Source: Pontiella agarivorans
Lineage (GTDB): Bacteria > Verrucomicrobiota > Kiritimatiellia > Kiritimatiellales > Pontiellaceae
Direction of reading: 5' to 3'
NCBI RefSeq assembly: GCF_034531395.1
Contig: NZ_JARVCO010000012.1
Location: forward strand, 682,001-746,000
DNA length: 64,000 nt
The translations under genes were made by a program, and so were the position numbers. Every line of letters begins with the position of its first letter. Within the stretch, counting starts at the first letter, position 1. This document shows positions 1-64,000 of the stretch, in pieces. The notes under the pieces are model-generated. The model searched no databases, was not told where the DNA came from, and was given only the letters and a program-made list of their open reading frames with translations.

Positions 1-844
1 CCCAGGTTCCATGGATCCCGAAGCCGGTAATTTCCGGGTGTTCGTCCGATACGATCTTCATCCAGCGGGTACCCAGCACATTTTCGGGATCGCCGTATTC
101 AATCTGCTTGCCGTCTGTAAAACGAGTCCACGGCGGCTCGGTGATTTTATCCACGATTTCGAATTTAATAGCTGGTGTTTTACCGAATTTTCCGGTTCCG
201 ACAGGATAGCGTTTAAACAGTTTTTCGCCGGCCATGAGATCCAGAGTGTTTCTGCTTTTTGAAACGCGGATACTGAAATCGCCGTTATAAACAACCAATG
301 CGGCTCCGGCCCGAATCGTATCGGTCTGCATGCCGTTCATATCTTTAATCAGCGCGACTGTGGTATTGTATTTCTTTGCGATTTTTTGAAGATAATCGCC
401 CGGCTGAATGGAATAACGCTCTTTTCCGGGCATCGGAATCGAAGATTTCAGAAGCCTGATATTCACATCGCCAAGCAATTCGATGGCTTTATCGTTAGGT
501 GAACGGGCAACAATATCATCGAGCTGGCTTTTAGCCTCCAGCAGTTGACCGGCTTCGAGTGCCGCCTCCGCATCGGAAATAGCTGAAAGGATGGCCGGCG
601 ATGCTTCAACGGAATGGATCGGTTCCGGAATGCCCGGAACCAGCGGCTCCGGCGTGCTCATCATGGCTGGAACAGCCGGTTCAGGTGTGTCGGCAATTTC
701 GGGATCATCGGTTTTTTTGTCTTTCTGCCAGATCATATAAGCTGCTACCAGCGCAACCTGAATCAGGATGATGATCACAAAAACGGTTTTCCATCGACCG
801 CCGCCACGGTTGTTGTATGTGCCCGCATAAATTGGTTTTGCCAT
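1..844 (-). CDS. LysM plus L,D-transpeptidase (YkuD) protein, 3' end outside window
   Basis: Translating the reverse strand from the ATG at 844 gives an open frame of 281 codons that runs off the left edge without a stop. Residues 20-39 form one hydrophobic segment after a short basic N-terminus, so the protein should be membrane-anchored with the rest in the periplasm. A proline/glutamate-rich linker and a short alpha-helical stretch follow, then a LysM domain at about 143-186 (YSIQPGDYLQKIAKKYN). From about 188 a YkuD fold begins (VGTGKFGKTP; NVLGTRWMKI; GIHGT at 276-280). GIHGT is the first half of the family's catalytic signature; the SHGC cysteine half should lie beyond the window. Family role: peptidoglycan cross-linking or anchoring of envelope proteins. 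GAGG-like ribosome site GAGGG precedes the ATG. Confidence 0.88.
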   Translation of the reverse strand, partial: MAKPIYAGTYNNRGGGRWKTVFVIIILIQVALVAAYMIWQKDKKTDDPEIADTPEPAVPAMMSTPEPLVPGIPEPIHSVEASPAILSAISDAEAALEAGQLLEAKSQLDDIVARSPNDKAIELLGDVNIRLLKSSIPMPGKERYSIQPGDYLQKIAKKYNTTVALIKDMNGMQTDTIRAGAALVVYNGDFSIRVSKSRNTLDLMAGEKLFKRYPVGTGKFGKTPAIKFEIVDKITEPPWTRFTDGKQIEYGDPENVLGTRWMKIVSDEHPEITGFGIHGTW

Positions 845-969
845 AGTATAAATCCCTCGGATTCGTAAAAGATTCTCATTAATGCATATTCAGCTTTTCC
901 CGTGCAATCATATTACGGATTGCAGTTGGAAATACGGATGATGAACCGCTACTTTACAACCTTGTAATC

Positions 970-2742
970 ATGAAAATATTGCTCATTACACCGCCTTTGC
1001 TGCACCCCAATACGCCTTATGCGGCCACGCCATTGCTGACGGCCTGGCTTAAAACGCTGGGACATCAGGCCGTACAATCTGACCTCTCGCTGCAACTTTT
1101 GTTGAAATTGTTTTCCCGGAAAGGGCTTTCCGCAGTTTGTGCGGCATTGGAGATTCCTCCGGATGCTGCCGAGCCGTATTTGAAAACGATCGATCCGGTC
1201 CTTGCTTTTTTACAAAACCGTAATCCGGACGCAATGGAGAATATTCTGGATCGCGGCTGGTTGCCGGAGGGTGAGCATCTGGCCCGGGCTTATGAAATGG
1301 AGGAACAGCTCGGGTGGAATTTTCGGGAGTTGGATTTCATGGATCGCGCGCGTTATCTGGCCAGTCTGTATCTCGATGATATTGCCGATGCCGCCGCCGG
1401 ACTGGATCCGAATTTTGAATTTTCCCGCTATGCTGAAAAAATTGCCGCCAGTGTTCCTGACTTTGCGAAGATTCGGAATGAACTTGAAGGCAGCCCATCT
1501 GTTTTTTTTCAGTGGCTGGAAGAACTGACGGATGCGGCAATGGTCCTGCATCGGCCGGAAATGGTTGTGCTGACGGTTCCGTTTCCGGGATGTCTGCTCG
1601 GTGCGCTGATTACAGCGCGACGTATAAAGCACACTTGCGCAGGTGTGCGCATTGTGCTGGGCGGGGGGTATGTGAATACCGAATTGAGGGAGCTCGCGGA
1701 TCCCGGAATTTTTGACTATGTCGATTTCATTACGCTCGACAGCGGGTTTTTGCCGCTCAGGCAACTGGCCGCTGGCGGGCAGCCGGTGCGGACATTTAAA
1801 CGGGAAAACGGCGCGGTTATTTTCCAAACTTCGGAAATGCCTGAAATTCCACATGCGGAGCTGCCGCCGCCGGATTTTCAGGGATTGGAGCTCGGGGATT
1901 ATTTCGGGGTGTTTGAGACGCTCAATCCGGTCACACGGCTCTGGTCGGATGAGCGGTGGAATAAGCTGGTGCTGGCCCATGGGTGCTGTTGGAGCCGTTG
2001 TGCATTCTGTGATACATCCATTGATTATATCTGCCGATATGATCCGGCAGATCCGGTTTCGATCTGCGACTGGATTGTTCATGTGATGAACGAAACCGGT
2101 TTCCGGGGTTTTCATTTTGTCGATGAAGCGTTGCCGCCGGATCTGCTTGATGGATTGTGCGATGAGATTCTGCACCGTAAACTGGACATTGAGTGGTGGG
2201 GCAACATCCGGTACGAAAAGCGGTTCTCGAGCGATCTGATTCGAAAAATGGCCGCCGCCGGTTGCATCGCGGTTACCGGGGGGCTCGAAACCGGATGCGA
2301 TCGAACGCTGAAGCTGATGTGCAAGGGGATTGTAATGAGGCACGCGATTCGTGTGCTGACCGACCTGGCCGATGCCGGGATTCTGACGCACGCCTATCTG
2401 ATGTATGGTTTTCCGACACAGACCGCAGCCGAAACTTTCCATACCTTGGAAACCGTGCGCGATCTTTTCGCTCAAGATATTTTGCATTCTGCCTACTGGC
2501 ATCGGTTTGCACTGACGGCCCATAGCGGGATCTCGATGAATCCGGAACAGTATTGCATTTCCGTGCCTGAAACGGCTCCGGCATCATTTGCGCTGAATGA
2601 AATTCCGTTCGATGCTTCGTTCGATCACGATCTTGATGACATGGGAGAGATGCTGAAGCGTGCAACATATAATTATATGCTCGGTCTGGGGCTGGAAATG
2701 CCTGTGGATACGTGGTGGCCTGAACAAAAAATAACGTTTTAG
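970..2742 (+). CDS. B12-binding-type radical SAM protein
   Basis: 590 residues. The N-terminal half resembles a cobalamin-binding fold: it opens with MKILLITPPLL, and around residues 198-240 has a hydrophobic strand, helix and GGGYVN turn. The radical SAM cluster motif CX3CX2C is at C340, C344 and C347 (CWSRCAFC). A further GG-(L)-ET segment near 440 fits SAM binding. Such proteins carry out radical-based methylations, ring rearrangements or other modifications, but the substrate cannot be read from this sequence. The start ATG at 970 gives the canonical MKILLI beginning. It stands alone between a divergent transpeptidase gene and a small membrane protein gene. One copy of the TTCCA-N5-TGGAA repeat lies inside the gene at 2437-2451. 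Confidence 0.85.
   Translation: MKILLITPPLLHPNTPYAATPLLTAWLKTLGHQAVQSDLSLQLLLKLFSRKGLSAVCAALEIPPDAAEPYLKTIDPVLAFLQNRNPDAMENILDRGWLPEGEHLARAYEMEEQLGWNFRELDFMDRARYLASLYLDDIADAAAGLDPNFEFSRYAEKIAASVPDFAKIRNELEGSPSVFFQWLEELTDAAMVLHRPEMVVLTVPFPGCLLGALITARRIKHTCAGVRIVLGGGYVNTELRELADPGIFDYVDFITLDSGFLPLRQLAAGGQPVRTFKRENGAVIFQTSEMPEIPHAELPPPDFQGLELGDYFGVFETLNPVTRLWSDERWNKLVLAHGCCWSRCAFCDTSIDYICRYDPADPVSICDWIVHVMNETGFRGFHFVDEALPPDLLDGLCDEILHRKLDIEWWGNIRYEKRFSSDLIRKMAAAGCIAVTGGLETGCDRTLKLMCKGIVMRHAIRVLTDLADAGILTHAYLMYGFPTQTAAETFHTLETVRDLFAQDILHSAYWHRFALTAHSGISMNPEQYCISVPETAPASFALNEIPFDASFDHDLDDMGEMLKRATYNYMLGLGLEMPVDTWWPEQKITF
2437..2451. repeat. Dispersed palindrome TTCCA-TACCT-TGGAA
   Basis: Exact copy inside the radical SAM gene; flanked by T and A (TTTCCA/TGGAAA). 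Read in frame as F-H-T-L-E. Confidence 0.9.
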
Positions 2743-2789
2743 AATTCTGTTAGGGCACCATTCTGCTATCATTCTAGTTGGTGTAAACG

Positions 2790-3152
2790 ATGTTGAAAAA
2801 CAGAACGCTAATGTTAGTTGCAGCTGCTTGGCTGGTTTCGCTTTCGGTGCCTGCTCAGGATGCCGGAGCGAAGGAATCGATGGATCCTTCGGATAAAGTG
2901 ACGGCGGTGTATGGTGTGACGGCGGATGATTATCTCATCAAACAGGAGGCCTCCCGGGGGAATGCCCGTGCAAAATACCGAGGCGGCCGATCCCGTCAGT
3001 CGCTGGACCTTCCCGATGCGTTCTACTTTATAGGCGGTGTTGTTTTTGTTCTGATTCTGATGCGCGTGCTGGTGATTTTTATCACTGCCTTTGAGGAGAA
3101 ACGCAAGGAGGAGGAGAATCAGATGGCCAGCGAACACTTCAATCCTGATTAA
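2790..3152 (+). CDS. Small secreted/membrane protein of unknown function
   Basis: 120 residues. The N-terminus (basic MLKNRT, then LMLVAAAWLVSLSVPAQ) is a plausible signal peptide with cleavage after PAQ or nearby. A second hydrophobic segment lies at about 84-102 (FYFIGGVVFVLILMRVLVIF), followed by a charged tail (EEKRKEEE). The mature protein would thus be a periplasmic piece of about 60 residues, one membrane helix and a cytoplasmic tail. No family was recognised. It lies 47 bp after the radical SAM gene and 45 bp before recN, all on the plus strand, so it may be cotranscribed with either. Confidence 0.65.
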   Translation: MLKNRTLMLVAAAWLVSLSVPAQDAGAKESMDPSDKVTAVYGVTADDYLIKQEASRGNARAKYRGGRSRQSLDLPDAFYFIGGVVFVLILMRVLVIFITAFEEKRKEEENQMASEHFNPD

Positions 3153-3197
3153 TCCGGCTTGCGCAAACCGCGCGAAGTTTGGATACTCCGCCGGAAT

Positions 3198-4862
3198 ATG
3201 CTCAGGACGTTAAAAATTAAAAACCTCGCACTGGTCGACGATGTACAGGTCGGCTTTTCTGAAGGACTCAATGTTATTACCGGCGAAACAGGGGCTGGGA
3301 AATCGCTTATGATCGGAGCGTTGCGTCTTCTGCTCGGTGAGCGCGCGGATAAATCCTTGATCCGGACCGGCGAAACCTCCTGCTCGGTCCATGCGGAATT
3401 CGGGCTGGAGGACTGCAGGGCCGTTGATGCCATCCTGGAAGATGTGGGGCTGGAGCCGTGTGACGGAGGGCTGCTGATTATCCGTCGGGTTATTACCGGT
3501 ACATCGAACAGGACTACTGTTAATGATGAATCGGTTACCCTCAATGCTTTAAAACGGCTGGGTGAGGTGTTGGTCGATATGCATGGGCCGTATGATCATC
3601 AGTCGTTGCTGGATCAGCATGTGCAGCTCGAAATTCTTGATGCATTCGGTCAAATCGATCATAGCGAATATCAGGAGCACTATCGAAAATATCGCGATGT
3701 GCAGAAGCAGATCGAGGCACTTAATTCCGATAATGAGGAGGATCTGCAGCGCCAGATCGAGTTTCTGGATTATAGGGTCAATGAAATCGAATCCGCCAAT
3801 CTTAATCCCGAGGAGGAGGCGGAGGTTGAAGAAGAGCACAGTAAAATTGCCAATGCGCAGCATGTGATTGAGCTGGCCAACGGGACGGTTCAGGCCCTGA
3901 CAGAAGGCGAAGGTTGTGCTTTTGAAGGTCTTGTATCCGCGCAGCAGGCGCTGAATCAGTTGATTAAACTGATGCCCGAAGCTCAGGACTGGCATGACGA
4001 ACTTGAAAGCGCGGTAACATCTGTGCAGGAAGTTGTGCGCTCTATTGAGCAGTCTGCCGGTGATATTGACGCCAGTGCTGAACGCATGGAGTGGTTGGAT
4101 GACCGTTTGACCACGTATCAGACACTGAAGCGTAAATACGGAACCACCGTTGAGGAAGTTCTTGAAAATGGTGCACAGTGGGCAGAGCAGCTTAAGGAAT
4201 TGCGGGGCCGGGATAAAAAGCGGGAAAAGTTGGAAAATCAACTGACTCTCATTTTTCAGGATCTGGATCAGACCGGAGCAAAACTGAGGGCGGCGCGTGA
4301 AAATGTGGCCGACCATCTGTCCGAATGTATCACTCGCGAGCTCGTTGATATCGGGTTTGAGCATGGCTTTTTTGATGTCCAGATTACACCGTGCGATCCG
4401 ACGCCGACCGGCATGGATACCATCGATTTCGGTTTCGCCCCGAATGCCGGCGAAGATATGCGGCCTTTACGTATGATTGCATCTTCGGGGGAAATTTCGC
4501 GCGTTATGCTCGCCACCAAAGCAGTGCTTGCGAAGCAGGATCAGATTCCGGTGCTGGTCTTCGACGAAATCGATGCCAATATCGGTGGTGAAATCGGCGG
4601 AGCGGTCGGGCGAAAACTGGCAGAGGTTGCCCGGCATCATCAATTGCTCTGTATTACTCATCTTCCTCAGGTTGCCGCATGCGGTAATCGGCATCTGGCG
4701 GTCTCAAAAAAGGTGGAAGACGGGCGGACTTTTACTGAAGTTGAGTTGCTTGACGACGAAACCCGTCCGGAGGAACTTGCCCGCATGCTTGGCGGAAAAG
4801 ACTCCACCAACGTCACGCTTCAACACGCCAGAGAAATGCTGGAGCAGACGTCTTTTCTTTAG
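3198..4862 (+). CDS. recN: DNA repair ATPase RecN
   Basis: 554 residues, the usual RecN length. It begins MLRTLKIKNLALVDD, the family's standard opening, so I prefer the ATG at 3198 over an in-frame TTG at 3159. Walker A is GETGAGKS at 29-36. The centre is a long acidic coiled-coil, and the C-terminus carries an ABC signature-like SSGEISRVMLA and Walker B LVFDEIDANIGGE, then the HLPQVAA switch histidine. RecN is an SMC-like protein that acts early in double-strand break repair and is SOS-induced in many bacteria. Here lexA lies convergently downstream; I see no LexA-type operator in front of recN. Confidence 0.95.
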   Translation: MLRTLKIKNLALVDDVQVGFSEGLNVITGETGAGKSLMIGALRLLLGERADKSLIRTGETSCSVHAEFGLEDCRAVDAILEDVGLEPCDGGLLIIRRVITGTSNRTTVNDESVTLNALKRLGEVLVDMHGPYDHQSLLDQHVQLEILDAFGQIDHSEYQEHYRKYRDVQKQIEALNSDNEEDLQRQIEFLDYRVNEIESANLNPEEEAEVEEEHSKIANAQHVIELANGTVQALTEGEGCAFEGLVSAQQALNQLIKLMPEAQDWHDELESAVTSVQEVVRSIEQSAGDIDASAERMEWLDDRLTTYQTLKRKYGTTVEEVLENGAQWAEQLKELRGRDKKREKLENQLTLIFQDLDQTGAKLRAARENVADHLSECITRELVDIGFEHGFFDVQITPCDPTPTGMDTIDFGFAPNAGEDMRPLRMIASSGEISRVMLATKAVLAKQDQIPVLVFDEIDANIGGEIGGAVGRKLAEVARHHQLLCITHLPQVAACGNRHLAVSKKVEDGRTFTEVELLDDETRPEELARMLGGKDSTNVTLQHAREMLEQTSFL

Positions 4863-4975
4863 ACGTTCTGGCGGGACTTCTTTTAACTCTGTGTAAGGGC
4901 GATGACGAGCTCTTGCGGAATGGGTATGCGCTTGGTCGAGGCTTGATTCTGTTGCTGTTCTCCGCCGGGGTGATT

Positions 4976-5206
4976 TCAGGAACCCATGCGTAAACTGATT
5001 AAAGAGCGGGGTTTTCTGCGTTGCATGTAGTCGAGCTGTAACGGCAGGGACTGGAAAGGGATGGTTTTCAGCCCTTGTTCCGGTTCGTTGCGTTTTCGGG
5101 GAGCTGCACGGCGAGAATTGCGGGCGGTGTGGCGATCCCCGAAATAGGCTTCGAGGCAATTGCTGAGGGTGTTGTAGGGTTGGGGATGGGTTTTCAGTGC
5201 TTTCAT
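4976..5206 (-). CDS. Small Arg-rich ORF directly downstream of lexA
   Basis: 76 codons starting 18 bp after the lexA stop, preceded on the minus strand by a strong ribosome site (AAGAAGGAG, about 7 bp before the ATG). The product is Arg/Pro-rich with no membrane segment and no recognised family. Reading past its TGA in frame gives another 29 codons (ending IPIPQELVIALTQS) that look protein-like, so this could be a decayed longer gene with a premature stop. Its position suggests cotranscription with lexA and therefore SOS control. It could also be a non-coding remnant. Confidence 0.4.
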   Translation of the reverse strand: MKALKTHPQPYNTLSNCLEAYFGDRHTARNSRRAAPRKRNEPEQGLKTIPFQSLPLQLDYMQRRKPRSLISLRMGS

Positions 5207-5224
5207 GGAATTCTCCTTCTTAAA

Positions 5225-5815
5225 TCAGGTGTTGTATTTCCGGACGACGGCTTTGACGATGCCGCCGATGCTGAGGGTGCGTTCGGGGCGCATGCGGGTG
5301 AAGGCGGAGTTGGCGGGGTCGAGGTAGACGCCGGTTTCATCTTTTCCGAAATATTTGAGGGTCCATTCTCCGTCGATCTGGGCAACGACAATATCGTTCT
5401 GTTTCGGCGCGCCGCCTTTTTCGACAAGAACGAGGTCGCCGGGCTGAATGCCGGCATCGATCATCGATTCGCCGCTGACCGTGAGCAGGTAGGTTGCCTC
5501 GGGGCGGCGGACGAGATACTGGTCGAGATTGATGGAGTCGACGAGCTCTTCTTCGGCGGGGGAGGGAAAGCCGGCCTGTACAGAACCGAGCAGTTTGGTG
5601 GATCCGGTAATCTTGGTAGTCAATAAAATGCGGTTGTCGCTGCCTCGGTCGAGGTATCCGAGTTTTAACAGCTTATTAACAGGTCCGTAGACGGCGTTTT
5701 TGGATTTATAGCCGAAGAGATTAGCCATTTCGGCATAGCTTGGCGCGCGGCCTTCGGCATCGTAAAAGGCGCGTAATTGTTCAATTTTCTCAGCTAAATT
5801 AATTGTTCTGGGCAT
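5225..5815 (-). CDS. lexA: SOS repressor LexA
   Basis: 196 residues. The N-terminal winged-helix domain (about 1-65) has the LexA pattern RAPSYAEMANLFGYKSKNAVYGPVNKL. The autocleavage bond is Ala81-Gly82 (SVQAGF). The S24 peptidase dyad is Ser117 (SGESM) and Lys154 (WTLKYF), close to the E. coli numbers 84/85, 119 and 156. LexA represses DNA-damage genes until RecA filaments trigger self-cleavage. A dyad operator lies between its own -35 and -10 boxes (5854-5882), so autoregulation is expected. A small ORF follows 18 bp downstream. Confidence 0.95.
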   Translation of the reverse strand: MPRTINLAEKIEQLRAFYDAEGRAPSYAEMANLFGYKSKNAVYGPVNKLLKLGYLDRGSDNRILLTTKITGSTKLLGSVQAGFPSPAEEELVDSINLDQYLVRRPEATYLLTVSGESMIDAGIQPGDLVLVEKGGAPKQNDIVVAQIDGEWTLKYFGKDETGVYLDPANSAFTRMRPERTLSIGGIVKAVVRKYNT

Positions 5816-5853
5816 CGTTCGTTTTGGGGTATTTTTTTCAATGTCTGGAAAAA

Positions 5854-5882
5854 TATATAACTGAACGTTCGTACAGTTACAA
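5854..5882 (-). promoter_or_regulatory. lexA promoter with overlapping LexA-type operator
   Basis: On the minus strand TTGTAA (5877-5882) and TATATA (5854-5859) are separated by exactly 17 bp. The spacer is filled by a 20-bp imperfect dyad at 5859-5878, with 8 of 10 positions symmetric: outer arms AACTG and CAGTT, central GAACGTTC. It fits CTG-N10-CAG, as in the gammaproteobacterial SOS box, and also contains the CGAACGTTC element seen in Gram-positive boxes. Binding is inferred. Confidence 0.75.
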
Positions 5883-6251
5883 GGCTGTTAATAACTGAAA
5901 ATGATGAAATGAGCGAATTTGTTAGGAAATAGGCCGTTTTATTTATGCGTCGATGACTTGTTCACAGTTAGCGGGCGGTTAGGGGATAGAGATGAACAAT
6001 ATGGTCGGTTCAACTTAATATGACCGGATCCTGAGTGGGGACTGTGATAATTAATGTTTCGTATGTGAAATCAGATTTTTCGAGGGCGGCGTAGATCAAC
6101 GCGTTGGGAGATTTTCGGAAAGCTGCCGCTCCGGTTGATGAGGCTGTGGCGGGTCCCCGCTGATGTCGAAGAGGAATGGATCGGCCGGCGGTCCGAGCTT
6201 TTCTGCATAGCGGGAGCAATTTCCTGGAAAAAGGGGAATGAATGCTATGAG
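5883..6251. other. Intergenic region with possible gene remnant
   Basis: No convincing gene. The 5883-6009 part is AT-rich and belongs to the lexA upstream region. On the minus strand at about 6100-6220 one frame reads RYAEKLGPPADPFLFDISGDP and continues to a stop, which looks like degraded protein-coding sequence, but it has no start codon or ribosome site. A 69-codon ATG ORF at 6010-6219 in another minus-strand frame lacks coding character. Confidence 0.35.
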
Positions 6252-7568
6252 CTATGGTTGTTGCTTTTTTCTGGGATTGCGGCGTGCATTTTTTCCGGGC
6301 CCGGCATCTTTATGCAGGTTTTTCTGTTGGCCGGGGGGGAGGCGCCAGGTGGTCTGCTCACGGATTTTACTGATGTGCTTTTTTTTGTCCGGGGTGTGTT
6401 TGGATTTTACGTTTCCGGAGAAGTTTTTCACCTGTTCGGAGTGGAAGGGGTGCGCTTCAACGACGTCGATGTCTTCGTTCAGGTGGGCCAGGATGTCGCG
6501 CAGGTATCCTTTTTCAGTCGGGTCGCAGAAGCTGATGGCGTGGCCTGAGGCCCCGGCGCGGGCGGTGCGGCCGATACGATGGACGAAGGTTTCGGGTTCG
6601 TTGGGGAGATCGAAGTTGATGATGTGCGAGATGTTTTCGATGTCGATGCCTCGTGCGGCGAGATCGGTGGCGATCAGGATCGGGATTTCGCCGGATTTAA
6701 ACTTTTCGAGGATTTCCTGTCGATGGCGCTGTTCTTTGTCGCCGTGAAGAACTGCCGCTGGAAGTCCCTGTTTTTTCATGGATTCGGTCAGGCGGTCAGC
6801 GCCGCGCCGGGTGCGGCAGAAGACGAGGATGCGTTCATATTTCAGCTTTTTAAGCAGCCAGCTGAGGAGGGCGTTTTTATTGTTTTTTTCAACATAATAG
6901 AGCGATTTGTGAATGTTTTCCGCCGCGGCGGAGACGGGGTCGGCCGAGATGGTCATGGGTTTGTGCAGAATGCCGGTGGCGAGCGAGAGTGCTTCGGGGG
7001 GCATGGTGGCGGAGAAGAAGAGGGCCTGGCGGGTTTGCGGGAGCATTGGGGCGATTTTCCGGATATCCGGTGCAAACCCCATGTCGAGCATGCGGTCGGC
7101 TTCATCGACCACAAAAACCTCAACTTGGTCGAGTTTGAGAGCTTTTCGTTCGATCAGATCAAGCATGCGGCCGGGAGTGGCGATGAGGATATCAACGCCC
7201 TCGCGCAGGGTGAGGATCTGGTTTTCATATTCGGTTCCGCCATGGACGAGTAGTGAGGTCAGTTCGGTGTGGGCGGTAAATTTCCGGATGGTTGATAAAA
7301 GCTGAATAGCAAGTTCCCGGGTGGGGGAGAGAATGAGGGAGCGGACGCGGATTTCGCGTGCGGCGGTCCAGCTGTCTTCCAGTTTCTGGATAAGCGGAAG
7401 GGAAAAGGCGGCGGTTTTTCCGGTGCCTGTACGGGCGAGGCCGATGATGTCGCGGCCGGTTCCAATGGCTGGAATGGCCTGCTGTTGAATCGGGGTCGGA
7501 GCTGTGAAGCCCGCATCTTCGATCGCTTGAAGAATTTTTTTGTTCTGAATTAAGTCGGAAAATTGCAT
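6252..7568 (-). CDS. DEAD-box ATP-dependent RNA helicase (RhlE-like)
   Basis: 438 residues from the ATG at 7568 (MQFSDLIQNKKILQAI); an upstream in-frame ATG would add a low-complexity leader unlike the family. Motifs in order: Q-motif (PTPIQQQAIPA), motif I ARTGTGKT, Ia PTRELAIQ, II DEAD, III SAT, V ATDLAARGID, VI HRIGRTAR. The C-terminus after about 370 is a basic tail (KKKHISK, NARRNPRKKQ), typical of RhlE-group helicases that bind RNA non-specifically. Probable roles are ribosome assembly or RNA turnover. The Q-motif coding sequence contains a TTCCA-N5-TGGAA copy (7460-7474), here read as I-P-A-I-G-T. The gene is divergent from the yceD-fab operon. Confidence 0.93.
   Translation of the reverse strand: MQFSDLIQNKKILQAIEDAGFTAPTPIQQQAIPAIGTGRDIIGLARTGTGKTAAFSLPLIQKLEDSWTAAREIRVRSLILSPTRELAIQLLSTIRKFTAHTELTSLLVHGGTEYENQILTLREGVDILIATPGRMLDLIERKALKLDQVEVFVVDEADRMLDMGFAPDIRKIAPMLPQTRQALFFSATMPPEALSLATGILHKPMTISADPVSAAAENIHKSLYYVEKNNKNALLSWLLKKLKYERILVFCRTRRGADRLTESMKKQGLPAAVLHGDKEQRHRQEILEKFKSGEIPILIATDLAARGIDIENISHIINFDLPNEPETFVHRIGRTARAGASGHAISFCDPTEKGYLRDILAHLNEDIDVVEAHPFHSEQVKNFSGNVKSKHTPDKKKHISKIREQTTWRLPPGQQKNLHKDAGPGKNARRNPRKKQQP
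7460..7474. repeat. Dispersed palindrome TTCCA-ATGGC-TGGAA
   Basis: Exact copy in the Q-motif of the DEAD-box helicase gene; read on the minus strand as I-P-A-I-G-T. Confidence 0.8.
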
Positions 7569-7661
7569 GGGTGAAAGGTACCGCGGAAAGCTGAAACTTG
7601 AAACTTGAAACCGGAAGGAAAAAGCGGACACACTCCGTGTTTTAGGAATCAGGAAGCGATT

Positions 7662-8123
7662 ATGAATATTTTAGTGGCGAGGATCCCGGAAGAGGGGTCG
7701 AATTATGAGGGTGATGATCCGGGGGATATTCTGCATGCGGAGCAGGAGCAGTTTCTGCGTAATCCCGGCGATGTGCACTATAAGCTGTATGTCCAGCGGG
7801 TGTCGGATGAGTTGGTGGTGCGCGGCGAGCTGAATGTCGATGTGGAGCTGCAGTGTGCAAGATGTTCGGAATTTTTCTCGACAACGGTAGGGGTTTCCGA
7901 TTTTCTACGCGCTTGTCCCGCCCCGGAAGGCACCGACTCGGTGGATATTACGGAGGATTTTCGTGAGGAAATTCTTTTGCATGTGCCAAGCTTTCCGGTG
8001 TGCAGCGAAGAGTGTAAGGGTGTTTGTGCGCAGTGCGGTGCCGACTTGAATAAGGGGGCATGCGCATGCGAAAAAGATGAAGGCCCGAGTGCCTGGTCGG
8101 CGCTGGATGGATTGAATTTATAA
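7662..8123 (+). CDS. yceD: DUF177/YceD family protein
   Basis: 153 residues from the ATG at 7662 with AGGAAG upstream; an earlier in-frame start at 7605 would add an unrelated leader. It has the DUF177 pattern VRGELNVDVELQCARC followed later by an FPVCSEECKGVC-AQCGADLN metal-binding-like cysteine cluster and a WSALDGLNL terminus. YceD is nearly always encoded just before rpmF, as here, and has been linked to 23S rRNA accumulation; its biochemistry is not settled. First gene of the L32-fatty acid operon. Confidence 0.9.
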   Translation: MNILVARIPEEGSNYEGDDPGDILHAEQEQFLRNPGDVHYKLYVQRVSDELVVRGELNVDVELQCARCSEFFSTTVGVSDFLRACPAPEGTDSVDITEDFREEILLHVPSFPVCSEECKGVCAQCGADLNKGACACEKDEGPSAWSALDGLNL

Positions 8124-8247
8124 ATAACCGCGCGAGCGGTGGAGTTGTTGGTTGCCGGGAAAGGTGTTTCTGGAGAAACAATGTGCTGACAGCTGATAAT
8201 GATTAACTGATAACGTTGCGCTTAGCGCAGATGTAAGGAGGATTGCG

Positions 8248-8436
8248 ATGGCAGTTCCAAAAAGAAAAACTTCGAAGAGCAAAACAGCAAGCCGCAAGGC
8301 GCAGAACATGAAAAAGCCGATTGCGCGTGCATCTTCCTGCCCGCAGTGCGGTGCTCCGGCTCAGCCGCATCATGCGTGTAAGAGTTGCGGATATTATAAC
8401 GGACGTCAGGTTCTCACGGTCGCTACTGAAGACTAG
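8248..8436 (+). CDS. rpmF: 50S ribosomal protein L32
   Basis: 62 residues, MAVPKRKTSKSKTASRKAQ start and a zinc ribbon with C31, C34, C44 and C47 (CPQC, CKSC). A very strong ribosome site AAGGAGG precedes the ATG. It lies between yceD and plsX, the common bacterial arrangement that links ribosome production with phospholipid synthesis. This is the cysteine-containing, zinc-binding version of L32. The 124-bp gap before it holds a small hairpin near 8215-8228 but no clear promoter. Confidence 0.97.
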   Translation: MAVPKRKTSKSKTASRKAQNMKKPIARASSCPQCGAPAQPHHACKSCGYYNGRQVLTVATED

Positions 8437-8441
8437 AGATC

Positions 8442-9452
8442 ATGCGTATCTCCGTAGATGCGATGGGGGGCGATTTTGCTCCCCGGGAAATTGTTGCCGG
8501 CTCAATCCAGGCTGCTGAAAAAATTCAGGGCCTGGAAAAAATTTATCTGGTAGGCAATGAAGCCGCTATTCAGTCCGAGCTGAACAAGCACAAAGGACCG
8601 ATCCCTTCCTGCATTGAGATTGTTCATTGCACGGAAGTGGTAGGCATGGGTGAATCGCCGGCGACAGCAATCCGTCGCAAGAAAGACTCGTCGATTGCGC
8701 GTTCGGTGGAGCTGGTCAAAGATGGAAAGGCCGATGCTGTATTTTCGGCCGGGAATACAGGAGCGGCTGTGGCGGCCGCTACGCTGAAGCTCCGTACGCT
8801 CAAAGGGGTTTCCCGACCGGCGATTGCCACGGTGATGCCGACTCCGGAAAAGCCGTTTGTGCTGCTCGATGCCGGTGCCAATCCGGACAGTACGCCTGAG
8901 ATGATCCAACAGTATGCGGTGATGGGCAGTATTTATTCCCGCGAGATTCTCGGGGTTGAAAATCCGTCTGTGGGTCTGCTCAGTATCGGCGAAGAGGATG
9001 CCAAGGGCAATGAGACCACCAAGAAGACGTTCCGTCTTCTGCAGGAAACGGATATTAATTTTACCGGTAATGTCGAGAGTCGCGATCTCTACGACGGCAA
9101 GGTCAGTGTTGCTGTGTGCGACGGTTTTGTGGGCAACGTGGTGCTCAAAACCAGTGAGGCCGTTGCGAAAATGATCGGCAACTGGCTCAAGGATATGTTC
9201 AAGCAGAATATCTTCCGTATTCTGGGCTATGTATTTGCACGCGGTGTCTTTAAGGAAATGAAGACGCATGCCGACCCGTCGAGTTATGGCGGTGCGCCGT
9301 TGCTTGGAGCCAACGGGATTGTGATTATCGGCCACGGTTCTTCAAATGCTTTTGCCACATTCAATGGAATCCGGGTGGCCACCGAAGCGGTGGATCATCA
9401 TGTAAACCATTTGATTGAGGATGAGCTTAAGCGTATAAATCCCGAAACCTAG
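8442..9452 (+). CDS. plsX: Phosphate acyltransferase PlsX
   Basis: 336 residues, normal family length. It starts MRISVDAMGGDFAPREIVAGS, the conserved PlsX opening, and has FSAGNTGA, LLDAGANPD and the C-terminal GGAPLLGANGIVIIGHGSS. PlsX converts acyl-ACP and phosphate to acyl-phosphate for PlsY, the first step of phosphatidic acid synthesis, at the membrane face. It starts 5 bp after rpmF and is followed 20 bp later by fabH, so it is part of one operon. Confidence 0.96.
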   Translation: MRISVDAMGGDFAPREIVAGSIQAAEKIQGLEKIYLVGNEAAIQSELNKHKGPIPSCIEIVHCTEVVGMGESPATAIRRKKDSSIARSVELVKDGKADAVFSAGNTGAAVAAATLKLRTLKGVSRPAIATVMPTPEKPFVLLDAGANPDSTPEMIQQYAVMGSIYSREILGVENPSVGLLSIGEEDAKGNETTKKTFRLLQETDINFTGNVESRDLYDGKVSVAVCDGFVGNVVLKTSEAVAKMIGNWLKDMFKQNIFRILGYVFARGVFKEMKTHADPSSYGGAPLLGANGIVIIGHGSSNAFATFNGIRVATEAVDHHVNHLIEDELKRINPET

Positions 9453-9472
9453 TATTTTCACGGAACGACTGC

Positions 9473-10465
9473 ATGGACGCTAAGCGAAAAGTTTCAATCA
9501 TTGGAACAGGATCCTACGTACCCGAAAGGGTGCTGACCAATCGGGATCTTGAAGAGATCGTCGAGACCTCCGACGAATGGATTTATACCCGCACCGGTAT
9601 GCGCGAGCGTCATATTGCGGCCGACGATCAGGCGTCGTCGGATCTCGGCGCGGCGGCAGCGGAAAAGGCGATTGCTGATGCAGGTATTTCGGCCGACGAG
9701 ATTGATCTGATCATTGTCGCTACGCTTTCTCCGGATATGTTTTTTCCCAGTACCGCCTGTTTTGTTCAGGAAAAAATCGGGGCAAAAAATGCATTCTGTT
9801 ACGATCTCGGGGCTGCTTGTTCCGGTTTTCTTTATGCGCTGGACAGTGCGAAGAATCAGATTGCGGCAGGGTCTGTTGAGACGGCGCTGGTCATTGGATC
9901 TGAAAAAATGAGTACGTTTGTGGACTGGGAGGACCGGTCGACCTGTATTCTTTTCGGCGACGGTGCCGGGGCGGCCGTGCTGCGCGCAGGGGGCGATGGA
10001 CGTGGTGTGATGGATTCTGTCATGGGCTCGGACGGATCGCTGGCGGATCTGCTGTGGACGCCGGGCGGCGGAAGCCGGAATCCGATTTCACATGAAATGA
10101 TCGATCGCAAAGAGCATTATCTGAAAATGCAGGGGCGTGAAGTATTTAAACATGCCGTAAAGCGTATGGGCGAAACGGTTATTCAGGTTCTGGAGCGGAA
10201 TGAAATTTCGATTGATGAGGTGAAATGTATCATTCCGCATCAGGCGAATATCCGTATTATTGATGCCATTTCAAAGCGACTCGGTGTGGCCGATCGCATG
10301 TATGCGAATGTTGAAAAATATGCGAACACGTCCTCCGCTGCCCTGGCCATTGCGCTGGATGAAGCGGTGAAGGATGGAACAATTGTAAAAGGCGACCTGG
10401 TGGTGCTGACTGTATTTGGCGGCGGTTTTACCTGGGGCGCGAATCTGTTGGAATGGGGGAAATAG
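9473..10465 (+). CDS. fabH: Beta-ketoacyl-ACP synthase III
   Basis: 330 residues. The catalytic triad is visible: Cys116 (DLGAACSGFL), His256 (IIPHQAN) and Asn285 (YANTSS). The C-terminal GGGFTWGA motif is also present. FabH condenses acetyl-CoA with malonyl-ACP to start fatty acid synthesis in the cytosol. Its stop overlaps the preferred GTG start of fabD (TAGTG), implying translational coupling. Confidence 0.96.
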   Translation: MDAKRKVSIIGTGSYVPERVLTNRDLEEIVETSDEWIYTRTGMRERHIAADDQASSDLGAAAAEKAIADAGISADEIDLIIVATLSPDMFFPSTACFVQEKIGAKNAFCYDLGAACSGFLYALDSAKNQIAAGSVETALVIGSEKMSTFVDWEDRSTCILFGDGAGAAVLRAGGDGRGVMDSVMGSDGSLADLLWTPGGGSRNPISHEMIDRKEHYLKMQGREVFKHAVKRMGETVIQVLERNEISIDEVKCIIPHQANIRIIDAISKRLGVADRMYANVEKYANTSSAALAIALDEAVKDGTIVKGDLVVLTVFGGGFTWGANLLEWGK

Positions 10466-11364
10466 TGAAAAGAGCAATCGTCTTTCCCGGTCAGGGATCT
10501 CAAGTGGTTGGCATGGGCAGGGATCTCGCGGAGGCCATTCCGGAGTGTAAAGCCCTGTTTGATCAGGCCAACGAAATTCTCGGATACGATCTTGCCGCGA
10601 TCTGTTTTGAAGGTCCGCAGGAAGAACTGAATAAGTCCAATCATGCCCAGCTCGGTATTTTTGTGGCGAGCGCGGCCGCGTTTAAAGCGCTGGAGCTGAA
10701 GCAGCCCGGCCTGGAATTTGATGTGCTTGCAGGCCACAGCCTAGGTGAATGGACTGCGCTCTATGTTTCCGGAGCGATCAGTTTTGAAGATACGATTAAA
10801 GTGTTGAAGGCTCGCGGTGAATTTATGCAGGCCGCCTGCGAGGAAAATCCAGGGGCTATGCTGGCCGTGATGAATCTCGACGGGGACAAGCTGGTTGAAA
10901 TCGCCGCCGAAGCCGGATGCCATGTGGCCAACTTTAATTCGCTTTCGCAGACGGTACTTTCCGGTACGGTGGAATCGATTGAGAAAGCGGAAGGCCTTTG
11001 TAAAGATGCCGGTGCGAAGCGTGCCGTGCGTCTTCCGGTGGCCGGGGCTTTTCATTCGCCGCTGATGCAGCCGGCTGCGGATAAAATGAATGAGTTCCTT
11101 TCCGGCGTGGAGCTGGGAATTCCTGCAAAACCGGTGCTTTCCAATGTGACGGCGGAGGTTCATGTTTCGGCCGACATTCAGGAAAATATGGTTAAACAGA
11201 TTACTTCCTCGGTGCAGTGGGTGGCTTCGGTGCAGAAGCTGATTGCTGACGGTGTGAAGGAAATTGTTGAAGTCGGTCCCGGCAAGGTTCTCGCAGGACT
11301 TATAAAGCGTATTGACAAGGGTGCGGCAGTTCGTAACATCGGCGCGCTTACCAATTTTGAATAA
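10465..11364 (+). CDS. fabD: Malonyl-CoA:ACP transacylase
   Basis: 299 residues from the GTG at 10465, preceded by GGGGGA and overlapping the fabH stop; an ATG at 10453 inside fabH would add MGEI. The family opening [12 protein letters not shown] is present, the nucleophile is Ser92 in GHSLGEW, and the catalytic His is in GAFHSPLM near 198. FabD loads malonyl groups onto ACP for every elongation round. It sits between fabH and fabG as in many bacteria. The start choice is the only uncertainty. Confidence 0.95.
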
Positions 11365-11380
11365 TAAACAGGGGATGCAA

Positions 11381-12124
11381 ATGTTTGATTTAACAGGAAA
11401 AGTCGCAGTCGTTACCGGGTCGGCCCGGGGGCTGGGTCAGGCCATTGCTCTGAAAATGGCGGAAGCCGGTGCGGATGTTGCTGTGTGCGATCTGAACGCA
11501 GAATGGTGCGAAGAAACCGTCGGAAAAGTAAAAGCGCTCGGGCGTGAGGCGGCGGCATACGGCGTTAATGTGGCTGAGGCTGACAGCGTGACGGCGTGTA
11601 TTAAATCCATAGAAAAAGATTTCGGTAAAATTGATGTGCTGGTGAATAATGCCGGTATTACCAAAGATGGTCTGCTGATGCGCATGAGCGAGGAGGACTG
11701 GGATGCGGTATTGGATGTTAATCTGAAAGGTGTGTTCCTTTGCACCAAAGCCGCCATGCGCGGCATGATGAAGCAGCGTTCCGGTACGATTGTGAATATT
11801 GCGTCGGTGATCGGATTGATGGGCAATGCCGGTCAGGCCAACTATGCCGCTTCGAAAGGCGGCGTGATTTCCTTCAGTAAAACCGTTGCCAAGGAGCTGG
11901 CTTCCCGCGGCGTACGTTGCAATGCGATTGCGCCCGGATTCATCCGTTCGGCAATGACCGACAAACTGGATGAAGAGATTCAGAATAAAATGAAGGAATT
12001 GATTCCGCTGGGCCGTTTCGGAGACCCGGAAGATGTGGCCAATGTGGCCTTGTTTTTGGCAAGCGATGCTTCTGCATATGTTACGGGGCAAGTCCTCTCG
12101 ACATGCGGCGGCATGGTAATGTAA
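11381..12124 (+). CDS. fabG: 3-oxoacyl-ACP reductase
   Basis: 247 residues from the ATG at 11381 ([14 protein letters not shown]), with AGGGG upstream; another ATG lies two codons earlier. NADPH-binding GSARGLGQ at 13-20, NNAG at 89-92, catalytic Ser142, Tyr155 and Lys159 (YAASK). FabG reduces beta-ketoacyl-ACP in fatty acid elongation. It lies 16 bp after fabD and 39 bp before acpP. All catalytic residues are intact. Confidence 0.96.
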
Positions 12125-12163
12125 CGTTTAAAAGTGTAAACCTAGGAAAAGGAGACAGTTAAA

Positions 12164-12400
12164 ATGGCACTTGAAGATAAAGTAAAAGATATCATTGTTG
12201 AGCAGCTCGGTGTGAATGCCGACCAGGTTACCGAAGGTGCTTCGTTCATTGAAGATCTCGGCGCAGACTCTTTGGATACGGTTGAGCTGGTAATGGCTTT
12301 CGAAGAAGAATTCGGCGCAGAAATTCCGGACGAAGACGCTGAAAAGCTGACTTCCGTCGGTGGCGTAATCAGCTACCTGAAAGAAAAAGGTTTCGAGTAA
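12164..12400 (+). CDS. acpP: Acyl carrier protein
   Basis: 78 residues, very acidic, with the phosphopantetheine serine at Ser36 in [18 protein letters not shown] ribosome site. It carries the growing acyl chain for the Fab enzymes encoded around it and also supplies acyl-ACP to PlsX and to lipid A-type acyltransferases. A 12-bp-stem terminator-like hairpin follows, which could reduce transcription into fabF so that ACP is made in excess. Confidence 0.97.
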
Positions 12401-12419
12401 ACCGACGCATTGATTTTTC

Positions 12420-12457
12420 AATGGCCGGAACTTCTCTGCGGGGTGTTCCGGCCATTT
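12420..12457 (+). terminator. Terminator-like hairpin between acpP and fabF
   Basis: A perfect 12-bp stem, AATGGCCGGAAC paired with GTTCCGGCCATT, encloses a 13-base loop and is followed by a short, weak T stretch. It would act as a partial terminator or as an mRNA-stabilising 3' end for acpP. Confidence 0.7.
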
Positions 12458-12485
12458 ATCATAACATCATTTTGAGGTACGGGAT

Positions 12486-13730
12486 ATGAGTGGGCGTAAA
12501 GTGGTTGTAACTGGGCTTGGGGTGGTTTCTCCGGTCGGAAGTGAACTGGGCACGTTCTGGGATAACATCAAAAACGGCAGGTCAGGCATCGGCAGAGTTC
12601 AGCAGATGGATGACATTGATCAGTATCCCGTACAAATTGCCGGTGAAGTAAAAGATCTGGATGTCGAGCGCTTTGTGGGGAAAAAAGATGCGCGGAAAAT
12701 GGATCCGTTCTCCATTTATGGTGTGGCGGCATCGGCACTTGCGATTGAGGATGCCGGAATTCATGCCGGCAATATCGATCCGGAGCGTGCAGGGGTGCTG
12801 GCCAGTTCCGGTATCGGCGGTATGCAGGTGATGCAGAAAGAATGTCTGAAGGCTTATGAAAAAGGGCCCAGACGTGTTTCTCCGCAGCTCATTCCGCAAA
12901 TGATCACCAATATTCTTTCCGGCTATGTTTCCATTAAGTATGGATTTAAAGGGCCCAATTTCTGTATTACGAGTGCCTGCGCATCCGGAACACACTCCAT
13001 TGGCGAAGCCATGCGGATGATTCAGTATGGCGATGCGGATGTCATGATTGCCGGTGGTTCAGAAGCTTCGGTTGCGATGCTTGGGGTGGCCGGTTTTGCT
13101 GCGTTGCGTGCAACAAGCCGGCTTAATGATGATCCGGAAAGAGCATCCCGTCCGTTTGATCTGGAGCGCGACGGATTTGTGATGTCCGAAGGTGCCGGTA
13201 TGGTGATTCTTGAATCCGAGGAGCATGCCAAAGCGCGCGGCGCGAAAATTTACTGCTATGCTTCCGGATACGGACGTACCGGCGATGCCTACCATGTTAC
13301 AGCTCCGGATGCTTCAGCGGTGCAGTCGGCCCGCGGTATGACGCTTGCGATTGCCGATGCCGGCCTGAGTGTGGATGATATTGACTATGTAAATGCGCAT
13401 GGAACCAGTACCCCGTTGAACGATAAGGGGGAAACGCTGGCGGTTAAGAACGCGCTGGGCGAAAAGAAGGCCTATGCAACGGCGGTCAGTTCCACGAAGT
13501 CGATGACCGGGCATATGCTTGGTGCGGCGGGCGGTGTTGAGGCTGCGATTATGGCGCTGGCGGTTCGCGATAATATTGCGCCGCCGACGATTAACTACAA
13601 TACACCGGATCCGGACTGTGATCTGGACTATGTGCCGAACAAAATGCGTGAGATGCAGATTAATGCCGCACTGAGCAACTCGCTCGGTTTCGGCGGCCAC
13701 AATGCCACGCTCTGCTTTACGAAGGCATAA
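12486..13730 (+). CDS. fabF: Beta-ketoacyl-ACP synthase II
   Basis: 414 residues. Catalytic Cys165 (CITSACASGTHSIG), the two histidines in VNAHGTSTPLND and KSMTGHMLGAAG, and the C-terminal NSLGFGGHNA glycine-rich motif are present. FabF carries out condensation rounds and controls chain length and unsaturation. It is the last gene of the yceD-rpmF-plsX-fabHDG-acpP-fabF run and is followed by a clear terminator. Confidence 0.96.
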   Translation: MSGRKVVVTGLGVVSPVGSELGTFWDNIKNGRSGIGRVQQMDDIDQYPVQIAGEVKDLDVERFVGKKDARKMDPFSIYGVAASALAIEDAGIHAGNIDPERAGVLASSGIGGMQVMQKECLKAYEKGPRRVSPQLIPQMITNILSGYVSIKYGFKGPNFCITSACASGTHSIGEAMRMIQYGDADVMIAGGSEASVAMLGVAGFAALRATSRLNDDPERASRPFDLERDGFVMSEGAGMVILESEEHAKARGAKIYCYASGYGRTGDAYHVTAPDASAVQSARGMTLAIADAGLSVDDIDYVNAHGTSTPLNDKGETLAVKNALGEKKAYATAVSSTKSMTGHMLGAAGGVEAAIMALAVRDNIAPPTINYNTPDPDCDLDYVPNKMREMQINAALSNSLGFGGHNATLCFTKA

Positions 13731-13733
13731 GTT

Positions 13734-13748
13734 TTCCAATCACTGGAA
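13734..13748. repeat. Dispersed palindrome TTCCA-ATCAC-TGGAA
   Basis: Exact, intergenic, just after the fabF stop and before its terminator; full form TTTCCA/TGGAAA. Confidence 0.9.
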
Positions 13749-13752
13749 ATGC

Positions 13753-13788
13753 AAGGGCATCCGCTTTGGGCGGGTGCCTTTTCTTTTT
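13753..13788 (+). terminator. Rho-independent terminator after fabF
   Basis: The stem GGCATCCGC with GCGGGTGCC (one G-T pair) and a short loop is followed by a T-rich tail (TTTTCTTTTTT). It is bracketed by two copies of the TTCCA-N5-TGGAA palindrome, at 13734-13748 and 13795-13809. Confidence 0.85.
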
Positions 13789-13794
13789 TCCGGC

Positions 13795-13809
13795 TTCCAA
13801 TGCCTGGAA
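13795..13809. repeat. Dispersed palindrome TTCCA-ATGCC-TGGAA
   Basis: Exact, intergenic, just after the fabF terminator and before rfaE2. Confidence 0.9.
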
Positions 13810-13831
13810 TAAACGGGCATCGTTTTTTGCT

Positions 13832-14320
13832 ATGAGAAATTTCCTGAATAAAATCAAGAGCCGTTCTGAAATGATTGAGGAACGGGCCCGTCTGAAAGCC
13901 GAGGGCAAGGTGGTTTCGTTTACGAACGGCTGTTTTGATATTTTGCATCCCGGCCACGTGACGTATCTGAATTTTGCGCGTGAGCAGGGCGATGTGCTGG
14001 TGCTCGGTATGAATTCGGATGCTTCGGTGAGGCGCAATAAGGGCGATGATCGTCCGATTGTCTGCGAAGAGGACCGGGCAAAAGTTATCGCGGCGCTGGA
14101 ATGCGTTGATTATGTGGTGCTGTTCGATGAAGACGAGCCGCGTGAGCTGATTGGTGAGCTCTTGCCTGATGTGCTGGTGAAGGGCGAGGATTGGGCGCAT
14201 TACGTTTCGGGTCGCGAAGAGGTCGAGGCCGCCGGAGGAAAAGTAGTGCTGGCAAAAATGGTGGAGGGCCGCTCCACCACCAACGTCATCGGACGTATTT
14301 TGGAAGTGTATGGCAAATAG
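13832..14320 (+). CDS. rfaE2: D-glycero-beta-D-manno-heptose-1-phosphate adenylyltransferase (RfaE domain II)
   Basis: 162 residues from the ATG at 13832 (MRNFLNKIKSR); upstream in-frame codons lie across the repeat and terminator. It has the cytidylyltransferase-like nucleotidyl motif FTNGCFDILHPGH with H39-P-G-H42, then NSDASVRR and the GRSTTNVIGRI end. It adenylylates heptose-1-phosphate to make ADP-heptose for LPS inner core. In E. coli this domain is fused to a kinase (HldE); here it stands alone and no kinase gene is in view. hldD, the next enzyme of the pathway, follows. Confidence 0.93.
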   Translation: MRNFLNKIKSRSEMIEERARLKAEGKVVSFTNGCFDILHPGHVTYLNFAREQGDVLVLGMNSDASVRRNKGDDRPIVCEEDRAKVIAALECVDYVVLFDEDEPRELIGELLPDVLVKGEDWAHYVSGREEVEAAGGKVVLAKMVEGRSTTNVIGRILEVYGK

Positions 14321-14332
14321 GTGCAGGTTGAG

Positions 14333-14410
14333 CCACGGATGGACACGGATTGGAGTATGGTGATTTTATGCGTGAAATTACAGGTGTTCATTCGCGTTTA
14401 TCTGAGGTTC
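14333..14410. repeat. Degenerate 'ccacggatggacacggat' intergenic repeat
   Basis: Between rfaE2 and hldD, CCACGGATGGACACGGAT is followed by TTCATTCGCGTTTATCTGAGG, a degraded reverse complement of the same unit. This type of CCACGGAT(GGA)CACGGAT sequence recurs in intergenic regions of many verrucomicrobial and planctomycetal genomes; that statement is from memory, not a search. Only one copy is seen here. Confidence 0.5.
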
Positions 14411-14425
14411 TGAAAAGGTGAAATT

Positions 14426-15391
14426 ATGAGTATTAAATACATTGTGACCGGCGGGGCCGGATTTATCGGCAGCAATATTGTCAAAGAGCTGAATGCGCGG
14501 GGCGAGGATGATATTCTGGTCGTGGATTCGCTGGGTATGGGTGAAAAATGGAAAAACCTGGTGGGACTGCGGTATGAGGATTATCTCGATAAGAATGATC
14601 TGTTTACGGTAATCGGTGATGGCCTGTTGAACGATGTTGAAGCGGTCTATCATCTGGGGGCCTGCAGTGCGACGACGGAAAAGGATGCCGACTATCTGGC
14701 GGAAAATAATTATGGCTATACCCGCGCGCTCTGCGAAACCTGTCTGGAGAACGGTGTCCGTTTTGTTTATGCCTCGAGCGCGGCGACCTATGGCGACGGG
14801 AATCTGGGGTATTCGGATGCCGATGAAGATACGCCGAAATACAGGCCGTTGAATATGTACGGCTATTCCAAGCATATGTTTGATCTTTGGGCATTGAAAG
14901 AGGGCATTGCGGATCAGATTGCGGGGATGAAATATTTTAATGTCTACGGGCCGGGGGAGGCGCATAAGGATGATATGCGTTCGGTGGTTCATAAATCCTA
15001 TTTCCAAATATTGGAAACCGGTGAAGTGAAGTTGTTTAAGTCGCATCGTCCGGATTATAAAGATGGTGAGCAGGTTCGGGACTTTGTCTATGTGAAGGAT
15101 GCGGTGAAGGAGACGCTCTGGTTTGGTGAGCACTGTGAAACGGGCGGTATTTTCAATTGCGGCACGGGCACACCGCGTACGTGGGTTGATCTGGTGTCCG
15201 CTGTGTTTACGGCGATGGGACGCGAGCCGAATATTTCATTTATCGATATGCCGGAGCACCTGCAGGGAAAATATCAGTATCATACGCAGGCCGATCTGAA
15301 AAAACTGCGTGATGCGGGTTATTCTGAGCAATTTACTGCGCTGGAAGATGGCGTGGCGGATTATGTGCAGAATTATCTGATGGCGGAATAA
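14426..15391 (+). CDS. hldD: ADP-L-glycero-D-manno-heptose 6-epimerase
   Basis: 321 residues. Short-chain dehydrogenase type: dinucleotide motif GGAGFIGSN at 9-17 and catalytic Tyr145/Lys149 (YGYSK), with SSAATYG before it. HldD epimerises ADP-D,D-heptose to ADP-L,D-heptose, the donor for LPS inner core. The neighbouring rfaE2 supplies its substrate. The codons for F-Q-I-L-E at residues 193-197 are a perfect TTTCCA-N5-TGGAAA copy (15001-15017). Confidence 0.95.
   Translation: MSIKYIVTGGAGFIGSNIVKELNARGEDDILVVDSLGMGEKWKNLVGLRYEDYLDKNDLFTVIGDGLLNDVEAVYHLGACSATTEKDADYLAENNYGYTRALCETCLENGVRFVYASSAATYGDGNLGYSDADEDTPKYRPLNMYGYSKHMFDLWALKEGIADQIAGMKYFNVYGPGEAHKDDMRSVVHKSYFQILETGEVKLFKSHRPDYKDGEQVRDFVYVKDAVKETLWFGEHCETGGIFNCGTGTPRTWVDLVSAVFTAMGREPNISFIDMPEHLQGKYQYHTQADLKKLRDAGYSEQFTALEDGVADYVQNYLMAE
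15002..15016. repeat. Dispersed palindrome TTCCA-AATAT-TGGAA
   Basis: Exact, in hldD, full form TTTCCA/TGGAAA; read as F-Q-I-L-E. Confidence 0.9.
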
Positions 15392-15396
15392 ATATT

Positions 15397-16644
15397 ATGG
15401 CCGTAAGCATTGCCGAGATGATTCTGCTGGGTTTGCTGGCGGATTGGATATTCCGGCGGCTTAAAATGCCGGGATTGCTCGGCATGCTTTTGTTGGGTGT
15501 GGTTTGCGGGCCTTTTGTCTGTGATATTCTGCAACCCGGTTTCCTGGAGGCCTCTGCTGATCTCCGGATGATCGCTTTGATTATTATCCTTTTGCGTGCG
15601 GGACTTGAGCTGAATCGCGACACGCTGAACCGGGTGGGGATTCAGGCGTTGCTTTTGTCGTTTGTTCCAGGAATCTTCGAGGGGGCAACGATTGCTTTAT
15701 TGGGGCCTCATTTTCTTCCGTTGACCCGCCTTGAATCTGCGATGCTCGGGTTTATTGTGGCGGCGGTGTCACCCGCGGTTGTAGTTCCGATGATGATTGA
15801 TTTCATTGAACGGAAAATGGGGGCGAAAAAGGGTATTCCTACGTTGGTTCTGGCAGCAGCGTCTTTGGATGATGTGGTGGCGATTGTTATTTTTTCGGTA
15901 TTTCTGGGACTTTATACCGGAACATCTGAGCATCTTTGGATGAAATTTGCGGGTATTCCGGTGTCGGTGGTGGCCGGTATTGCAGTTGGGCTGCTGACGG
16001 GGGTTTTGTTGCTGAAGCTGTTTGAGCGTTTTAATCCGCGGGCGACTAAACGAACGATGATTTTGATCGGGGTTTCGATCCTGCTGGTGCGTATTCAGTA
16101 TCTTCTTGAAGAACAGGGAATTGCTTTTGCGGCTTTGCTGGCGGTGATGGCTACCGGATTTATATTTCTCGAGAAACACGAAGAGATGGCGCACGAGATT
16201 TCTTCCAAGCTCGGGAAACTCTGGGTGTTTGCGTCAATTATGCTTTTCACGCTGGTGGGGGCACAGGTGGATATTTCGCTGGCCTGGAATACCGGTTTGT
16301 CGGGGTTGCTGTTGATTCTCTGCGGTTTGATGGCACGCAGTCTGGGTGTTGGTCTGTCGCTGTTTGGGAGTCCGTTGAATATGCAGGAGCGCCTTTTTGT
16401 GGTGGTTTCCTATTGGCCGAAGGCGACGGTTCAGGCCGCGATGGGAGCTGTGCCGCTGATGGCGATGGGGGCTTCCGGAATGGATACCGGTCCGGGAGAG
16501 GTGATTCTGGCGGTGTCGGTTATGAGTATCATTTTCACCGCTCCGATCGGCGCGGTGACGATCAGGCTGGTCGGTGAAAGGGTGCTTGAGCCGGGGAATG
16601 ACGGGGCTGAGGGAGCCTTTAATGCTGCGGAACGGAGTCGTTGA
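15397..16644 (+). CDS. Cation:proton antiporter (CPA superfamily)
   Basis: 415 residues with about 11-12 hydrophobic segments and short loops. The N-terminal half has MPGLLGMLLLGVVCGP and RAGLELNRDTL, and the helix around residue 140-165 carries VLAAASLDDVVAIVIFS, whose Asp-Asp pair is the ion-binding signature of the electrogenic CPA2/NhaA-like group. Probable role: Na+(K+)/H+ exchange at the inner membrane. It begins 5 bp after hldD, so it is probably cotranscribed, although no functional link is obvious. Confidence 0.88.
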   Translation: MAVSIAEMILLGLLADWIFRRLKMPGLLGMLLLGVVCGPFVCDILQPGFLEASADLRMIALIIILLRAGLELNRDTLNRVGIQALLLSFVPGIFEGATIALLGPHFLPLTRLESAMLGFIVAAVSPAVVVPMMIDFIERKMGAKKGIPTLVLAAASLDDVVAIVIFSVFLGLYTGTSEHLWMKFAGIPVSVVAGIAVGLLTGVLLLKLFERFNPRATKRTMILIGVSILLVRIQYLLEEQGIAFAALLAVMATGFIFLEKHEEMAHEISSKLGKLWVFASIMLFTLVGAQVDISLAWNTGLSGLLLILCGLMARSLGVGLSLFGSPLNMQERLFVVVSYWPKATVQAAMGAVPLMAMGASGMDTGPGEVILAVSVMSIIFTAPIGAVTIRLVGERVLEPGNDGAEGAFNAAERSR

Positions 16645-17057
16645 CCGAAAAAATGGATTAAAACGTGCAGAAACATAGGCGTTCCTTAAATCGGCTTTGG
16701 TGTCAGAGTAGATTCATTCGGCATTGCGTTCGGTGAAGTTGGTCCTTTTCAGTACTGTATTCCGATTGTGTTGAATTCCAAAGGGATGCGGTGCTGAGGT
16801 GAATATTCGTATGAATCAGGCCCGTATATTGCTCGAGACAATAGCTGACATTTAAAAATACATAGGGCTCTGAAAGGCCCGGCACCAATAGTTTTTTTGA
16901 GGTTATTGGCTTGAATTGTTTCTTTGGTGGAATAGGCTGTTACGAATCGCATTTGTTGTATTTTCCGGGCAGGCGGGTTGCCTGAGCGGGATGATCAGTC
17001 TGGGGTCGAACGGGCTCTGTTGAGATTTTGTTACACTAAGTAACGAGGGGTAAGTTT
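16645..17057. other. 413-bp gap before the TPR/Exb cluster
   Basis: No convincing gene; a 61-codon minus-strand frame at 16703-16888 has no ribosome site or protein-like composition. Near the 3' end a dyad GTTAC-ACTAA-GTAAC lies at 17030-17044, just upstream of the ribosome site AGGGG of the TPR gene, and could be an operator. A small CAGGC/GCCTG hairpin lies near 16971-16985. No clear sigma-70 promoter is visible. Confidence 0.5.
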
Positions 17058-19880
17058 ATGAAGTTTTTCTGCCGTTCTTACGGGCACGCATTAAAAACAG
17101 TGCTGTTGGTCGTTGCGCTGTCAACGGGAACCTCCTTTGCGCAGGATTATTCCTCCATGGGTATTACCGACCTTGTGGCATCCGCTGATCGTATGTTGCA
17201 GCGATGGGATTACCGGGGCGCTATTCCGGCGCTGAAAGAAGTGATTAATCGTACAGCTCCTTTGACGGATCCTCAGGGGAAGGAAACCTGTCAGACCTGC
17301 CGGTTTCAGCTGGCGCGTGCTTATTATCGGGTTGGGGATGCTCCGGCCGGAGTGAAGGTGCTGGATGAATATCTGGCAAATGAACCCCGTAAACGGGAAC
17401 GAATGGCTCTGCGCATGATGGCTCAGGGTTTTTTTGATACCGAAGAGTGGGATAAGATAGAAGAGATTTCATCCCGACTGCTCGGATTCCCTGATTTGGA
17501 GAAAGAAGATCTCTATAATGCCAATCTCCTGCTGGGTCAGGCGCGTTTCCGGCTCGAAAAATGGGCGGAAGCCGTCGAGCCGCTGGCCTATGCGGCCGAT
17601 TATGCGAAGGATCCACACGTTGAGCAACTTTGTCAGATTATGGTGGTCCGCGCTCTGGTGGAGGCGGAGAACTGGCGACAGTTGTTTGGGTGGGTGCAGC
17701 GGGTGTACCGTACCGAAGCGAAATATGATATCACGCTAAACCTGACGTTGATGAAAGCGGGCAGAGCCCGTTTTGAAGACGAAGATTTTCTTAACGCACT
17801 TTTGCTCTATCGTATGGTTCTGCCGCGTGAAAAATTGCTGGATCATGCCGACAAGCGTATTGCAAGTCTCAGCGCCAAACTAGATGCGGATGTCAAACGG
17901 GGGATTCCTGAGTCCGACATTCAGGAACGCCGTAATGAGATAGATGATATTCGTGAATCGCAGAAAGTGCTCAGAGATCTTCCGGCATACGAGGATGAGG
18001 TTACCTTTCGGATCGGTCAGATTTATGCAGAGGTGAAGCGCTATTGGGAGGGCTACGTCCTCTTCGATAAGCTTTATCAGAATGATCGAGTAAGTGAAAT
18101 CGGTGAAGCATCCATGTTGCAGTCTGTTTTGATTCTCTACGATATCGGACAGGTTGCAAAAGCTGAGAAGCGTATCTTGCTTTATCTTCAGGAAAATCCG
18201 GATGGCCGGTATGCCCGTACGTTGCTTACCATGCTGTTGCGTGACAACCTCGTGAAACAGAATTTCAACCGTGTCACAGAAATGCGCGATAATATTGAAG
18301 TACTTCCGCAGACTGATGACTCAACGGAACTCGAGTTGCAGTCCGATTTGAATTACATGCTGGCTTTCGGTTATTTCCAGAAACAGGACTATAAAGCGGC
18401 CGGAGAACAGTTCGGTGTTATTATTGATAACTATCCGCAAAGTTCGCACTTTGGAGATTCCATCTACTATCGCGGTATGACCTATATGATGCAGGCCAAC
18501 TACGCGATGGCCTTGAAGGATTTTCAGAAGTATCAGACGGAAAATGAATATGGCGAACATCTGTCCGCTTCACTGTTCCGTGAAGGGGTCTGTCGTTTCG
18601 GTCTCGAAGAAATTGCAGAGGCCGAAGCCGTATTCAGCAGGTTTATCGAAAAATTCCCGGAAGATGTGCTTGTTTCCGAAGCCTACAGCATGCGGGGTGA
18701 TATTGAAGCGGCCAAAGAAGCCACGAATGAAGATCCTTATACGCTGGATCGTGCGCTTGCTGACTACCGTAAAGGCATTGATAAAGCGACTACGTCGATG
18801 CAGGCGTCCTATGCCGCATTTCAGGCGGCCAAGGTTTATAAACTGGAGTATAAGTGGCAGGAAATTATCGACCTGATGAACTATTATCAGGATAGGTGGG
18901 AGGAGCAGGCTGATGTGGCGGAATCCACCTTCTGGAAAGGGCAGGCCCAGATTGAACTGGGACAGGTTGATGAAGCCGTTACCGCCTATCTGGATGCCAT
19001 TGAACGTTTCGGAAACGAAGCGGAAAAAAATGGTGTGGATAAAATCATTCATGAGCTGGTCTCGATTTCGAATGTCCACCTCAGCGAAGGCGATCGTGAC
19101 AGTTTGTCGCTACGGGTTAAATTAAAACTGACCAATATCGATCCGCATTACGAAGTTTTGCGCCTTCGGTTGCAGGTTACTCAGGTTCTACTCGAAGGCG
19201 AAGATATCGCAGCGGCTTTCGGTGCGGAACTGCTTGAAGACGATGTGCCGCTGAAACTGACCACGCCGGCATCCCTTGCACTGATGTGTGATGCGGCGGC
19301 TGATATGGGCGATGTGGAGCAAATGAAGCGCCTGAGTGAATACTTTATCGGGAATTTTGAGGAATCTGATCTGTTGTGGCATGCCTACCGCGCAAAGACA
19401 TTCATGTATCTTGCTGAAGAGAACTATAAGGATGTGCTGTGGTCGATTGATGAGGCTCAGGGTATGTTCGGTGCCGAACCTCATATGGGCTGGGCGCAGA
19501 TCATCAAGGCGGATACGGAATTCAAGATGGGCCGGCTGGAGGAGGCCGAGGCTTCCTATAATATGATCCTGGGGGTTCCGGAATGGCGCGGACCGCTGTT
19601 TGCAGAGGCCATGTTCGGTATGGGCAACTGTGCTATGGCTGCCGGTGATCTGGAAAAAGCACATAGTTTCTATCAGCGCGTTTATCTGCTCTTCAAGAGC
19701 TATTCGGATGGCGACTGGGCAGCTAAAGGCTATCTTGCAGCGGCCGATGTGCTCAAAAAAATGGGACGTGAGGAAGATGCCGTTAAAACGCTTCAGGCGA
19801 TGCTGGAGGATGTGTACACCAATACCAATCCGCTGGCAGAGCAGGTTCGTTTGCAGCTTAAGAAATACGAGGGACAATAA
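17058..19880 (+). CDS. Large periplasmic TPR-repeat protein of the Exb cluster
   Basis: 940 residues. A signal peptide (HALKTVLLVVALSTGTSFAQ) precedes a protein made almost entirely of helix-turn-helix pairs with TPR-like spacing (for example QLARAYYRVGDAPAGVKVLDEYL, ADYRKGIDKA, AEAMFGMGNCAMAAGDLEKAHSFYQRVYLLF). TPR arrays are protein-binding scaffolds. Its stop overlaps the next gene's ATG (TAATG), and exbB and two exbD genes follow, so it probably binds envelope partners of that motor, in the place YbgF/CpoB has in Tol-Pal systems. Its exact partner is unknown. Confidence 0.85.
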   Translation: MKFFCRSYGHALKTVLLVVALSTGTSFAQDYSSMGITDLVASADRMLQRWDYRGAIPALKEVINRTAPLTDPQGKETCQTCRFQLARAYYRVGDAPAGVKVLDEYLANEPRKRERMALRMMAQGFFDTEEWDKIEEISSRLLGFPDLEKEDLYNANLLLGQARFRLEKWAEAVEPLAYAADYAKDPHVEQLCQIMVVRALVEAENWRQLFGWVQRVYRTEAKYDITLNLTLMKAGRARFEDEDFLNALLLYRMVLPREKLLDHADKRIASLSAKLDADVKRGIPESDIQERRNEIDDIRESQKVLRDLPAYEDEVTFRIGQIYAEVKRYWEGYVLFDKLYQNDRVSEIGEASMLQSVLILYDIGQVAKAEKRILLYLQENPDGRYARTLLTMLLRDNLVKQNFNRVTEMRDNIEVLPQTDDSTELELQSDLNYMLAFGYFQKQDYKAAGEQFGVIIDNYPQSSHFGDSIYYRGMTYMMQANYAMALKDFQKYQTENEYGEHLSASLFREGVCRFGLEEIAEAEAVFSRFIEKFPEDVLVSEAYSMRGDIEAAKEATNEDPYTLDRALADYRKGIDKATTSMQASYAAFQAAKVYKLEYKWQEIIDLMNYYQDRWEEQADVAESTFWKGQAQIELGQVDEAVTAYLDAIERFGNEAEKNGVDKIIHELVSISNVHLSEGDRDSLSLRVKLKLTNIDPHYEVLRLRLQVTQVLLEGEDIAAAFGAELLEDDVPLKLTTPASLALMCDAAADMGDVEQMKRLSEYFIGNFEESDLLWHAYRAKTFMYLAEENYKDVLWSIDEAQGMFGAEPHMGWAQIIKADTEFKMGRLEEAEASYNMILGVPEWRGPLFAEAMFGMGNCAMAAGDLEKAHSFYQRVYLLFKSYSDGDWAAKGYLAAADVLKKMGREEDAVKTLQAMLEDVYTNTNPLAEQVRLQLKKYEGQ

Positions 19881-20773
19881 TGAACAAATCTATATACAGT
19901 GTCGCACTCGCCGGTGTCTTTCTTGCCGGGGCCGCAGTTGAAGCCGCTTCGCTGCAGGCTGAGCTTATGATGCCGGGCGGGCGTTCCTGGAAGGGAAACG
20001 TGGTGGGGCGTGATGGCGACTGGATTGAGTTTTCCACCGACATGGGGGCACGACCGATTCGTCTGGGTGCAAACACCATTAAGGAACTTGTTTTCGATAT
20101 AAAAATCGATCAGGAAAAACTCAATGAAATGAACCGGAATCGTGAATACGAGCGGGTGATCAATGCACTTAATTCGGCATTAAAGCCCTATCAGGATTAT
20201 AAGGATATCCCTTCCAATCTGTCCCGCTACAACGCGTTGCTGATGGAACTCTATTACAAAACAAAAGATTATCCCAAAACGATTGATATTGCTGAAACCA
20301 TCGCGGCCGATGACCGGGATACTGTGCTGCAGGAAAAAGCGCGTACTTATAAAGTGCTGGCGCTGATTGATTCGGGCGATGCGGTCGCCGCAGAACAGCT
20401 GATAACCGAATACGGCTGGAGCACAGATCTGACCGCGGATGCTTCTGCGGATAAGCTTTATATTTCGTCTAAGCTGTTGGTTTTAAAAAAGCAGTATGCC
20501 GATGCCATGGAGCTGGTTGCCAAAGTGATTGCATTCAACAGTCAGGACCCGGAATGGATGCAGCCGGCTGAATTGCTCTGTGCTCAGATTTACACCGAAC
20601 TGGGCCGGGAAAATCCCATCATGCTTGATTCCGCCGAGGAGGTCATCCGGCAGATTTCCCTTTTGTACAAAAACACTAATGAAGATGACCTGGCTCAGCA
20701 GCTGAAGGCCAAGATCGAACAGATCCGTGCTGAACAGGAATTACAGAAATCCATTGAAGAGTCTGAAGCTTAA
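19880..20773 (+). CDS. Secreted TPR-like protein of the Exb cluster
   Basis: 297 residues. A signal peptide (IYSVALAGVFLAGAAVEA) precedes a short beta-rich segment at about 25-75 (GRSWKGNVVGRDGDWIEFSTD), then helical repeats resembling TPRs from about 85 (YERVINALNSALKPYQDY; ADAMELVAKVIAFN). It overlaps the 940-residue TPR gene by one base and lies 24 bp before exbB. No named family was recognised. Position and export signal suggest a periplasmic partner of the ExbB/ExbD motor. Confidence 0.75.
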   Translation: MNKSIYSVALAGVFLAGAAVEAASLQAELMMPGGRSWKGNVVGRDGDWIEFSTDMGARPIRLGANTIKELVFDIKIDQEKLNEMNRNREYERVINALNSALKPYQDYKDIPSNLSRYNALLMELYYKTKDYPKTIDIAETIAADDRDTVLQEKARTYKVLALIDSGDAVAAEQLITEYGWSTDLTADASADKLYISSKLLVLKKQYADAMELVAKVIAFNSQDPEWMQPAELLCAQIYTELGRENPIMLDSAEEVIRQISLLYKNTNEDDLAQQLKAKIEQIRAEQELQKSIEESEA

Positions 20774-20797
20774 CCGACAGGAGAAGGAGTAATTAAA

Positions 20798-21559
20798 ATG
20801 AATAAGAAAATTATCACAACGGCTTTTTGCCTGAGTTTGGTTTTGGCCGTGACAACATTCGGCCAAGACGGAGCAGCTGCTGAAGCGGCTGCAAATGTTC
20901 AGAAAACCACACTGTGGCAGATGATCAAGCAGGGAGGCTGGGCCATGTGGCCGCTGGGCCTGATGTCAATGGCGATGGTCTATTTCATCGTTCAGAATGC
21001 CTTGGGACTGCGCGAAAAAGTGCTTTTGCGTCCGGACCTCATTCCGGAATTCATTCAGATGATGAAAGATAAAAAAATTGTTGAAGCACATAGCCTTTGC
21101 AAGGAAAATGAAACGCTCTTTACCTATGTATTCTCTGCCGGTCTCGAACGTTGTTCAACGACCCGGGAAATCAATCTGAACAAAGTGAAAGAAGCTATCG
21201 ATGAAGCCTCTACGGAGGAGATCACTTCTTACATGAAGCCGATTGATTATCTTTCGATTATCGGTGCAACTGCTCCGATGCTCGGACTGCTCGGTACCGT
21301 ATCCGGTATGATCAAGGCCTTCCAGACCATCGGTTCGCAGGGTATGGGTAAGCCGGAAGCACTCGCTGGAAACATTGGTGAGGCCCTTGTGACGACGGCG
21401 ACCGGTCTGCTGATCGCGATTCCGTCCATGCTGGCATACTACTACTTCCGTAACAGCTTTATTAAATCCACAGCAACCCTCGGCCGTAACATTGGCGGTC
21501 TGCTCGATACCCTGGAAACCGGTGAACTTCCGCTCGGATTCCAAGGCGGCGAAGAGTAA
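20798..21559 (+). CDS. exbB: MotA/TolQ/ExbB proton-channel family protein
   Basis: 253 residues with a cleavable-looking signal sequence (IITTAFCLSLVLAVTTFGQ), as in the larger ExbB proteins. Three membrane helices follow: about 47-68, 149-172 and 190-215. The conserved stretch is PIDYLSIIGATAPMLGLLGTVSGMIKAF, then GEALVTTATGLLIAIPSMLAYYYF. ExbB pentamers form the stator that couples proton or sodium flow to movement of a partner. The two exbD genes follow. AGGAGAAGGAG ribosome site. Confidence 0.93.
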   Translation: MNKKIITTAFCLSLVLAVTTFGQDGAAAEAAANVQKTTLWQMIKQGGWAMWPLGLMSMAMVYFIVQNALGLREKVLLRPDLIPEFIQMMKDKKIVEAHSLCKENETLFTYVFSAGLERCSTTREINLNKVKEAIDEASTEEITSYMKPIDYLSIIGATAPMLGLLGTVSGMIKAFQTIGSQGMGKPEALAGNIGEALVTTATGLLIAIPSMLAYYYFRNSFIKSTATLGRNIGGLLDTLETGELPLGFQGGEE

Positions 21560-21612
21560 ATCGGGGTCTGTATGACTCCTGTGTGGTGTAACCCTCCAAA
21601 GCGAGGTGTGTA

Positions 21613-22017
21613 ATGAATATTAAAGGACCATCCAGAGATGATGTTTCAATTGACATGGGGCCGATGATCGACCTTGTGTTCCTGCTGCTCATCTTCTTCA
21701 TGGTGGCCTCTGTGGTAACGGAACTGGAAAAGGTCGAGGTGGAGATTCCTGAATCGTCCCACGCCAAAGTTCCTGAAGACACAAAAGGCCGTATGATGCT
21801 GTCCATTGACGCTAATAATCAGGTTTATGTCGGTACGCTTGCTGTAACGACTGAAGAGTTGAAAGACTATATTGCAACGGAGCTGGATCTTAATCCGGAT
21901 CTGCGCATCCTGATTCGTGCGGATCGCCGCGTCGAATATAAGACGTGTAAGGATATTATGATCGCCTGCGGTGAAGTCGGAGCAACCGACCTCATCTATG
22001 CAACTTTCGAGGAATAG
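21613..22017 (+). CDS. exbD: ExbD/TolR family protein, first copy
   Basis: 134 residues: cytoplasmic N-tail, a single membrane helix at about 17-37 with the essential aspartate in PMIDLVFLLLIFF, then a periplasmic domain (LSIDANNQVYVGTLAVTTEELKDYI to GATDLIYATFEE). ExbD dimers sit inside the ExbB pentamer. A second exbD begins 2 bp after its stop, implying a heterodimeric or two-state stator, as in other ExbB-D-D clusters. Confidence 0.92.
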   Translation: MNIKGPSRDDVSIDMGPMIDLVFLLLIFFMVASVVTELEKVEVEIPESSHAKVPEDTKGRMMLSIDANNQVYVGTLAVTTEELKDYIATELDLNPDLRILIRADRRVEYKTCKDIMIACGEVGATDLIYATFEE

Positions 22018-22019
22018 TC

Positions 22020-22454
22020 ATGAAACTTATTGAAGAAATGATGAATAAGAAGGCTGAGCTGGAAATCGCTCCGCTGATTGACGTTGTATTCCTGCTGCTC
22101 ATCTACTTTATGGTAACAGCCTCCCTCGTCAAAAAGGAAGCCGACCTCTCCTTCATGCTTCCTGCGAAGGTAGATGTGACAGAGCCGCTGGATCTCCCGA
22201 TCGAAGTGCTGATCGAAGTTTCAGAGCTGGGCGATATCGTGATTAATGGAATGGTATTTGCAAAAGATCAGAACAATATGGATGATCTGATTGGTCAGTT
22301 GCTTTCGCTGAAAGAGGCTGCAGACTCTTCCGGCACTGATCTGATTGTCAATATCATGCCGGCCGATAAGGCATTACATGGGCGGATTATCCGTGTCATG
22401 GATGCCTGTGCGGCGGCCAACGTGAAAAACATGTCATTCAGTATGTCCATGTAA
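22020..22454 (+). CDS. exbD: ExbD/TolR family protein, second copy
   Basis: 144 residues with APLIDVVFLLLIYFMV membrane helix (Asp conserved) and a periplasmic domain (VLIEVSELGDIVINGMVF; RIIRVMDACAAANVKNMSFSMSM). It differs clearly from the first copy in its periplasmic part, so the two are not a recent duplication. It is the last gene before a strong terminator at 22471-22502. Confidence 0.92.
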   Translation: MKLIEEMMNKKAELEIAPLIDVVFLLLIYFMVTASLVKKEADLSFMLPAKVDVTEPLDLPIEVLIEVSELGDIVINGMVFAKDQNNMDDLIGQLLSLKEAADSSGTDLIVNIMPADKALHGRIIRVMDACAAANVKNMSFSMSM

Positions 22455-22470
22455 TATGTAATCTGAAAAA

Positions 22471-22502
22471 TAAGGCGGTGTGAGAACACCGCCTTACTTT
22501 TT
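22471..22502 (+). terminator. Terminator after the ExbB-ExbD-ExbD genes
   Basis: An 11-bp perfect stem (TAAGGCGGTGT with ACACCGCCTTA), a GAGA tetraloop and a downstream CTTTTT run. It separates the motor genes from the TonB-like gene. Confidence 0.88.
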
Positions 22503-22581
22503 CTGTAGTAAAAATCCTGCTTCCCCGAAATATGTGTCCTGAGACCTTGTTATATTAAATGCGGTATCATGAGGAGTCGCT

Positions 22582-23865
22582 ATGAGTAAGCCGAAGAAAA
22601 AAGGTTTTTTTGCAAAGCATGCCAAATCAAGTGCGGCAATGATCAGTCTGGGTATTCATGCCGTACTGATTCTTGTTGCCATTTCATTTGTAGCCGTAAC
22701 GGTTATTCAGAAGGAAGATAAACAGTTTGAAGCCAAGCCGGTGAACCGTCCGAAGCAGAAGCTTAAAAAGCTTCAGGTTCCGGTGAAGATGAAGAAAAAC
22801 AAGCCGAAACCAAAACTCCGCAAACGTGTGGTGGTAAAAAATATCCAGCGAAAAACACCGGAATTTAAGATGCCTGAAATCAGCGGGGTTAAAGGTGGGC
22901 TGGGAGCTATGGAGGGGAGCGGAAGCGGAATGGAAAGCATAGGCTTTTCCATGCCGGAAATGGATTTTTTCGGCGCCAAAGCCAAAGGTGAAAAAGTGGT
23001 ATTTGTCGTCCATTTCGGTCCCGCAACGATCAGTGCAGGCAGTAAGAATGGAAAAGATAAGTACACGCCGTTTTCGCGCATGACGGGACTGACCATTCGC
23101 AACCGGCTTGAAGATCTGGTGGATACTCTGCCGGAATATACGCTCTTTAATGTAATCGCCTATTTTGCAGGCGATGCCTGGGCCATGGAGCCGAATATGC
23201 AGCTTGCAACCCCCGTCAATAAGCAGAAAGTCAAAGATTGGATGGATCCGGTAAACCCGCTCGAGGGTGACTATCAATACTGTTTTGCGATTCCGAAAGA
23301 GCCGCGCGGACGCATCAACAGGGCATATAACAACTATCCGAAACGGGTAGATAACCTGCCTGATTATTCAACCAAATGGGCTTATCCCTACTCTGTTCCG
23401 GCGGCCTTGGAAAAGAAATATGCTCCGGATGCACCTGGTGGATTTATGCATTGGGGCCGTGGTGTGGCCTGGGCGATCCTGGAACAGAAACCGGATACCA
23501 TTTTTGTGCTGACCACCAATTATATTGATGGTTGGAATGATACAAAAACAAAAGCCAACGGAGAGCGGGAAAAAATATCAGATAACAATCCTCGGAAAAT
23601 GGCAAAAGCACTGTCTGCTATGTGTCTTGATGTGTATGGGCCGGACAAAAAGAAATGGCCGACGATCAACGTTGTGGTTCTGGCCAAAGCCGGAAAAAAT
23701 TCTGATGGGGCAAATCGTGTTCTCGGAGAACAGTTCGGACCGATTGTCAAAAGTTTTAACGCCGATGGTTCCGTCATTGATGACATCAAAAAGTTCATGA
23801 ATGAACAGGAGCAAAAGCTCTATAGCAAATATATGGCAGAATACGGAAACAAACAGAGCAACTAA
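22582..23865 (+). CDS. TonB-like N-terminus fused to a vWA-like domain
   Basis: 427 residues. A short basic cytoplasmic tail, one membrane helix at about 19-42 and a Lys/Pro-rich stretch (KPVNRPKQK, KKNKPKPKLRKR) look like TonB/TolA. Residues 136-415 follow the order of a von Willebrand factor A domain: KVVFVVHFG, TLFNVIAYFAGDAWAM, LATPVNKQKVKDWM, and PDTIFVLTTNYIDGW. The usual metal-binding DxSxS after the first strand is replaced by HFGPATIS, so ordinary MIDAS metal binding looks lost. It follows the exbB-exbD-exbD genes and probably is the partner moved by that motor. A terminator lies on each side, so it may have its own promoter. Confidence 0.7.
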   Translation: MSKPKKKGFFAKHAKSSAAMISLGIHAVLILVAISFVAVTVIQKEDKQFEAKPVNRPKQKLKKLQVPVKMKKNKPKPKLRKRVVVKNIQRKTPEFKMPEISGVKGGLGAMEGSGSGMESIGFSMPEMDFFGAKAKGEKVVFVVHFGPATISAGSKNGKDKYTPFSRMTGLTIRNRLEDLVDTLPEYTLFNVIAYFAGDAWAMEPNMQLATPVNKQKVKDWMDPVNPLEGDYQYCFAIPKEPRGRINRAYNNYPKRVDNLPDYSTKWAYPYSVPAALEKKYAPDAPGGFMHWGRGVAWAILEQKPDTIFVLTTNYIDGWNDTKTKANGEREKISDNNPRKMAKALSAMCLDVYGPDKKKWPTINVVVLAKAGKNSDGANRVLGEQFGPIVKSFNADGSVIDDIKKFMNEQEQKLYSKYMAEYGNKQSN

Positions 23866-23885
23866 GCTCCGTTTTAAAGTCTGTG

Positions 23886-23912
23886 AAATCCCGGTTCAAA
23901 CCGGGATTTTTT
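23886..23912 (+). terminator. Terminator after the TonB/vWA-like gene
   Basis: AAATCCCGG pairs with CCGGGATTT around a TTCAAA loop and is followed by TTTTT. It faces the end of the convergent M16C protease gene. Confidence 0.88.
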
Positions 23913-23976
23913 GTGCAATTCGGAACGCGGCGGAGAGTGATCCGCCCGCTGAATGCACGTCGTGAGGTTCTTCGGA

Positions 23977-26868
23977 TTAAAGCACTTTGGTTCTGGTCAG
24001 CAGTCCGGCGCGTTCGGCGGATTCCGGAGAGCAGAGGACGGATACTGCTGAATTTTCAAAGGCCTGAATGAGGACATCGCCAAAAGTGTTGAAATGAGCC
24101 TGCGTGGTGGCTAGCACTTCATCGCGCAGTTTCTGACGTTCTTCGTCGGTATAATTCAGCAGGTAACGCATGGTGCTGGAATAGCCCTTGGCATCAGGCA
24201 ACTGATAAGCATCCAGCGTGCCGATGGCACCGATCAGTGCACGGGTGAGTTCGTCTTCACTTAACTGTAGGTTTTTCAGATATTCTCCGGTCTGCTTATA
24301 GACCTCGAGAGAGTTTTCAAGGTTCGGGTCGCGGTAGGAGGCAAAGGTGAATACGCCGGAGCGCTGGTCGAAGGCGCACATGCCGCCATAGGCGCCGCCC
24401 TGAACGCGGATTTTTTCCCAGAGCCAGGCGGTTTGCAGATAGCGGGTAATCACCATGGCCGAACCGTGCATTTTATAGCCGGCATCGAACAGGTTGGCTG
24501 CGCAACCTACATAATTGACCATGGTCGGTGCTGTAAGGGCTTCCGATTCCGGAAACGGTGCGGGTTTCCAGACTTTGGAAGAAAAGGCCCCGGTTGCCGG
24601 AAGGTTTTCGATAAACTGTTCCAGAGTCTGGATGGTGGTTTCCATGGCGCCGGGATCGACGGTGACATTGATGAGGATATGATCGCGGCATACAAGGGTC
24701 TGCCGGATTTTTTCGAGCCGTTGAAGAATGGCGTCCCAGTTTTGATCAAGCTCATCGGCCAACTTGCGAATGAAAAAGAGTGCTTCCACGCCGCCCATCA
24801 TTTCGTTGGCCCAGTGGGCTTCATGATGCTGTGCTTTCAGGCGGGTCATTACGGCCGAATGTCCTCGGGGTACCACCCCGGTTTCGAGCTCGGATTTATG
24901 TTCGAGGACGATCTGTTTGAAGCGTTCTTTGTCGTCAAATTTTGCGGTAAGCAGGATGTCGTGCATAATATCCAGCAACGCTTTGGTCTGCCCCGTCATG
25001 CATTTTCCGCGCAGGAAAAAGCGGGTGATTCCCGTTTCATTGTCTTTTTGCGCAGAAAGGAAGGGGGTGCCGTATATGCCGCCGGTTGCTTTGGCGATCC
25101 GTTGCGAGAGCGTTACATAATCTTCCGACTGTGTGCCCATTTCGAGTAGAATACTGCCGAGTAATGAGGCGTAGGGAAGATCTTCCTGGTCCAGACCGTG
25201 GAGGTTCAGGCCGATGTCCAGATAGAGAATGCCGTTGGTGAACAGGTCATGTTTCACCACGGTGGTACCCAGAATATTTTGCGTGGTGAAGGGGACTGTT
25301 TTCACTTTTTTATCAAGATCCTCGCGCTGCAGCAGGGGAATCGTAGAGAGTGCTTCATCGGAATCCGGCGTGGATTGCAATTCAAGAAGCCGTTTTGTAT
25401 TGGTCACAATATCGTTAAGCTGCTGTTCGGTCATGCTGGCTTTGATGGCGGCAAGCCGGTCCTGTTCTTCTTTCTCCGTGCGCGCGGAAAACTCTCGATC
25501 GGGAATCAGCAATACCGTTGAACGGTGGGTATTATTGATAAAATATTCACGGATCATGTTTTCAAAATAGCCGGGTTCCAATGCCCGCTTTTTGAGATGC
25601 TGCAGCGGTTCTTCAAAGGCGATGAGCTCCAGCGGATCGGCGTCATAGATCCAGGCATTGAGCGATTTCAGCCAGAGTGAAAGGCCGCGGGGAAATCCGC
25701 CCGAGTTGTTTTCGCGCAGTTCGAATTCAAAGGTGTTCAGTGCGGCTGCGATGTCGTCGGGATCGATGCCCTGTTTGACGAGATTTTCCAGGATCTGGAA
25801 AACGAGGGCTTCGCCTTTATCCAGGTTTTCGGCATCAATGCCTTTCAGGCCGATGGAATACATCATCTGAATCATATGGGTTTCAATGCCGCCGCCGGTG
25901 ATATCTTCGCCGAGGCCGGATTCAATGAGTCCTTTGCGCAGCGGCGATGCCGGGGTGCCGAGCAGAATATGGTCGAGCAGGTTGAAGGCGAAAACGGTTT
26001 CGGCATCGGTCGGAGAGGGGAGCGACCAGTTGACGGTGAACATCGGCTGCGGATCTTCATCGTCGGTAGAAACGGCATAGGATTTTTCAACGCGGACCGG
26101 TTCCGGCAGAGCCGGTTGCAGCTGCACATTGGAATCGGGGTCACTTTTAGTGTATTGCCCCAGATAGCCTTTCAGCAGTTTAAACCGTTCCTCAACCGGA
26201 TCATCGCCATAAAAGAAAATGCGGGCGTTGGATGGATGATAAAGGCTGTCGTGGAAAGCCTTGAATTGTTCATAGGTGAGGTCGGGGATATTTGCCGGGT
26301 TTCCGCCGGAATCAAGGCCGTAGGTGGTGTCGGGATAGAGCGATTGCTGGGACGCTTCCATGAGCAGGGAGTCGGGCGAGGAGTAGACGCCTTTCATTTC
26401 ATTATAGACGACCCCTTTGAATTTAAGGTCGTCCTCCTTGTTTTCCAGGCTGTAGTGCCAGCCTTCCTGCATAAAGAAATCTTCGGTGATCCGCGGGTTG
26501 AAAACGGCATCGAGATAGACATCCACCAGATTATGGAAATCCTTGAGGTTCTGGCTGGCGACCGGATAGCAGGTTTTGTCGGGATAAGTGAACGCGTTAA
26601 GGAAGGTCTGCAGCGAACCTTTGAGCAGCTGTACAAAGGGGTCCTTTACCGGATATTTTTCGGATCCGCACAGTACGGTGTGTTCAAGAATGTGGGCCAC
26701 GCCGGTGGAATCCGACGGCGGGGTGCGGAAAGCAATGCCGAAACACTTGTTTTCGTCGTCGTTTTCCATCGAAAGAATCTCCGCGCCGGTGGGAATGTGG
26801 CGGTAGATTTTTGCGGTGGTGTTCAGCTCGTTGACTTCTTCAGTGCGTATCAACTCAAAATCGTTCAT
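23977..26868 (-). CDS. M16C metallopeptidase (presequence-protease/insulinase family)
   Basis: 963 residues from the ATG at 26868; an ATG four codons earlier overlaps the GGAG ribosome site, so the later start is preferred. Inverted zinc motif HILEH at 59-63 in VAHILEHTVLCGSEKYPVKDPF, the PreP/Cym1 signature, and a C-terminal M16 half with RVQGGAYGG. These enzymes enclose and degrade short unfolded peptides. It lies 71 bp after pgl on the same strand and may be cotranscribed. Two TTCCA-N5-TGGAA copies are inside the gene, in different reading frames (24566-24580 and 25786-25800). Confidence 0.93.
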   Translation of the reverse strand: MNDFELIRTEEVNELNTTAKIYRHIPTGAEILSMENDDENKCFGIAFRTPPSDSTGVAHILEHTVLCGSEKYPVKDPFVQLLKGSLQTFLNAFTYPDKTCYPVASQNLKDFHNLVDVYLDAVFNPRITEDFFMQEGWHYSLENKEDDLKFKGVVYNEMKGVYSSPDSLLMEASQQSLYPDTTYGLDSGGNPANIPDLTYEQFKAFHDSLYHPSNARIFFYGDDPVEERFKLLKGYLGQYTKSDPDSNVQLQPALPEPVRVEKSYAVSTDDEDPQPMFTVNWSLPSPTDAETVFAFNLLDHILLGTPASPLRKGLIESGLGEDITGGGIETHMIQMMYSIGLKGIDAENLDKGEALVFQILENLVKQGIDPDDIAAALNTFEFELRENNSGGFPRGLSLWLKSLNAWIYDADPLELIAFEEPLQHLKKRALEPGYFENMIREYFINNTHRSTVLLIPDREFSARTEKEEQDRLAAIKASMTEQQLNDIVTNTKRLLELQSTPDSDEALSTIPLLQREDLDKKVKTVPFTTQNILGTTVVKHDLFTNGILYLDIGLNLHGLDQEDLPYASLLGSILLEMGTQSEDYVTLSQRIAKATGGIYGTPFLSAQKDNETGITRFFLRGKCMTGQTKALLDIMHDILLTAKFDDKERFKQIVLEHKSELETGVVPRGHSAVMTRLKAQHHEAHWANEMMGGVEALFFIRKLADELDQNWDAILQRLEKIRQTLVCRDHILINVTVDPGAMETTIQTLEQFIENLPATGAFSSKVWKPAPFPESEALTAPTMVNYVGCAANLFDAGYKMHGSAMVITRYLQTAWLWEKIRVQGGAYGGMCAFDQRSGVFTFASYRDPNLENSLEVYKQTGEYLKNLQLSEDELTRALIGAIGTLDAYQLPDAKGYSSTMRYLLNYTDEERQKLRDEVLATTQAHFNTFGDVLIQAFENSAVSVLCSPESAERAGLLTRTKVL
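24566..24580. repeat. Dispersed palindrome TTCCA-GACTT-TGGAA
   Basis: Exact, in the M16C protease gene; read on the minus strand as S-K-V-W-K, a third reading frame. Confidence 0.88.
25786..25800. repeat. Dispersed palindrome TTCCA-GGATC-TGGAA
   Basis: Exact, in the M16C protease gene, extended to TTTTCCA/TGGAAA; read as F-Q-I-L-E. Confidence 0.9.
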
Positions 26869-26939
26869 AAAGTGCTCCATAATTGAATCGTGAATCCATA
26901 CCGGATAAGGTCTGTCTTTGCGAATGGATTAAGGAAGTT

Positions 26940-27587
26940 TTAAGTGAGGACGAGATCGGTCCAAAGCTCGCAATCGGGGTGGGAAGAAAGGGCAATACCG
27001 GCGGCAATGGATTGGGGGTCGTTTATCAGGGTGTTGAGGATTTTGCGCTTGGATTCTCCGGTAACGAGCAGGATGATCTTTTCCACCCGCTGGAAAAAGG
27101 CGGGGGTGACGCTGACGCCCTGCATACCGTCCGGTCGGTCGGTGTGGAGCGTGAGCCGGTTTTGAATGCGGGCCTGTTCGGGCGTGAAGAATCCGGCGGT
27201 ATGTCCATCGTTGCCCATTCCGAGAAAGCCCAGATCGATGGATTTCATCGGTTCGAGTGCTTGTGCATATTTTTCGGCGGCGGCAGCCGGGGAAAGGGCG
27301 GTATCGACCTGCAGAAAGTTTCCATGGCAGTCTAGTGCCTGGAGCATGGGAAGCAGGTTGTGGGCGTTGTTTTTATCGGAGTTGAACGGTTGCATCCGTT
27401 CATCGCTCAGGAAAAGGTTGCGCTGTGCATGCACGGGGCAGGGGGCGGCCGCGAGGCGGTTATAGATGACATAGGGTGTGGAGCCGCCGCTGAGCATCAT
27501 ATTTCCAGGGGTTGGAAGGGTTTTGCGTAAAATGTCCAGTGTCTGGCGGATCAGGTCTTCGGCCGTGTTAAAAGAGTGTATTTTCAT
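26940..27587 (-). CDS. pgl: 6-phosphogluconolactonase
   Basis: 215 residues. DevB/SOL-type pattern: MLSGGSTPYVIYNRL, LFLSDERMQPFNSDKNN, DLGFLGMGNDGHTAGFF and LLVTGESKRKIL. It hydrolyses 6-phosphogluconolactone in the oxidative pentose phosphate pathway. The partner dehydrogenases are not in the window, although pgi lies 18 kb away. It contains two exact TTCCA-N5-TGGAA copies (27081-27095 and 27503-27517) in different frames. Divergent from the acyltransferase gene, with a 93-bp promoter gap. Confidence 0.93.
   Translation of the reverse strand: MKIHSFNTAEDLIRQTLDILRKTLPTPGNMMLSGGSTPYVIYNRLAAAPCPVHAQRNLFLSDERMQPFNSDKNNAHNLLPMLQALDCHGNFLQVDTALSPAAAAEKYAQALEPMKSIDLGFLGMGNDGHTAGFFTPEQARIQNRLTLHTDRPDGMQGVSVTPAFFQRVEKIILLVTGESKRKILNTLINDPQSIAAGIALSSHPDCELWTDLVLT
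27081..27095. repeat. Dispersed palindrome TTCCA-CCCGC-TGGAA
   Basis: Exact, in pgl, extended to TTTTCCA/TGGAAAA; read as F-Q-R-V-E. Confidence 0.9.
27503..27517. repeat. Dispersed palindrome TTCCA-GGGGT-TGGAA
   Basis: Exact, in pgl; read as L-P-T-P-G-N. Confidence 0.88.
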
Positions 27588-27680
27588 GAGGTCAGAGCAT
27601 AGCGGTTCCGGAGTTTGTAAACGATCATTTTACGCAAAGATCATTGCCCCGAATTGCGGATTCATGCACCTTTTAAACCT

Positions 27681-28586
27681 ATGGTTAAAGTATTACTCAC
27701 ATTTCTGCTCTGGTTGGTCGGGATCATGCCGTTGTTTGCGGTTCGGGGGCTCGGTGCATTCATCGGTTTTGTATTCGGAAACGTTATTCGGCATCACCGG
27801 ACGGATGCGTTTCAGGCGTTGGAGCGGTCGATGCCGGAACTGTCGGCTGGAGAACGTAAGGCGATAATCAACCGGATGTACCGCCTGCAGGGGGTTCATT
27901 TTGTGGAGTTTATCTGGTATTCGATGAAGGGACTGGATCGGGTGAGCCAAGTCGTGGAGATTGAGGGGCGCGAACATGCGGACGAAGCGTTTAGCCGGGG
28001 AAAAGGGATGATTGCACTTACAGCGCATATCGGCTGTTTTGAGTTGATGCCCATGGCCACGGCGGCTCAGGGATATAAGCTCAGTACCATTGTGAAGAAA
28101 ATCAAGGATGAGGCGGTGAACGAGGTGATTGAAAAACTTCGCTCCCATGAAGGGTTGACGTTCCTTTCGAGCAGAAATGCATATCGCGACTGCCTGAAGG
28201 CGCTGCGCCGAAATGAAGCCGTCGGTATGATTATCGATCAGAATATGACGCGCGATCAGGGGATTTTTGTCGATTTTTTCGGGATGCCGGCCTGTACGTC
28301 GCCGGGGTTGGCCTATATGGCGGCGCAATCGCAGGCGCCGGTTGTTCCGGTTTTCATTTACCGCAAGCCGGACGGAACGTTCCGGTTGAAAGTGCAACCC
28401 ATGCTGGAGCCGCCGGCGGATCGTTCGGATGAGGCGGTGTATGCCGCGACGCGGAGGTATAATGCGGTGATTGAGGATGCGGTGCGTGAGGCGCCGGAGC
28501 AGTGGATCTGGATGCATCGCCGGTGGAATACAAAACCGTTGGAGGGACAGGAAATCCGTCGACGATTGAAAAAGCAGGCCGGTTGA
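27681..28586 (+). CDS. Lipid A-type acyltransferase (LpxL/HtrB family)
   Basis: 301 residues from the ATG at 27681 (MVKVLLTFLLW); an upstream TTG would precede it by nine codons. N-terminal membrane segment at 3-22, catalytic HX4E motif at H116-E121 (TAHIGCFE), then MIIDQNM, VDFFGMPACTSPG and WIWMHRRW, all typical of late lipid A acyltransferases that add secondary acyl chains from acyl-ACP at the inner membrane. It supports an LPS-containing outer membrane, as do rfaE2 and hldD. An antiporter gene follows after 24 bp. Confidence 0.9.
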   Translation: MVKVLLTFLLWLVGIMPLFAVRGLGAFIGFVFGNVIRHHRTDAFQALERSMPELSAGERKAIINRMYRLQGVHFVEFIWYSMKGLDRVSQVVEIEGREHADEAFSRGKGMIALTAHIGCFELMPMATAAQGYKLSTIVKKIKDEAVNEVIEKLRSHEGLTFLSSRNAYRDCLKALRRNEAVGMIIDQNMTRDQGIFVDFFGMPACTSPGLAYMAAQSQAPVVPVFIYRKPDGTFRLKVQPMLEPPADRSDEAVYAATRRYNAVIEDAVREAPEQWIWMHRRWNTKPLEGQEIRRRLKKQAG

Positions 28587-28610
28587 TTCTTCTTTCAGCA
28601 AGGAGTGCAT

Positions 28611-29843
28611 ATGGGTGTTGAAAGCCATCTGGTGTTTGTCTGTATTTTTCTGATCGGTCTTTGCGCAACCTCCCACTATTTCCGGAAGTCTCCGCTTCCG
28701 ATCGTCTGTTGGATCGTTCTGTTTGGGATTATTTACGGATTTCTGCAGGAGCATTTAATTACGCAACTGCCGCGTATTTTTTTGAACCCCGATGTGATTC
28801 TTTATTTGATTCTGCCGGTTCTGATATTTGATTCCACACGGAAACTGCGCCTGAAAGAGGCGGAAGCTGTGGTCTGGCCGGCGACCGTTTTGGCTACACT
28901 GGGTATTCTGGTCAGTATGTTTGTGATGGCGATGCCGTTGTTGGTGTTTACGAAAATTCCGGGGATGGATTTGCTGCTGTTCTGCGGTATTATGTCGGCC
29001 ACGGATCCGGTGGCCGTTTCGGCAATCTTCCGCGTATTTCCGGTTCCCGAAAAACTTAAAATGCTGGTGGAGGGGGAATCGCTCCTCAACGACGGTACAA
29101 CGGTGATTCTTTTCTCATTGCTTTATACCCGGGTGATTGAAGGCCATGACCTTATTTTTGCTGACGGGGTCATGCAGTTTGTGCTGTCTGTTTCTGCGGC
29201 GCTGCTGCTGGGTGTGACGGCGGGAGCAGGATGTGTTTTGCTGATGCGCAGCTGGCGAGCCCTGAAAGATCATTTCATCGCCCCGCTGCTGCCGTTGATT
29301 GCGGTCTATCTGGTTTTTTGTGCGGCGCAGGGCGGGTTTGATGTTTCGGGTGTGATTGCGGTGATGGCGGCCACGCTGACAATGGAACGCATGGTAAGGA
29401 AGATTCCGCGGGCTGAGATGCCGAATCATATGGATACCCGGTTTTACAAAGGGTTCTGGGATTTTCTCAGCGAACTGGCCAATTCGATTCTGTTCTTTAT
29501 TCTGGGGGCTGAGATCGGCAGTCATACCGATGCATTTCAGTGGAGCCTGATTTTGATCTCGTTGGTCGCGCTGCTGTTTTCCCGCAGTGTGGTGATCTAT
29601 GGGTTCGGGGTGCTGTTCAGCGTGTTCCGGTTCAGGTTGCCTCTTTCATGGATGCATGTGCTGAACCTGGGAGGTCTCAAGGGTGCGCTTTCTGTGGCAT
29701 TGATTCTGATGCTTCCGGTCGATTACCGGTTTCGGAATGTCTTTCTGCATACGGCACTGGTGCTGAGTATCTTTACGCTGGTGGTGAATATCCTAGTGGT
29801 TCGGGGATATCTGAAAAAAGCCGACCTCAACGTGGCCGGCTGA
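28611..29843 (+). CDS. Na+/H+ antiporter of the NhaP/CPA1 family
   Basis: 410 residues from the ATG at 28611, with AGGAG directly upstream. About 12 membrane segments; CPA1 signatures SATDPVAVSAIF with the ion-site Asp, and EGESLLNDGTTVILFS. CPA1 antiporters exchange Na+ for H+ electroneutrally. Together with the RNF operon 0.6 kb downstream it points to sodium-based energetics. The gene is convergent with the small RHH gene that follows. Confidence 0.92.
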   Translation: MGVESHLVFVCIFLIGLCATSHYFRKSPLPIVCWIVLFGIIYGFLQEHLITQLPRIFLNPDVILYLILPVLIFDSTRKLRLKEAEAVVWPATVLATLGILVSMFVMAMPLLVFTKIPGMDLLLFCGIMSATDPVAVSAIFRVFPVPEKLKMLVEGESLLNDGTTVILFSLLYTRVIEGHDLIFADGVMQFVLSVSAALLLGVTAGAGCVLLMRSWRALKDHFIAPLLPLIAVYLVFCAAQGGFDVSGVIAVMAATLTMERMVRKIPRAEMPNHMDTRFYKGFWDFLSELANSILFFILGAEIGSHTDAFQWSLILISLVALLFSRSVVIYGFGVLFSVFRFRLPLSWMHVLNLGGLKGALSVALILMLPVDYRFRNVFLHTALVLSIFTLVVNILVVRGYLKKADLNVAG

Positions 29844-29865
29844 ATGAATTCCCGCGGTTTTAAAT

Positions 29866-30045
29866 TCAGCGTTCGGTCAGATTCAGCTGTTTCCCGGAAT
29901 CGATCCACTGCTGCAAAATTATTTTGCAGTATTTACTGACCGACAGATGCATGGAGTCCGCGCGCTGGGTCAGTTCTTCAGCCATTTTTTCGGACATATT
30001 GATCCCGATGGTTTTTGTTGCTTTTCCTGTGGGGGTTCTTGCCAT
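29866..30045 (-). CDS. Small ribbon-helix-helix DNA-binding protein
   Basis: 59 residues, translated by hand from the ATG at 30045: basic arm MARTPTGKATK, beta strand TIGINM, then two helices (SEKMAEELTQRADSM and SVSKYCKIILQQWIDSG). This is the Arc/CopG/MetJ pattern, in which dimers pair their strands in the DNA major groove. Near-ideal ribosome site AAGGAG, and a good promoter at 30076-30104. No toxin gene lies next to it, so it may be a lone regulator; possible targets include its own promoter and the rnf region. Confidence 0.75.
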   Translation of the reverse strand: MARTPTGKATKTIGINMSEKMAEELTQRADSMHLSVSKYCKIILQQWIDSGKQLNLTER

Positions 30046-30075
30046 GATTCTCCTTAACTTCTGATTAGTGCGTGA

Positions 30076-30104
30076 GGTATAGGATAGTGCTAATTTATTT
30101 TCAA
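30076..30104 (-). promoter_or_regulatory. Promoter of the ribbon-helix-helix gene
   Basis: On the minus strand TTGAAA (30099-30104) and TATACC (30076-30081) are separated by 17 bp, about 30 bp upstream of the start codon. Confidence 0.7.
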
Positions 30105-30455
30105 TTATTTTTATAATACAATAAGTATCGGCTTTGATCGCATGTTCGCGGAGGGGAGAGGTGTCAGACCACTTTCAGTTTGTCGACAAGAGGTTTTTCA
30201 GAGGGGGCTTGGCTGCAGATATCGCCGTGCACCCAGCTGCTTTGGCATCGGAAAAACTGAAATGGGGAGACTGCATGGGTTCGCAAAATCAAAGTGTTTC
30301 AAACGCTATATTTCAATCGATATAACAAGCGCTATTCCGGGCTATTGTTGATATTGATTCTAAATTGACCTGTCCCGGGTTAATGGGATTGCCGAAGCAG
30401 GTCTGCTGCGTATCATAGCTTGCTTTGTCGCGTTCTTAGAACAGGGGTATATAGC
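30105..30455 (+). other. Structured 5' region of the rnf operon
   Basis: The 351 bp before rnfA hold no convincing gene; a 63-codon frame at 30134-30325 lacks a ribosome site. Two sizeable hairpins are visible. In the first, CCA-C-TTTCAGTTT at 30169-30181 pairs with AAACTGAAATGG at 30254-30265 (12 bp, one bulge) around a 72-base GC-rich interior. In the second, AATCGATATAACAA at 30315-30328 pairs with TTGTTGATATTGATT at 30345-30359 (one mismatch, one bulge). They could form a leader RNA controlling rnf. Confidence 0.5.
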
Positions 30456-31049
30456 ATGATGAATGAATTTCTCGTGATCACCATCGGCGCGATTCTCGTG
30501 AATAACTTTGTATTGTCGAAGTTTCTGGGAGTCTGTCCGTTTCTGGGGGTATCGAAAAAGCTGGATACGGCGTTGGGGATGTCGGGTGCGGTTATTTTTG
30601 TAATGACATTGGCGTCACTGGTGAGCTCGATTATCAATCAGCTGTTGCTGGTGCCGATGAAGCTGCAATATCTCCAGACGCTGGTCTTTATTGTGGTGAT
30701 TGCTTCGCTGGTGCAGCTGGTGGAAATCATGCTGCAGAAACTCAGCGCTAAATTGTATGAGAGTCTGGGTATTTTTCTTCCGCTCATCACCACCAACTGC
30801 GCGGTGCTCGGGGCCGTGGTGCTCAACGCCAAGTCGGCTCCGGAATCGGTACAGTCGACCTGGTACGGGGCCACGATTTACGGATTTTGCTCCGCCCTGG
30901 GTTTTGCGCTGGCTCTGATTCTTTTTTCGAGTCTGCGCGAAAAGCTGGATCTCGCCAAAGTACCTGAGGCATTTGAGGGTACAGCCATCTCACTGGTCAC
31001 CGCCGGCATTCTGGCTATGGCCTTTCTGGGCTTCTCCGGGCTAGTGTAA
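30456..31049 (+). CDS. rnfA: RNF complex subunit RnfA
   Basis: 197 residues from ATG 30456 (MMNEFLVITIGAILVNNFVLSKFLGVCPFLGVS), the standard opening of RnfA/NqrE. Six membrane helices, with the cysteine in FLGVCPFLG and the partner cysteine in ITTNCAVLG that hold an intramembrane iron site in this family. First gene of rnfABCDGE, the same order as E. coli rsxABCDGE. RNF couples electron transfer between ferredoxin and NAD+ to Na+ or H+ transport across the inner membrane. Confidence 0.95.
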   Translation: MMNEFLVITIGAILVNNFVLSKFLGVCPFLGVSKKLDTALGMSGAVIFVMTLASLVSSIINQLLLVPMKLQYLQTLVFIVVIASLVQLVEIMLQKLSAKLYESLGIFLPLITTNCAVLGAVVLNAKSAPESVQSTWYGATIYGFCSALGFALALILFSSLREKLDLAKVPEAFEGTAISLVTAGILAMAFLGFSGLV

Positions 31050-31062
31050 GGACGTGTTATTC

Positions 31063-31890
31063 ATGGATGTATTATTACCTATTTTGACGGTTGGTGTTCT
31101 CGGCATTTTTCTCGGTGTGATTATCGGAATTGTGGCGAAGGTTTTTGCGGTGGATATCGATGAGCGTATCGAGCAGGTCGAAGAGATGCTGCCCGGGGCC
31201 AATTGCGGCGGGTGCGGTTTTGCCGGCTGTGCGGACTTTGCCAAAGGCGTTGTTGCCGGAAAAGCGACTCCGGCCGGCTGTCCGGTCTGTTCGCCGGAAG
31301 ATGTTGTGGCGATTTCCGATTATCTCGGCATTGCGGCCGAGGAAAAGGAAAAGATGGTGGCGCTGGTGCGCTGTTCCGGTGATATCCCGAATACCGTGCG
31401 ATCACTTTATAACGGTGTGCGCGACTGCCGGTCGGCGGTGCTGGTTGCCGGCGGGGCCAAGGGGTGCGACTACGGCTGTCTCGGTTTCGGTTCCTGTGCG
31501 GAAGCCTGTCCGTTCGGGGCCATTGAGATTCGCGATGGCCTGGCCGTTGTGCACAAAGAACTCTGCGTCGGCTGCGAAAACTGTGTGGCGGCCTGTCCGA
31601 AAGATCTCATTACCATGGTTCCGGCTTCGGCCACGACCCACGTCTATTGCAATTCGCCGGAAAAAGGGGCCGTGAAACGTAAGGTCTGCAAAACCGCCTG
31701 CATTGCCTGCCGTAAATGTGTGAAGGCCTCCGGCGAAGAGGACTATATGGAAATCGACGGGTTCCTGATTCGCAGTAACTATGAAAATCCGCCGCCGGCC
31801 TCCCTCGTCGAAGCCGCCGGCTGCCCGACAACGGCACTGCGCATCGATGAAGAGCATGCAAAAGGGGCCTATGGAGGAGCATCGAAATGA
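31063..31890 (+). CDS. rnfB: RNF complex iron-sulfur subunit RnfB
   Basis: 275 residues from ATG 31063, with AAGGA upstream. N-terminal membrane helix (LLPILTVGVLGIFLGVIIGIVAKVF), then a Cys-rich [4Fe-4S] domain (GANCGGCGFAGCADFAKG and GCPVC), then a two-cluster ferredoxin domain (CLGFGSCAEACPFGAI and CVGCENCVAACP) and a further KTACIACRKC run. RnfB accepts electrons from ferredoxin. Its end overlaps the rnfC start by four bases (ATGA). Confidence 0.95.
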   Translation: MDVLLPILTVGVLGIFLGVIIGIVAKVFAVDIDERIEQVEEMLPGANCGGCGFAGCADFAKGVVAGKATPAGCPVCSPEDVVAISDYLGIAAEEKEKMVALVRCSGDIPNTVRSLYNGVRDCRSAVLVAGGAKGCDYGCLGFGSCAEACPFGAIEIRDGLAVVHKELCVGCENCVAACPKDLITMVPASATTHVYCNSPEKGAVKRKVCKTACIACRKCVKASGEEDYMEIDGFLIRSNYENPPPASLVEAAGCPTTALRIDEEHAKGAYGGASK

Positions 31891-33209
31891 GTGAAAAGCC
31901 GCGTAAATTCAAGGGCGGGGTTCATCCGAACGATTCCAAAGCGCTTTCAGCCCATAAAGCGATTCAGACCGCTCCGCTTTATGACACCTATAAAGTGATC
32001 ATGCATCAGAATATCGGTGCGCCGCCGGAGTTGCTGGTGAAAAAAGGCGATGCTGTGAAAAAGGGTTCGCTGCTCTGCAAAGCGTCCGGTTTTGTTTCGG
32101 TTCCGCTGCATGCTCCCACTTCCGGGACGGTGAAACTGATTGATAAGGTACCGGGTCCGACGGGGGTCAGTGTCCCCTGTATTGTGATTGAAGCCGACGG
32201 GGAGGATGAGTGGGGCAGTCCGTTTGAGCCGATGGCCGACTGGCGGCAGACCGATCCGGCCGAGCTGAAGCAGCGGGTCTGGGATGCGGGTGTTGTTGGA
32301 ATGGGCGGTGCGGGTTTCCCGGCGCACGTCAAGCTGTCGCCGCCGGAAGATAAACCGGTGGATAAACTGATTTTGAACGGGGCCGAATGTGAGCCCTATC
32401 TCACGGCCGACCATCGGCTCATGCTCGAACAGGCTGAAGAGGTGGTGCTCGGTGCGGCGATCCTTGCGCGCATTCTGGGGCTGGAAGGTGCTGTGATCGG
32501 GGTGGAAAGCAATAAACCCGATGCCATTCAGGCTCTGGAAAAAGTGGCTGGAGAATACAACGTCGAAGTGGCCTCGCTGCCGGTGAATTATCCGCAGGGC
32601 GCAGAAAAACAATTGATTTATGCCATTACCGGGCGCGAAGTTCCGGTGGGTAAACTGCCGAGCGATGTCGGCTGCGTGGTGCAGAATGTCGCTTCGGCCG
32701 TGGCGGTGGCGGAAGCGGTGGTGAAGGGGATCCCTTCTATTGAGCGCATCACCACGGTGACCGGAAAACCGCTGAATGATCCCGGCAACTGGAAGTTGCG
32801 TATTGGAACACCGATTGATGAAGTGCTCAAACTGGCGGGCGGCATTAAGGAACAGCCGGCAAAACTGCTGCTGGGCGGGCCCATGATGGGGATTGCGCAG
32901 AGTTCACTTGATGTAACGGTGATGAAAAACACCTCCGGGGTGCTGCTGATTGCAAAGGATGAGGTTTCGCTCTACACCTCCGAGCCGTGCATTCGTTGCG
33001 GTCGCTGTGTTGACTGCTGTCCGATGCAGATCCTGCCGGCAACCATCAGTCAGGCGGTGGAGAATAATCGGTTTGACTGGGCGGAAAGGCTGAATGTCAT
33101 GGCCTGTATTGAATGTGGATCGTGCTCCTATTCCTGCCCGTCGCACCGTCCGCTGAACCAGCAGTTTAAACGAGCCAAGGTCGAGATTCGTGCCGGCCTG
33201 AGGAAATAA
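31887..33209 (+). CDS. rnfC: RNF complex NADH/FMN subunit RnfC
   Basis: 440 residues. The N-terminal barrel-sandwich (KFKGGVHP; GFVSVPLHAPTSGTV) is followed by GMGGAGFPAHVKL, NGAECEPYLTADHRLM for FMN/NADH binding, and two [4Fe-4S] motifs, CIRCGRCVDCCP and CIECGSCSYSCP. RnfC is the peripheral subunit that reacts with NAD(H). It lacks the long repetitive C-terminal extension of the E. coli protein. Confidence 0.95.
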   Translation: MSEKPRKFKGGVHPNDSKALSAHKAIQTAPLYDTYKVIMHQNIGAPPELLVKKGDAVKKGSLLCKASGFVSVPLHAPTSGTVKLIDKVPGPTGVSVPCIVIEADGEDEWGSPFEPMADWRQTDPAELKQRVWDAGVVGMGGAGFPAHVKLSPPEDKPVDKLILNGAECEPYLTADHRLMLEQAEEVVLGAAILARILGLEGAVIGVESNKPDAIQALEKVAGEYNVEVASLPVNYPQGAEKQLIYAITGREVPVGKLPSDVGCVVQNVASAVAVAEAVVKGIPSIERITTVTGKPLNDPGNWKLRIGTPIDEVLKLAGGIKEQPAKLLLGGPMMGIAQSSLDVTVMKNTSGVLLIAKDEVSLYTSEPCIRCGRCVDCCPMQILPATISQAVENNRFDWAERLNVMACIECGSCSYSCPSHRPLNQQFKRAKVEIRAGLRK

Positions 33210-33219
33210 GGGAAGATTT

Positions 33220-34215
33220 ATGTCAGAAGAAACACCAGACATCCGAATGCCCGATCCATCGAAACTGATGGTCAGTAATTCGCCGCACATGCGGGATAAA
33301 CCGACGATCGATAAAATTATGCTGACCGTGGTTGCGGCCATGTTGCCGGCCTGCATTGCCGCCGTACTGTTTTTCGGGCTTGCAGCTCTGAAGGTCCTCG
33401 TCATCAGCACGGTCTCCTGCATCCTCGCGGAAGAAGGCTGGAATAAGCTGATGAAACGTCCGTCGACCTGGCGCGACGGCTCGGCCATTCTCTCCGGTAT
33501 TTTGCTGGGGATGAACTTAAATGCCGGTTCGCCGTGGTGGATCTGTGTGCTGGGCGGTCTGCTGGCCATGATTCTAGGTAAACAGCTGTACGGCGGTCTG
33601 GGTTATAATCCGTTCAATCCGGTGCTCGTTGCCCGCGTCGGCCTGCTGATCGGTTTTCCCGGGATTATGACGACCTGGCATAAACCGGAACTGGGACGCA
33701 TGGTCATCGACGGAGTCACCGCCGCGACCCCGCTGGGGCTGGCCCCCGGCGAAACCGTTCTGCAGGATATGATTTTAGGGAATGTCGGCGGTTGTCTGGG
33801 TGAAACTTCGGCGCTGGCGCTGCTGATCGGCGGCGGTATCCTGATCTGGAAAAAACTGATTAAGTGGGAAGTTCCGCTGGCTTTTATCGGCACCGTTTTT
33901 GTCATCACGGGCATGATGCATCTGGTGAATCCGGAACAATATCATTCGCCCTTTGTTCATATTCTGAGCGGCGGCCTGCTGCTGGGCGCATTCTTTATGG
34001 CTACAGATATGGTGACCTCGCCGATGACCCATAAAGGGGCGTGGATTTTCGGTCTGGGCTGCGGCCTGATTACCAGCCTGATCCGCCTGTGGGGAAGTTA
34101 TCCGGAAGGCGTCAGTTTCGCGATTCTCTTTATGAATGCACTTGTGCCGCTGATTGACCGCGGAACCGTCCGTAAGCCGTTTGGCTATGTGGCTCCGGCG
34201 AAAGGGGAGGCGTAA
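33220..34215 (+). CDS. rnfD: RNF complex membrane flavoprotein RnfD
   Basis: 331 residues, about nine membrane segments, with GLGYNPFNPVLVARV typical of RnfD/NqrB. The covalent-FMN threonine lies in DGVTAATPLG; the usual SGAT core is TAAT here, so a Gly is replaced by Ala while the acceptor Thr is kept. It is an integral part of the ion-pumping core. It starts 10 bp after rnfC and ends 2 bp before rnfG. Confidence 0.94.
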   Translation: MSEETPDIRMPDPSKLMVSNSPHMRDKPTIDKIMLTVVAAMLPACIAAVLFFGLAALKVLVISTVSCILAEEGWNKLMKRPSTWRDGSAILSGILLGMNLNAGSPWWICVLGGLLAMILGKQLYGGLGYNPFNPVLVARVGLLIGFPGIMTTWHKPELGRMVIDGVTAATPLGLAPGETVLQDMILGNVGGCLGETSALALLIGGGILIWKKLIKWEVPLAFIGTVFVITGMMHLVNPEQYHSPFVHILSGGLLLGAFFMATDMVTSPMTHKGAWIFGLGCGLITSLIRLWGSYPEGVSFAILFMNALVPLIDRGTVRKPFGYVAPAKGEA

Positions 34216-34217
34216 TC

Positions 34218-34910
34218 ATGAGTCAGCAGAAAATCAATATTCCACTGCTTGGAACATTCCTGGGTATTGTGGCGGCGGTTGCGGCCGGGCTGCTTTCCGG
34301 AGTACAGGCCATGACGGCCCCGCAGATTGAGGCTAATAAAAAAGCGGCGATCAGCCGGGCGATGGATCAGGTACTGCCGGAATACGACAATGATCCTGCT
34401 TCAGAAACCAACACGTTTGTCTGCGGACGCGGCTGGGAGGTCACTTTTTATACCGCCCGTAAAGGGGGAGAAATCGCCGGGTTCGCCGGTAAGGTTGATA
34501 ATACCGACGACGGATTTTCCGGTACGGTTTCTCTGATGGTGGGGATTCGTCCCGACGGTTCCGTTGCAGAAATCGATGGCGGAAATGTGGTGAACAGTGC
34601 CGTGATTGTTACCGCGCAGACCGAAACCCCCGGGCTGGGAACTGCTGTTACGGACCGGAAGGTGCAGAAGACCATTGTGGATCTGATTCAGGGTTCGGAA
34701 GAAATCAAGGGGCTGGTTCCCAACCGCTATCTGGACTGGTACGCCGGAAAAAAAGCCGGCGGCGAAGTCTGGGGTATCGTGAAAGACGGCGAAGCGGTTA
34801 ATGGAAAAACGGGGGCCACCATTACCAGCCGGGCCGTCTGCGAAGCGGTTTATGCCGTCAGCAGAACAGCGGTCGATCATCTGGAAGAGCTTTCAAAGGG
34901 AGCCGAGTAA
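34218..34910 (+). CDS. rnfG: RNF complex flavoprotein RnfG
   Basis: 230 residues: one N-terminal membrane helix (about 8-31) and a periplasmic FMN-binding domain with VIVTAQTETPGLG and the flavinylation motif GKTGATITSRAV, whose second Thr accepts FMN. This modification requires an ApbE flavin transferase, which is not in the window. The N-terminal codons for I-P-L-L-G-T are an exact TTCCA-N5-TGGAA copy (34240-34254). The stop overlaps or abuts the rnfE start (TAAATG). Confidence 0.95.
   Translation: MSQQKINIPLLGTFLGIVAAVAAGLLSGVQAMTAPQIEANKKAAISRAMDQVLPEYDNDPASETNTFVCGRGWEVTFYTARKGGEIAGFAGKVDNTDDGFSGTVSLMVGIRPDGSVAEIDGGNVVNSAVIVTAQTETPGLGTAVTDRKVQKTIVDLIQGSEEIKGLVPNRYLDWYAGKKAGGEVWGIVKDGEAVNGKTGATITSRAVCEAVYAVSRTAVDHLEELSKGAE
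34240..34254. repeat. Dispersed palindrome TTCCA-CTGCT-TGGAA
   Basis: Exact, near the start of rnfG; read as I-P-L-L-G-T. Confidence 0.88.
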
Positions 34911-35579
34911 ATGATTAAGGAATTCACAAAAGGACTCTGGAAAGAGAATCCGGTACTGGTGCTGCTGCTTGGAATGTGTCCGACGCTGGGCGTGACTTCA
35001 AGCGCAACCAACGGGCTGGGCATGGGAGTGGCGACGATGTTTGTGTTGCTCGGCAGTAATGTTGTGGTTTCGCTGATCCGGAATGTTGTCCCGAAGAAAA
35101 TCCGTATTCCGGTATATATCGTCATTATTGCCACATTTGTGACGATGATTGATCTCTCGATGCAGGCCTATGCGCCGAAAGAACTCTACGATGCACTCGG
35201 CCTGTTTATTCCGCTGATTGTGGTTAACTGTGTGGTGTTGGGTCGTGCCGAGGCATTTGCCTCGAAAAACGGCGTGGCCAAATCGGTTATGGACGGTCTT
35301 GGAATGGGCCTCGGTTTCACGATGGCACTCGTGGCACTCGGCGGAGTCCGCGAGTTTCTTGCCGGCGGATCGCTGTTTCAAATTAAGCTGATTCCCGGGT
35401 GGACGACCGATTTCATGCTCTGGACGTCTGCGCCGGGTGCATTCATTATTCTTGGTCTTTTTCTGGCCGGAATGAATGCGCTGAATATCAGAAAGGCGAA
35501 AAAAGAAGGCAAGGGCTATAAGCCGGCCTCGATGGACTGTTCCACCTGTAATATCTGTGATATGGAGGATGGTAAGTAG
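34911..35579 (+). CDS. rnfE: RNF complex subunit RnfE
   Basis: 222 residues, six membrane segments, related to RnfA/NqrD: KGLWKENPVLVLLLGMCPTLGVTSSATNGLGMG with the iron-site cysteine, and PLIVVNCVVLGRAEAFAS with the second. It closes the rnfABCDGE operon. The C-terminal tail is unusual: after the last helix and a basic stretch it ends MDCSTCNICDMEDGK, with three cysteines spaced CX2CX2C, which I do not recall in well-studied RnfE proteins. Confidence 0.94.
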   Translation: MIKEFTKGLWKENPVLVLLLGMCPTLGVTSSATNGLGMGVATMFVLLGSNVVVSLIRNVVPKKIRIPVYIVIIATFVTMIDLSMQAYAPKELYDALGLFIPLIVVNCVVLGRAEAFASKNGVAKSVMDGLGMGLGFTMALVALGGVREFLAGGSLFQIKLIPGWTTDFMLWTSAPGAFIILGLFLAGMNALNIRKAKKEGKGYKPASMDCSTCNICDMEDGK

Positions 35580-35709
35580 TTGAAATTCTGCAGGTTGAGA
35601 ATGGCAGGAAGTGCCTGATAAACAGGCCGTCGAACGCCTGAACTCAACCTCCGGACTGATGCCCTGAGCACATCGTGTGAAGGGATCGAAAAAAAATCAC
35701 TTTAGGGCG

Positions 35710-35738
35710 TTGACTCGCACCAAAACGATGCGTATAAA
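35710..35738 (+). promoter_or_regulatory. Promoter of the tRNA-Leu gene
   Basis: TTGACT (35710-35715) and TATAAA (35733-35738) with a 17-bp spacer, close to the sigma-70 consensus. The tRNA begins 13 bp after the -10 box. Confidence 0.85.
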
Positions 35739-35751
35739 TTCGCCCTTCATC

Positions 35752-35838
35752 GCACCCGTGGTGAAATTGGTAGACACGCAAGATTCAGGTTCTTGTGCCA
35801 GCAATGGCGTGATGGTTCGACTCCATTCGGGTGCACCA
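35752..35838 (+). tRNA. tRNA-Leu (anticodon CAG)
   Basis: 87 bases form a full cloverleaf: acceptor stem GCACCCG with CGGGTGC, D-arm with GGTGAAATTGGTAGACAC, anticodon stem CAAGA/TCTTG with loop TTCAGGT (anticodon CAG, reading CUG), a long variable arm typical of type II Leu tRNAs, and T-loop GGTTCGACTCC. The ACCA 3' end is encoded. A promoter lies upstream and a terminator downstream, so it is a single-gene unit. Confidence 0.97.
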
Positions 35839-35843
35839 TTCTG

Positions 35844-35873
35844 AAAGCCCGCTCCGTTGAGCGGGCTTTTTTA
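35844..35873 (+). terminator. Terminator after tRNA-Leu
   Basis: Stem AAAGCCCGCT with AGCGGGCTTT, six-base loop, then a T-rich run. A TTCCA-N5-TGGAA copy follows directly (35879-35893). Confidence 0.9.
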
Positions 35874-35878
35874 TTTTA

Positions 35879-35893
35879 TTCCAGTGCTTGGAA
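35879..35893. repeat. Dispersed palindrome TTCCA-GTGCT-TGGAA
   Basis: Exact, intergenic, directly after the tRNA-Leu terminator and before greA. Confidence 0.9.
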
Positions 35894-35968
35894 AAACAGC
35901 GAAAACGTTTTCCAGCGGTTCGAAAAAGCGTTAGGTTTCTTCGCTAATTTTTCAGGAGGCCTATTGTA

Positions 35969-38083
35969 ATGGATTTGGATGCGATTAACGAAGAGTGGAT
36001 TGTCGGACTGGCCGGCAGTGGAGTGGATCAGAACGAACTGCACGGGGCGCTGAATGCGCTGGTTGAAGCTGGACGCGGGGTCGAGGCCTGGAACGGAGCT
36101 CAGGAGCTTTACTCGAAACTCGTTGAGGCTGAAAAGGAGGACGACGCACTGGTGGTACTGGCCTGGCTCGGTGCTCAGGGCAAGGTCGAAGACCTGACCG
36201 GAAGCCTCAAAAAACTTTTCGGCAAGAATCGCAATGTGCTGAGGATGCTGAAGCCGGCCGGCTTCGGTAATCATAAGGTGCCGGTGGCGGAAGCATTCAA
36301 CCGTCTGGCCTTCCTGCGGTCGCTCGAAACTGGAAAACTCTGTTATAACGAAACCTGGGGCTTCGGTATTATTGAAGATATCGACCATTTTTACGGTGAG
36401 CTTGAAATTGATTTCGAAAAGAAGGGCGATCATGAAATGGCCTTCAGCTATGCCGCTGAAGCTCTGGAGCTGATCGATGATGATCATATTCTGGCCATCA
36501 AACACAACAATGCTGCCGAACTCGAACGGATGATTAAAGAGGAACCGGCGGAAGTGGTGAAAATTGCGCTGCGGAGCTACGGCAGCCTGTCGGTGACCCG
36601 TCTGATGGAGAAGATGATTCCTTCCATTCTTCCTGAGGCCGCCTGGAAAAAGTTCTGGGAAGGTGCGCGCAAGGCGCTGAAAGACGATGCTTCGGTTGAA
36701 ATTCCGAAGAAGCGTTCAGATAATATTGTTTTTCATAAGGGCGGTCTGGCTTACGACGATGAGTGGTTCGGGCTGATTGCCAACGAACGGGATATTGAAA
36801 GCCTGTTCGAGCGTTTTAACGAGGTTATCGATAAAAAACTTGATTATTCATCGGAGTTTGCGCTGGAAACATTGTCCAACCGGCTCGCCTTCATTATCAA
36901 GGGAGCACCTTCTGCGCGTCCGGAGTGGAAAGCCCAGGGGTTCATCTTTGCCCGTCAGTTCAGCATCGAGCCTACCGGGCTGGATACTGATAAACTGATT
37001 CGTGATCTGATTGACGGTGATCTGGTTGCAACACTCGATCGTCTGCCTTCACGCTCGCTGCAGACCCTGCTGTCGATTCTTATTGAGAATGATAAAGATG
37101 CGGTGGTGTCTACGTTGAGTCAGGTTATTCCGGTGGTGAGTCATCCGGTGCTGAATGAGATTATGGCGGCTCTGATCGCCAACGGGGTTGAAGAGGATGT
37201 CCGGCAGATTATGACCAATGCGGTCTCCCGCCGTACAGCCAGTGCTCCGATGCTGCTGTGGTGCCAGCGGTCGACCGAAAAAATTATGGAATGGGATCTG
37301 ATTTCAAAAGGTGATCTGGCGTTCCGTATTCAGGAAGTGCTTGAGGTGAACAGTGCCGGTGCGATGTTGCGTGCGCAGAATCAGCTGCGTGAGCGTTTCC
37401 AGACGGAGGAATGGCTTCATGATGTGATGGATGATATGTCTGAGCAGCAGCGCCGCGACTTTATGCGCCGTATTCATGAGGGTCATGGCTGGGATGCTTT
37501 GGACCGCAAATCGGTTGAGGCGAAGGTGCTTCGCAAGTATCCGGAATTGCAGGATATTATTCTGCCGACGGCCTCACAGACCGCCCAGAAGAAGGAAGTT
37601 CCGTTTACCTCGATCAGCAGTTATGAAAAACGCCAAAAGCAGCTTGAGCGTATTATGACCGTTGAGATTCCGGAAAACTCGAAAGAGATCGAAGTGGCCC
37701 GCAGTCATGGCGATCTTCGGGAAAATGCGGAGTTCAAATATGCGAAGGAGCGTCAGGGCCTGTTGATGGCCCAGGGCGCCCAGCTGGCGGAGGATCTTGA
37801 AAAGGTTAAACCGACTGACTTTGCGGATGCCCAGACGGATGTTGTCGGAGCGGGGGTTGGTGTTGAACTGAGCTATGCGGAAACCGGAGCCGTCGAGACG
37901 TATTACATCCTTGGCGTGTGGGATCAGGATGAAGCGCTCAATATTATTTCCAGTGAAACCCGTTTGGCTAAAGCACTTGCAGGCCATGCCGAAGGCGATA
38001 CCGTTGAAATTCCGGCGGGTGAATGTACCATTAAATCCATCAATGAACTGCCGGACAGCATTCGTTCCTGGATTGCCGGCTGA
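35969..38083 (+). CDS. greA: GreA-type transcription elongation factor with long N-terminal extension
   Basis: 704 residues. Only the last 160 or so resemble ordinary GreA: a coiled coil with the catalytic acidic tip SHGDLRENAEF at 579-589 (Asp582, Glu585), then the C-terminal FKBP-like domain (GVGVELSYAETGAVETYYILG; HAEGDTVEIPAGECTIKSI). GreA reactivates backtracked RNA polymerase by stimulating transcript cleavage. The first 540 or so residues are mostly helical and unique in appearance; Chlamydia encodes a similarly long GreA, so this is likely a PVC trait. AGGAGG ribosome site. Confidence 0.9.
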   Translation: MDLDAINEEWIVGLAGSGVDQNELHGALNALVEAGRGVEAWNGAQELYSKLVEAEKEDDALVVLAWLGAQGKVEDLTGSLKKLFGKNRNVLRMLKPAGFGNHKVPVAEAFNRLAFLRSLETGKLCYNETWGFGIIEDIDHFYGELEIDFEKKGDHEMAFSYAAEALELIDDDHILAIKHNNAAELERMIKEEPAEVVKIALRSYGSLSVTRLMEKMIPSILPEAAWKKFWEGARKALKDDASVEIPKKRSDNIVFHKGGLAYDDEWFGLIANERDIESLFERFNEVIDKKLDYSSEFALETLSNRLAFIIKGAPSARPEWKAQGFIFARQFSIEPTGLDTDKLIRDLIDGDLVATLDRLPSRSLQTLLSILIENDKDAVVSTLSQVIPVVSHPVLNEIMAALIANGVEEDVRQIMTNAVSRRTASAPMLLWCQRSTEKIMEWDLISKGDLAFRIQEVLEVNSAGAMLRAQNQLRERFQTEEWLHDVMDDMSEQQRRDFMRRIHEGHGWDALDRKSVEAKVLRKYPELQDIILPTASQTAQKKEVPFTSISSYEKRQKQLERIMTVEIPENSKEIEVARSHGDLRENAEFKYAKERQGLLMAQGAQLAEDLEKVKPTDFADAQTDVVGAGVGVELSYAETGAVETYYILGVWDQDEALNIISSETRLAKALAGHAEGDTVEIPAGECTIKSINELPDSIRSWIAG

Positions 38084-38100
38084 TTTCCCAAAGGCTGAAC

Positions 38101-38138
38101 AAACCCGGTTATCCAAGGATTGGAAGCCGGGTTTTTTT
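38101..38138 (+). terminator. Terminator after greA with a palindromic repeat as its tip
   Basis: AAACCCGG pairs with CCGGGTTT and is followed by TTTTT. The apical part is ATCCA-AGGAT-TGGAA, a one-mismatch copy of the dispersed TTCCA-N5-TGGAA palindrome, which extends the hairpin. Confidence 0.88.
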
Positions 38139-38195
38139 GTTTCGGGCTGTTTATGTCCGGAAATTTGAATAAGGTTCCTGCTTGGAGAATGTATT

Positions 38196-40763
38196 ATGGA
38201 TCAACCTGAAGATCGTGAGCTGGAGGCGGGGGAAATGAGTGAGGAGACACAGGGTGTTTCGTCATCGCTTGAGCTGAATAATGTGAAGCGCGTGCTGTCG
38301 GTCAAAATGGATGCCCCGGAGTCGCACTACACTTCAGTGACCCCGCTGGGCAAAGGTTCGTTTGGTCAGGTTCACAGTGCGCATGATACTCTGCTGGGGC
38401 GCGACGTGGCCATAAAATCGCTCAAACAGCAGTTCCGCAATGAAGAGGAGATTGTTGACCGTTTTTTAAAAGAGGCGCGCGGTAATGCTCAGCTGGAACA
38501 TCCGAATATCATGCCGGTCCATGAAATGGGGGTGACCGATGAATTCGGAATCTATTTCACGATGAAAAAAATTGAGGGCGAAAATCTCAAGGAGATTTTG
38601 GACCGGCTTGAAGCCAATACCTCATTGTATTTAAAAAAATATCCACTCAGTCGTCTTCTTGAAATTTTTCTGGCCGTTTGCAACGGCGTGGCGTTTGCGC
38701 ACAGCAAAGGGGTGATTCACCGGGATCTTAAACCGGCCAATATTATGATCGGGGAATTCGGGGAAGTGCTGATTCTTGATTGGGGGCTGGTGAAGCGGCT
38801 CGATGGGGATTCGGGGACGGACAGCGGGGTTCAGTTGCGCATGGAGGAATTTGAGGCATCCGGAAATAACACGATGGACGGAGCCATTTCCGGGACCCCG
38901 AATTATATGTCGCCGGAGCAGGCCGAGGGTAAGGTGGACGATGTGGATTTCCAGAGTGATGTCTACAGTCTCGGCGCAATTCTGTATCATATTCTCACGC
39001 ACCTTCCGCCCTTTGAAAAAACGCAATTAAGGAAGCTGCTCGATAACGTAAAAGCCGGCCGGTTTGTGCGGCCGCGCGAACGAAGACCGCAACTTAAAAT
39101 TCCGCGCGAGCTGGATGCAATTTGTATGAAGGCGATGTCGCGCTTTCAGGTGAGTCGCTATCGTTCAGTCGATAAGCTGGCGGAGGATATTCGCAATTAT
39201 CTCGCGCATAAAGAGGTCAGTGCATACCGTGCCCCGGTTTATGTGCGCTGCTGGAATATCTGCCGACGGTATCCCGTCAGAACAAGTATGGTGATGGCTG
39301 CGCTGGTGGCTTTCGGCCTGACGAAAACCATTCAGGTTTCACAGTTGCGAGGTGAATATGCGGGTAAGCTGGCCATGGCGGAAGAGAAAGGGCGGGTAGC
39401 GGAAGATCGGATGGAGCAGGCCCGGGCGAAATATGACGCACTCAAGGCGCTGTGCAGAACCATCCGCCAAAAAGAACCGACCCGGGAAGAGCTGGAATTG
39501 AGGCAGGAATTGGAGGCCTTACAGGAAGAGGTTAACAGCAACTACATTCAATCGATTAACCTCTATAAAAGTATACCTGAGGCCTATCGCCTTAAGCCGA
39601 ACGTGGTGGATGGGTACAAAAAAACGGTCTGGCGGCAGGTGGAATTTGCCCTCTATTGCGAAAATTATGCTGCGGCGCGGGTGTGGCTGGATGCGACGAT
39701 GGAAGAGCAGATGGATCTGGGAGGCGGGCTTTCTGAAGACGCGAAAGCGTATACCAATGATGTTCACCGTCGTATTGAAGGATGGGGCAGCCTGGTCATC
39801 AATCCGGCACCGAATGTGGATCAGGTAACCATCTGGCCGGTGGTTGATGCCGGTCCGCGACTCAAACAGGCCGATATGCAGGACCGGGCGGACCACTTTC
39901 CGAAAGAAATTCCTTATCTGGAAAAAGGGTCTTACATCCTTCAGTTCACGACCACGACGGGCAGGCTGGTTCCATATCCTGTTTATATCGACCATGGCGA
40001 GAATGTGGAGCTGACGCCGCTCATTCCTGATGAAGTGCCCGAAGGTCTGGTCTTTGTTCCGGAAGGTTCATTTTTCTGCGGGGGGCCGTATTCACGCTTC
40101 TACCGCCGGCACGAAATTTCGCTGCCCTCGTACTTTATAAAAAGGACAGAGGTAACGATTGCTGAATATCTGGAATTCTGGAAACAGCTGGATACTCCGG
40201 AACAGAAAGCGGCCTGCATGAGCCGTATACGTTTTCATATGGATGAGCGGAGGTATGTCGATGCCTGGAACGCGGACGGAATTCCGAATGATCCCCGGGT
40301 GAAGGTGGAGTATCCGGTGGTGGGCCTCACGCATGCCGCGGTGGTTGAATTCTGTAAATGGAAGAGCGCACAGCTGGGAAAAACAGTTCGGCTTCCAACG
40401 GTTGAGGAATGGGAGAAGGCGGCACGGGGCGTAGACGGGCGGATGTATCCATGGGGAAATGGTTTTGAACGCGGGCTGCATCTAAGCCATACCAAATATA
40501 ATCCTACGGGTTTTGATACCTATCCGCTGTGGGCGGAGCCTGGAAAATTTGTGAACGACGCTTCGCCCTACGGCGTGCGCGATATGGGGGGGAATGTGCG
40601 GGAAATGACCTCCACGTTGCTGCCCGGGAGCTCGGAGATGTACCAGCTGAAAGGCGGCAGTTTTGCCACGCCGGATAATTTTCTGCCTTGCAGTAATTCT
40701 TCCGATACCGCCGTGGTGCCCAGTGATGTCGGTTTTCGCTATGTGGTTGAATATGAAAACTGA
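38196..40763 (+). CDS. Ser/Thr protein kinase fused to an FGE-sulfatase-like domain
   Basis: 855 residues. Kinase domain at about 45-345: glycine loop GKGSFGQVHSA from residue 52, Lys74, HRDLKPAN with Asp177, and DWG in place of DFG, followed by GTPNYMSPEQ. A membrane helix lies near 362-378, then a coiled coil rich in E/R/A (residues about 395-445). Residues about 610-855 match the formylglycine-generating-enzyme/SUMF1 fold: FVPEGSFFCGGPYS, RTEVTIAEYLEFW, VRLPTVEEWEKAARG, YPWGNGF, GGNVREMTS and LKGGSF. Without seeing the paired catalytic cysteines I would not call it an active FGE; it may be a sensor domain. Such kinases are common in planctomycetes and relatives. hemF overlaps its 3' end. 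Confidence 0.88.
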   Translation: MDQPEDRELEAGEMSEETQGVSSSLELNNVKRVLSVKMDAPESHYTSVTPLGKGSFGQVHSAHDTLLGRDVAIKSLKQQFRNEEEIVDRFLKEARGNAQLEHPNIMPVHEMGVTDEFGIYFTMKKIEGENLKEILDRLEANTSLYLKKYPLSRLLEIFLAVCNGVAFAHSKGVIHRDLKPANIMIGEFGEVLILDWGLVKRLDGDSGTDSGVQLRMEEFEASGNNTMDGAISGTPNYMSPEQAEGKVDDVDFQSDVYSLGAILYHILTHLPPFEKTQLRKLLDNVKAGRFVRPRERRPQLKIPRELDAICMKAMSRFQVSRYRSVDKLAEDIRNYLAHKEVSAYRAPVYVRCWNICRRYPVRTSMVMAALVAFGLTKTIQVSQLRGEYAGKLAMAEEKGRVAEDRMEQARAKYDALKALCRTIRQKEPTREELELRQELEALQEEVNSNYIQSINLYKSIPEAYRLKPNVVDGYKKTVWRQVEFALYCENYAAARVWLDATMEEQMDLGGGLSEDAKAYTNDVHRRIEGWGSLVINPAPNVDQVTIWPVVDAGPRLKQADMQDRADHFPKEIPYLEKGSYILQFTTTTGRLVPYPVYIDHGENVELTPLIPDEVPEGLVFVPEGSFFCGGPYSRFYRRHEISLPSYFIKRTEVTIAEYLEFWKQLDTPEQKAACMSRIRFHMDERRYVDAWNADGIPNDPRVKVEYPVVGLTHAAVVEFCKWKSAQLGKTVRLPTVEEWEKAARGVDGRMYPWGNGFERGLHLSHTKYNPTGFDTYPLWAEPGKFVNDASPYGVRDMGGNVREMTSTLLPGSSEMYQLKGGSFATPDNFLPCSNSSDTAVVPSDVGFRYVVEYEN

Positions 40764-41787
40764 GACGAAAAGAACGCCCGCGGCATCGGTACAGGCGATG
40801 CACGCACTGGAAGGTGTTGAAGCGCTGCAGACCCGCTTTGTTCAAGGGCTGGAAAAATTCGGCGGCGAAAACTTCCAGTGTCTGGAATGGTTTCGTGATG
40901 ACGGACGGCACGGTGGCGGCCGGCGGTTCGGGGTGCAGGATGCTGCATTGCTGGGAAGGGCATCGGTGAATGTTTCGCAGGTGCACTACGACGATGAGCC
41001 GGAGCGCAGGCTCGGGGCGGCGACGGCCATTTCGACCATCGTACATCCGGTCGATCCGTTCCAGCCTTCCGTTCATATCCACATCAGCTGGACCGAGATG
41101 AAATCGGGGAGGGGCTATTGGCGGATGATGGCGGACCTGAACCCGTCGGTGCCGATTGAAGAAAATAAGGAGCGGTTTGCCCGGGCTCTGCAGGCTGCCG
41201 CGCCGGAACAGTATGAAGAAGCGCGGGAGCAGGGCGATCGCTACTTTTTCATTCCTGTTCTGAATCGGCACCGGGGAATAACCCACTTTTATCTCGAAAA
41301 CTGGAACAGCGGTGATGTTGAAGCGGATTCTGCGCTTGCGTGGCGTGTCGGAGAGGCGGCAATCGATGCGTATCTCCGGATTCTGCAGGAAAATGCGGCG
41401 AAAGGTTTCCAACCTTCGGAAACGGAGCGGGCGGCGCAGCTGGCTTATCATACGCTCTATTTTTTTCAGGTGCTCACGCTGGACCGCGGTACTACGACCG
41501 GACTGATGGTGCATGATCAGAATGATGTGGGCATTTTGGGTTCGCTTCCGCCGCAGGTGGATAAAAATCTATTGCTGTCGTGGGTGTCGCGTATGCCGGA
41601 TCCGCAGGACCGGCTGCTCGACCGCATTATCCGTGCGCTGCCGAATGCAGGCATCTGTACGATCGACGACGCAGTTAAAATAAATCTCTGCCGGGCCGTG
41701 CGCGAGCACTACCGGCATTATCCCGAGGCTCTCGATCTTCAGGCTTCCGGTGGTTTTGCTCCGCCGACGGTGGACAATCATCGCTGA
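40753..41787 (+). CDS. Divergent HemF-family protein (coproporphyrinogen III oxidase, aerobic type)
   Basis: 344 residues from the ATG at 40753, which overlaps the kinase stop by 11 bp. HemF landmarks are in order: GRASVNVSQVHY, TIVHPVDPFQPSVHIHISW, a RGYWRMMADLNP segment where ordinary HemF has WWFGGGxDLTP, YFFIPVLNRHRGITHFYLENW, then TLDRGTTTGLM and SLPP. The GGG is missing but the following Asp and several His are kept. Normal HemF uses O2 to decarboxylate coproporphyrinogen III. This copy may be a changed-function paralogue or a diverged enzyme. Residues F-Q-C-L-E are encoded by a TTCCA-N5-TGGAA copy (40873-40887). Confidence 0.8.
   Translation: MKTETKRTPAASVQAMHALEGVEALQTRFVQGLEKFGGENFQCLEWFRDDGRHGGGRRFGVQDAALLGRASVNVSQVHYDDEPERRLGAATAISTIVHPVDPFQPSVHIHISWTEMKSGRGYWRMMADLNPSVPIEENKERFARALQAAAPEQYEEAREQGDRYFFIPVLNRHRGITHFYLENWNSGDVEADSALAWRVGEAAIDAYLRILQENAAKGFQPSETERAAQLAYHTLYFFQVLTLDRGTTTGLMVHDQNDVGILGSLPPQVDKNLLLSWVSRMPDPQDRLLDRIIRALPNAGICTIDDAVKINLCRAVREHYRHYPEALDLQASGGFAPPTVDNHR
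40873..40887. repeat. Dispersed palindrome TTCCA-GTGTC-TGGAA
   Basis: Exact, in the HemF-like gene; read as F-Q-C-L-E. Confidence 0.88.
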
Positions 41788-41790
41788 TTT

Positions 41791-41805
41791 TTCCACACGT
41801 TGGAA
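41791..41805. repeat. Dispersed palindrome TTCCA-CACGT-TGGAA
   Basis: Exact, intergenic, 3 bp after the HemF-like stop and before mscS. Confidence 0.9.
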
Positions 41806-41865
41806 CTTGGCATTCCGGTTCAGCCTTCTATCTTCAGCGTCAGTAACGGAACGGAGATAAAGTTC

Positions 41866-42951
41866 ATGATGCAGGAAGTTGTTTTTGGTGAGGTGACCTG
41901 GGGGCAGATCTTTTTTCTGATGGGCTGGGTGGTCGGGGCGATGCTGCTCGGCAAGTTGCTCCAGCTGCTGCTGAACAGTCTGGGCAAAGCGAAACGATTT
42001 GAGTCGCGCCCGTGGGTGGGGGTGGCCTTTTCATCTTTTTCCCGTCCGGTTCCTTTTCTTTTTCTAACAATCGGACTGCGGTACGGGCTGGCTGTGCTGC
42101 ACTTCAGCGAAAGCGTCGGCGATGTGGTGTCCGATTGTTTCAGTGTGCTCTTTACGGTGGCGGTCTCTTTCTTTGTCTATTCGATGGTGGATGTCATCGA
42201 TTTCGCGATTACACACATCACAAAAAAGACGCCGACTACGATGGACGATATGATGGCCCCGATGGTTCGCAAGAGTCTGCGGGTCGTGGTGGTGATTCTG
42301 GGGCTGGTGCAGGTTGCGCAGATCCTGAGTGATAAACCGATCACATCGATCATTGCCGGTCTCGGGGTCGGCGGTCTGGCGGTGGCGCTGGCGGCACAGG
42401 AAACCATTAAAAACTTTTTCGGGTCGCTTGTGATCTTTGCGGACAAGCCGTTTGAACTCGGGGAACGTATTACGGTCGGCGGGCATGACGGAACCATTGA
42501 GGAGGTCGGTTTCCGTTCCACACGCCTGCGCACCCTCGATGGGCATCTGGTGACCATGCCCAACGGGGAGCTGGCCAATCAGATGATTCAGAACATCGGG
42601 AAACGCCCCTATATCAAGCGCGTCATGAATGTGACGATTACCTATGACACCCCGCCGGAAAAAGTGCAGGAGGCGCTGGATATTCTGCGGGATATTCTCG
42701 ATAACCACGAAGGCATGAAAGAGGATTTTCCGCCGCGCGTCTTTTTTAACGATTTCAAAGCTTCGGCGCTGAATATCCTGGCCATATACTGGTATCACCC
42801 ACCGGCCTACTGGGATTTTCTCGCGCACGCCGAATGGGTGAATATGGAGCTGCTCCGCCGCTATAACGAGGCCGGTATTGAATTTGCGTTCCCGACCCAG
42901 ACGTTGTATGTGAACGGCCTGGAAGGCCACGTCGAAGACATCAGGGCCTAG
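41866..42951 (+). CDS. MscS-family mechanosensitive channel
   Basis: 361 residues from ATG 41866 (the codon at 41869 is also ATG), with GGAG upstream; a TTG at 41800 lies in the palindromic repeat and is unlikely to be the start. Four or so membrane helices, the last being the pore helix GLGVGGLAVALAAQETIKNFFGSLVIFADKPFELGERI, a near-perfect MscS motif, followed by the beta domain (RTLDGHLVTMPNGELANQMIQN). It releases solutes on osmotic downshock. It is convergent with prc. Confidence 0.94.
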   Translation: MMQEVVFGEVTWGQIFFLMGWVVGAMLLGKLLQLLLNSLGKAKRFESRPWVGVAFSSFSRPVPFLFLTIGLRYGLAVLHFSESVGDVVSDCFSVLFTVAVSFFVYSMVDVIDFAITHITKKTPTTMDDMMAPMVRKSLRVVVVILGLVQVAQILSDKPITSIIAGLGVGGLAVALAAQETIKNFFGSLVIFADKPFELGERITVGGHDGTIEEVGFRSTRLRTLDGHLVTMPNGELANQMIQNIGKRPYIKRVMNVTITYDTPPEKVQEALDILRDILDNHEGMKEDFPPRVFFNDFKASALNILAIYWYHPPAYWDFLAHAEWVNMELLRRYNEAGIEFAFPTQTLYVNGLEGHVEDIRA

Positions 42952-43014
42952 CCGGTTTGGTTTTTTGGTCGGTGCTTGCTGCCATACCGGCGGGTCTGCC
43001 CGTCGCAAGATAAT

Positions 43015-43040
43015 GAAAAATCCCCGAAAAATATTCGGGG
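43015..43040 (-). terminator. Terminator after prc (minus strand)
   Basis: On the minus strand CCCCGAA pairs with TTCGGGG around TATTT and is followed by ATTTTTC. It lies 15 bp beyond the prc stop. Confidence 0.85.
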
Positions 43041-43055
43041 AATGGAACAAGATCC

Positions 43056-45188
43056 TTATTTTTCGCTCAGGCTCGGGGCATTGGCATCCTGGGCCGCCAG
43101 CGTCTGCAGATCGATCAGGTCCGACATAATCATCAGGGTCTCATCCAGAATCAGGTCGTGATCATTTTCTGCATCCTCGTCCTCGGAGAGGAATGCGCCG
43201 GATTGAATATCGTCGAGTTCCTTTTCCGCTTCGGCTTCGGCCAGCCGTTCCTTGAGGGAGAGGGAAACGGTTTTGGTTTCATAGCGTTTTTTGAGCCGCT
43301 CCCGGCGGGCCAGGTAAACCTGGAATTCTTCATTGGCCGCGAGGCGTTCTGCAGACTGCGCGGTGAGGGCCGGAAGATAGGCTTCAAATCCGTCGTTCGT
43401 GCGGTACATAGCGGGACGGATGGTATCCCACGGCAGAGCATGTTCCAGGGAATCTTCACCGATATCCATCACATCGAGATAGTCGGGGATGTAGATATCG
43501 GGTCTGACCCCTTTGAGCTGCGTGGAACCGCCGTTGATACGGTAGAAACCGGCAGTGGTCAGCTTGAGCGAGCCTTTTTTATCGCCCAGCGGCATAAGGG
43601 TCTGAACAGTTCCTTTTCCGTGGGTCTGACGGTCGCCGACAATGATGGCGCGTTTATAATCCTGCAGGGCGGCCGCCAGAATTTCCGAAGCCGATGCACT
43701 GAGGCGGTTCACGAGGACAATCATCGGTCCGTCATATTCAACCGTCGGATCGGCGTCGGGCAGCACCTGTACACCTTTTTTCTCTTTTACCTGAACAATG
43801 GGACCGGAGGAAATGAACTGTCCGGTAATGTCGATGGCTTCAACCAGTGAGCCGCCGCCGTTATTGCGGAGATCAAGAATGAGACCTTCAATGCCTTTTT
43901 TCTGCAGTTCGCGAGTGAGCCGCCGGACATCGGTTGAAGCCCGCCGGGCATCGGCAAGATTTCTGCTGGTTGCGCTGAAATCGGCATAGAAATCGGGGAG
44001 GGTAATCACGCCGATCTTACGGAAGCTTCCATCATCGAGTTCAACGTCTTTGATTTCACTTTTGGCGGCCTGCTCTTCGAGTTTGACTTCGTCGCGCACG
44101 ATATCGATTTTTTTGGTGCGTGTGCCGGAGCGGTCGGAGGCCGGAATGACGGTGAGCACGACGGTGGAATCTTTTTCACCGCGAATGAGGCGAACCGCTT
44201 TGTACAGCGGCCAGTGCAGAATGCTCACCGGTTCTTCGTCGCCCTGGGCAACCGCAACGATTTTGTCGCCGGCTTTCAGACGGCCGTCTTCATCGGCCGG
44301 TCCGCCGGGAATAATGCGGACAATGCGTGCCGTTCCGTCGTCCGGGCGCAACATGGCTCCGATGCCGACGAGCGAAAGTTTCATGTTGATATCAAAATCT
44401 TCGACACTGCTGGGCGACATATAGTCGGAGTGCGGATCGTAGACGAGTGAAAAGGAGGAGAGGTAGCGTTGCAGAATCAGCTCTTCGTCGAAGGATTCCA
44501 TGGTGAGCTGGAACTGTTTGTAGCGCTCAAGGATAAACTCTTCAGGGGAAAGGTTGGCGTCTTCGGCATCTTCATCGTATTCCGTTTGTGCAACGTCGTT
44601 CGTGTTTTCTGTTTCGGCTTCAGCCAGAGCATTGCTGGAAACCGTATCCACATGGTTGGTGTCGTCGGCATAGACCTCTTTGGAAACGAGGCGCGCGATA
44701 TATTCATTTTTCAGGCGCTTCCGCCAGAGATCATTCCACTCGGCTTCGTTTTTGGGCCACGGTGCGTCTTTACGGTCCCATAAAAACTCTTCTTCCACTT
44801 CAAGATCGAACCCTTTCTCGAGCTGCTGCTCGATAAAAGTCATGCGGTTATCAATGCGCTGCATGAGGATTTCGTAGGCATTCCGGGCAAAATCAATATC
44901 GCCTTTACGAAGCTGCTTGTGGAGCAAACCGGCTTCCTGAGAGAATGTATCGATATCGGACTGGAGGAAATAACTGCGCGACGGATCGAGCGAGTTGATA
45001 TAGAGATCAAATGCATTGGTGGAAATGTGCTCGTCGAAGTGAAGCTGGTTGAGATGAAAGACGGGCAGGGAATAAGCGACAGTCCGGCTTATTTTTTTGA
45101 CGTCGAGGTCACTTTTTTCCAGCTCACCGATCCCAAGCATAGGAAGGGCAAGCAGGGCGAAGACGAACAGTGTGCTTTTAACTCTCAT
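43056..45188 (-). CDS. prc: Tail-specific (C-terminal processing) protease Prc
   Basis: 710 residues with a signal peptide (STLFVFALLALPMLGIG). N-terminal helical domain as in E. coli Prc (FHLNQLHFDEHISTNAFDLYINSLDPSRSYFLQSDI), a PDZ domain around 255-340 (LVGIGAMLRP, IIPGGPADEDGRLKAGDKI), then the S41 peptidase core with LILDLRNNGGGSL and the Ser/Lys dyad in SASASEILAAALQDY and GDRQTHGKGTVQ (about 490-525). It degrades or trims periplasmic proteins from their C-termini and affects peptidoglycan hydrolases in other bacteria. Divergent from pgi. Confidence 0.95.
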   Translation of the reverse strand: MRVKSTLFVFALLALPMLGIGELEKSDLDVKKISRTVAYSLPVFHLNQLHFDEHISTNAFDLYINSLDPSRSYFLQSDIDTFSQEAGLLHKQLRKGDIDFARNAYEILMQRIDNRMTFIEQQLEKGFDLEVEEEFLWDRKDAPWPKNEAEWNDLWRKRLKNEYIARLVSKEVYADDTNHVDTVSSNALAEAETENTNDVAQTEYDEDAEDANLSPEEFILERYKQFQLTMESFDEELILQRYLSSFSLVYDPHSDYMSPSSVEDFDINMKLSLVGIGAMLRPDDGTARIVRIIPGGPADEDGRLKAGDKIVAVAQGDEEPVSILHWPLYKAVRLIRGEKDSTVVLTVIPASDRSGTRTKKIDIVRDEVKLEEQAAKSEIKDVELDDGSFRKIGVITLPDFYADFSATSRNLADARRASTDVRRLTRELQKKGIEGLILDLRNNGGGSLVEAIDITGQFISSGPIVQVKEKKGVQVLPDADPTVEYDGPMIVLVNRLSASASEILAAALQDYKRAIIVGDRQTHGKGTVQTLMPLGDKKGSLKLTTAGFYRINGGSTQLKGVRPDIYIPDYLDVMDIGEDSLEHALPWDTIRPAMYRTNDGFEAYLPALTAQSAERLAANEEFQVYLARRERLKKRYETKTVSLSLKERLAEAEAEKELDDIQSGAFLSEDEDAENDHDLILDETLMIMSDLIDLQTLAAQDANAPSLSEK

Positions 45189-45331
45189 AAAAATCCTTGC
45201 TGGTTAAGACTAGATAAACTTCACAATATCGGCTGGGTATTTCCAAAACAAGCCGCATTAAGGGTTAGATTCCTGAGTTTTTACCTTCAACCCGTGTAAC
45301 GATGCCTGTATTTTCCTGCACTCAAATTTAG

Positions 45332-46966
<1,635 letters not shown>

Positions 46967-46979
46967 AGGGGATATCAGG

Positions 46980-46994
46980 TTCCAATCCGTGGAA
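46980..46994. repeat. Dispersed palindrome TTCCA-ATCCG-TGGAA
   Basis: Exact, intergenic, after pgi; first of a pair 15 bp apart. Confidence 0.9.
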
Positions 46995-47009
46995 AAGACC
47001 GGGTCCGGT

Positions 47010-47024
47010 TTCCAATCTCTGGAA
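47010..47024. repeat. Dispersed palindrome TTCCA-ATCTC-TGGAA
   Basis: Exact, intergenic, after pgi; second of the pair, full form TTTCCA/TGGAAA. Confidence 0.9.
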
Positions 47025-47075
47025 AACGGACCGCGGGTCATGACGCTGAGGGGTAGACGTGTGCCGGGAGCGAGC

Positions 47076-47094
47076 CCGAGGCCTTGGGCCTCGG
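47076..47094 (-). terminator. Hairpin after the DUF1294 gene
   Basis: CCGAGGCC-TTG-GGCCTCGG, an 8-bp perfect stem directly after the stop on the minus strand. It lacks a T-run, so it may be an mRNA-end stabiliser or a dispersed GC-rich repeat rather than an intrinsic terminator. Confidence 0.5.
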
Positions 47095-47361
47095 CTACAG
47101 GCGGGTGCAGGCATAGATCGCAGCGGAAAAAATAATTACGGCGATTAGGAGCTTCAGCTGGAAGCTCCTTTTTTGGGTCTTGTGGTGAAAGACGAGCATC
47201 CCCAGCAGAATGCCGGGGAAGCCGCCGAAAAACGTCGGGGCAATCAGCTGGGCCTCGGGGATGCGCCGTCGCTCTTTGATGGCGAGACGCTTGTCGATCG
47301 CCATCTGTATGAAGGCACCGAGATTGGCGGCGCCGAGAATGTAGAGGATGGTCTGAGTCAT
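47095..47361 (-). CDS. DUF1294 membrane protein
   Basis: 88 residues from the ATG at 47361 (MTQTILYILGAANLGAFIQMAIDKRLA); an upstream start would add a basic leader. DUF1294 pattern: MAIDKRLAIKERRRIPEAQLI, then FFGGFPGILLGMLVFHHKTQKRSFQ, with about three membrane segments. Function unknown for the family. It marks the left side of the cassette-like region and shares its orientation, but has normal GC content. Confidence 0.82.
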   Translation of the reverse strand: MTQTILYILGAANLGAFIQMAIDKRLAIKERRRIPEAQLIAPTFFGGFPGILLGMLVFHHKTQKRSFQLKLLIAVIIFSAAIYACTRL

Positions 47362-47571
47362 AATTATTTCGCCTTCGGGGTGTTTTTCAGTGCGGCCGGC
47401 ACAGCGCCTTAACCATGACATCGTCCCGGGTCACACTTGGAATGCCGATCTTTTTTCTGAAGATCTTTACCCACAGCTCTTGTTCCGTGGCGAGGTCCAT
47501 CTCAAGTCAGCGGTCCTGAAATAGGGGGCAACCGCAATTTTCCCTGTTGAAATAAGAGGCGTACCCGCTGG

Positions 47572-47979
47572 TTAGCCGTTTTTTCCTGTTAGCATTTGTT
47601 GTAGTTCAGAAATTGTTTTTGGAGGGTTAACAATTTTCCACTCAATCCCTCTTTTTGCATGGTTCCATTCAAATATCCCAATTTCTTGGAGAACTACGCC
47701 AAGGTAAGACGCTCCTTGAGCATGAGTGATGTCATTGGGTTTAGAATTCAGAATTGCAGTCCCTAATCCATCTTTCTCTGTGCCATTGCTCATTAATTCA
47801 ACATTATTTGCAAGAGGGAACCATTGGTCAGAAAATTTGTCTTTGAGCCAATTGATGATTTCGAAAATCTCAGTTAATTCATATTCATGAACTCTGCCTT
47901 CATGATTTTGAATGCTGATTCGTGGGGTTATTAATTCCCAGTCAAACTTTTTGGCTTTTCCTCCATTTGTTGATGACAT
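47572..47979 (-). CDS. Cassette gene, unknown protein
   Basis: 135 residues, no signal peptide or membrane helix. Hydrophilic N-terminus, then WELITPRISIQNHEGRVHEYELTEIFEIINWLKDKF and a conserved-looking SKPNDITHAQGASYLGVVLQEIGIFEWN. No family was recognised. Its stop codon overlaps an R''-like box GGCTAAC (47571-47577), and a distant CAGCGG/CCGCTG pair suggests a decayed attC reaching 47518. The upstream boundary of this cassette is not clear. Confidence 0.7.
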   Translation of the reverse strand: MSSTNGGKAKKFDWELITPRISIQNHEGRVHEYELTEIFEIINWLKDKFSDQWFPLANNVELMSNGTEKDGLGTAILNSKPNDITHAQGASYLGVVLQEIGIFEWNHAKRGIEWKIVNPPKTISELQQMLTGKNG

Positions 47980-48030
47980 GATATACCCTTTCTTTTCTAT
48001 GGTTAGATCTTATGGCTGAAGTTGACTTAG

Positions 48031-48525
48031 TCACGTCTCTGACTGATTCCCTCGTTCTCCGGACTGGTGGGTGAGCAGGGCATCGACCGACAGGCTTCCG
48101 CCGCCTCTGATGAGAAGAAACAGGCTCCCCAACCACATCGCAAAGTCGGTTCGCATCTCGTGAGCCATGACCCAGAAGCCGTATGTGTGAAGGTCTCGCA
48201 GGGCGAACGGCCCAAAGCTGTGTCCGAGTCCGATCGGGATCTTGGTGACCGCAATCGCAACTGACATGATGATGAAGGTGAAGATAGCACCCCCGCGCGT
48301 TAGCAGCCCAAGTAGAATCAAGAGGCCTCCCAGCACCTCAAACACACCTACGCAATTGGCGAAGAACTCTGGACTCGGAAATCCCATCTTCTCGAACCGC
48401 CCAGCTCCACGGGCAAGGGGGTAAAGAAATTTTTGAACTCCTTCAGACAGGAAGACCGCACCAACCATCAGGCGGATCAGAATGGTAGCCTTCGAGGTGT
48501 CCGTTCTCATGAGTTTCTTCAGCAT
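48031..48525 (-). CDS. DoxX-family membrane protein
   Basis: 164 residues from the ATG at 48525 (MLKKLMRTDTSKA), preceded by AAGGAG. Four membrane segments in the DoxX arrangement: LIRLMVGAVFLSEGVQKFLYP, GVFEVLGGLLILLGLLTRGGAI, FIIMSVAIAVTKIPIGL and DFAMWLGSLFLLIRGGG. DoxX proteins are associated with thiol-redox or quinone chemistry, but the function is usually unknown. It lies inside the cassette region, yet lacks a full attC on either side; it may have been joined to the array by deletion or be a cassette with decayed sites. Confidence 0.85.
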   Translation of the reverse strand: MLKKLMRTDTSKATILIRLMVGAVFLSEGVQKFLYPLARGAGRFEKMGFPSPEFFANCVGVFEVLGGLLILLGLLTRGGAIFTFIIMSVAIAVTKIPIGLGHSFGPFALRDLHTYGFWVMAHEMRTDFAMWLGSLFLLIRGGGSLSVDALLTHQSGERGNQSET

Positions 48526-48570
48526 ATCATCTCCTTTCTCTTTCAAATCGTCGTATTGCTGAGAATGGTG

Positions 48571-48577
48571 GTTCTGC
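48571..48577 (-). repeat. R''-like half attC box
   Basis: GCAGAAC directly after the stop of the gene ending at 48578, followed by CACC. It matches the TTCTGC that opens the same cassette, but no partner R' box follows before the DoxX gene, so this attC seems truncated. Confidence 0.5.
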
Positions 48578-48988
48578 TTATTTTTTCTTCAGGACATAAT
48601 AATGAGGTTTTTGACCTCGTTCAGTAACATCGCCACTAATCCATTCGAAAAACAGGTAAGATTCATTCTCAATCTCTTTAATATAGTAATGGGCAGGATG
48701 TTCACTATCCGGATCTACCTTGCCTTTTGTCCAGTCCTGCTGATATTTATCAACTTTTTTGTTACTGCATGTAACATACCCTCGCTTGTGGAAATCCAGT
48801 TCCAATAGAAATAAATCACCCTTCCAATATTTTGTGGAAGGATTGAATTGATCAATGGTTTTTACGAAATCAACGGTCTTCCATCTTCCCACAACTTCCG
48901 GGTCTTTTTCGAATGCATGGGCTGTTGAGCAAATCATGAATGCAGATACCCATGTAATGATGCTGACTATTAACTTTGATCTCTTCAT
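48578..48988 (-). CDS. Secreted cassette protein of unknown function
   Basis: 136 residues. Signal peptide (LIVSIITWVSAFMICSTAHA) then an exported domain of about 110 residues: EVVGRWKTVDFVKTIDQFNP, WKGDLFLLELDFHKRGYV, DWTKGKV, YYIKEIENESYLFFEWISGD and PHYYVLKK. The order resembles a beta-rich domain seen at the C-terminus of some BlaR1-like and other Firmicutes/Bacteroidetes proteins (WKGDLFL, WTKG, FEWKSGD, YYVL); this is from memory. It is a single-gene cassette between an attC (49014-49101) and a truncated site. Confidence 0.75.
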   Translation of the reverse strand: MKRSKLIVSIITWVSAFMICSTAHAFEKDPEVVGRWKTVDFVKTIDQFNPSTKYWKGDLFLLELDFHKRGYVTCSNKKVDKYQQDWTKGKVDPDSEHPAHYYIKEIENESYLFFEWISGDVTERGQKPHYYVLKKK

Positions 48989-49013
48989 TTTATTCCCCTT
49001 GGTTGTTTTTTTT

Positions 49014-49101
49014 GCAGAACATTATGGATGAGCTTCCGTGCGCATAAACTTTGACCTAATCAACGGGTATTTTCACGGTAAGCTCCAGCCGCTGGTTCTG
49101 C
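49014..49101 (-). repeat. attC-like site (third)
   Basis: 88 bp on the minus strand: R'' GCAGAAC at 49095-49101, R' GTTCTGC at 49014-49020, perfect complements. Internal arms GAGCTTaCCGTG and CACGG-AAGCTC pair, and the tip has TTGA-ttagg-TCAA. This is the clearest folded attC of the set. Confidence 0.78.
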
Positions 49102-49107
49102 CTGTTT

Positions 49108-49503
49108 TTAATTTGGAGTAACAGCAACGATAATATCTTCAACCCCGGATTCTCTAAGCTTATTCATAATTGAAACGACAATTCGATGCGGAACATTTTC
49201 ATCTACGGCTAGCATTACTTTCGAGCTATCAATTTCAACGGGTAGTTCATTGAGATCAACAATTTGATCCTTAACAAAAATTTGATTATTCTCATCAACT
49301 TTGACAACGCTACGTCCGCTTGGTGATGGAGTCGGAATTATAGGTTTATTTACGACTATAGTTTCTGATTGTTTGAGATCTTGTATCGGAAGGGCGACTG
49401 GGACTTTTGTATTTTGGGGTTCAGCTTGTTTGTCTGAAGTTGTACATGCTGCAACTCCGGTCAATATCACGCTGATTGCGATTAGATTAATGAATGATTT
49501 CAT
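49108..49503 (-). CDS. Lipoprotein with ExbD/TolR-like periplasmic domain (cassette gene)
   Basis: 131 residues. The N-terminus is a lipoprotein signal with lipobox VAAC (Cys20). After a Pro/Thr-rich linker, residues about 66-131 follow the ExbD/TolR periplasmic domain: VVKVDENNQIFVKDQIVDLNEL, SSKVMLAVDENVPHRIVVSIMNKLRESGVEDIIVAVTPN. The membrane helix with the proton-handling Asp of true ExbD is absent. It might bind the same partners as ExbD (peptidoglycan or TonB-like proteins) from the lipid anchor. It lies between two attC-like sites, so it is a cassette gene. Confidence 0.78.
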   Translation of the reverse strand: MKSFINLIAISVILTGVAACTTSDKQAEPQNTKVPVALPIQDLKQSETIVVNKPIIPTPSPSGRSVVKVDENNQIFVKDQIVDLNELPVEIDSSKVMLAVDENVPHRIVVSIMNKLRESGVEDIIVAVTPN

Positions 49504-49519
49504 TTGTTTCCTTATGTTT

Positions 49520-49604
49520 GCAGAACGTTAAGGGAGCCTGAGTGGATAGTGCTTCAACTTCATCGACGGGCATTGTCACGATAGACTCCATCTGCTGGTT
49601 GGCT
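49520..49604 (-). repeat. attC-like site (second)
   Basis: 85 bp on the minus strand: R'' AGCCAAC (49598-49604, overlapping the gene stop) and R' GTTCTGC (49520-49526). Shared blocks AACCAG, TGGAG, TCGTGA, CCCGTCGA; imperfect arms GAGTCTATCGTG and CACTATCCACTC pair. The R' box matches the next cassette rather than R'', as expected after recombination. Confidence 0.75.
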
Positions 49605-49974
49605 ATTTTTTCTTTTTAAGCTTCTTTTCTACCCTGAGTTTGAAGTCCTTTTTTATCGTCGATCCCAGCTCAATTTCTTCTTTAGCATTTGGGAGGAGTT
49701 TCCTTGAAACTGTTGTGGTTATTCTCTTAGGAAATTTATCCTTGAGCACATATTTTTCATAACTTTCCTTATGGCCTCGGTTGAACCCTTTTTTATACCA
49801 ACGCGTTGCTAACTCAATTAGTGCATTTTCAATGGCATCTCTCAAATCGGAACGCAATGGGCCAGCGTCTGAGAGTTCTTCTCCCTTCATTATTTTTTCA
49901 ATTTCTTCAAGTGTTTTGTTTATGGAAGAAGTGGCTCCCTCTGCGAAACCTTTTTCAAACTGTGTTTTTTTCAT
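49603..49974 (-). CDS. Cassette gene, charged unknown protein
   Basis: 123 residues, highly charged, with an N-terminal amphipathic helical part (KTQFEKGFAEGATSSINKTLEEIEKIMKG, then LRDAIENALIELATRWYKKGFNRGHKESYEKY) and a Lys-rich end (KLRVEKKLKKKK). No signal peptide, membrane helix or recognised family. The 3' Lys run comes from an AT-rich end merging into the attC. It may be a cytosolic nucleic-acid or protein binder; nothing more can be said. Confidence 0.68.
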   Translation of the reverse strand: MKKTQFEKGFAEGATSSINKTLEEIEKIMKGEELSDAGPLRSDLRDAIENALIELATRWYKKGFNRGHKESYEKYVLKDKFPKRITTTVSRKLLPNAKEEIELGSTIKKDFKLRVEKKLKKKK

Positions 49975-49994
49975 GGGGTTCTCGTTTTTTTATA

Positions 49995-50081
49995 AGCGAA
50001 CGTTACGGGTGACCCGCCGTGCCTTGTTCGTTGCCTGACTCAACGGGCGTTTTCACGGTAAGGGCAGGCCTCTGGTTATGC
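49995..50081 (-). repeat. attC-like site (first)
   Basis: 87 bp on the minus strand: R'' GCATAAC (50075-50081) right after the gene stop and R' GTTCGCT (49995-50001). Shared blocks AACCAG, ACCGTGAAAA, CCCGTTGA. CCGTG pairs with CACGG and CGTTG with CAACG around AGTCAGG, giving a folded hairpin with an apical stem. Confidence 0.75.
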
Positions 50082-50498
50082 CTAGTTTATTAATATATGT
50101 GTCCATTCCCCATCAGGAGTGTAACGCAAGCTAACATGTTCATCTGCGGTTACATAGTAGCCCGTCCAGTTTCCATCTAGGTCGAACTCAACTTTTACGT
50201 TGTTTTTTGTCGTTACCAATGTGTGGATATGTTCCCCGTTGGTTGAAAACATGATATCCACGAGTTCACCTGCCTTAACTAGATATGCTTTTTGATTGAG
50301 GTCTAAGTCATATAGATATGGTCCGCCATAACTCCGGTTGAATCTTGGATTTAACGAGGAGTTGAATTTTGGATTAATTGATGAATTGAACTTCGGATTG
50401 ATCTGTGAGTTAAACTTCGGATTGATCTGGGAGCCTTGCTCCACTCGTTCATGCGGAAATAAAAACGGCACAAGTTGAGACCAGGTTGGAATGTTCAA
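50082..50498 (-). CDS. Cassette protein with NPKFNS tandem repeats
   Basis: 138 residues if translation starts at the TTG at 50498; no ATG exists upstream in frame before a stop, so the start is uncertain and the gene may have lost its 5' end. After residue 22 comes a tandem octapeptide array: QINPKFNS, QINPKFNS, SINPKFNS, SLNPRFNR. A beta-rich domain follows (YLVKAGELVDIMFSTNGEHIHTLVTTKNNVKVEFDLDGNWTGYYV). The repeat codons form 24-bp near-identical DNA units at about 50340-50430. Function unknown. Confidence 0.62.
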   Translation of the reverse strand: MNIPTWSQLVPFLFPHERVEQGSQINPKFNSQINPKFNSSINPKFNSSLNPRFNRSYGGPYLYDLDLNQKAYLVKAGELVDIMFSTNGEHIHTLVTTKNNVKVEFDLDGNWTGYYVTADEHVSLRYTPDGEWTHILIN

Positions 50499-50574
50499 TC
50501 GGTAGTGGTAGTTGGCAAAACACGAAGATTGGGACAGGGAACTTTTTGTCTTTACTCAGAGGGACTTAATGGTG

Positions 50575-50581
50575 GTTCGCT
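50575..50581 (-). repeat. R''-like attC box after the two-gene cassette
   Basis: AGCGAAC followed by CACC, just after the gene ending at 50587. It matches the GTTCGCT that opens this cassette at 51928-51934. A degenerate R' (GTTTTGC, near 50515) is possible, but the inner arms do not pair well. Confidence 0.5.
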
Positions 50582-50586
50582 GTTTT

Positions 50587-51318
50587 TTATATTTTAAGCC
50601 CAGCTTTGTAGAGTAGTTCTTCAATTGTAGCTCGATAATCCATTCGCAGAGTTCGAATATCATCTTTACGGCAATTGTATCGAATGAGGTGTGCTGACAA
50701 ATTCCCTAATTCACGAAACTGATCTATAGCTTTTCGTACACCACCCGATAGTCCAATTTCTGGCCTTGATTTGGCCTTGTTTATCAGGGTCTTCAGGTTC
50801 TGGAATCCTCCATCGGAATCCGTGATTTCGGAAACAATACCCGCTTCCTCAAATGAGTGAATAATTAATACTTCCAACAGCCGTCGCATCATCATTGCAC
50901 AGGCATCAAAGAGGTTGTTTTCATAACTGGCATTGATCTGCTGAACTATCTTCACAAGATAGGGTCTGCGAATTTCTTCAAATAAGATCTCAGGAATGAG
51001 GGTGCTGTCCGAGACGATTTCTTCTGAATCTCCAATGTCTGGAAAATCTGCACGAAGTGATTTGAATGAAGATTTGCTCAGTCGATAGAGGTCGGACTTC
51101 GAACCGTTTATGAATGCTGAGGATTTTTTAATTCGACCCTTTAGCCTCGTCGCATTGGGACGTGCATACCCTAATGCGACTAGGATCTCTACCATCTCTG
51201 GAACAGAGAATTCTTGTTGATCCTTGTCTTCAGAAAAGAAAAAGGCAAGTAGCTCAACCTTCCTGATCTCTGAGGATTCATCAAGAGACACCTTTCGAGC
51301 ATAATGTTCGATATTCAT
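50587..51318 (-). CDS. HEPN/DUF4145-like protein, second gene of a two-gene cassette
   Basis: 243 residues, cytosolic. The N-terminal half (about 14-95) is helical with a winged-helix look (FSVPEMVEILVALGYARPNATRLKGRIKKSSAFI). Residues about 115-243 resemble the helical HEPN-like DUF4145 domain: YLVKIVQQINASYENNLFDACAMMMRRLLEVLIIHSF and FRELGNLSAHLIRYN, with Arg202, Asn206 and His210. HEPN domains often are RNases in defence and toxin systems. Its start overlaps the upstream gene by four bases (ATGA), so the two are translationally coupled and moved as one cassette. Function is inferred. Confidence 0.68.
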   Translation of the reverse strand: MNIEHYARKVSLDESSEIRKVELLAFFFSEDKDQQEFSVPEMVEILVALGYARPNATRLKGRIKKSSAFINGSKSDLYRLSKSSFKSLRADFPDIGDSEEIVSDSTLIPEILFEEIRRPYLVKIVQQINASYENNLFDACAMMMRRLLEVLIIHSFEEAGIVSEITDSDGGFQNLKTLINKAKSRPEIGLSGGVRKAIDQFRELGNLSAHLIRYNCRKDDIRTLRMDYRATIEELLYKAGLKI

Positions 51319-51902
51319 ACAGTCGCCTTGGGCAGTTGATCAGAGACGAAAATATCACCACCTCGCGTCATCACCCATTCTCCGGCTTCCTCGCTCTCGG
51401 TTTCTTCGTAATAATCTTTCTCGTTTTTATTATTAATCATGATTTGGTGGAGATGCCCCGGCCGGTCAAGTTTCAGCATTTTATATGAATACTCAATTTG
51501 CCCTTCCGTGAAGCAGGCTTTTTCCAAAATTTCGGTAATGTAGTATCCGATAACGGCTATTCGATCACCGTTTGCTCGCCCTGGATTTTTATCGTCGAAG
51601 AATTCTTTTAGTGATGGAGTCCCATCGCCCCCATGAATATCGTATTTTTCTGCTTTAATATTGGGAGCGCCTCTTTTCTTCCTTGGAGCCTTGGCTCCAT
51701 CGTTATCTTTAGCGGGAGCTGTTTTCTTCTTGGCAGGAGTCGAAGTACTCGTGCTCTTCTTTCGTATAGTCTTTGGTTCGCTTTGTTCTGCTTCGGCAAT
51801 GAGCTGCTTAAACTCATTTAAGTACTTGGTGACAAACTCCTCGCTTCCTTCGAGTTCTATGATTCGGGTGTTCAGGTCGATTTTTGCTTTGGTGTTTGTC
51901 AT
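51315..51902 (-). CDS. DNA-binding-like partner gene of the two-gene cassette
   Basis: 195 residues from the ATG at 51902, whose ribosome site is GGAG; an ATG 15 bp earlier overlaps that site. The N-terminus (IIELEGSEEFVTKYLNEFKQLIAEAEQ) looks like a small sensor or dimerisation motif, followed by a Lys/Ser/Pro/Thr linker (about 50-85). The C-terminal part (DRIAVIGYYITEILEKACFTEGQIEYSYKMLKLDRPGHLHQIMINN) has a winged-helix-like order. A similar GSEEFV motif and helix-turn-helix C-domain occur beside HEPN genes in other genomes, to my recollection. It is the first gene after the array's upstream edge. Confidence 0.65.
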   Translation of the reverse strand: MTNTKAKIDLNTRIIELEGSEEFVTKYLNEFKQLIAEAEQSEPKTIRKKSTSTSTPAKKKTAPAKDNDGAKAPRKKRGAPNIKAEKYDIHGGDGTPSLKEFFDDKNPGRANGDRIAVIGYYITEILEKACFTEGQIEYSYKMLKLDRPGHLHQIMINNKNEKDYYEETESEEAGEWVMTRGGDIFVSDQLPKATV

Positions 51903-51927
51903 GGTTTTTATCTCCATTATTTATGTT

Positions 51928-51934
51928 AGCGAAC
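51928..51934 (-). repeat. R'-like box at the upstream edge of the cassette array
   Basis: GTTCGCT on the minus strand, 26 bp before the start of the first cassette gene, matching the AGCGAAC that closes the same cassette at 50575-50581. No complete attC or attI can be made out upstream of it. Confidence 0.45.
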
Positions 51935-52042
51935 AGTGGCATATATCGATTCGTTAGTTTTAGTGGGTATCTCTACTCTTTATATCCCGATATCGGCCCG
52001 CAAGTCTATGCAATCTTTTCTTTTGTATATAAGAATGGCTGA

Positions 52043-52516
52043 TCAGGAGGTTATGAGTCGAATGGCCTGCGCGACGGCGTCATCGGCGGATTGGGCAACG
52101 TGGATTGCGGGATCGGGGGAAGCATCGCGGGAAACGGACCAGGTGTGGAGGCCGATTACGGGGACTTTGAGGCGGAGGGCGAAGGCGATTTCGGAGAGGG
52201 TGCCGTAGGCACCGTGGACGGCGATGACGGCGTCGCAGGAGCGGACGAGCAGGGCGTTGCGGTAGGCCCCGAGGTCGGTGGGAATGCCGATGTCGATAAA
52301 TTCGTTGGCGTCGGCTTTGTCGGTGCCGGGCAAGATGCCGACGGTTTGTCCGCCGGCGGCTTTGGCCCCTTCGGCGGCGGCGCGCATCATGCCGTCGAGC
52401 CCGCCGCAGAAGAGGATGGCCCCGGCGTCGGCAATGTTGCGTCCGACGGCCAGGCCGAGTTGGTATTGTTCGGGGGTGGTGGTGTGGGGGCCGAGTACGC
52501 CGATGTGCAGTTTCAT
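52043..52516 (-). CDS. SLOG/TIGR00725-type nucleotide-binding protein
   Basis: 157 residues from the ATG at 52516 (MKLHIGVLGPH), with AAGGA upstream. Rossmann-like SLOG fold: GRNIADAGAILFCGGLDGMMRAAAEGAKAAGGQTVGILPG, then AYRNALLVRSCDAVIAVHGAYGTLSEIAFAL. In LOG cytokinin enzymes the second motif is PGGxGTxxE; here it is HGAYGTLSE, so the phosphoribohydrolase reaction is doubtful. GC-rich, unlike the adjacent cassette block, which suggests it is native chromosome. Confidence 0.85.
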   Translation of the reverse strand: MKLHIGVLGPHTTTPEQYQLGLAVGRNIADAGAILFCGGLDGMMRAAAEGAKAAGGQTVGILPGTDKADANEFIDIGIPTDLGAYRNALLVRSCDAVIAVHGAYGTLSEIAFALRLKVPVIGLHTWSVSRDASPDPAIHVAQSADDAVAQAIRLITS

Positions 52517-52567
52517 GATGCGGTTCCTTTCTGGGTTTGAGGGTTGTGTGCCGGATTGGATGTTCAT

Positions 52568-52916
52568 ATTGATTTACGCTTTTGTCCGGCTTATCCGTCC
52601 GCCGGTTTCTGTTGGCCGCGTCCGGTTTTCATGGCGGGAGTATGAAACACAAATCCGGTTGGAGCCAGCTGTGAGTTGGTGCAAATAAACGCATGGAAAT
52701 TCCGGGGTGTTTTCGGGGGGAGGGGTAGGGCTGATACTCTGTTTGATTCCTTCCCGGTAAAAACCTCGTCGTCCAGAATCTTCGCGTCCTCCAGCGGAGC
52801 GGGTGGGGCAAAATATACCCGTATGTTTCAGCAAGTGGTATAACTGCTGTTTTGGGAATGGGGTTGTCTTTTGGGATTTAAGTTTCAGGCAGAAGGGCAT
52901 AGACTGCCTGCACGTT
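52568..52916. other. 349-bp gap before tamA
   Basis: No gene is seen. A dyad CAGGCAG-N11-CTGCCTG lies at 52886-52910, only 6 bp before the tamA start, and there is no good ribosome site next to that ATG. The hairpin could affect translation start. No convincing promoter was found. Confidence 0.45.
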
Positions 52917-54686
52917 ATGAATCTGCTGTTCCGGAACATTCTAGCTGTGCTTTTTTGCGTTTTTTGGGCATCTGCGCTTTATGCGGATGGGCCGGACGGC
53001 GTGGAGTATCGCGTGAAGATCCGGGGGGCGGAAAATAATGCGCTTAAAAAATCGATCAAAGAATCGTGCCGTACATACACGATGCGTAAACGGCCTCCTT
53101 CCACGGTCGGCCAGCTGCGCCGCCGCATGGAGAAGGATGTTCCGCTGATTGAGACGCTGCTGGAGGCGCGCGGTTTTTATGACGGCACGGTTCAGATGGA
53201 TCTGGATGCTGAACGTGATCCGATGCGGGTGACGATTCGGGTGGAGCAGGGGGCGCAGTATCGGTTCGGCCGGGTGGATCTGCTGTTTTCCGGTGAAGGG
53301 GATGAACAGCTGGAGAAAATCAAGCCGCTGATCCGTCGCAGGCATAAGGCGGTGGCGGCAACGGTGTTTACTGAGCAGCAGCGGGTGCTGGATCTGATGG
53401 CGCGGCGCGGGTATCCGTTTGCCGAGCTGAGCCGGCGTTCGGTGACGGTTGACCGGGAGCGGAAACGGGTGAATCTGGTGCTGGAGTTTAATCCGGGAAC
53501 GCTGTCGTTTTTCGGGAAATCGACGGTGGAGGGGCTGGAGCAGATTCCGGATAAATATGTGTATCGGCAGATTCCGTGGAATCCGGGCCGGCGCTATGAT
53601 GCACAGTTGGTGCACGATTTCGAGACGCGGCTGCTGGGCACGGGCCAGTTCGGTTCGGCCCGGGTGGTGCCGCAACGGTCGGCCGAGGGGACCAATGCCA
53701 TCCCGCTGAACATTAAACTGAATGAACGGGCCATGCGTACGATTCGGCTGGGCGTGAACTATTCGGATATCGGCCCGGGCGGGCGCATCTTCTGGTCGCA
53801 CCGCAATATTTTCGGCGGTGGTGAGCGGTTCGAAACTTCGCTGAGCGGATCACCGATCGAGGTGAAGTGGGACGGCAAACTGACCCGCGCCGGTTTTCTG
53901 GATGGCCGGCAGACGCTGGTGCTGGATATGGCGGCGGGCTATGAGGATCCGGATGCGTACCGGGCAAAAAACGGAAAAATTTCGGGGATGGTACTGCGCG
54001 ATTTTACGCCGAATATTCAGGCGGGGCTGGGGAGCGGTTACCGTTATTCGCTGGTGGATCAGTTCGGGGAGCAGGATCGTTTTTCCTATGTGTTTTTTCC
54101 GGTTCAGGGCGTGCTGGATTATCGGGATGACCGGCTGAATCCGTTGAAAGGGTTTCAGCTGTTCGGGCGCACGGCCTGGTATGAGGATACCACCGGGAAT
54201 GATTCCTATCTGAAGTCGGAGATCGAAGCCCGGGAATATATTTTGTTCTGGGAGCGTATTCATCTTTCTCTGGCACTGCGCGGCAAGATCGGCAGCATCG
54301 ATGGTACGGATGTTTCGGCGGTGCCGGCCGATGAGCGTTTTTATGCGGGCGGCGGCGGATCGATCCGCGGCTATGAATATCAGCAGGTCGGTCCCCGGGT
54401 GGACGGAACGCCGACCGGCGGTAACCGGGTGGTTGAATTTTCGACGGAACTGCGGATGCAGCCGGGGAATCGGCTGGGATATGCGCTCTTTCTGGATGGT
54501 GGCACGGTTTTTACCGACCTGCTTGATTGGGGGACGGATCGGTCGTTGCGGTATGGCGCGGGTTTAGGGTTGCGCTGGTTCACGGGCATTGGTCCGTTGC
54601 GCGCGGATTTGGCCTTTCCGCTGAATCCGGATGATGAGCAGGTGGAGCGGCTTCAGTTTTATATTTCACTGGGACAGGCGTTCTGA
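52917..54686 (+). CDS. tamA: Omp85-family outer membrane protein, TamA-like
   Basis: 589 residues from the ATG at 52917 (MNLLFRNILAVLFCVFWASALYA signal peptide). POTRA-like domains at about 27-265 (EYRVKIRGAENNALKKSIKESC; ARGFYDGTVQMDLDAERD; FFGKSTVEGLEQIPDKYVYRQIPW), then a 16-strand barrel with FGGGERFETSLSG and the Omp85 signature GGGGSIRGYEYQQVGP. It ends LQFYISLGQAF with the C-terminal Phe of outer membrane barrels. tamB overlaps its stop, so this is TamA rather than BamA. The pair promotes lipid transport or autotransporter assembly. Confidence 0.93.
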   Translation: MNLLFRNILAVLFCVFWASALYADGPDGVEYRVKIRGAENNALKKSIKESCRTYTMRKRPPSTVGQLRRRMEKDVPLIETLLEARGFYDGTVQMDLDAERDPMRVTIRVEQGAQYRFGRVDLLFSGEGDEQLEKIKPLIRRRHKAVAATVFTEQQRVLDLMARRGYPFAELSRRSVTVDRERKRVNLVLEFNPGTLSFFGKSTVEGLEQIPDKYVYRQIPWNPGRRYDAQLVHDFETRLLGTGQFGSARVVPQRSAEGTNAIPLNIKLNERAMRTIRLGVNYSDIGPGGRIFWSHRNIFGGGERFETSLSGSPIEVKWDGKLTRAGFLDGRQTLVLDMAAGYEDPDAYRAKNGKISGMVLRDFTPNIQAGLGSGYRYSLVDQFGEQDRFSYVFFPVQGVLDYRDDRLNPLKGFQLFGRTAWYEDTTGNDSYLKSEIEAREYILFWERIHLSLALRGKIGSIDGTDVSAVPADERFYAGGGGSIRGYEYQQVGPRVDGTPTGGNRVVEFSTELRMQPGNRLGYALFLDGGTVFTDLLDWGTDRSLRYGAGLGLRWFTGIGPLRADLAFPLNPDDEQVERLQFYISLGQAF

Positions 54687-57310
54687 TGGCGGGAAAACGT
54701 TCCAGAGTCTGGAAAGGGCTGCTTCTTATTCTGCTGCTTCCTGTGGTGTTGTTCGGATTGATTCAAACGCCGCCGGGCAAAAGTCTGTTGGCAAAAGGAC
54801 TGGAAAGTTCGCTGAATTCATCGGGACGGATGCAGGTGCGTATCGGAAAGATTTCGGGGTGGATTCCGGGCAATGTGGCCATCGATTCGCTCGAGGTTGA
54901 AGATGACGGGGGCGTTTGGCTCACCGTTGAAAATCTGCATTGCCGGTGGATGATTCGTGATCTGCTGGAGGATCGTGTCCGTCTGGCCCGCCTGGGCGCG
55001 GATGAAATTGTCTGGCACCGGTTTCCAGCGTCTGGAAAAAAAGCGCCGCGAAGAAACGGTGGTGGTTTCCGGCCTTTGGAACTCTGGCTGGATGATCTTT
55101 CGGTGGCTTCGTTCAGGCTGGAAAAACCGGTGGCGGGCATGCCGCTGGAATATACGGTGCACTCCGGTGGTCTGGCCTATCTGCCGGACGGAACGCTGAC
55201 CGGCCGGCTGGCGATCGGCGGCGATGCGGAAGGCGTGGTGGATCTCGATGCCCTGTTGCGGGGCGGCCCGGATGATCAGCTGGTGCTGGAGGCGGAGGTG
55301 GAGCAGCTGCATCGGCCGACCTTCGGTTTTGATGCGCTTTCAGGTGCCGGGGAAGCGGTTATTGATTCAACCGGCGTCAAGGCACAGCTGGCGCTGGAGC
55401 TCGACGGGGACCGTTTTTCGACCCGGCTGCAGTATGGCCACCGCATGCTGAACCTGCAGCAGATGCAGTATAACGGAACCGGATTTGCGCTGTCGGGGGA
55501 TACGAGTCTGACGTTCAGCAACCGGGAGGTTGATGTGGCGGTGAATGCGGTTTTTGTGGATGTGCAGACGAACCGTTATGATCTGCAGGGAACCGCCCGC
55601 GTTTCAACGGAGAACAAGCGATGGGCGGTGGAGGTGGAATCGGCCGAAATTCGCGGCTGGGAATCGGTGGCGGTGAAGCTGTCCGGCACGGTGGACCCGG
55701 AGGCGGTTAATTTGAGCGGTGCCTTGGCGGAGATGGCGGTTGCTGATTTTCCAATGGCTGGAACGTCCAATTTTACGGGAACGGTGAAGGGGGCGGTCCG
55801 TATTACCGGGTCGCTGGAAAAACCGGAGATTACTTCGGGAATTAAGGTTTCGGGGTTTGCCAGTTCCGAGGAGGCGCTGGATGAGCTTCCGGAACTCGAT
55901 TTCTCGATCAACTGCGGCGTGGCAGATGGTGGACTTTTTGCAGATACCGCCATCACCAACGGGGCGGACGGGCATCTGACGGCTTCGCTGAAGATGCCGT
56001 GCCGGTTCTCTTTTACTCCGTTCAGGTATGCGCCTGAGGTGGAACAAATTGCTCTGCAGATGCAGGCGAATATGGATCTGGGGCTGCTGAACCGGCTGGC
56101 TGTTTTTCAGGATCAGCGTCTGGCTGGACGGATTGAGGCGTCGCTGGATTATGCGGATCAGGAGCCGTCGGGTTTTCTGCGGATTCGTGACGGGGCGTAT
56201 GAACACTATGACTGGGGACTGGTGATCCAGCGCTTCAATGCCGATCTGAAGGCCACGGATCAGGGGTTGGTTATTGAGCAGGTTTCGGCCACCGGTTCGG
56301 GAGCGGGCTCGGTGAAAATGGAGGGCGGGTGGTATCGGTCGGGCCTGGGAATCGGGCTTGATTTTTCCAATGCCTGGATGATCCGGCGGGATGAAGTGGA
56401 AGCCCAGGTTTCGGGACATCTGGCGATTGACGGCCATCCGCTGCGGCCTGATGTGTCTGGAAAACTGACCCTTAACCGTGCGGATATTCTGCTCGACAAT
56501 ATCACTCCGCCTCCGCCGCCGCTTTTGACGGAGTATGATGCTTCGGAGACCAACCGGACGGTGGTTTCCGGACCTCGGAAAAAAGCGCTGCCGTTCGGGC
56601 TGGATGTGGTGGTGGATATCCCCGACGAGGTGTTTGTGAATGCGTCGATGGTGGAGGCGGTGCTGGGCGGCCGGCTGCAGGTTACCGATTCGCCGGAAGG
56701 CATTTCGGTGAAAGGGGAGATTACGCCGCGGCGGGGATTTGTCAGTTTCATCGGTAAAAAGTTCCGGTTCACGGAAGGGGAAATCGTGCTGGACGGCTCG
56801 GTGCCGGCGGTGGCGGTTATGGATAATCTGACGGCGGAGTATTCGCGGCGGGATGTAACCGCGCGTTTGGTGCTTAACGGTCCGGCAAACGATCCGCGTT
56901 TTCGGCTGGAATCCGATCCGGCGATGCCGGAGGACGAGGTGCTGTCGCATGTGTTGTTTAATCGCGACACGAGTTCCATTTCGCCCTGGCAGGCCTATCA
57001 GATTGCGGCTGCGGCGCGGCAGCTTTCGGGCGGGTTGAACGGTCCGGGATTTATGTATCAGATTCGTCGGGCCATCGGTTTCGACACGCTGGAGTGGCGC
57101 GAGGCCGAGGTGGCCGGTGAGGCTTCGTCGGTTGCGGCGGGGAAATATATTACCTCGGGACTCTATGTGGAGGTCAACCGTTCGCTCGATGCGCAGCAGC
57201 AGACCGGAGTGGCGGCGGAGTTGGAAGTGACCCGCCATTTTTCGGTTGAAACCTACACCGGTTCGGAGATGCGCGCAGGAATCGGCGTGAACTGGCGGCT
57301 TGATTACTAG
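54686..57310 (+). CDS. tamB: TamB-like translocation and assembly module protein
   Basis: 874 residues. One N-terminal membrane helix (LLLILLLPVVLFGLIQTPPGKSLL), a long stretch of beta-groove repeats, and a C-terminal DUF490 domain (GEITPRRGFVSFIGKKFRFTEGEIVLDG; SDPAMPEDEVLSHVLFNRD; ending GIGVNWRLDY). TamB spans the periplasm and is thought to carry phospholipids; it works with TamA, whose stop overlaps this ATG (TGATG). Three exact palindromic repeats lie inside it (54700, 55023, 55749), in two frames, plus a near copy at 56365. Confidence 0.93.
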   Translation: MAGKRSRVWKGLLLILLLPVVLFGLIQTPPGKSLLAKGLESSLNSSGRMQVRIGKISGWIPGNVAIDSLEVEDDGGVWLTVENLHCRWMIRDLLEDRVRLARLGADEIVWHRFPASGKKAPRRNGGGFRPLELWLDDLSVASFRLEKPVAGMPLEYTVHSGGLAYLPDGTLTGRLAIGGDAEGVVDLDALLRGGPDDQLVLEAEVEQLHRPTFGFDALSGAGEAVIDSTGVKAQLALELDGDRFSTRLQYGHRMLNLQQMQYNGTGFALSGDTSLTFSNREVDVAVNAVFVDVQTNRYDLQGTARVSTENKRWAVEVESAEIRGWESVAVKLSGTVDPEAVNLSGALAEMAVADFPMAGTSNFTGTVKGAVRITGSLEKPEITSGIKVSGFASSEEALDELPELDFSINCGVADGGLFADTAITNGADGHLTASLKMPCRFSFTPFRYAPEVEQIALQMQANMDLGLLNRLAVFQDQRLAGRIEASLDYADQEPSGFLRIRDGAYEHYDWGLVIQRFNADLKATDQGLVIEQVSATGSGAGSVKMEGGWYRSGLGIGLDFSNAWMIRRDEVEAQVSGHLAIDGHPLRPDVSGKLTLNRADILLDNITPPPPPLLTEYDASETNRTVVSGPRKKALPFGLDVVVDIPDEVFVNASMVEAVLGGRLQVTDSPEGISVKGEITPRRGFVSFIGKKFRFTEGEIVLDGSVPAVAVMDNLTAEYSRRDVTARLVLNGPANDPRFRLESDPAMPEDEVLSHVLFNRDTSSISPWQAYQIAAAARQLSGGLNGPGFMYQIRRAIGFDTLEWREAEVAGEASSVAAGKYITSGLYVEVNRSLDAQQQTGVAAELEVTRHFSVETYTGSEMRAGIGVNWRLDY
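54700..54714. repeat. Dispersed palindrome TTCCA-GAGTC-TGGAA
   Basis: Exact, codons 5-10 of tamB; read as S-R-V-W-K. Confidence 0.88.
55023..55037. repeat. Dispersed palindrome TTCCA-GCGTC-TGGAA
   Basis: Exact, in tamB, full form TTTCCA/TGGAAA; read as F-P-A-S-G-K. Confidence 0.9.
55749..55763. repeat. Dispersed palindrome TTCCA-ATGGC-TGGAA
   Basis: Exact, in tamB; read as F-P-M-A-G-T. Confidence 0.88.
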
Positions 57311-57393
57311 GCGGAAAACCGAGTAAAACCAGTGTTTTTACTGGGAAAAGGGTTATTCCATAAAACCCTTACAACTATTTCCATAAATCCAGC

Positions 57394-57422
57394 TTGACGG
57401 GTAATAAAGTCACGTTTATACA
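57394..57422 (+). promoter_or_regulatory. Promoter of the rrf2-cysK unit
   Basis: TTGACG (57394-57399), 17-bp spacer, TATACA (57417-57422). The regulator's start codon is 45 bp downstream. An Rrf2 protein commonly binds such a promoter to regulate itself. Confidence 0.82.
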
Positions 57423-57466
57423 TGATAAAAACTATAACCAATTCACGGTTTGATAGGAGAAGATCG

Positions 57467-57904
57467 ATGAAATTATCAACGAAAGGACGCTACGCGACGC
57501 GCATCCTGCTTTGTATTTCCCGCTTGCAGGGGGATCAGCCCGTTCCGAAAAAGCGTATTTCCGAACAGGAAGGCATTTCCACCGACTATATTGAACAGAT
57601 TATCGTTCCGCTGAAAAATGCGGGATTGGTTAACAGTGTGCGCGGTTTGCGCGGCGGTTTCCGGCTGGCCAAAGATCCGGCCGATATCACGGTGTATGAC
57701 ATTCTTGCAGCCTCCGAGGGCGATATTAATCTGGTGGGTTGTCTGGCTGAAGGCTGCAGTAAATCCGACACCTGCGTGGTGCAGCGGGTCTGGCAGGGGG
57801 CCAGCGATGAGCTTCGTGAATATTTCTCGAAAATCACGCTGCGTGAACTGCACGATGACTATGACAAGCAGACTGCGGATCAGCCGATTAATTTCAGTAT
57901 TTAA
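57467..57904 (+). CDS. Rrf2/IscR-family transcriptional regulator
   Basis: 145 residues from ATG 57467 (MKLSTKGRYATRILLCI), with AGGAGA upstream; an earlier ATG at 57422 lies in the -10 box. Winged helix with ISEQEGISTDYIEQIIVPLKNAGLVNSVRGLRGGF, then three cysteines at C92, C97 and C103 (GCLAEGCSKSDTC), nearly the IscR spacing for a [2Fe-2S] cluster. The cysK gene follows after 22 bp, so it may control cysteine synthesis in response to Fe-S or sulfur status, like IscR or CymR. Confidence 0.92.
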   Translation: MKLSTKGRYATRILLCISRLQGDQPVPKKRISEQEGISTDYIEQIIVPLKNAGLVNSVRGLRGGFRLAKDPADITVYDILAASEGDINLVGCLAEGCSKSDTCVVQRVWQGASDELREYFSKITLRELHDDYDKQTADQPINFSI

Positions 57905-57926
57905 CCTTAGCTAACGGAGATAAATC

Positions 57927-58853
57927 ATGCCTATCTATGAGGACATCACAAAAACAGTAGGACGCACCCCGCTCGTGAAGCTCAACCGCATCACGGAAGG
58001 TCTTCCCGGCAACGTGGCCGTGAAGCTTGAATCGCGCAATCCGCTTTACAGCGTGAAAGACCGTATTGGCGTTGCCATGATTGAAGATGCTGAGAAAAAA
58101 GGTCTGATCAAACCGGGTTCCACTCTCATCGAACCGACGAGTGGAAACACAGGGATCGCCCTGGCTTTCACCGCAGCAGCCAAAGGCTATAAGCTGGTGC
58201 TCACCATGCCGGAAAGCATGAGTATTGAGCGTCGCCGCCTGCTGCAGGTTCTCGGTGCCGAACTGGTGCTGACGCCGGCCGAAAAAGGGATGCCCGGTGC
58301 GATTGCCGAAGCGCAGAAACTGGTCGACGAAAATCCGGATGCCATCATGCTGCAGCAGTTCGATAACCCGGCCAACCCGAAGATCCACTACGATACCACT
58401 GCCCCGGAAATCTGGGAAGATTCCGACGGTACGGTTGATGCTTTTGTGGCCGGTGTCGGTACCGGCGGAACACTGACCGGTGTGGGCGGATACCTTAAGG
58501 AAAAGAACGCTGATGTGAAAGTTGTCGCGGTTGAACCGGTGCAGTCTGCGGTGATCTCCGGCGGTAAGCCCGGTCCGCACAAAATTCAGGGGATCGGTGC
58601 CGGTTTTATTCCGAAGAACCTCAATACCGACCTGATCGATGAAGTGATTACCATCGAAGGCGATGCCGCCGGAACCATGGCACGCCGTCTGGCTAAAGAA
58701 GAAGGTATTCTGTGCGGAATCTCCGCCGGCGGTAATGTGCACGCCGCAGTTGAGCTGGCTAAAAAGCCGGAGAATGCGGGTAAGCTGATTGTTACGGTGA
58801 TCTGTGATACCGGCGAGCGCTATCTCTCCACCTGGCTCTTCGAAGACAACTAA
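57927..58853 (+). CDS. cysK: Cysteine synthase (O-acetylserine sulfhydrylase)
   Basis: 308 residues. PLP-Lys44 in [20 protein letters not shown] for substrate binding, [10 protein letters not shown] for the PLP phosphate and [11 protein letters not shown]. CysK makes cysteine from O-acetylserine and sulfide. It is cotranscribed with the Rrf2 regulator and ends at a strong terminator. No serine acetyltransferase gene is in the window. Confidence 0.96.
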
Positions 58854-58855
58854 GT

Positions 58856-58870
58856 TTCCACGCTCTGGAA
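58856..58870. repeat. Dispersed palindrome TTCCA-CGCTC-TGGAA
   Basis: Exact, intergenic, between the cysK stop and its terminator; full form TTTCCA/TGGAAA. Confidence 0.9.
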
Positions 58871-58876
58871 ATGCCG

Positions 58877-58905
58877 AAGCCCCGGAAAATTCCGGGGCTT
58901 TTTTT
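58877..58905 (+). terminator. Terminator after cysK
   Basis: Ten-bp stem AAGCCCCGGA with TCCGGGGCTT, AAAT loop, then TTTTT. A TTTCCA-N5-TGGAAA palindrome (58855-58871) lies between the stop codon and this hairpin. Confidence 0.92.
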
Positions 58906-58954
58906 CGGCCTTCAGGGGACGGATCTGCGGTGGCGTTACCGGCCCGAAATATGG

Positions 58955-59617
58955 TTATTGTTCGGGCGTTTGGTGGCGGACGATGTCCGCTTCCACCATA
59001 TAAATGACATCCTCGGCAATATTGCAGGCGTGGTCGCCGATGCGTTCGAGACGGTGGGTGATGGCCAGCAGCGTCATGAGCGATTCCGCATGCTCGGGTT
59101 CCCGCTTCAGTGCTTCAGCGATTTCGAGTTTCATTTCCTGTTTCATTGCGTTGATTTCATCGTCATCAAGAATCACTTCGCGGGCGAGATAGGTATCGAT
59201 GTTGATCAGCGCGTCCAGTGCTTTTCGGACAATGGTTTTGGCCAGATAGGTCATCTGATGCAGATCGAGCGGAACTTTGGGTTTCGGAGTCTGGTTGATG
59301 TGCATGCCGTTTTTCGCAATATCTTTGGCGAGGTCGCCGATGCGTTCGAGGTCGTTGTTCATTTTCATGACAGCAATAATGAAACGCAGATCAATGGCGA
59401 CCGGCTGATAAAGGGCGAGGGCTTTCAGACATTCCTCCTCGACTTCGATTTCCAGCTCATCAATCTGCCGGTCGGTGTCGATGACCTGCTGTGCCAGTTC
59501 GAGGTCATTTTCCAGAAAGGATTTCACCGAAAGTTCGAGGTTTTCATCCACCCGGGCACTGAGTGAGTAAATCAGTTTTTTCAGGCGTTCGAGTTCTTTT
59601 TCCAGATGCTTAGCCAT
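58955..59617 (-). CDS. phoU: Phosphate-signalling protein PhoU
   Basis: 220 residues, all-helical, with the two PhoU repeats, each with an E/D-rich metal-binding pattern (ARVDENLELSVKSFLENDLELAQQVIDTDRQIDELE; MNNDLERIGDLAKDIA; HRLERIGDHACNIAEDVIY). PhoU restrains the Pst transporter and PhoR signalling when phosphate is plentiful. It is the last gene of pstSCAB-phoU. No phoB or phoR gene is present in the window. Confidence 0.95.
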   Translation of the reverse strand: MAKHLEKELERLKKLIYSLSARVDENLELSVKSFLENDLELAQQVIDTDRQIDELEIEVEEECLKALALYQPVAIDLRFIIAVMKMNNDLERIGDLAKDIAKNGMHINQTPKPKVPLDLHQMTYLAKTIVRKALDALINIDTYLAREVILDDDEINAMKQEMKLEIAEALKREPEHAESLMTLLAITHRLERIGDHACNIAEDVIYMVEADIVRHQTPEQ

Positions 59618-59685
59618 ATTTTCTCCTGCGGTATGTGATGCATGCTGCGTGATGAGGTCACGGCTTGCTTTTCACGTCTCTTTTT

Positions 59686-60507
59686 TTATCCAAATCGTCC
59701 GGTGATATAATTTTCGGTCTGCGGGTTTTCGGGGTTGGTGAAGAGCTGCTTGGTTTTTCCGAATTCCACCAGCACGCCTTCGTACATGAAAGCGGTCAGG
59801 TCGGAGACCCGGGCCGCCTGCTGCATGTTGTGGGTGACGATGATGATGGTGTATTCCCGGCGCAGTTCGCCGATCAGATCTTCAATTTTTGCGGTGGCTT
59901 TCGGGTCCAGTGCAGAGGTGGGCTCATCCATCAGCAGAATTTCCGGTTTAATGGCCAGGGCGCGTGCAATACAGAGGCGCTGCTGCTGTCCGCCCGACAT
60001 GCCGAGTGCATTGGCCTGCAGGCGGTCTTTGACTTCGTCCCAGATGGCGGCCTGCCGCAGACTCTGCTCAACGACTTCGCTGAGCTCCTGTTTGTTTTTT
60101 ATGCCCTGGAGGCGCGGACCATAGGCTACGTTGTCGAAAATGGATTTCGGGAAAACATTCGGTTTCTGAAAGACCATGCCGACGCGGGCGCGGAGCGTGA
60201 CCACATCAATATTTTTGGCGTAGATGTTATGTCCGTCAAAGATCATTTCACCGGAGGCGCTGGTGTTGGGAATCAGGTCGTTCATGCGGTTGATGGAACG
60301 GAGCAGCGTACTTTTTCCGCAGCCGGACGGACCGATCATGGCGGTGACCATCTTCTGCGGGATCTTCATGTTCACTTTACGCACCGCCTCGAAATCGCCA
60401 TAGAAAAGGGAGAAGTCATTGGCTTCGATATGGGGTGCTGCATGTATATCGATATCGCCGTGTTCAGCAAAGGTATCGATGGGTTTCATGGTAATTTCAT
60501 CGGACAT
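59686..60507 (-). CDS. pstB: Phosphate ABC transporter ATPase PstB
   Basis: 273 residues. Walker [14 protein letters not shown]-loop [13 protein letters not shown], signature LSGGQ-type MSGGQQQRL, Walker [13 protein letters not shown] and the switch His in IIVTHNM. It powers high-affinity phosphate import with PstC and PstA. It is separated by 1 bp from pstA and by 68 bp from phoU, in one operon. Confidence 0.96.
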
Positions 60508-60508
60508 A

Positions 60509-62020
60509 TCAGCCTCTCAGTTTCTTCGAAATTCGTGCGCGCATCAGAATGGCGAACAGGTTCAGTAAAAGCACGATGGCGACGAGGGTGAATACCATGC
60601 CGTACTGGACGTGGCGGATTTCGTCGACCGCTTCATGTTCGGTGCACAGGTTGTAAATATTCCAGGGGAGTGCCGGGGTGGGCTGGTTCAGGGTTTCCCA
60701 GATTTTCAGCGGAGCCCCGACCGATACAGCGGCGGTGAAAATGATGGGTGCGGTTTCTCCGGCCGCCCGGCCCATGGAGATGACCACACCGGTGAGAATA
60801 CCGGGCAGCGCTGCCGGGAGAATGACCGTCATTACCGTATGCCAGCGGCCCGCCCCGAGGCCGAGTGCGGCCTCCTTGTAGGCTCGCGGCACCGCCAGAA
60901 TGGCTTCTTCCGAGGAGCGGATAATGGTCGGCAGAATCAGCAGGGAAAGCGTCAGTGATCCGGCGAGTACACTTTTGGAGTCGGAAACCTGGATGGTGTT
61001 CAGGAAAAAGGCGAGGCCGAAGAGTCCGAATACAATGGAAGGCACACCGGCGAGCGTACTGATGCAGATACGCAGGAAGCTGACCGTGCGGCCTTCCCGG
61101 GCATATTCGCACAGATAGATCGCGGCGATAACCCCCATTGGAATAGCGAAAATCATGGCACCGAGGGTGAGGTAGATGGTGCCGAGGACTTCCGGCCAGA
61201 TGCCGCCGAAAATGTGCGAGTCTTTGGAGGTGTCGGTGATGAACTGCCAGTAGAAGGTCGTTTTCGGGCGCATCATTTCATCGATATGGTCTTCCAGATA
61301 TTGGAAAAACGGTTCGAGTCCGGTGCCGCGGAACTTTTCAATACGCGGGTTTTCAACCAGCACTCCCATGGCGTCGGGATTGGAATAGTCCCACTCCTCT
61401 TCGACCATCACTTCATGCAGTTTCACGAGGGTGCGGTCCCAGCGGGTCTGTCCGTACTGCTGCCGTATCAGCACCGGTTTTTTCTGCCCGGGCATCGGAC
61501 CGAAGAGTTCCTGTACCGCATCCACGAGTGCCTCATAGGGTTCTTCGCGGGTTTCACCCAGGCTCCGGGCCTGTTCCTTCAGCGCTTTGGCTTCAGCCTT
61601 CAGCCGGTCTTCTTCAGCTTCGAGCCGTGCAATTTCCTCTTCGCTCCCGCCTTCCCGTTTCAGTGCTCGAGCCTGGTTTTTCAGTACTTTGGCCTGCGTT
61701 TTCTTTTCGTCTTCCTGTGCTTCAAGCGTTTTTTCGAGTTCGGCTGTTTCGGCTTCAAATGCTTCAAGCATGTCGTAGACCGGGGCGCGGGCGGCGGCAG
61801 TCAGATTGAGTTCCTCATTGAAGCGGTCAGAGTTGCCCCGATCAAACTGCTCGAGCATCACCCGGCGGTGTTCAATGGTTCCTTTGAAAACAAAGGCTTT
61901 GGAGCCGCGCCATATGATCGGGGTGAGAATTGCCAGCAGGGCCATGGCCATGACGGCAATGGCGATCAGTCCGAGTCCGGAGAAGGCTTTATCCAGAAGT
62001 TTTCGGGTTTCCAGTCTCAT
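60509..62020 (-). CDS. pstA: Phosphate ABC transporter permease PstA with large periplasmic insertion
   Basis: 503 residues, about 200 more than a typical PstA. After the first helix (about 17-36) a soluble insertion runs from about 45 to 265 before the usual permease domain resumes ([30 protein letters not shown]). The insertion holds a strong coiled coil at about 84-155 rich in Glu, Lys and Ala. The EAA-type loop [24 protein letters not shown] is intact, so transport should be possible. The segment F-F-Q-Y-L-E in the insertion is encoded by a palindromic repeat (61292-61306). Confidence 0.92.
61292..61306. repeat. Dispersed palindrome TTCCA-GATAT-TGGAA
   Basis: Exact, in the pstA insertion; read on the minus strand as F-Q-Y-L-E. 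Confidence 0.88.
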
Positions 62021-62022
62021 GC

Positions 62023-63168
62023 TTATTTACCCAGTTTTTTACGGGAGCGTTTAACAATGATTTCGCTGACCAGATTCATGATGAAAGAGAAGGCCAGCAG
62101 GCAGAACGCCATGGCGAACAGGACGTGAAAACGGGAGGAGCCGGTTACGTGGTCCGCTTCGCCCATATCGCCGGCAATGGTGGCGGTAAGGGTTCGGATC
62201 GGCTGCAGTACATTATACCAGGGTTCCGGAATACGGGAGGCGTTGCCGGAGGCCATCCAGACCACCATGGTTTCCCCGATGGCCCGCATCACTCCGAGAA
62301 TGACCGCGGCCAGAATGCCGCTGATCGAGGCGGGAATGATGGTTTTGATGATGGTTTCCGCCCGTGTGGCCCCGAGGGCATACGAACCTTCGCGCAGTTC
62401 GCGGCCGGCGGCCTGCAGGGCATCTTCAGAAACACTGACTACCGTGGGAAGGGCCATGATGCCGAGAATGATGGATACGTTGAGGGCATTGGTGCCGGAA
62501 CTGATTTCGAGGCCGAGCAGTCGAGTTGAGAGTTGGAAAAGAAAAATGAGAGTCAGGGTTCCAAGGATTGGAAAAATGATTGCTCCCGCAATTTTAGGGT
62601 TGGGGATTTGTTTACGGAGTTTATCAATCAGGAGGTCGCCGAGTACAATGACAAGCAGGGCGAGGATCGGCCCGAGCACCAGCCAGACGCCGGTTGAAAG
62701 AATGATGCCGCCATGATTCTGGAGCAGGGGAGCGAAAACAACCAGGGCAAAGAAGCCGTATGCCACCGAGGGGATCGCCGCCAGGACCTCAATGACCGGT
62801 TTTACAATCTGCCGGACCTTGAACGGGAGAAGGTCGGAGAGGCAGACCGCGGCGGAAATACCGAGGGGAACCGCAACCGCGACCGCTCCGAGTGTAACCA
62901 ATCCTGTGCCGACAAAAATGGGCAGGGCCCCGAATTCAGCCGGTGATCCGGAGGGATACCAGCGGGTGCTGGAGAAGAATTCTGTGAATCCTTCGAGTTT
63001 AAAAAACGGGATCGCATCTTTCAGGATGAAATAGAAGATAAAGAAGACGGCGAAGGTGGAGAGCGAAGTGATCAGAAAAAGGAAACTTTGACCCAGCAGC
63101 GTGCTGATTCTCTGACGCCGGCTGGCGGCATCGCTCATGATTAGGTTCGTATTAGCTGTTTTGCTCAT
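62023..63168 (-). CDS. pstC: Phosphate ABC transporter permease PstC
   Basis: 381 residues with about seven membrane segments, slightly longer than the norm because of the N-terminus and a loop. It has WYPSGSPAEFGALPIFVGTGLVTLGAVAVAVPLGISAAVCL and the permease EAA-type loop ALGATRAETIIKTIIPASISGILAA. It pairs with PstA to form the channel. It lies 2 bp before pstA and follows pstS after 238 bp with a terminator-like hairpin between them. A palindromic repeat is at 62559-62573. Confidence 0.94.
   Translation of the reverse strand: MSKTANTNLIMSDAASRRQRISTLLGQSFLFLITSLSTFAVFFIFYFILKDAIPFFKLEGFTEFFSSTRWYPSGSPAEFGALPIFVGTGLVTLGAVAVAVPLGISAAVCLSDLLPFKVRQIVKPVIEVLAAIPSVAYGFFALVVFAPLLQNHGGIILSTGVWLVLGPILALLVIVLGDLLIDKLRKQIPNPKIAGAIIFPILGTLTLIFLFQLSTRLLGLEISSGTNALNVSIILGIMALPTVVSVSEDALQAAGRELREGSYALGATRAETIIKTIIPASISGILAAVILGVMRAIGETMVVWMASGNASRIPEPWYNVLQPIRTLTATIAGDMGEADHVTGSSRFHVLFAMAFCLLAFSFIMNLVSEIIVKRSRKKLGK
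62559..62573. repeat. Dispersed palindrome TTCCA-AGGAT-TGGAA
   Basis: Exact, in pstC; read on the minus strand as F-P-I-L-G-T. Confidence 0.88.
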
Positions 63169-63351
63169 AGATACAGAAATCCCTTAAATATCGCGACAGA
63201 CCATGGGGCAGAACTGTTAGTGAAAGATTAGTGGCGGATTAAGGTTGGGTGAGTGCAGGCGGAGTATCGGAAGGCGGTAGATTTTCCAGAGGGTGGTAAT
63301 GGCGGCCGGTTGCGGGTGGGCACGGTTTCCGTTTCAGCGCGTTTGACGAAA

Positions 63352-63382
63352 AGCGGGATTCGAGCCTTTCGGCCGAATCCCG
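63352..63382 (-). terminator. Hairpin between pstS and pstC (minus strand)
   Basis: Ten-bp perfect stem GCGGGATTCG with CGAATCCCGC, followed on the minus strand by TTTTCG. As a leaky terminator it would let the binding protein PstS be made in excess over the permease. The rest of the 63169-63406 gap shows no gene. Confidence 0.78.
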
Positions 63383-63406
63383 CAGGCAGGTGTAGAATAA
63401 AACAGG

Positions 63407-64000
63407 TTAGTATGCGGTGACCGGAACAAATCCGATTTCTTCCACCATTTCCTGTCCGTCCTCGGTCAGGTGGATGGTTATAAACTGATAGAGGGGAGTG
63501 CCCAGTTTGGGATAACCGTCGGTATACATGAACAGCGGGCGGGCAACCGGATATTCGCCGGTCTGTACCGTTTCCGCTGAGGGATAAATCCCGTTGATCT
63601 TCAGGGCTTTCACCGTTTTGTCCACAAAGCCGAGGCCGGCATAGCCGATCGCGGCAGGTGTGCTCTGGACGCGCTGGCGGATGGCGCCGTTGGAACCGAC
63701 ATATTCACATTTTCCGCCGATTTTCTCTTTGTTCATCACCAGCTTGGCAAAGGTTTCGTAGGTGCCGGAGTTGGTGTCGCGGGAGATCGTTACGATGGCT
63801 TTATCGGGGCCGCCGACTTCTTTCCAGTTGGAGATTTCGCCCAGATAGATTTTCCGGACCTGTTCAACGGTAAGCTCCTGCACCGGGTTGGAGGGGTGCA
63901 CCAAAATCGGCAGGCCGTCGAGGGAGACGACGTGGGCAACCGGCTGAATTCCTTTATCCGCCGCCGCTTTGAATTCGGTCTCTTTCATCGGGCGGGACAT
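63407..64000 (-). CDS. pstS: Phosphate-binding protein PstS, 5' end outside window
   Basis: 197 codons are visible; the Met at the edge is internal, since a PstS signal peptide and N-terminal lobe are missing. The visible part has NPVQELTVEQVRKIYLGEISNWKEVGG, ISRDTNSGTYETF (phosphate ligands Arg, Asp, Ser, Gly, Thr), GSNGAIRQRVQSTPAAIGYAGLGFV and a PLYQFITIHL ending. It is the periplasmic binding protein of the Pst system and the first gene of this operon. Confidence 0.93.
   Translation of the reverse strand: MSRPMKETEFKAAADKGIQPVAHVVSLDGLPILVHPSNPVQELTVEQVRKIYLGEISNWKEVGGPDKAIVTISRDTNSGTYETFAKLVMNKEKIGGKCEYVGSNGAIRQRVQSTPAAIGYAGLGFVDKTVKALKINGIYPSAETVQTGEYPVARPLFMYTDGYPKLGTPLYQFITIHLTEDGQEMVEEIGFVPVTAY

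Follow-up and report, generated by a model that had tools for sequence, protein, structure and literature searches.

An integron gene cassette of Pontiella agarivorans encodes a predicted lipoprotein with an ExbD/TolR periplasmic domain and no motor helix

Results

The minus strand of the window (the whole 64,000-nucleotide stretch of Pontiella agarivorans DNA that was analysed) carries an ORF for a 131-residue protein at 49108..49503. Direct reading places the ATG start at 49503 and the TAA stop at 49108, and a ribosome-binding site, AAGGA, lies 5 nt 5' of the ATG (49509..49513). The ORF is contained in a gene cassette of 506 bp (49020..49525, minus strand), which has the R' sequence GTTCTGC at both ends, as direct repeats with a spacing of 506 nt, and the R'' sequence GCAGAAC at 49095–49101. 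The recombination points that delimit the cassette fall between the G and the first T of GTTCTGC, at 49526/49525 and 49020/49019. R'' (read from 49101 to 49095) and R' are exact complements, as expected for one cassette.

A covariance model of attC was built from three sites in the window, all on the minus strand. The site at 49013..49105 matches the model with 106 bits and forms a single-stranded DNA hairpin with a z of −3.2; those at 49519..49606 and 49994..50085, the latter being the third attC of the array, also match, all three being training sequences of the model. With this model, 48 sites were found in this genome, many of them near the ends of contigs C1, C10, C11, and C12, together with 69 and 74 sites in two relatives of the same genus (G001 and the single-contig complete genome G025, respectively). 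The stems of 95 distinct sites contain 277 double-sided compensatory cells, compared with 102 ± 12 after shuffling and far fewer when slid; the 95-site alignment was fitted to the attC model, which makes it lean towards structure, and the margin is still wide. A previous sequence-only reading had placed the gene between two attC-like sites. Both are real, as judged by the covariance model and the compensatory changes, but only the downstream site, 49013–49105, is the cassette's own attC, while the upstream one belongs to the neighbouring cassette. The arrangement, one ORF and then an attC hairpin bearing R'' and R' cores, is that of a true integron cassette.

The cassette is part of an array of co-oriented ORFs (47565..51940, minus strand), with R''/R' cores near 47574, 48571, 50577, and 51931; some boundaries in it have an R'' core only and no full attC. 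The G+C content is mostly 38–44% in the array and about 50–64% in most of the flanks. The array stretch is absent from the same place in the close relative G025, which has 1.3 kb there, with no attC, compared with 4.7 kb in the window. The site is flanked by genes which, from their sequences, we take to be pgi and a LOG-family gene. A cassette ORF at 50082–50498 (minus strand) has four tandem INPKFNS-like short repeats near its N-terminus, and the ORF at 48031–48546 (minus strand) encodes a DoxX-family membrane protein, with no full attC and with a G+C content of 55%, above that of the neighbouring cassettes. Seven other lipoprotein candidates lie within or next to arrays of this attC family, and lipoproteins are common cargo of these arrays.

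The cassette had also been described as mobile. It is genuinely bounded by attC, but this assembly, which is 97% complete, yielded XerC/XerD-like recombinases only and no integron integrase, IntI. Two tyrosine recombinases were considered as IntI and rejected, as they scored far below the cut-off and were read as XerC/XerD. Thus, the local array is integrase-less, and CALIN-like here, with the reservation that the assembly lacks some sequence. The attC arrays at the contig ends mentioned above (C1, C10, C11, and C12 of G000) suggest one or more large unclosed arrays, perhaps with an IntI.

The same attC family adjoins a genuine IntI in the same-genus relative G025 (448 bits, with a cut-off of 265; C1:2304168-2305106), where an attC array starts about 0.7–0.8 kb past the integrase gene, on the opposite strand, and extends for nearly 40 kb. 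This region, G025:C1:2304168-2343611 (L097, L111, and L112), is a large chromosomal integron that contains IntI and the majority of the 74 attC sites. In one part (L111, 2321-4577), attC recurs regularly, every ~240 bp, in what look like repeated near-identical short cassettes. Another genome, G022, has three full-length IntI matches over the cut-off on different contigs (C2, C3, and C4), as well as partial ones.

The layout of the cassette protein, from N- to C-terminus, is MKSFINLIAISVILTGVAAC-TTSDKQAEPQNTK-VPVALP-IQDLKQSETIVVNKPIIPTPSPSGRSVVKVDENNQIFVKDQIVDLNELPVEIDSSKVMLAVDENVPHRIVVSIMNKLRESGVEDIIVAVTPN. Residues 1–20, MKSFINLIAISVILTGVAAC (49444..49503, minus strand), read directly as a signal peptide with Lys at position 2 and the lipobox V-A-A-C20, which satisfies the pattern [LVI][ASTVI][GAS]C. 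The n-region, the hydrophobic region, and the Cys-ending lipobox are all present, and the lipobox at Cys20 given by the sequence-only reading is confirmed. By this pattern, the protein is a predicted lipoprotein, the lipidation of Cys20 itself being presumed. The sole long hydrophobic stretch comprises residues 4–20, lacks Asp and Glu, and has the lipobox at its end. Since nothing outside residues 1–20 could span a membrane, the lipoprotein has no motor helix. For reference, ExbD of E. coli has a single N-terminal transmembrane helix, in which the essential Asp is D25.

The Pfam family PF02472 (ExbD) matches the lipoprotein with E = 6.5e-6 and 26.7 bits, above the gathering cut-off of 25.4, and the alignment pairs residues 45–130 with profile positions 47–127 of 128. 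The match starts only at profile position 47, so the helix part of the ExbD profile is missing; as residues 1–20 contain no Asp, the absence of the membrane helix with the essential Asp, claimed earlier, holds. Weak matches to the NCBIfam models of TolR and ExbD cover the same region, and a pairwise sequence search of the PDB matched ExbD alone, with E values of 0.15 and 0.31.

The alignment behind a first structure model included the two ExbDs of the window. Because these might bias the fold, a single-sequence AlphaFold2 model was made, which has block-mean confidences of 65–80 across residues 71–130. Its secondary structure elements follow the TolR order: strands 66–69, 75–77, 80–82, and 95–101, helix 106–118, and strand 123–129. 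In a Foldseek search of the PDB with this model, ExbD ranked at the top (8pek, E = 2.3e-5, probability 1.00), and five ExbD chains had E < 0.001. The VIA-align Z values are 9.9 for the ExbD structures 8p9r and 8vgd, 9.5 for 8vgc, 9.3 for 8pek, and 9.1 for TolR (5by4), followed by an ExbD NMR structure at 6.1 and the first unrelated chain at 5.7. The top matches, 8p9r, 8vgd, and 8vgc, are ExbD in complex with TonB or a D-box peptide, and the model superimposes on them with rmsd values of 1.4–1.8 Å over 65–68 residues. The domain comprises residues 63–131 (49111..49317, minus strand), and its first helix is shortened by about seven residues. The structural comparison proposed in the sequence-only reading has thus found the ExbD fold, the refuting result which that reading named (a domain that fails to match ExbD by profile or structure) did not arise, and the Pfam score above the cut-off and the fold matches at Z 9.1–9.9 bear out the assignment of an ExbD/TolR periplasmic domain. 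We regard the identities of the domain and of the cassette as practically certain. The helix that defines an ExbD motor subunit was looked for and is absent, so the cassette protein does not belong to that class.

Between the signal peptide and the domain is a linker of about 42 residues, which contains the motif VPVALP (residues 34–39; 49387..49404, minus strand). In the form V-x-V-x-L-P, it has the same residues as E. coli ExbD at each of the four NIBS positions, V45, V47, L49, and P50, and this motif is needed for Ton function (PMC9022066). In Serratia ExbD, residues 44–49 are the N-terminal intermolecular strand, by which the dimer is closed and the binding site for the D-box covered (PMC10771500, PMC12905483). 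Shuffled linkers yield the strict motif by chance in 1.3% of cases and a looser pattern in 7%, so this match is suggestive rather than proof. Compared with ExbD, the linker has about 10 extra residues between the motif and the domain.

The survey of ExbD matches covered 20 genomes, of which 19, this one included, belong to the same genus and one to the same order. Nearly all of the 205 matches include the helix part of the profile. The helix-less exceptions, which start at profile positions 46–49, are the lipoprotein, Ser/Thr kinases, and one frame of 231 residues. The kinase frames have 880 residues in G001 (L086:672-3311), 2227 in G004 (L087:3141-9821), and 1772 in G015 (L120:2595-7910, with two ExbD domains); in all three, both Pkinase and ExbD are above the Pfam cut-offs, and ExbD lies beyond the kinase domain. 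No NIBS motif was found just upstream of the ExbD domains of the two kinases checked, and VPVALP is therefore not simply a leftover common to every helix-less ExbD domain. The 231-residue frame (L121:1258-1950, also in G015) has a signal-like N-terminus and an ExbD match of 20.3 bits, below the cut-off, and is probably a secreted ExbD-like protein. There is perhaps a second ExbD copy near its end.

The search for other lipobox-ExbD proteins, also suggested previously, found none by sequence in 387 genomes of the phylum (E 3e-5), plasmids, phages, viral contigs, and species-representative genomes (two pattern scans). Apart from that of the 387 genomes, these searches reach near-identical peptides or matches with E under 0.001–0.01, and distant relatives may be missed, because the domain has only about 70 residues and about 28% identity to its nearest paralogues. 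Two other matches below 3e-5 in the 387 genomes are partial, in frames of 145 and 197 residues, lengths that fit ordinary ExbD. The open-access literature held nothing relevant on ExbD lipoproteins, ExbD kinases, or integrons in Kiritimatiellota.

The window also contains an ExbB-ExbD1-ExbD2 operon (20798..22454, plus strand; Pfam MotA_ExbB, 101.6 bits; ExbD, 91.6 and 66.2 bits), which is a candidate partner. ExbD1 (21613–22017) is the closest to the lipoprotein of the 13 other ExbDs of this genome (phmmer E = 3e-6 in a 17-sequence set), with 28% identity. The lipoprotein gene is not beside exbB or tolQ; its neighbours are unrelated cassettes, and 27 kb separate it from the ExbB gene of the window. 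Directly after the operon, at 22582–23865 (plus strand), is a 427-residue protein with a hydrophobic N-terminal stretch, a candidate TonB/TolA-like partner for which no Pfam or NCBIfam match was found at 0.001.

Discussion

What is the function of the cassette lipoprotein? Without a motor helix, it cannot drive a motor, and binding or jamming of a motor or of the cell wall is the most that it could do. Its mode of action may resemble that of the periplasmic half of ExbD. The reading that we favour, tentatively and at somewhat less than an even chance, is a motor-directed role, in which this passive, unpowered ExbD half would damp or re-direct an Exb/Tol-type motor. We infer such a role because strand swapping between ExbD/TolR protomers and the binding of the TonB D-box both proceed through the NIBS and the final strand of the domain. 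The retention of the NIBS, together with ExbD1 of the window operon being the closest ExbD of this genome, gives new support to a link with a motor.

In the proposed mechanism, the signal peptide and lipobox would place the protein on the periplasmic face of a membrane; Thr at +2 would direct it to the outer membrane, provided that this phylum obeys the Lol rule. The linker of ~42 residues, with its NIBS-type strand, would then present the ExbD/TolR periplasmic domain, and the lipoprotein could dimerize with itself or with a resident ExbD. Alternatively, it could capture the D-box of a TonB/TolA-like protein. Either dimerization or D-box capture might dampen or re-direct an Exb/Tol-type motor, the first candidate being that of the ExbB-D-D operon at 20.8–22.5 kb, and an open form of the lipoprotein may bind peptidoglycan. 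Several findings stand against a motor-directed role. The protein occurs once, with no orthologue found, and its gene has no genetic linkage to an exb/tol operon, the nearest being 27 kb away, and lies in an array with no integrase nearby. The motif arises in 1–7% of shuffled linkers, helix 1 is shortened, and the connection between motif and domain is lengthened. Furthermore, a lipoprotein sorted to the outer membrane may be out of reach of ExbD dimers near the inner membrane.

A narrower version of the motor-directed role, that the mobile cassette is a brake or clutch on outer-membrane energization, which enters resident ExbD dimers through a strand swap or captures the TonB D-box, is speculative, and we consider it improbable. 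If true, such a device could serve, for example, against TonB-dependent phages, bacteriocins, or harmful substrates.

The lipoprotein could instead be a tether that binds the cell wall through its ExbD/TolR domain, as Pal does, with no contact to a motor. The periplasmic domains of ExbD and TolR are able to bind peptidoglycan, transiently in the case of ExbD (PMC10771500) and, for TolR, in a truncated form without the swap strands (PMC4646322). The combination of a lipid anchor with a wall-binding domain is the arrangement of Pal, and a flexible linker of about 42 residues suits the reach from membrane to wall. However, TolR binds the wall only in its open form, not when the swap strand is present, and the NIBS motif is kept here. 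We think a wall tether rather unlikely. The kept motif also bears on the possibility that the domain is a general periplasmic module for the recognition of ligands or proteins, as it would be on the Ser/Thr kinases. In favour of this, three genomes of the genus encode kinases that bear one or two ExbD domains outside the cytoplasm, and one of these genomes also has the probably secreted ExbD-like protein (20.3 bits, below the cut-off). Against it, no output domain is attached to the cassette protein, which also retains the NIBS motif; neither of the two kinases checked was found to have this motif. We judge a sensing role to be unlikely.

Slightly less likely than a sensing role is that the protein has no function in this host and has been retained by chance in a decaying, integrase-less array. 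No integron integrase was found in the assembly, some array boundaries have an R'' core only, and no orthologue was found anywhere searched. Nevertheless, the ORF is intact, with a start codon, a ribosome-binding site, a complete lipobox, the correct fold, and matching R'' and R' cores, and the seven other candidates make lipoproteins common cargo of these arrays. Finally, an ordinary ExbD might have been degraded, its transmembrane helix decaying into a signal peptide. MAFFT pairs INLIAISVILTGVAA with the ExbD helix and puts Asn opposite the essential Asp. However, the mean similarity to ExbD helices, 10.9, does not exceed that shown by other signal peptides in the arrays, which reach 12.6; the derivation of the signal peptide from an ExbD helix was rejected, and we consider a degraded ExbD very improbable.

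The roles of the NIBS, of the D-box, and of peptidoglycan binding in Ton and Tol motors call for further scrutiny (PMC12905483), and a natural protein which has the NIBS and the domain but no motor helix offers a ready-made reagent for telling these three roles apart. Together, the lipoprotein and the kinase fusions of its relatives represent the re-use of a motor domain outside motors. The motor-directed role is, moreover, a precise, testable guess at function for one member of the largely unknown pool of integron cassette genes.

The cassette lipoprotein resembles ExbD and TolR (PF02472), the inner-membrane subunits of the Ton and Tol-Pal motors, in the periplasmic fold, in the order of strands and helices, and in the NIBS motif of the linker. 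It differs from them in having a lipoprotein signal in place of the cytoplasmic N-terminus, the transmembrane helix, and the ion-coupling Asp, in its shorter first domain helix, and in the location of its gene away from exbB and tolQ. With Pal, the peptidoglycan-binding outer-membrane lipoprotein of the Tol-Pal system, it shares by analogy a lipid anchor, a linker, and a periplasmic domain that could contact the cell wall; however, Pal has an OmpA-type domain, and a Pfam scan of the cassette lipoprotein gave no match to this peptidoglycan-binding domain. The ExbD-kinases of the genus (L086, L087, and L120) likewise have the ExbD periplasmic domain without a motor helix, from profile positions 46–49 on, but in kinase frames of 880–2227 residues and, in the two checked, with no NIBS found just upstream. 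As a single-gene cassette of 506 bp with attC, it is like the lipoprotein cassettes of chromosomal integrons; whereas the other array ORFs read gave no ExbD match, this cassette carries a known domain of a motor protein.
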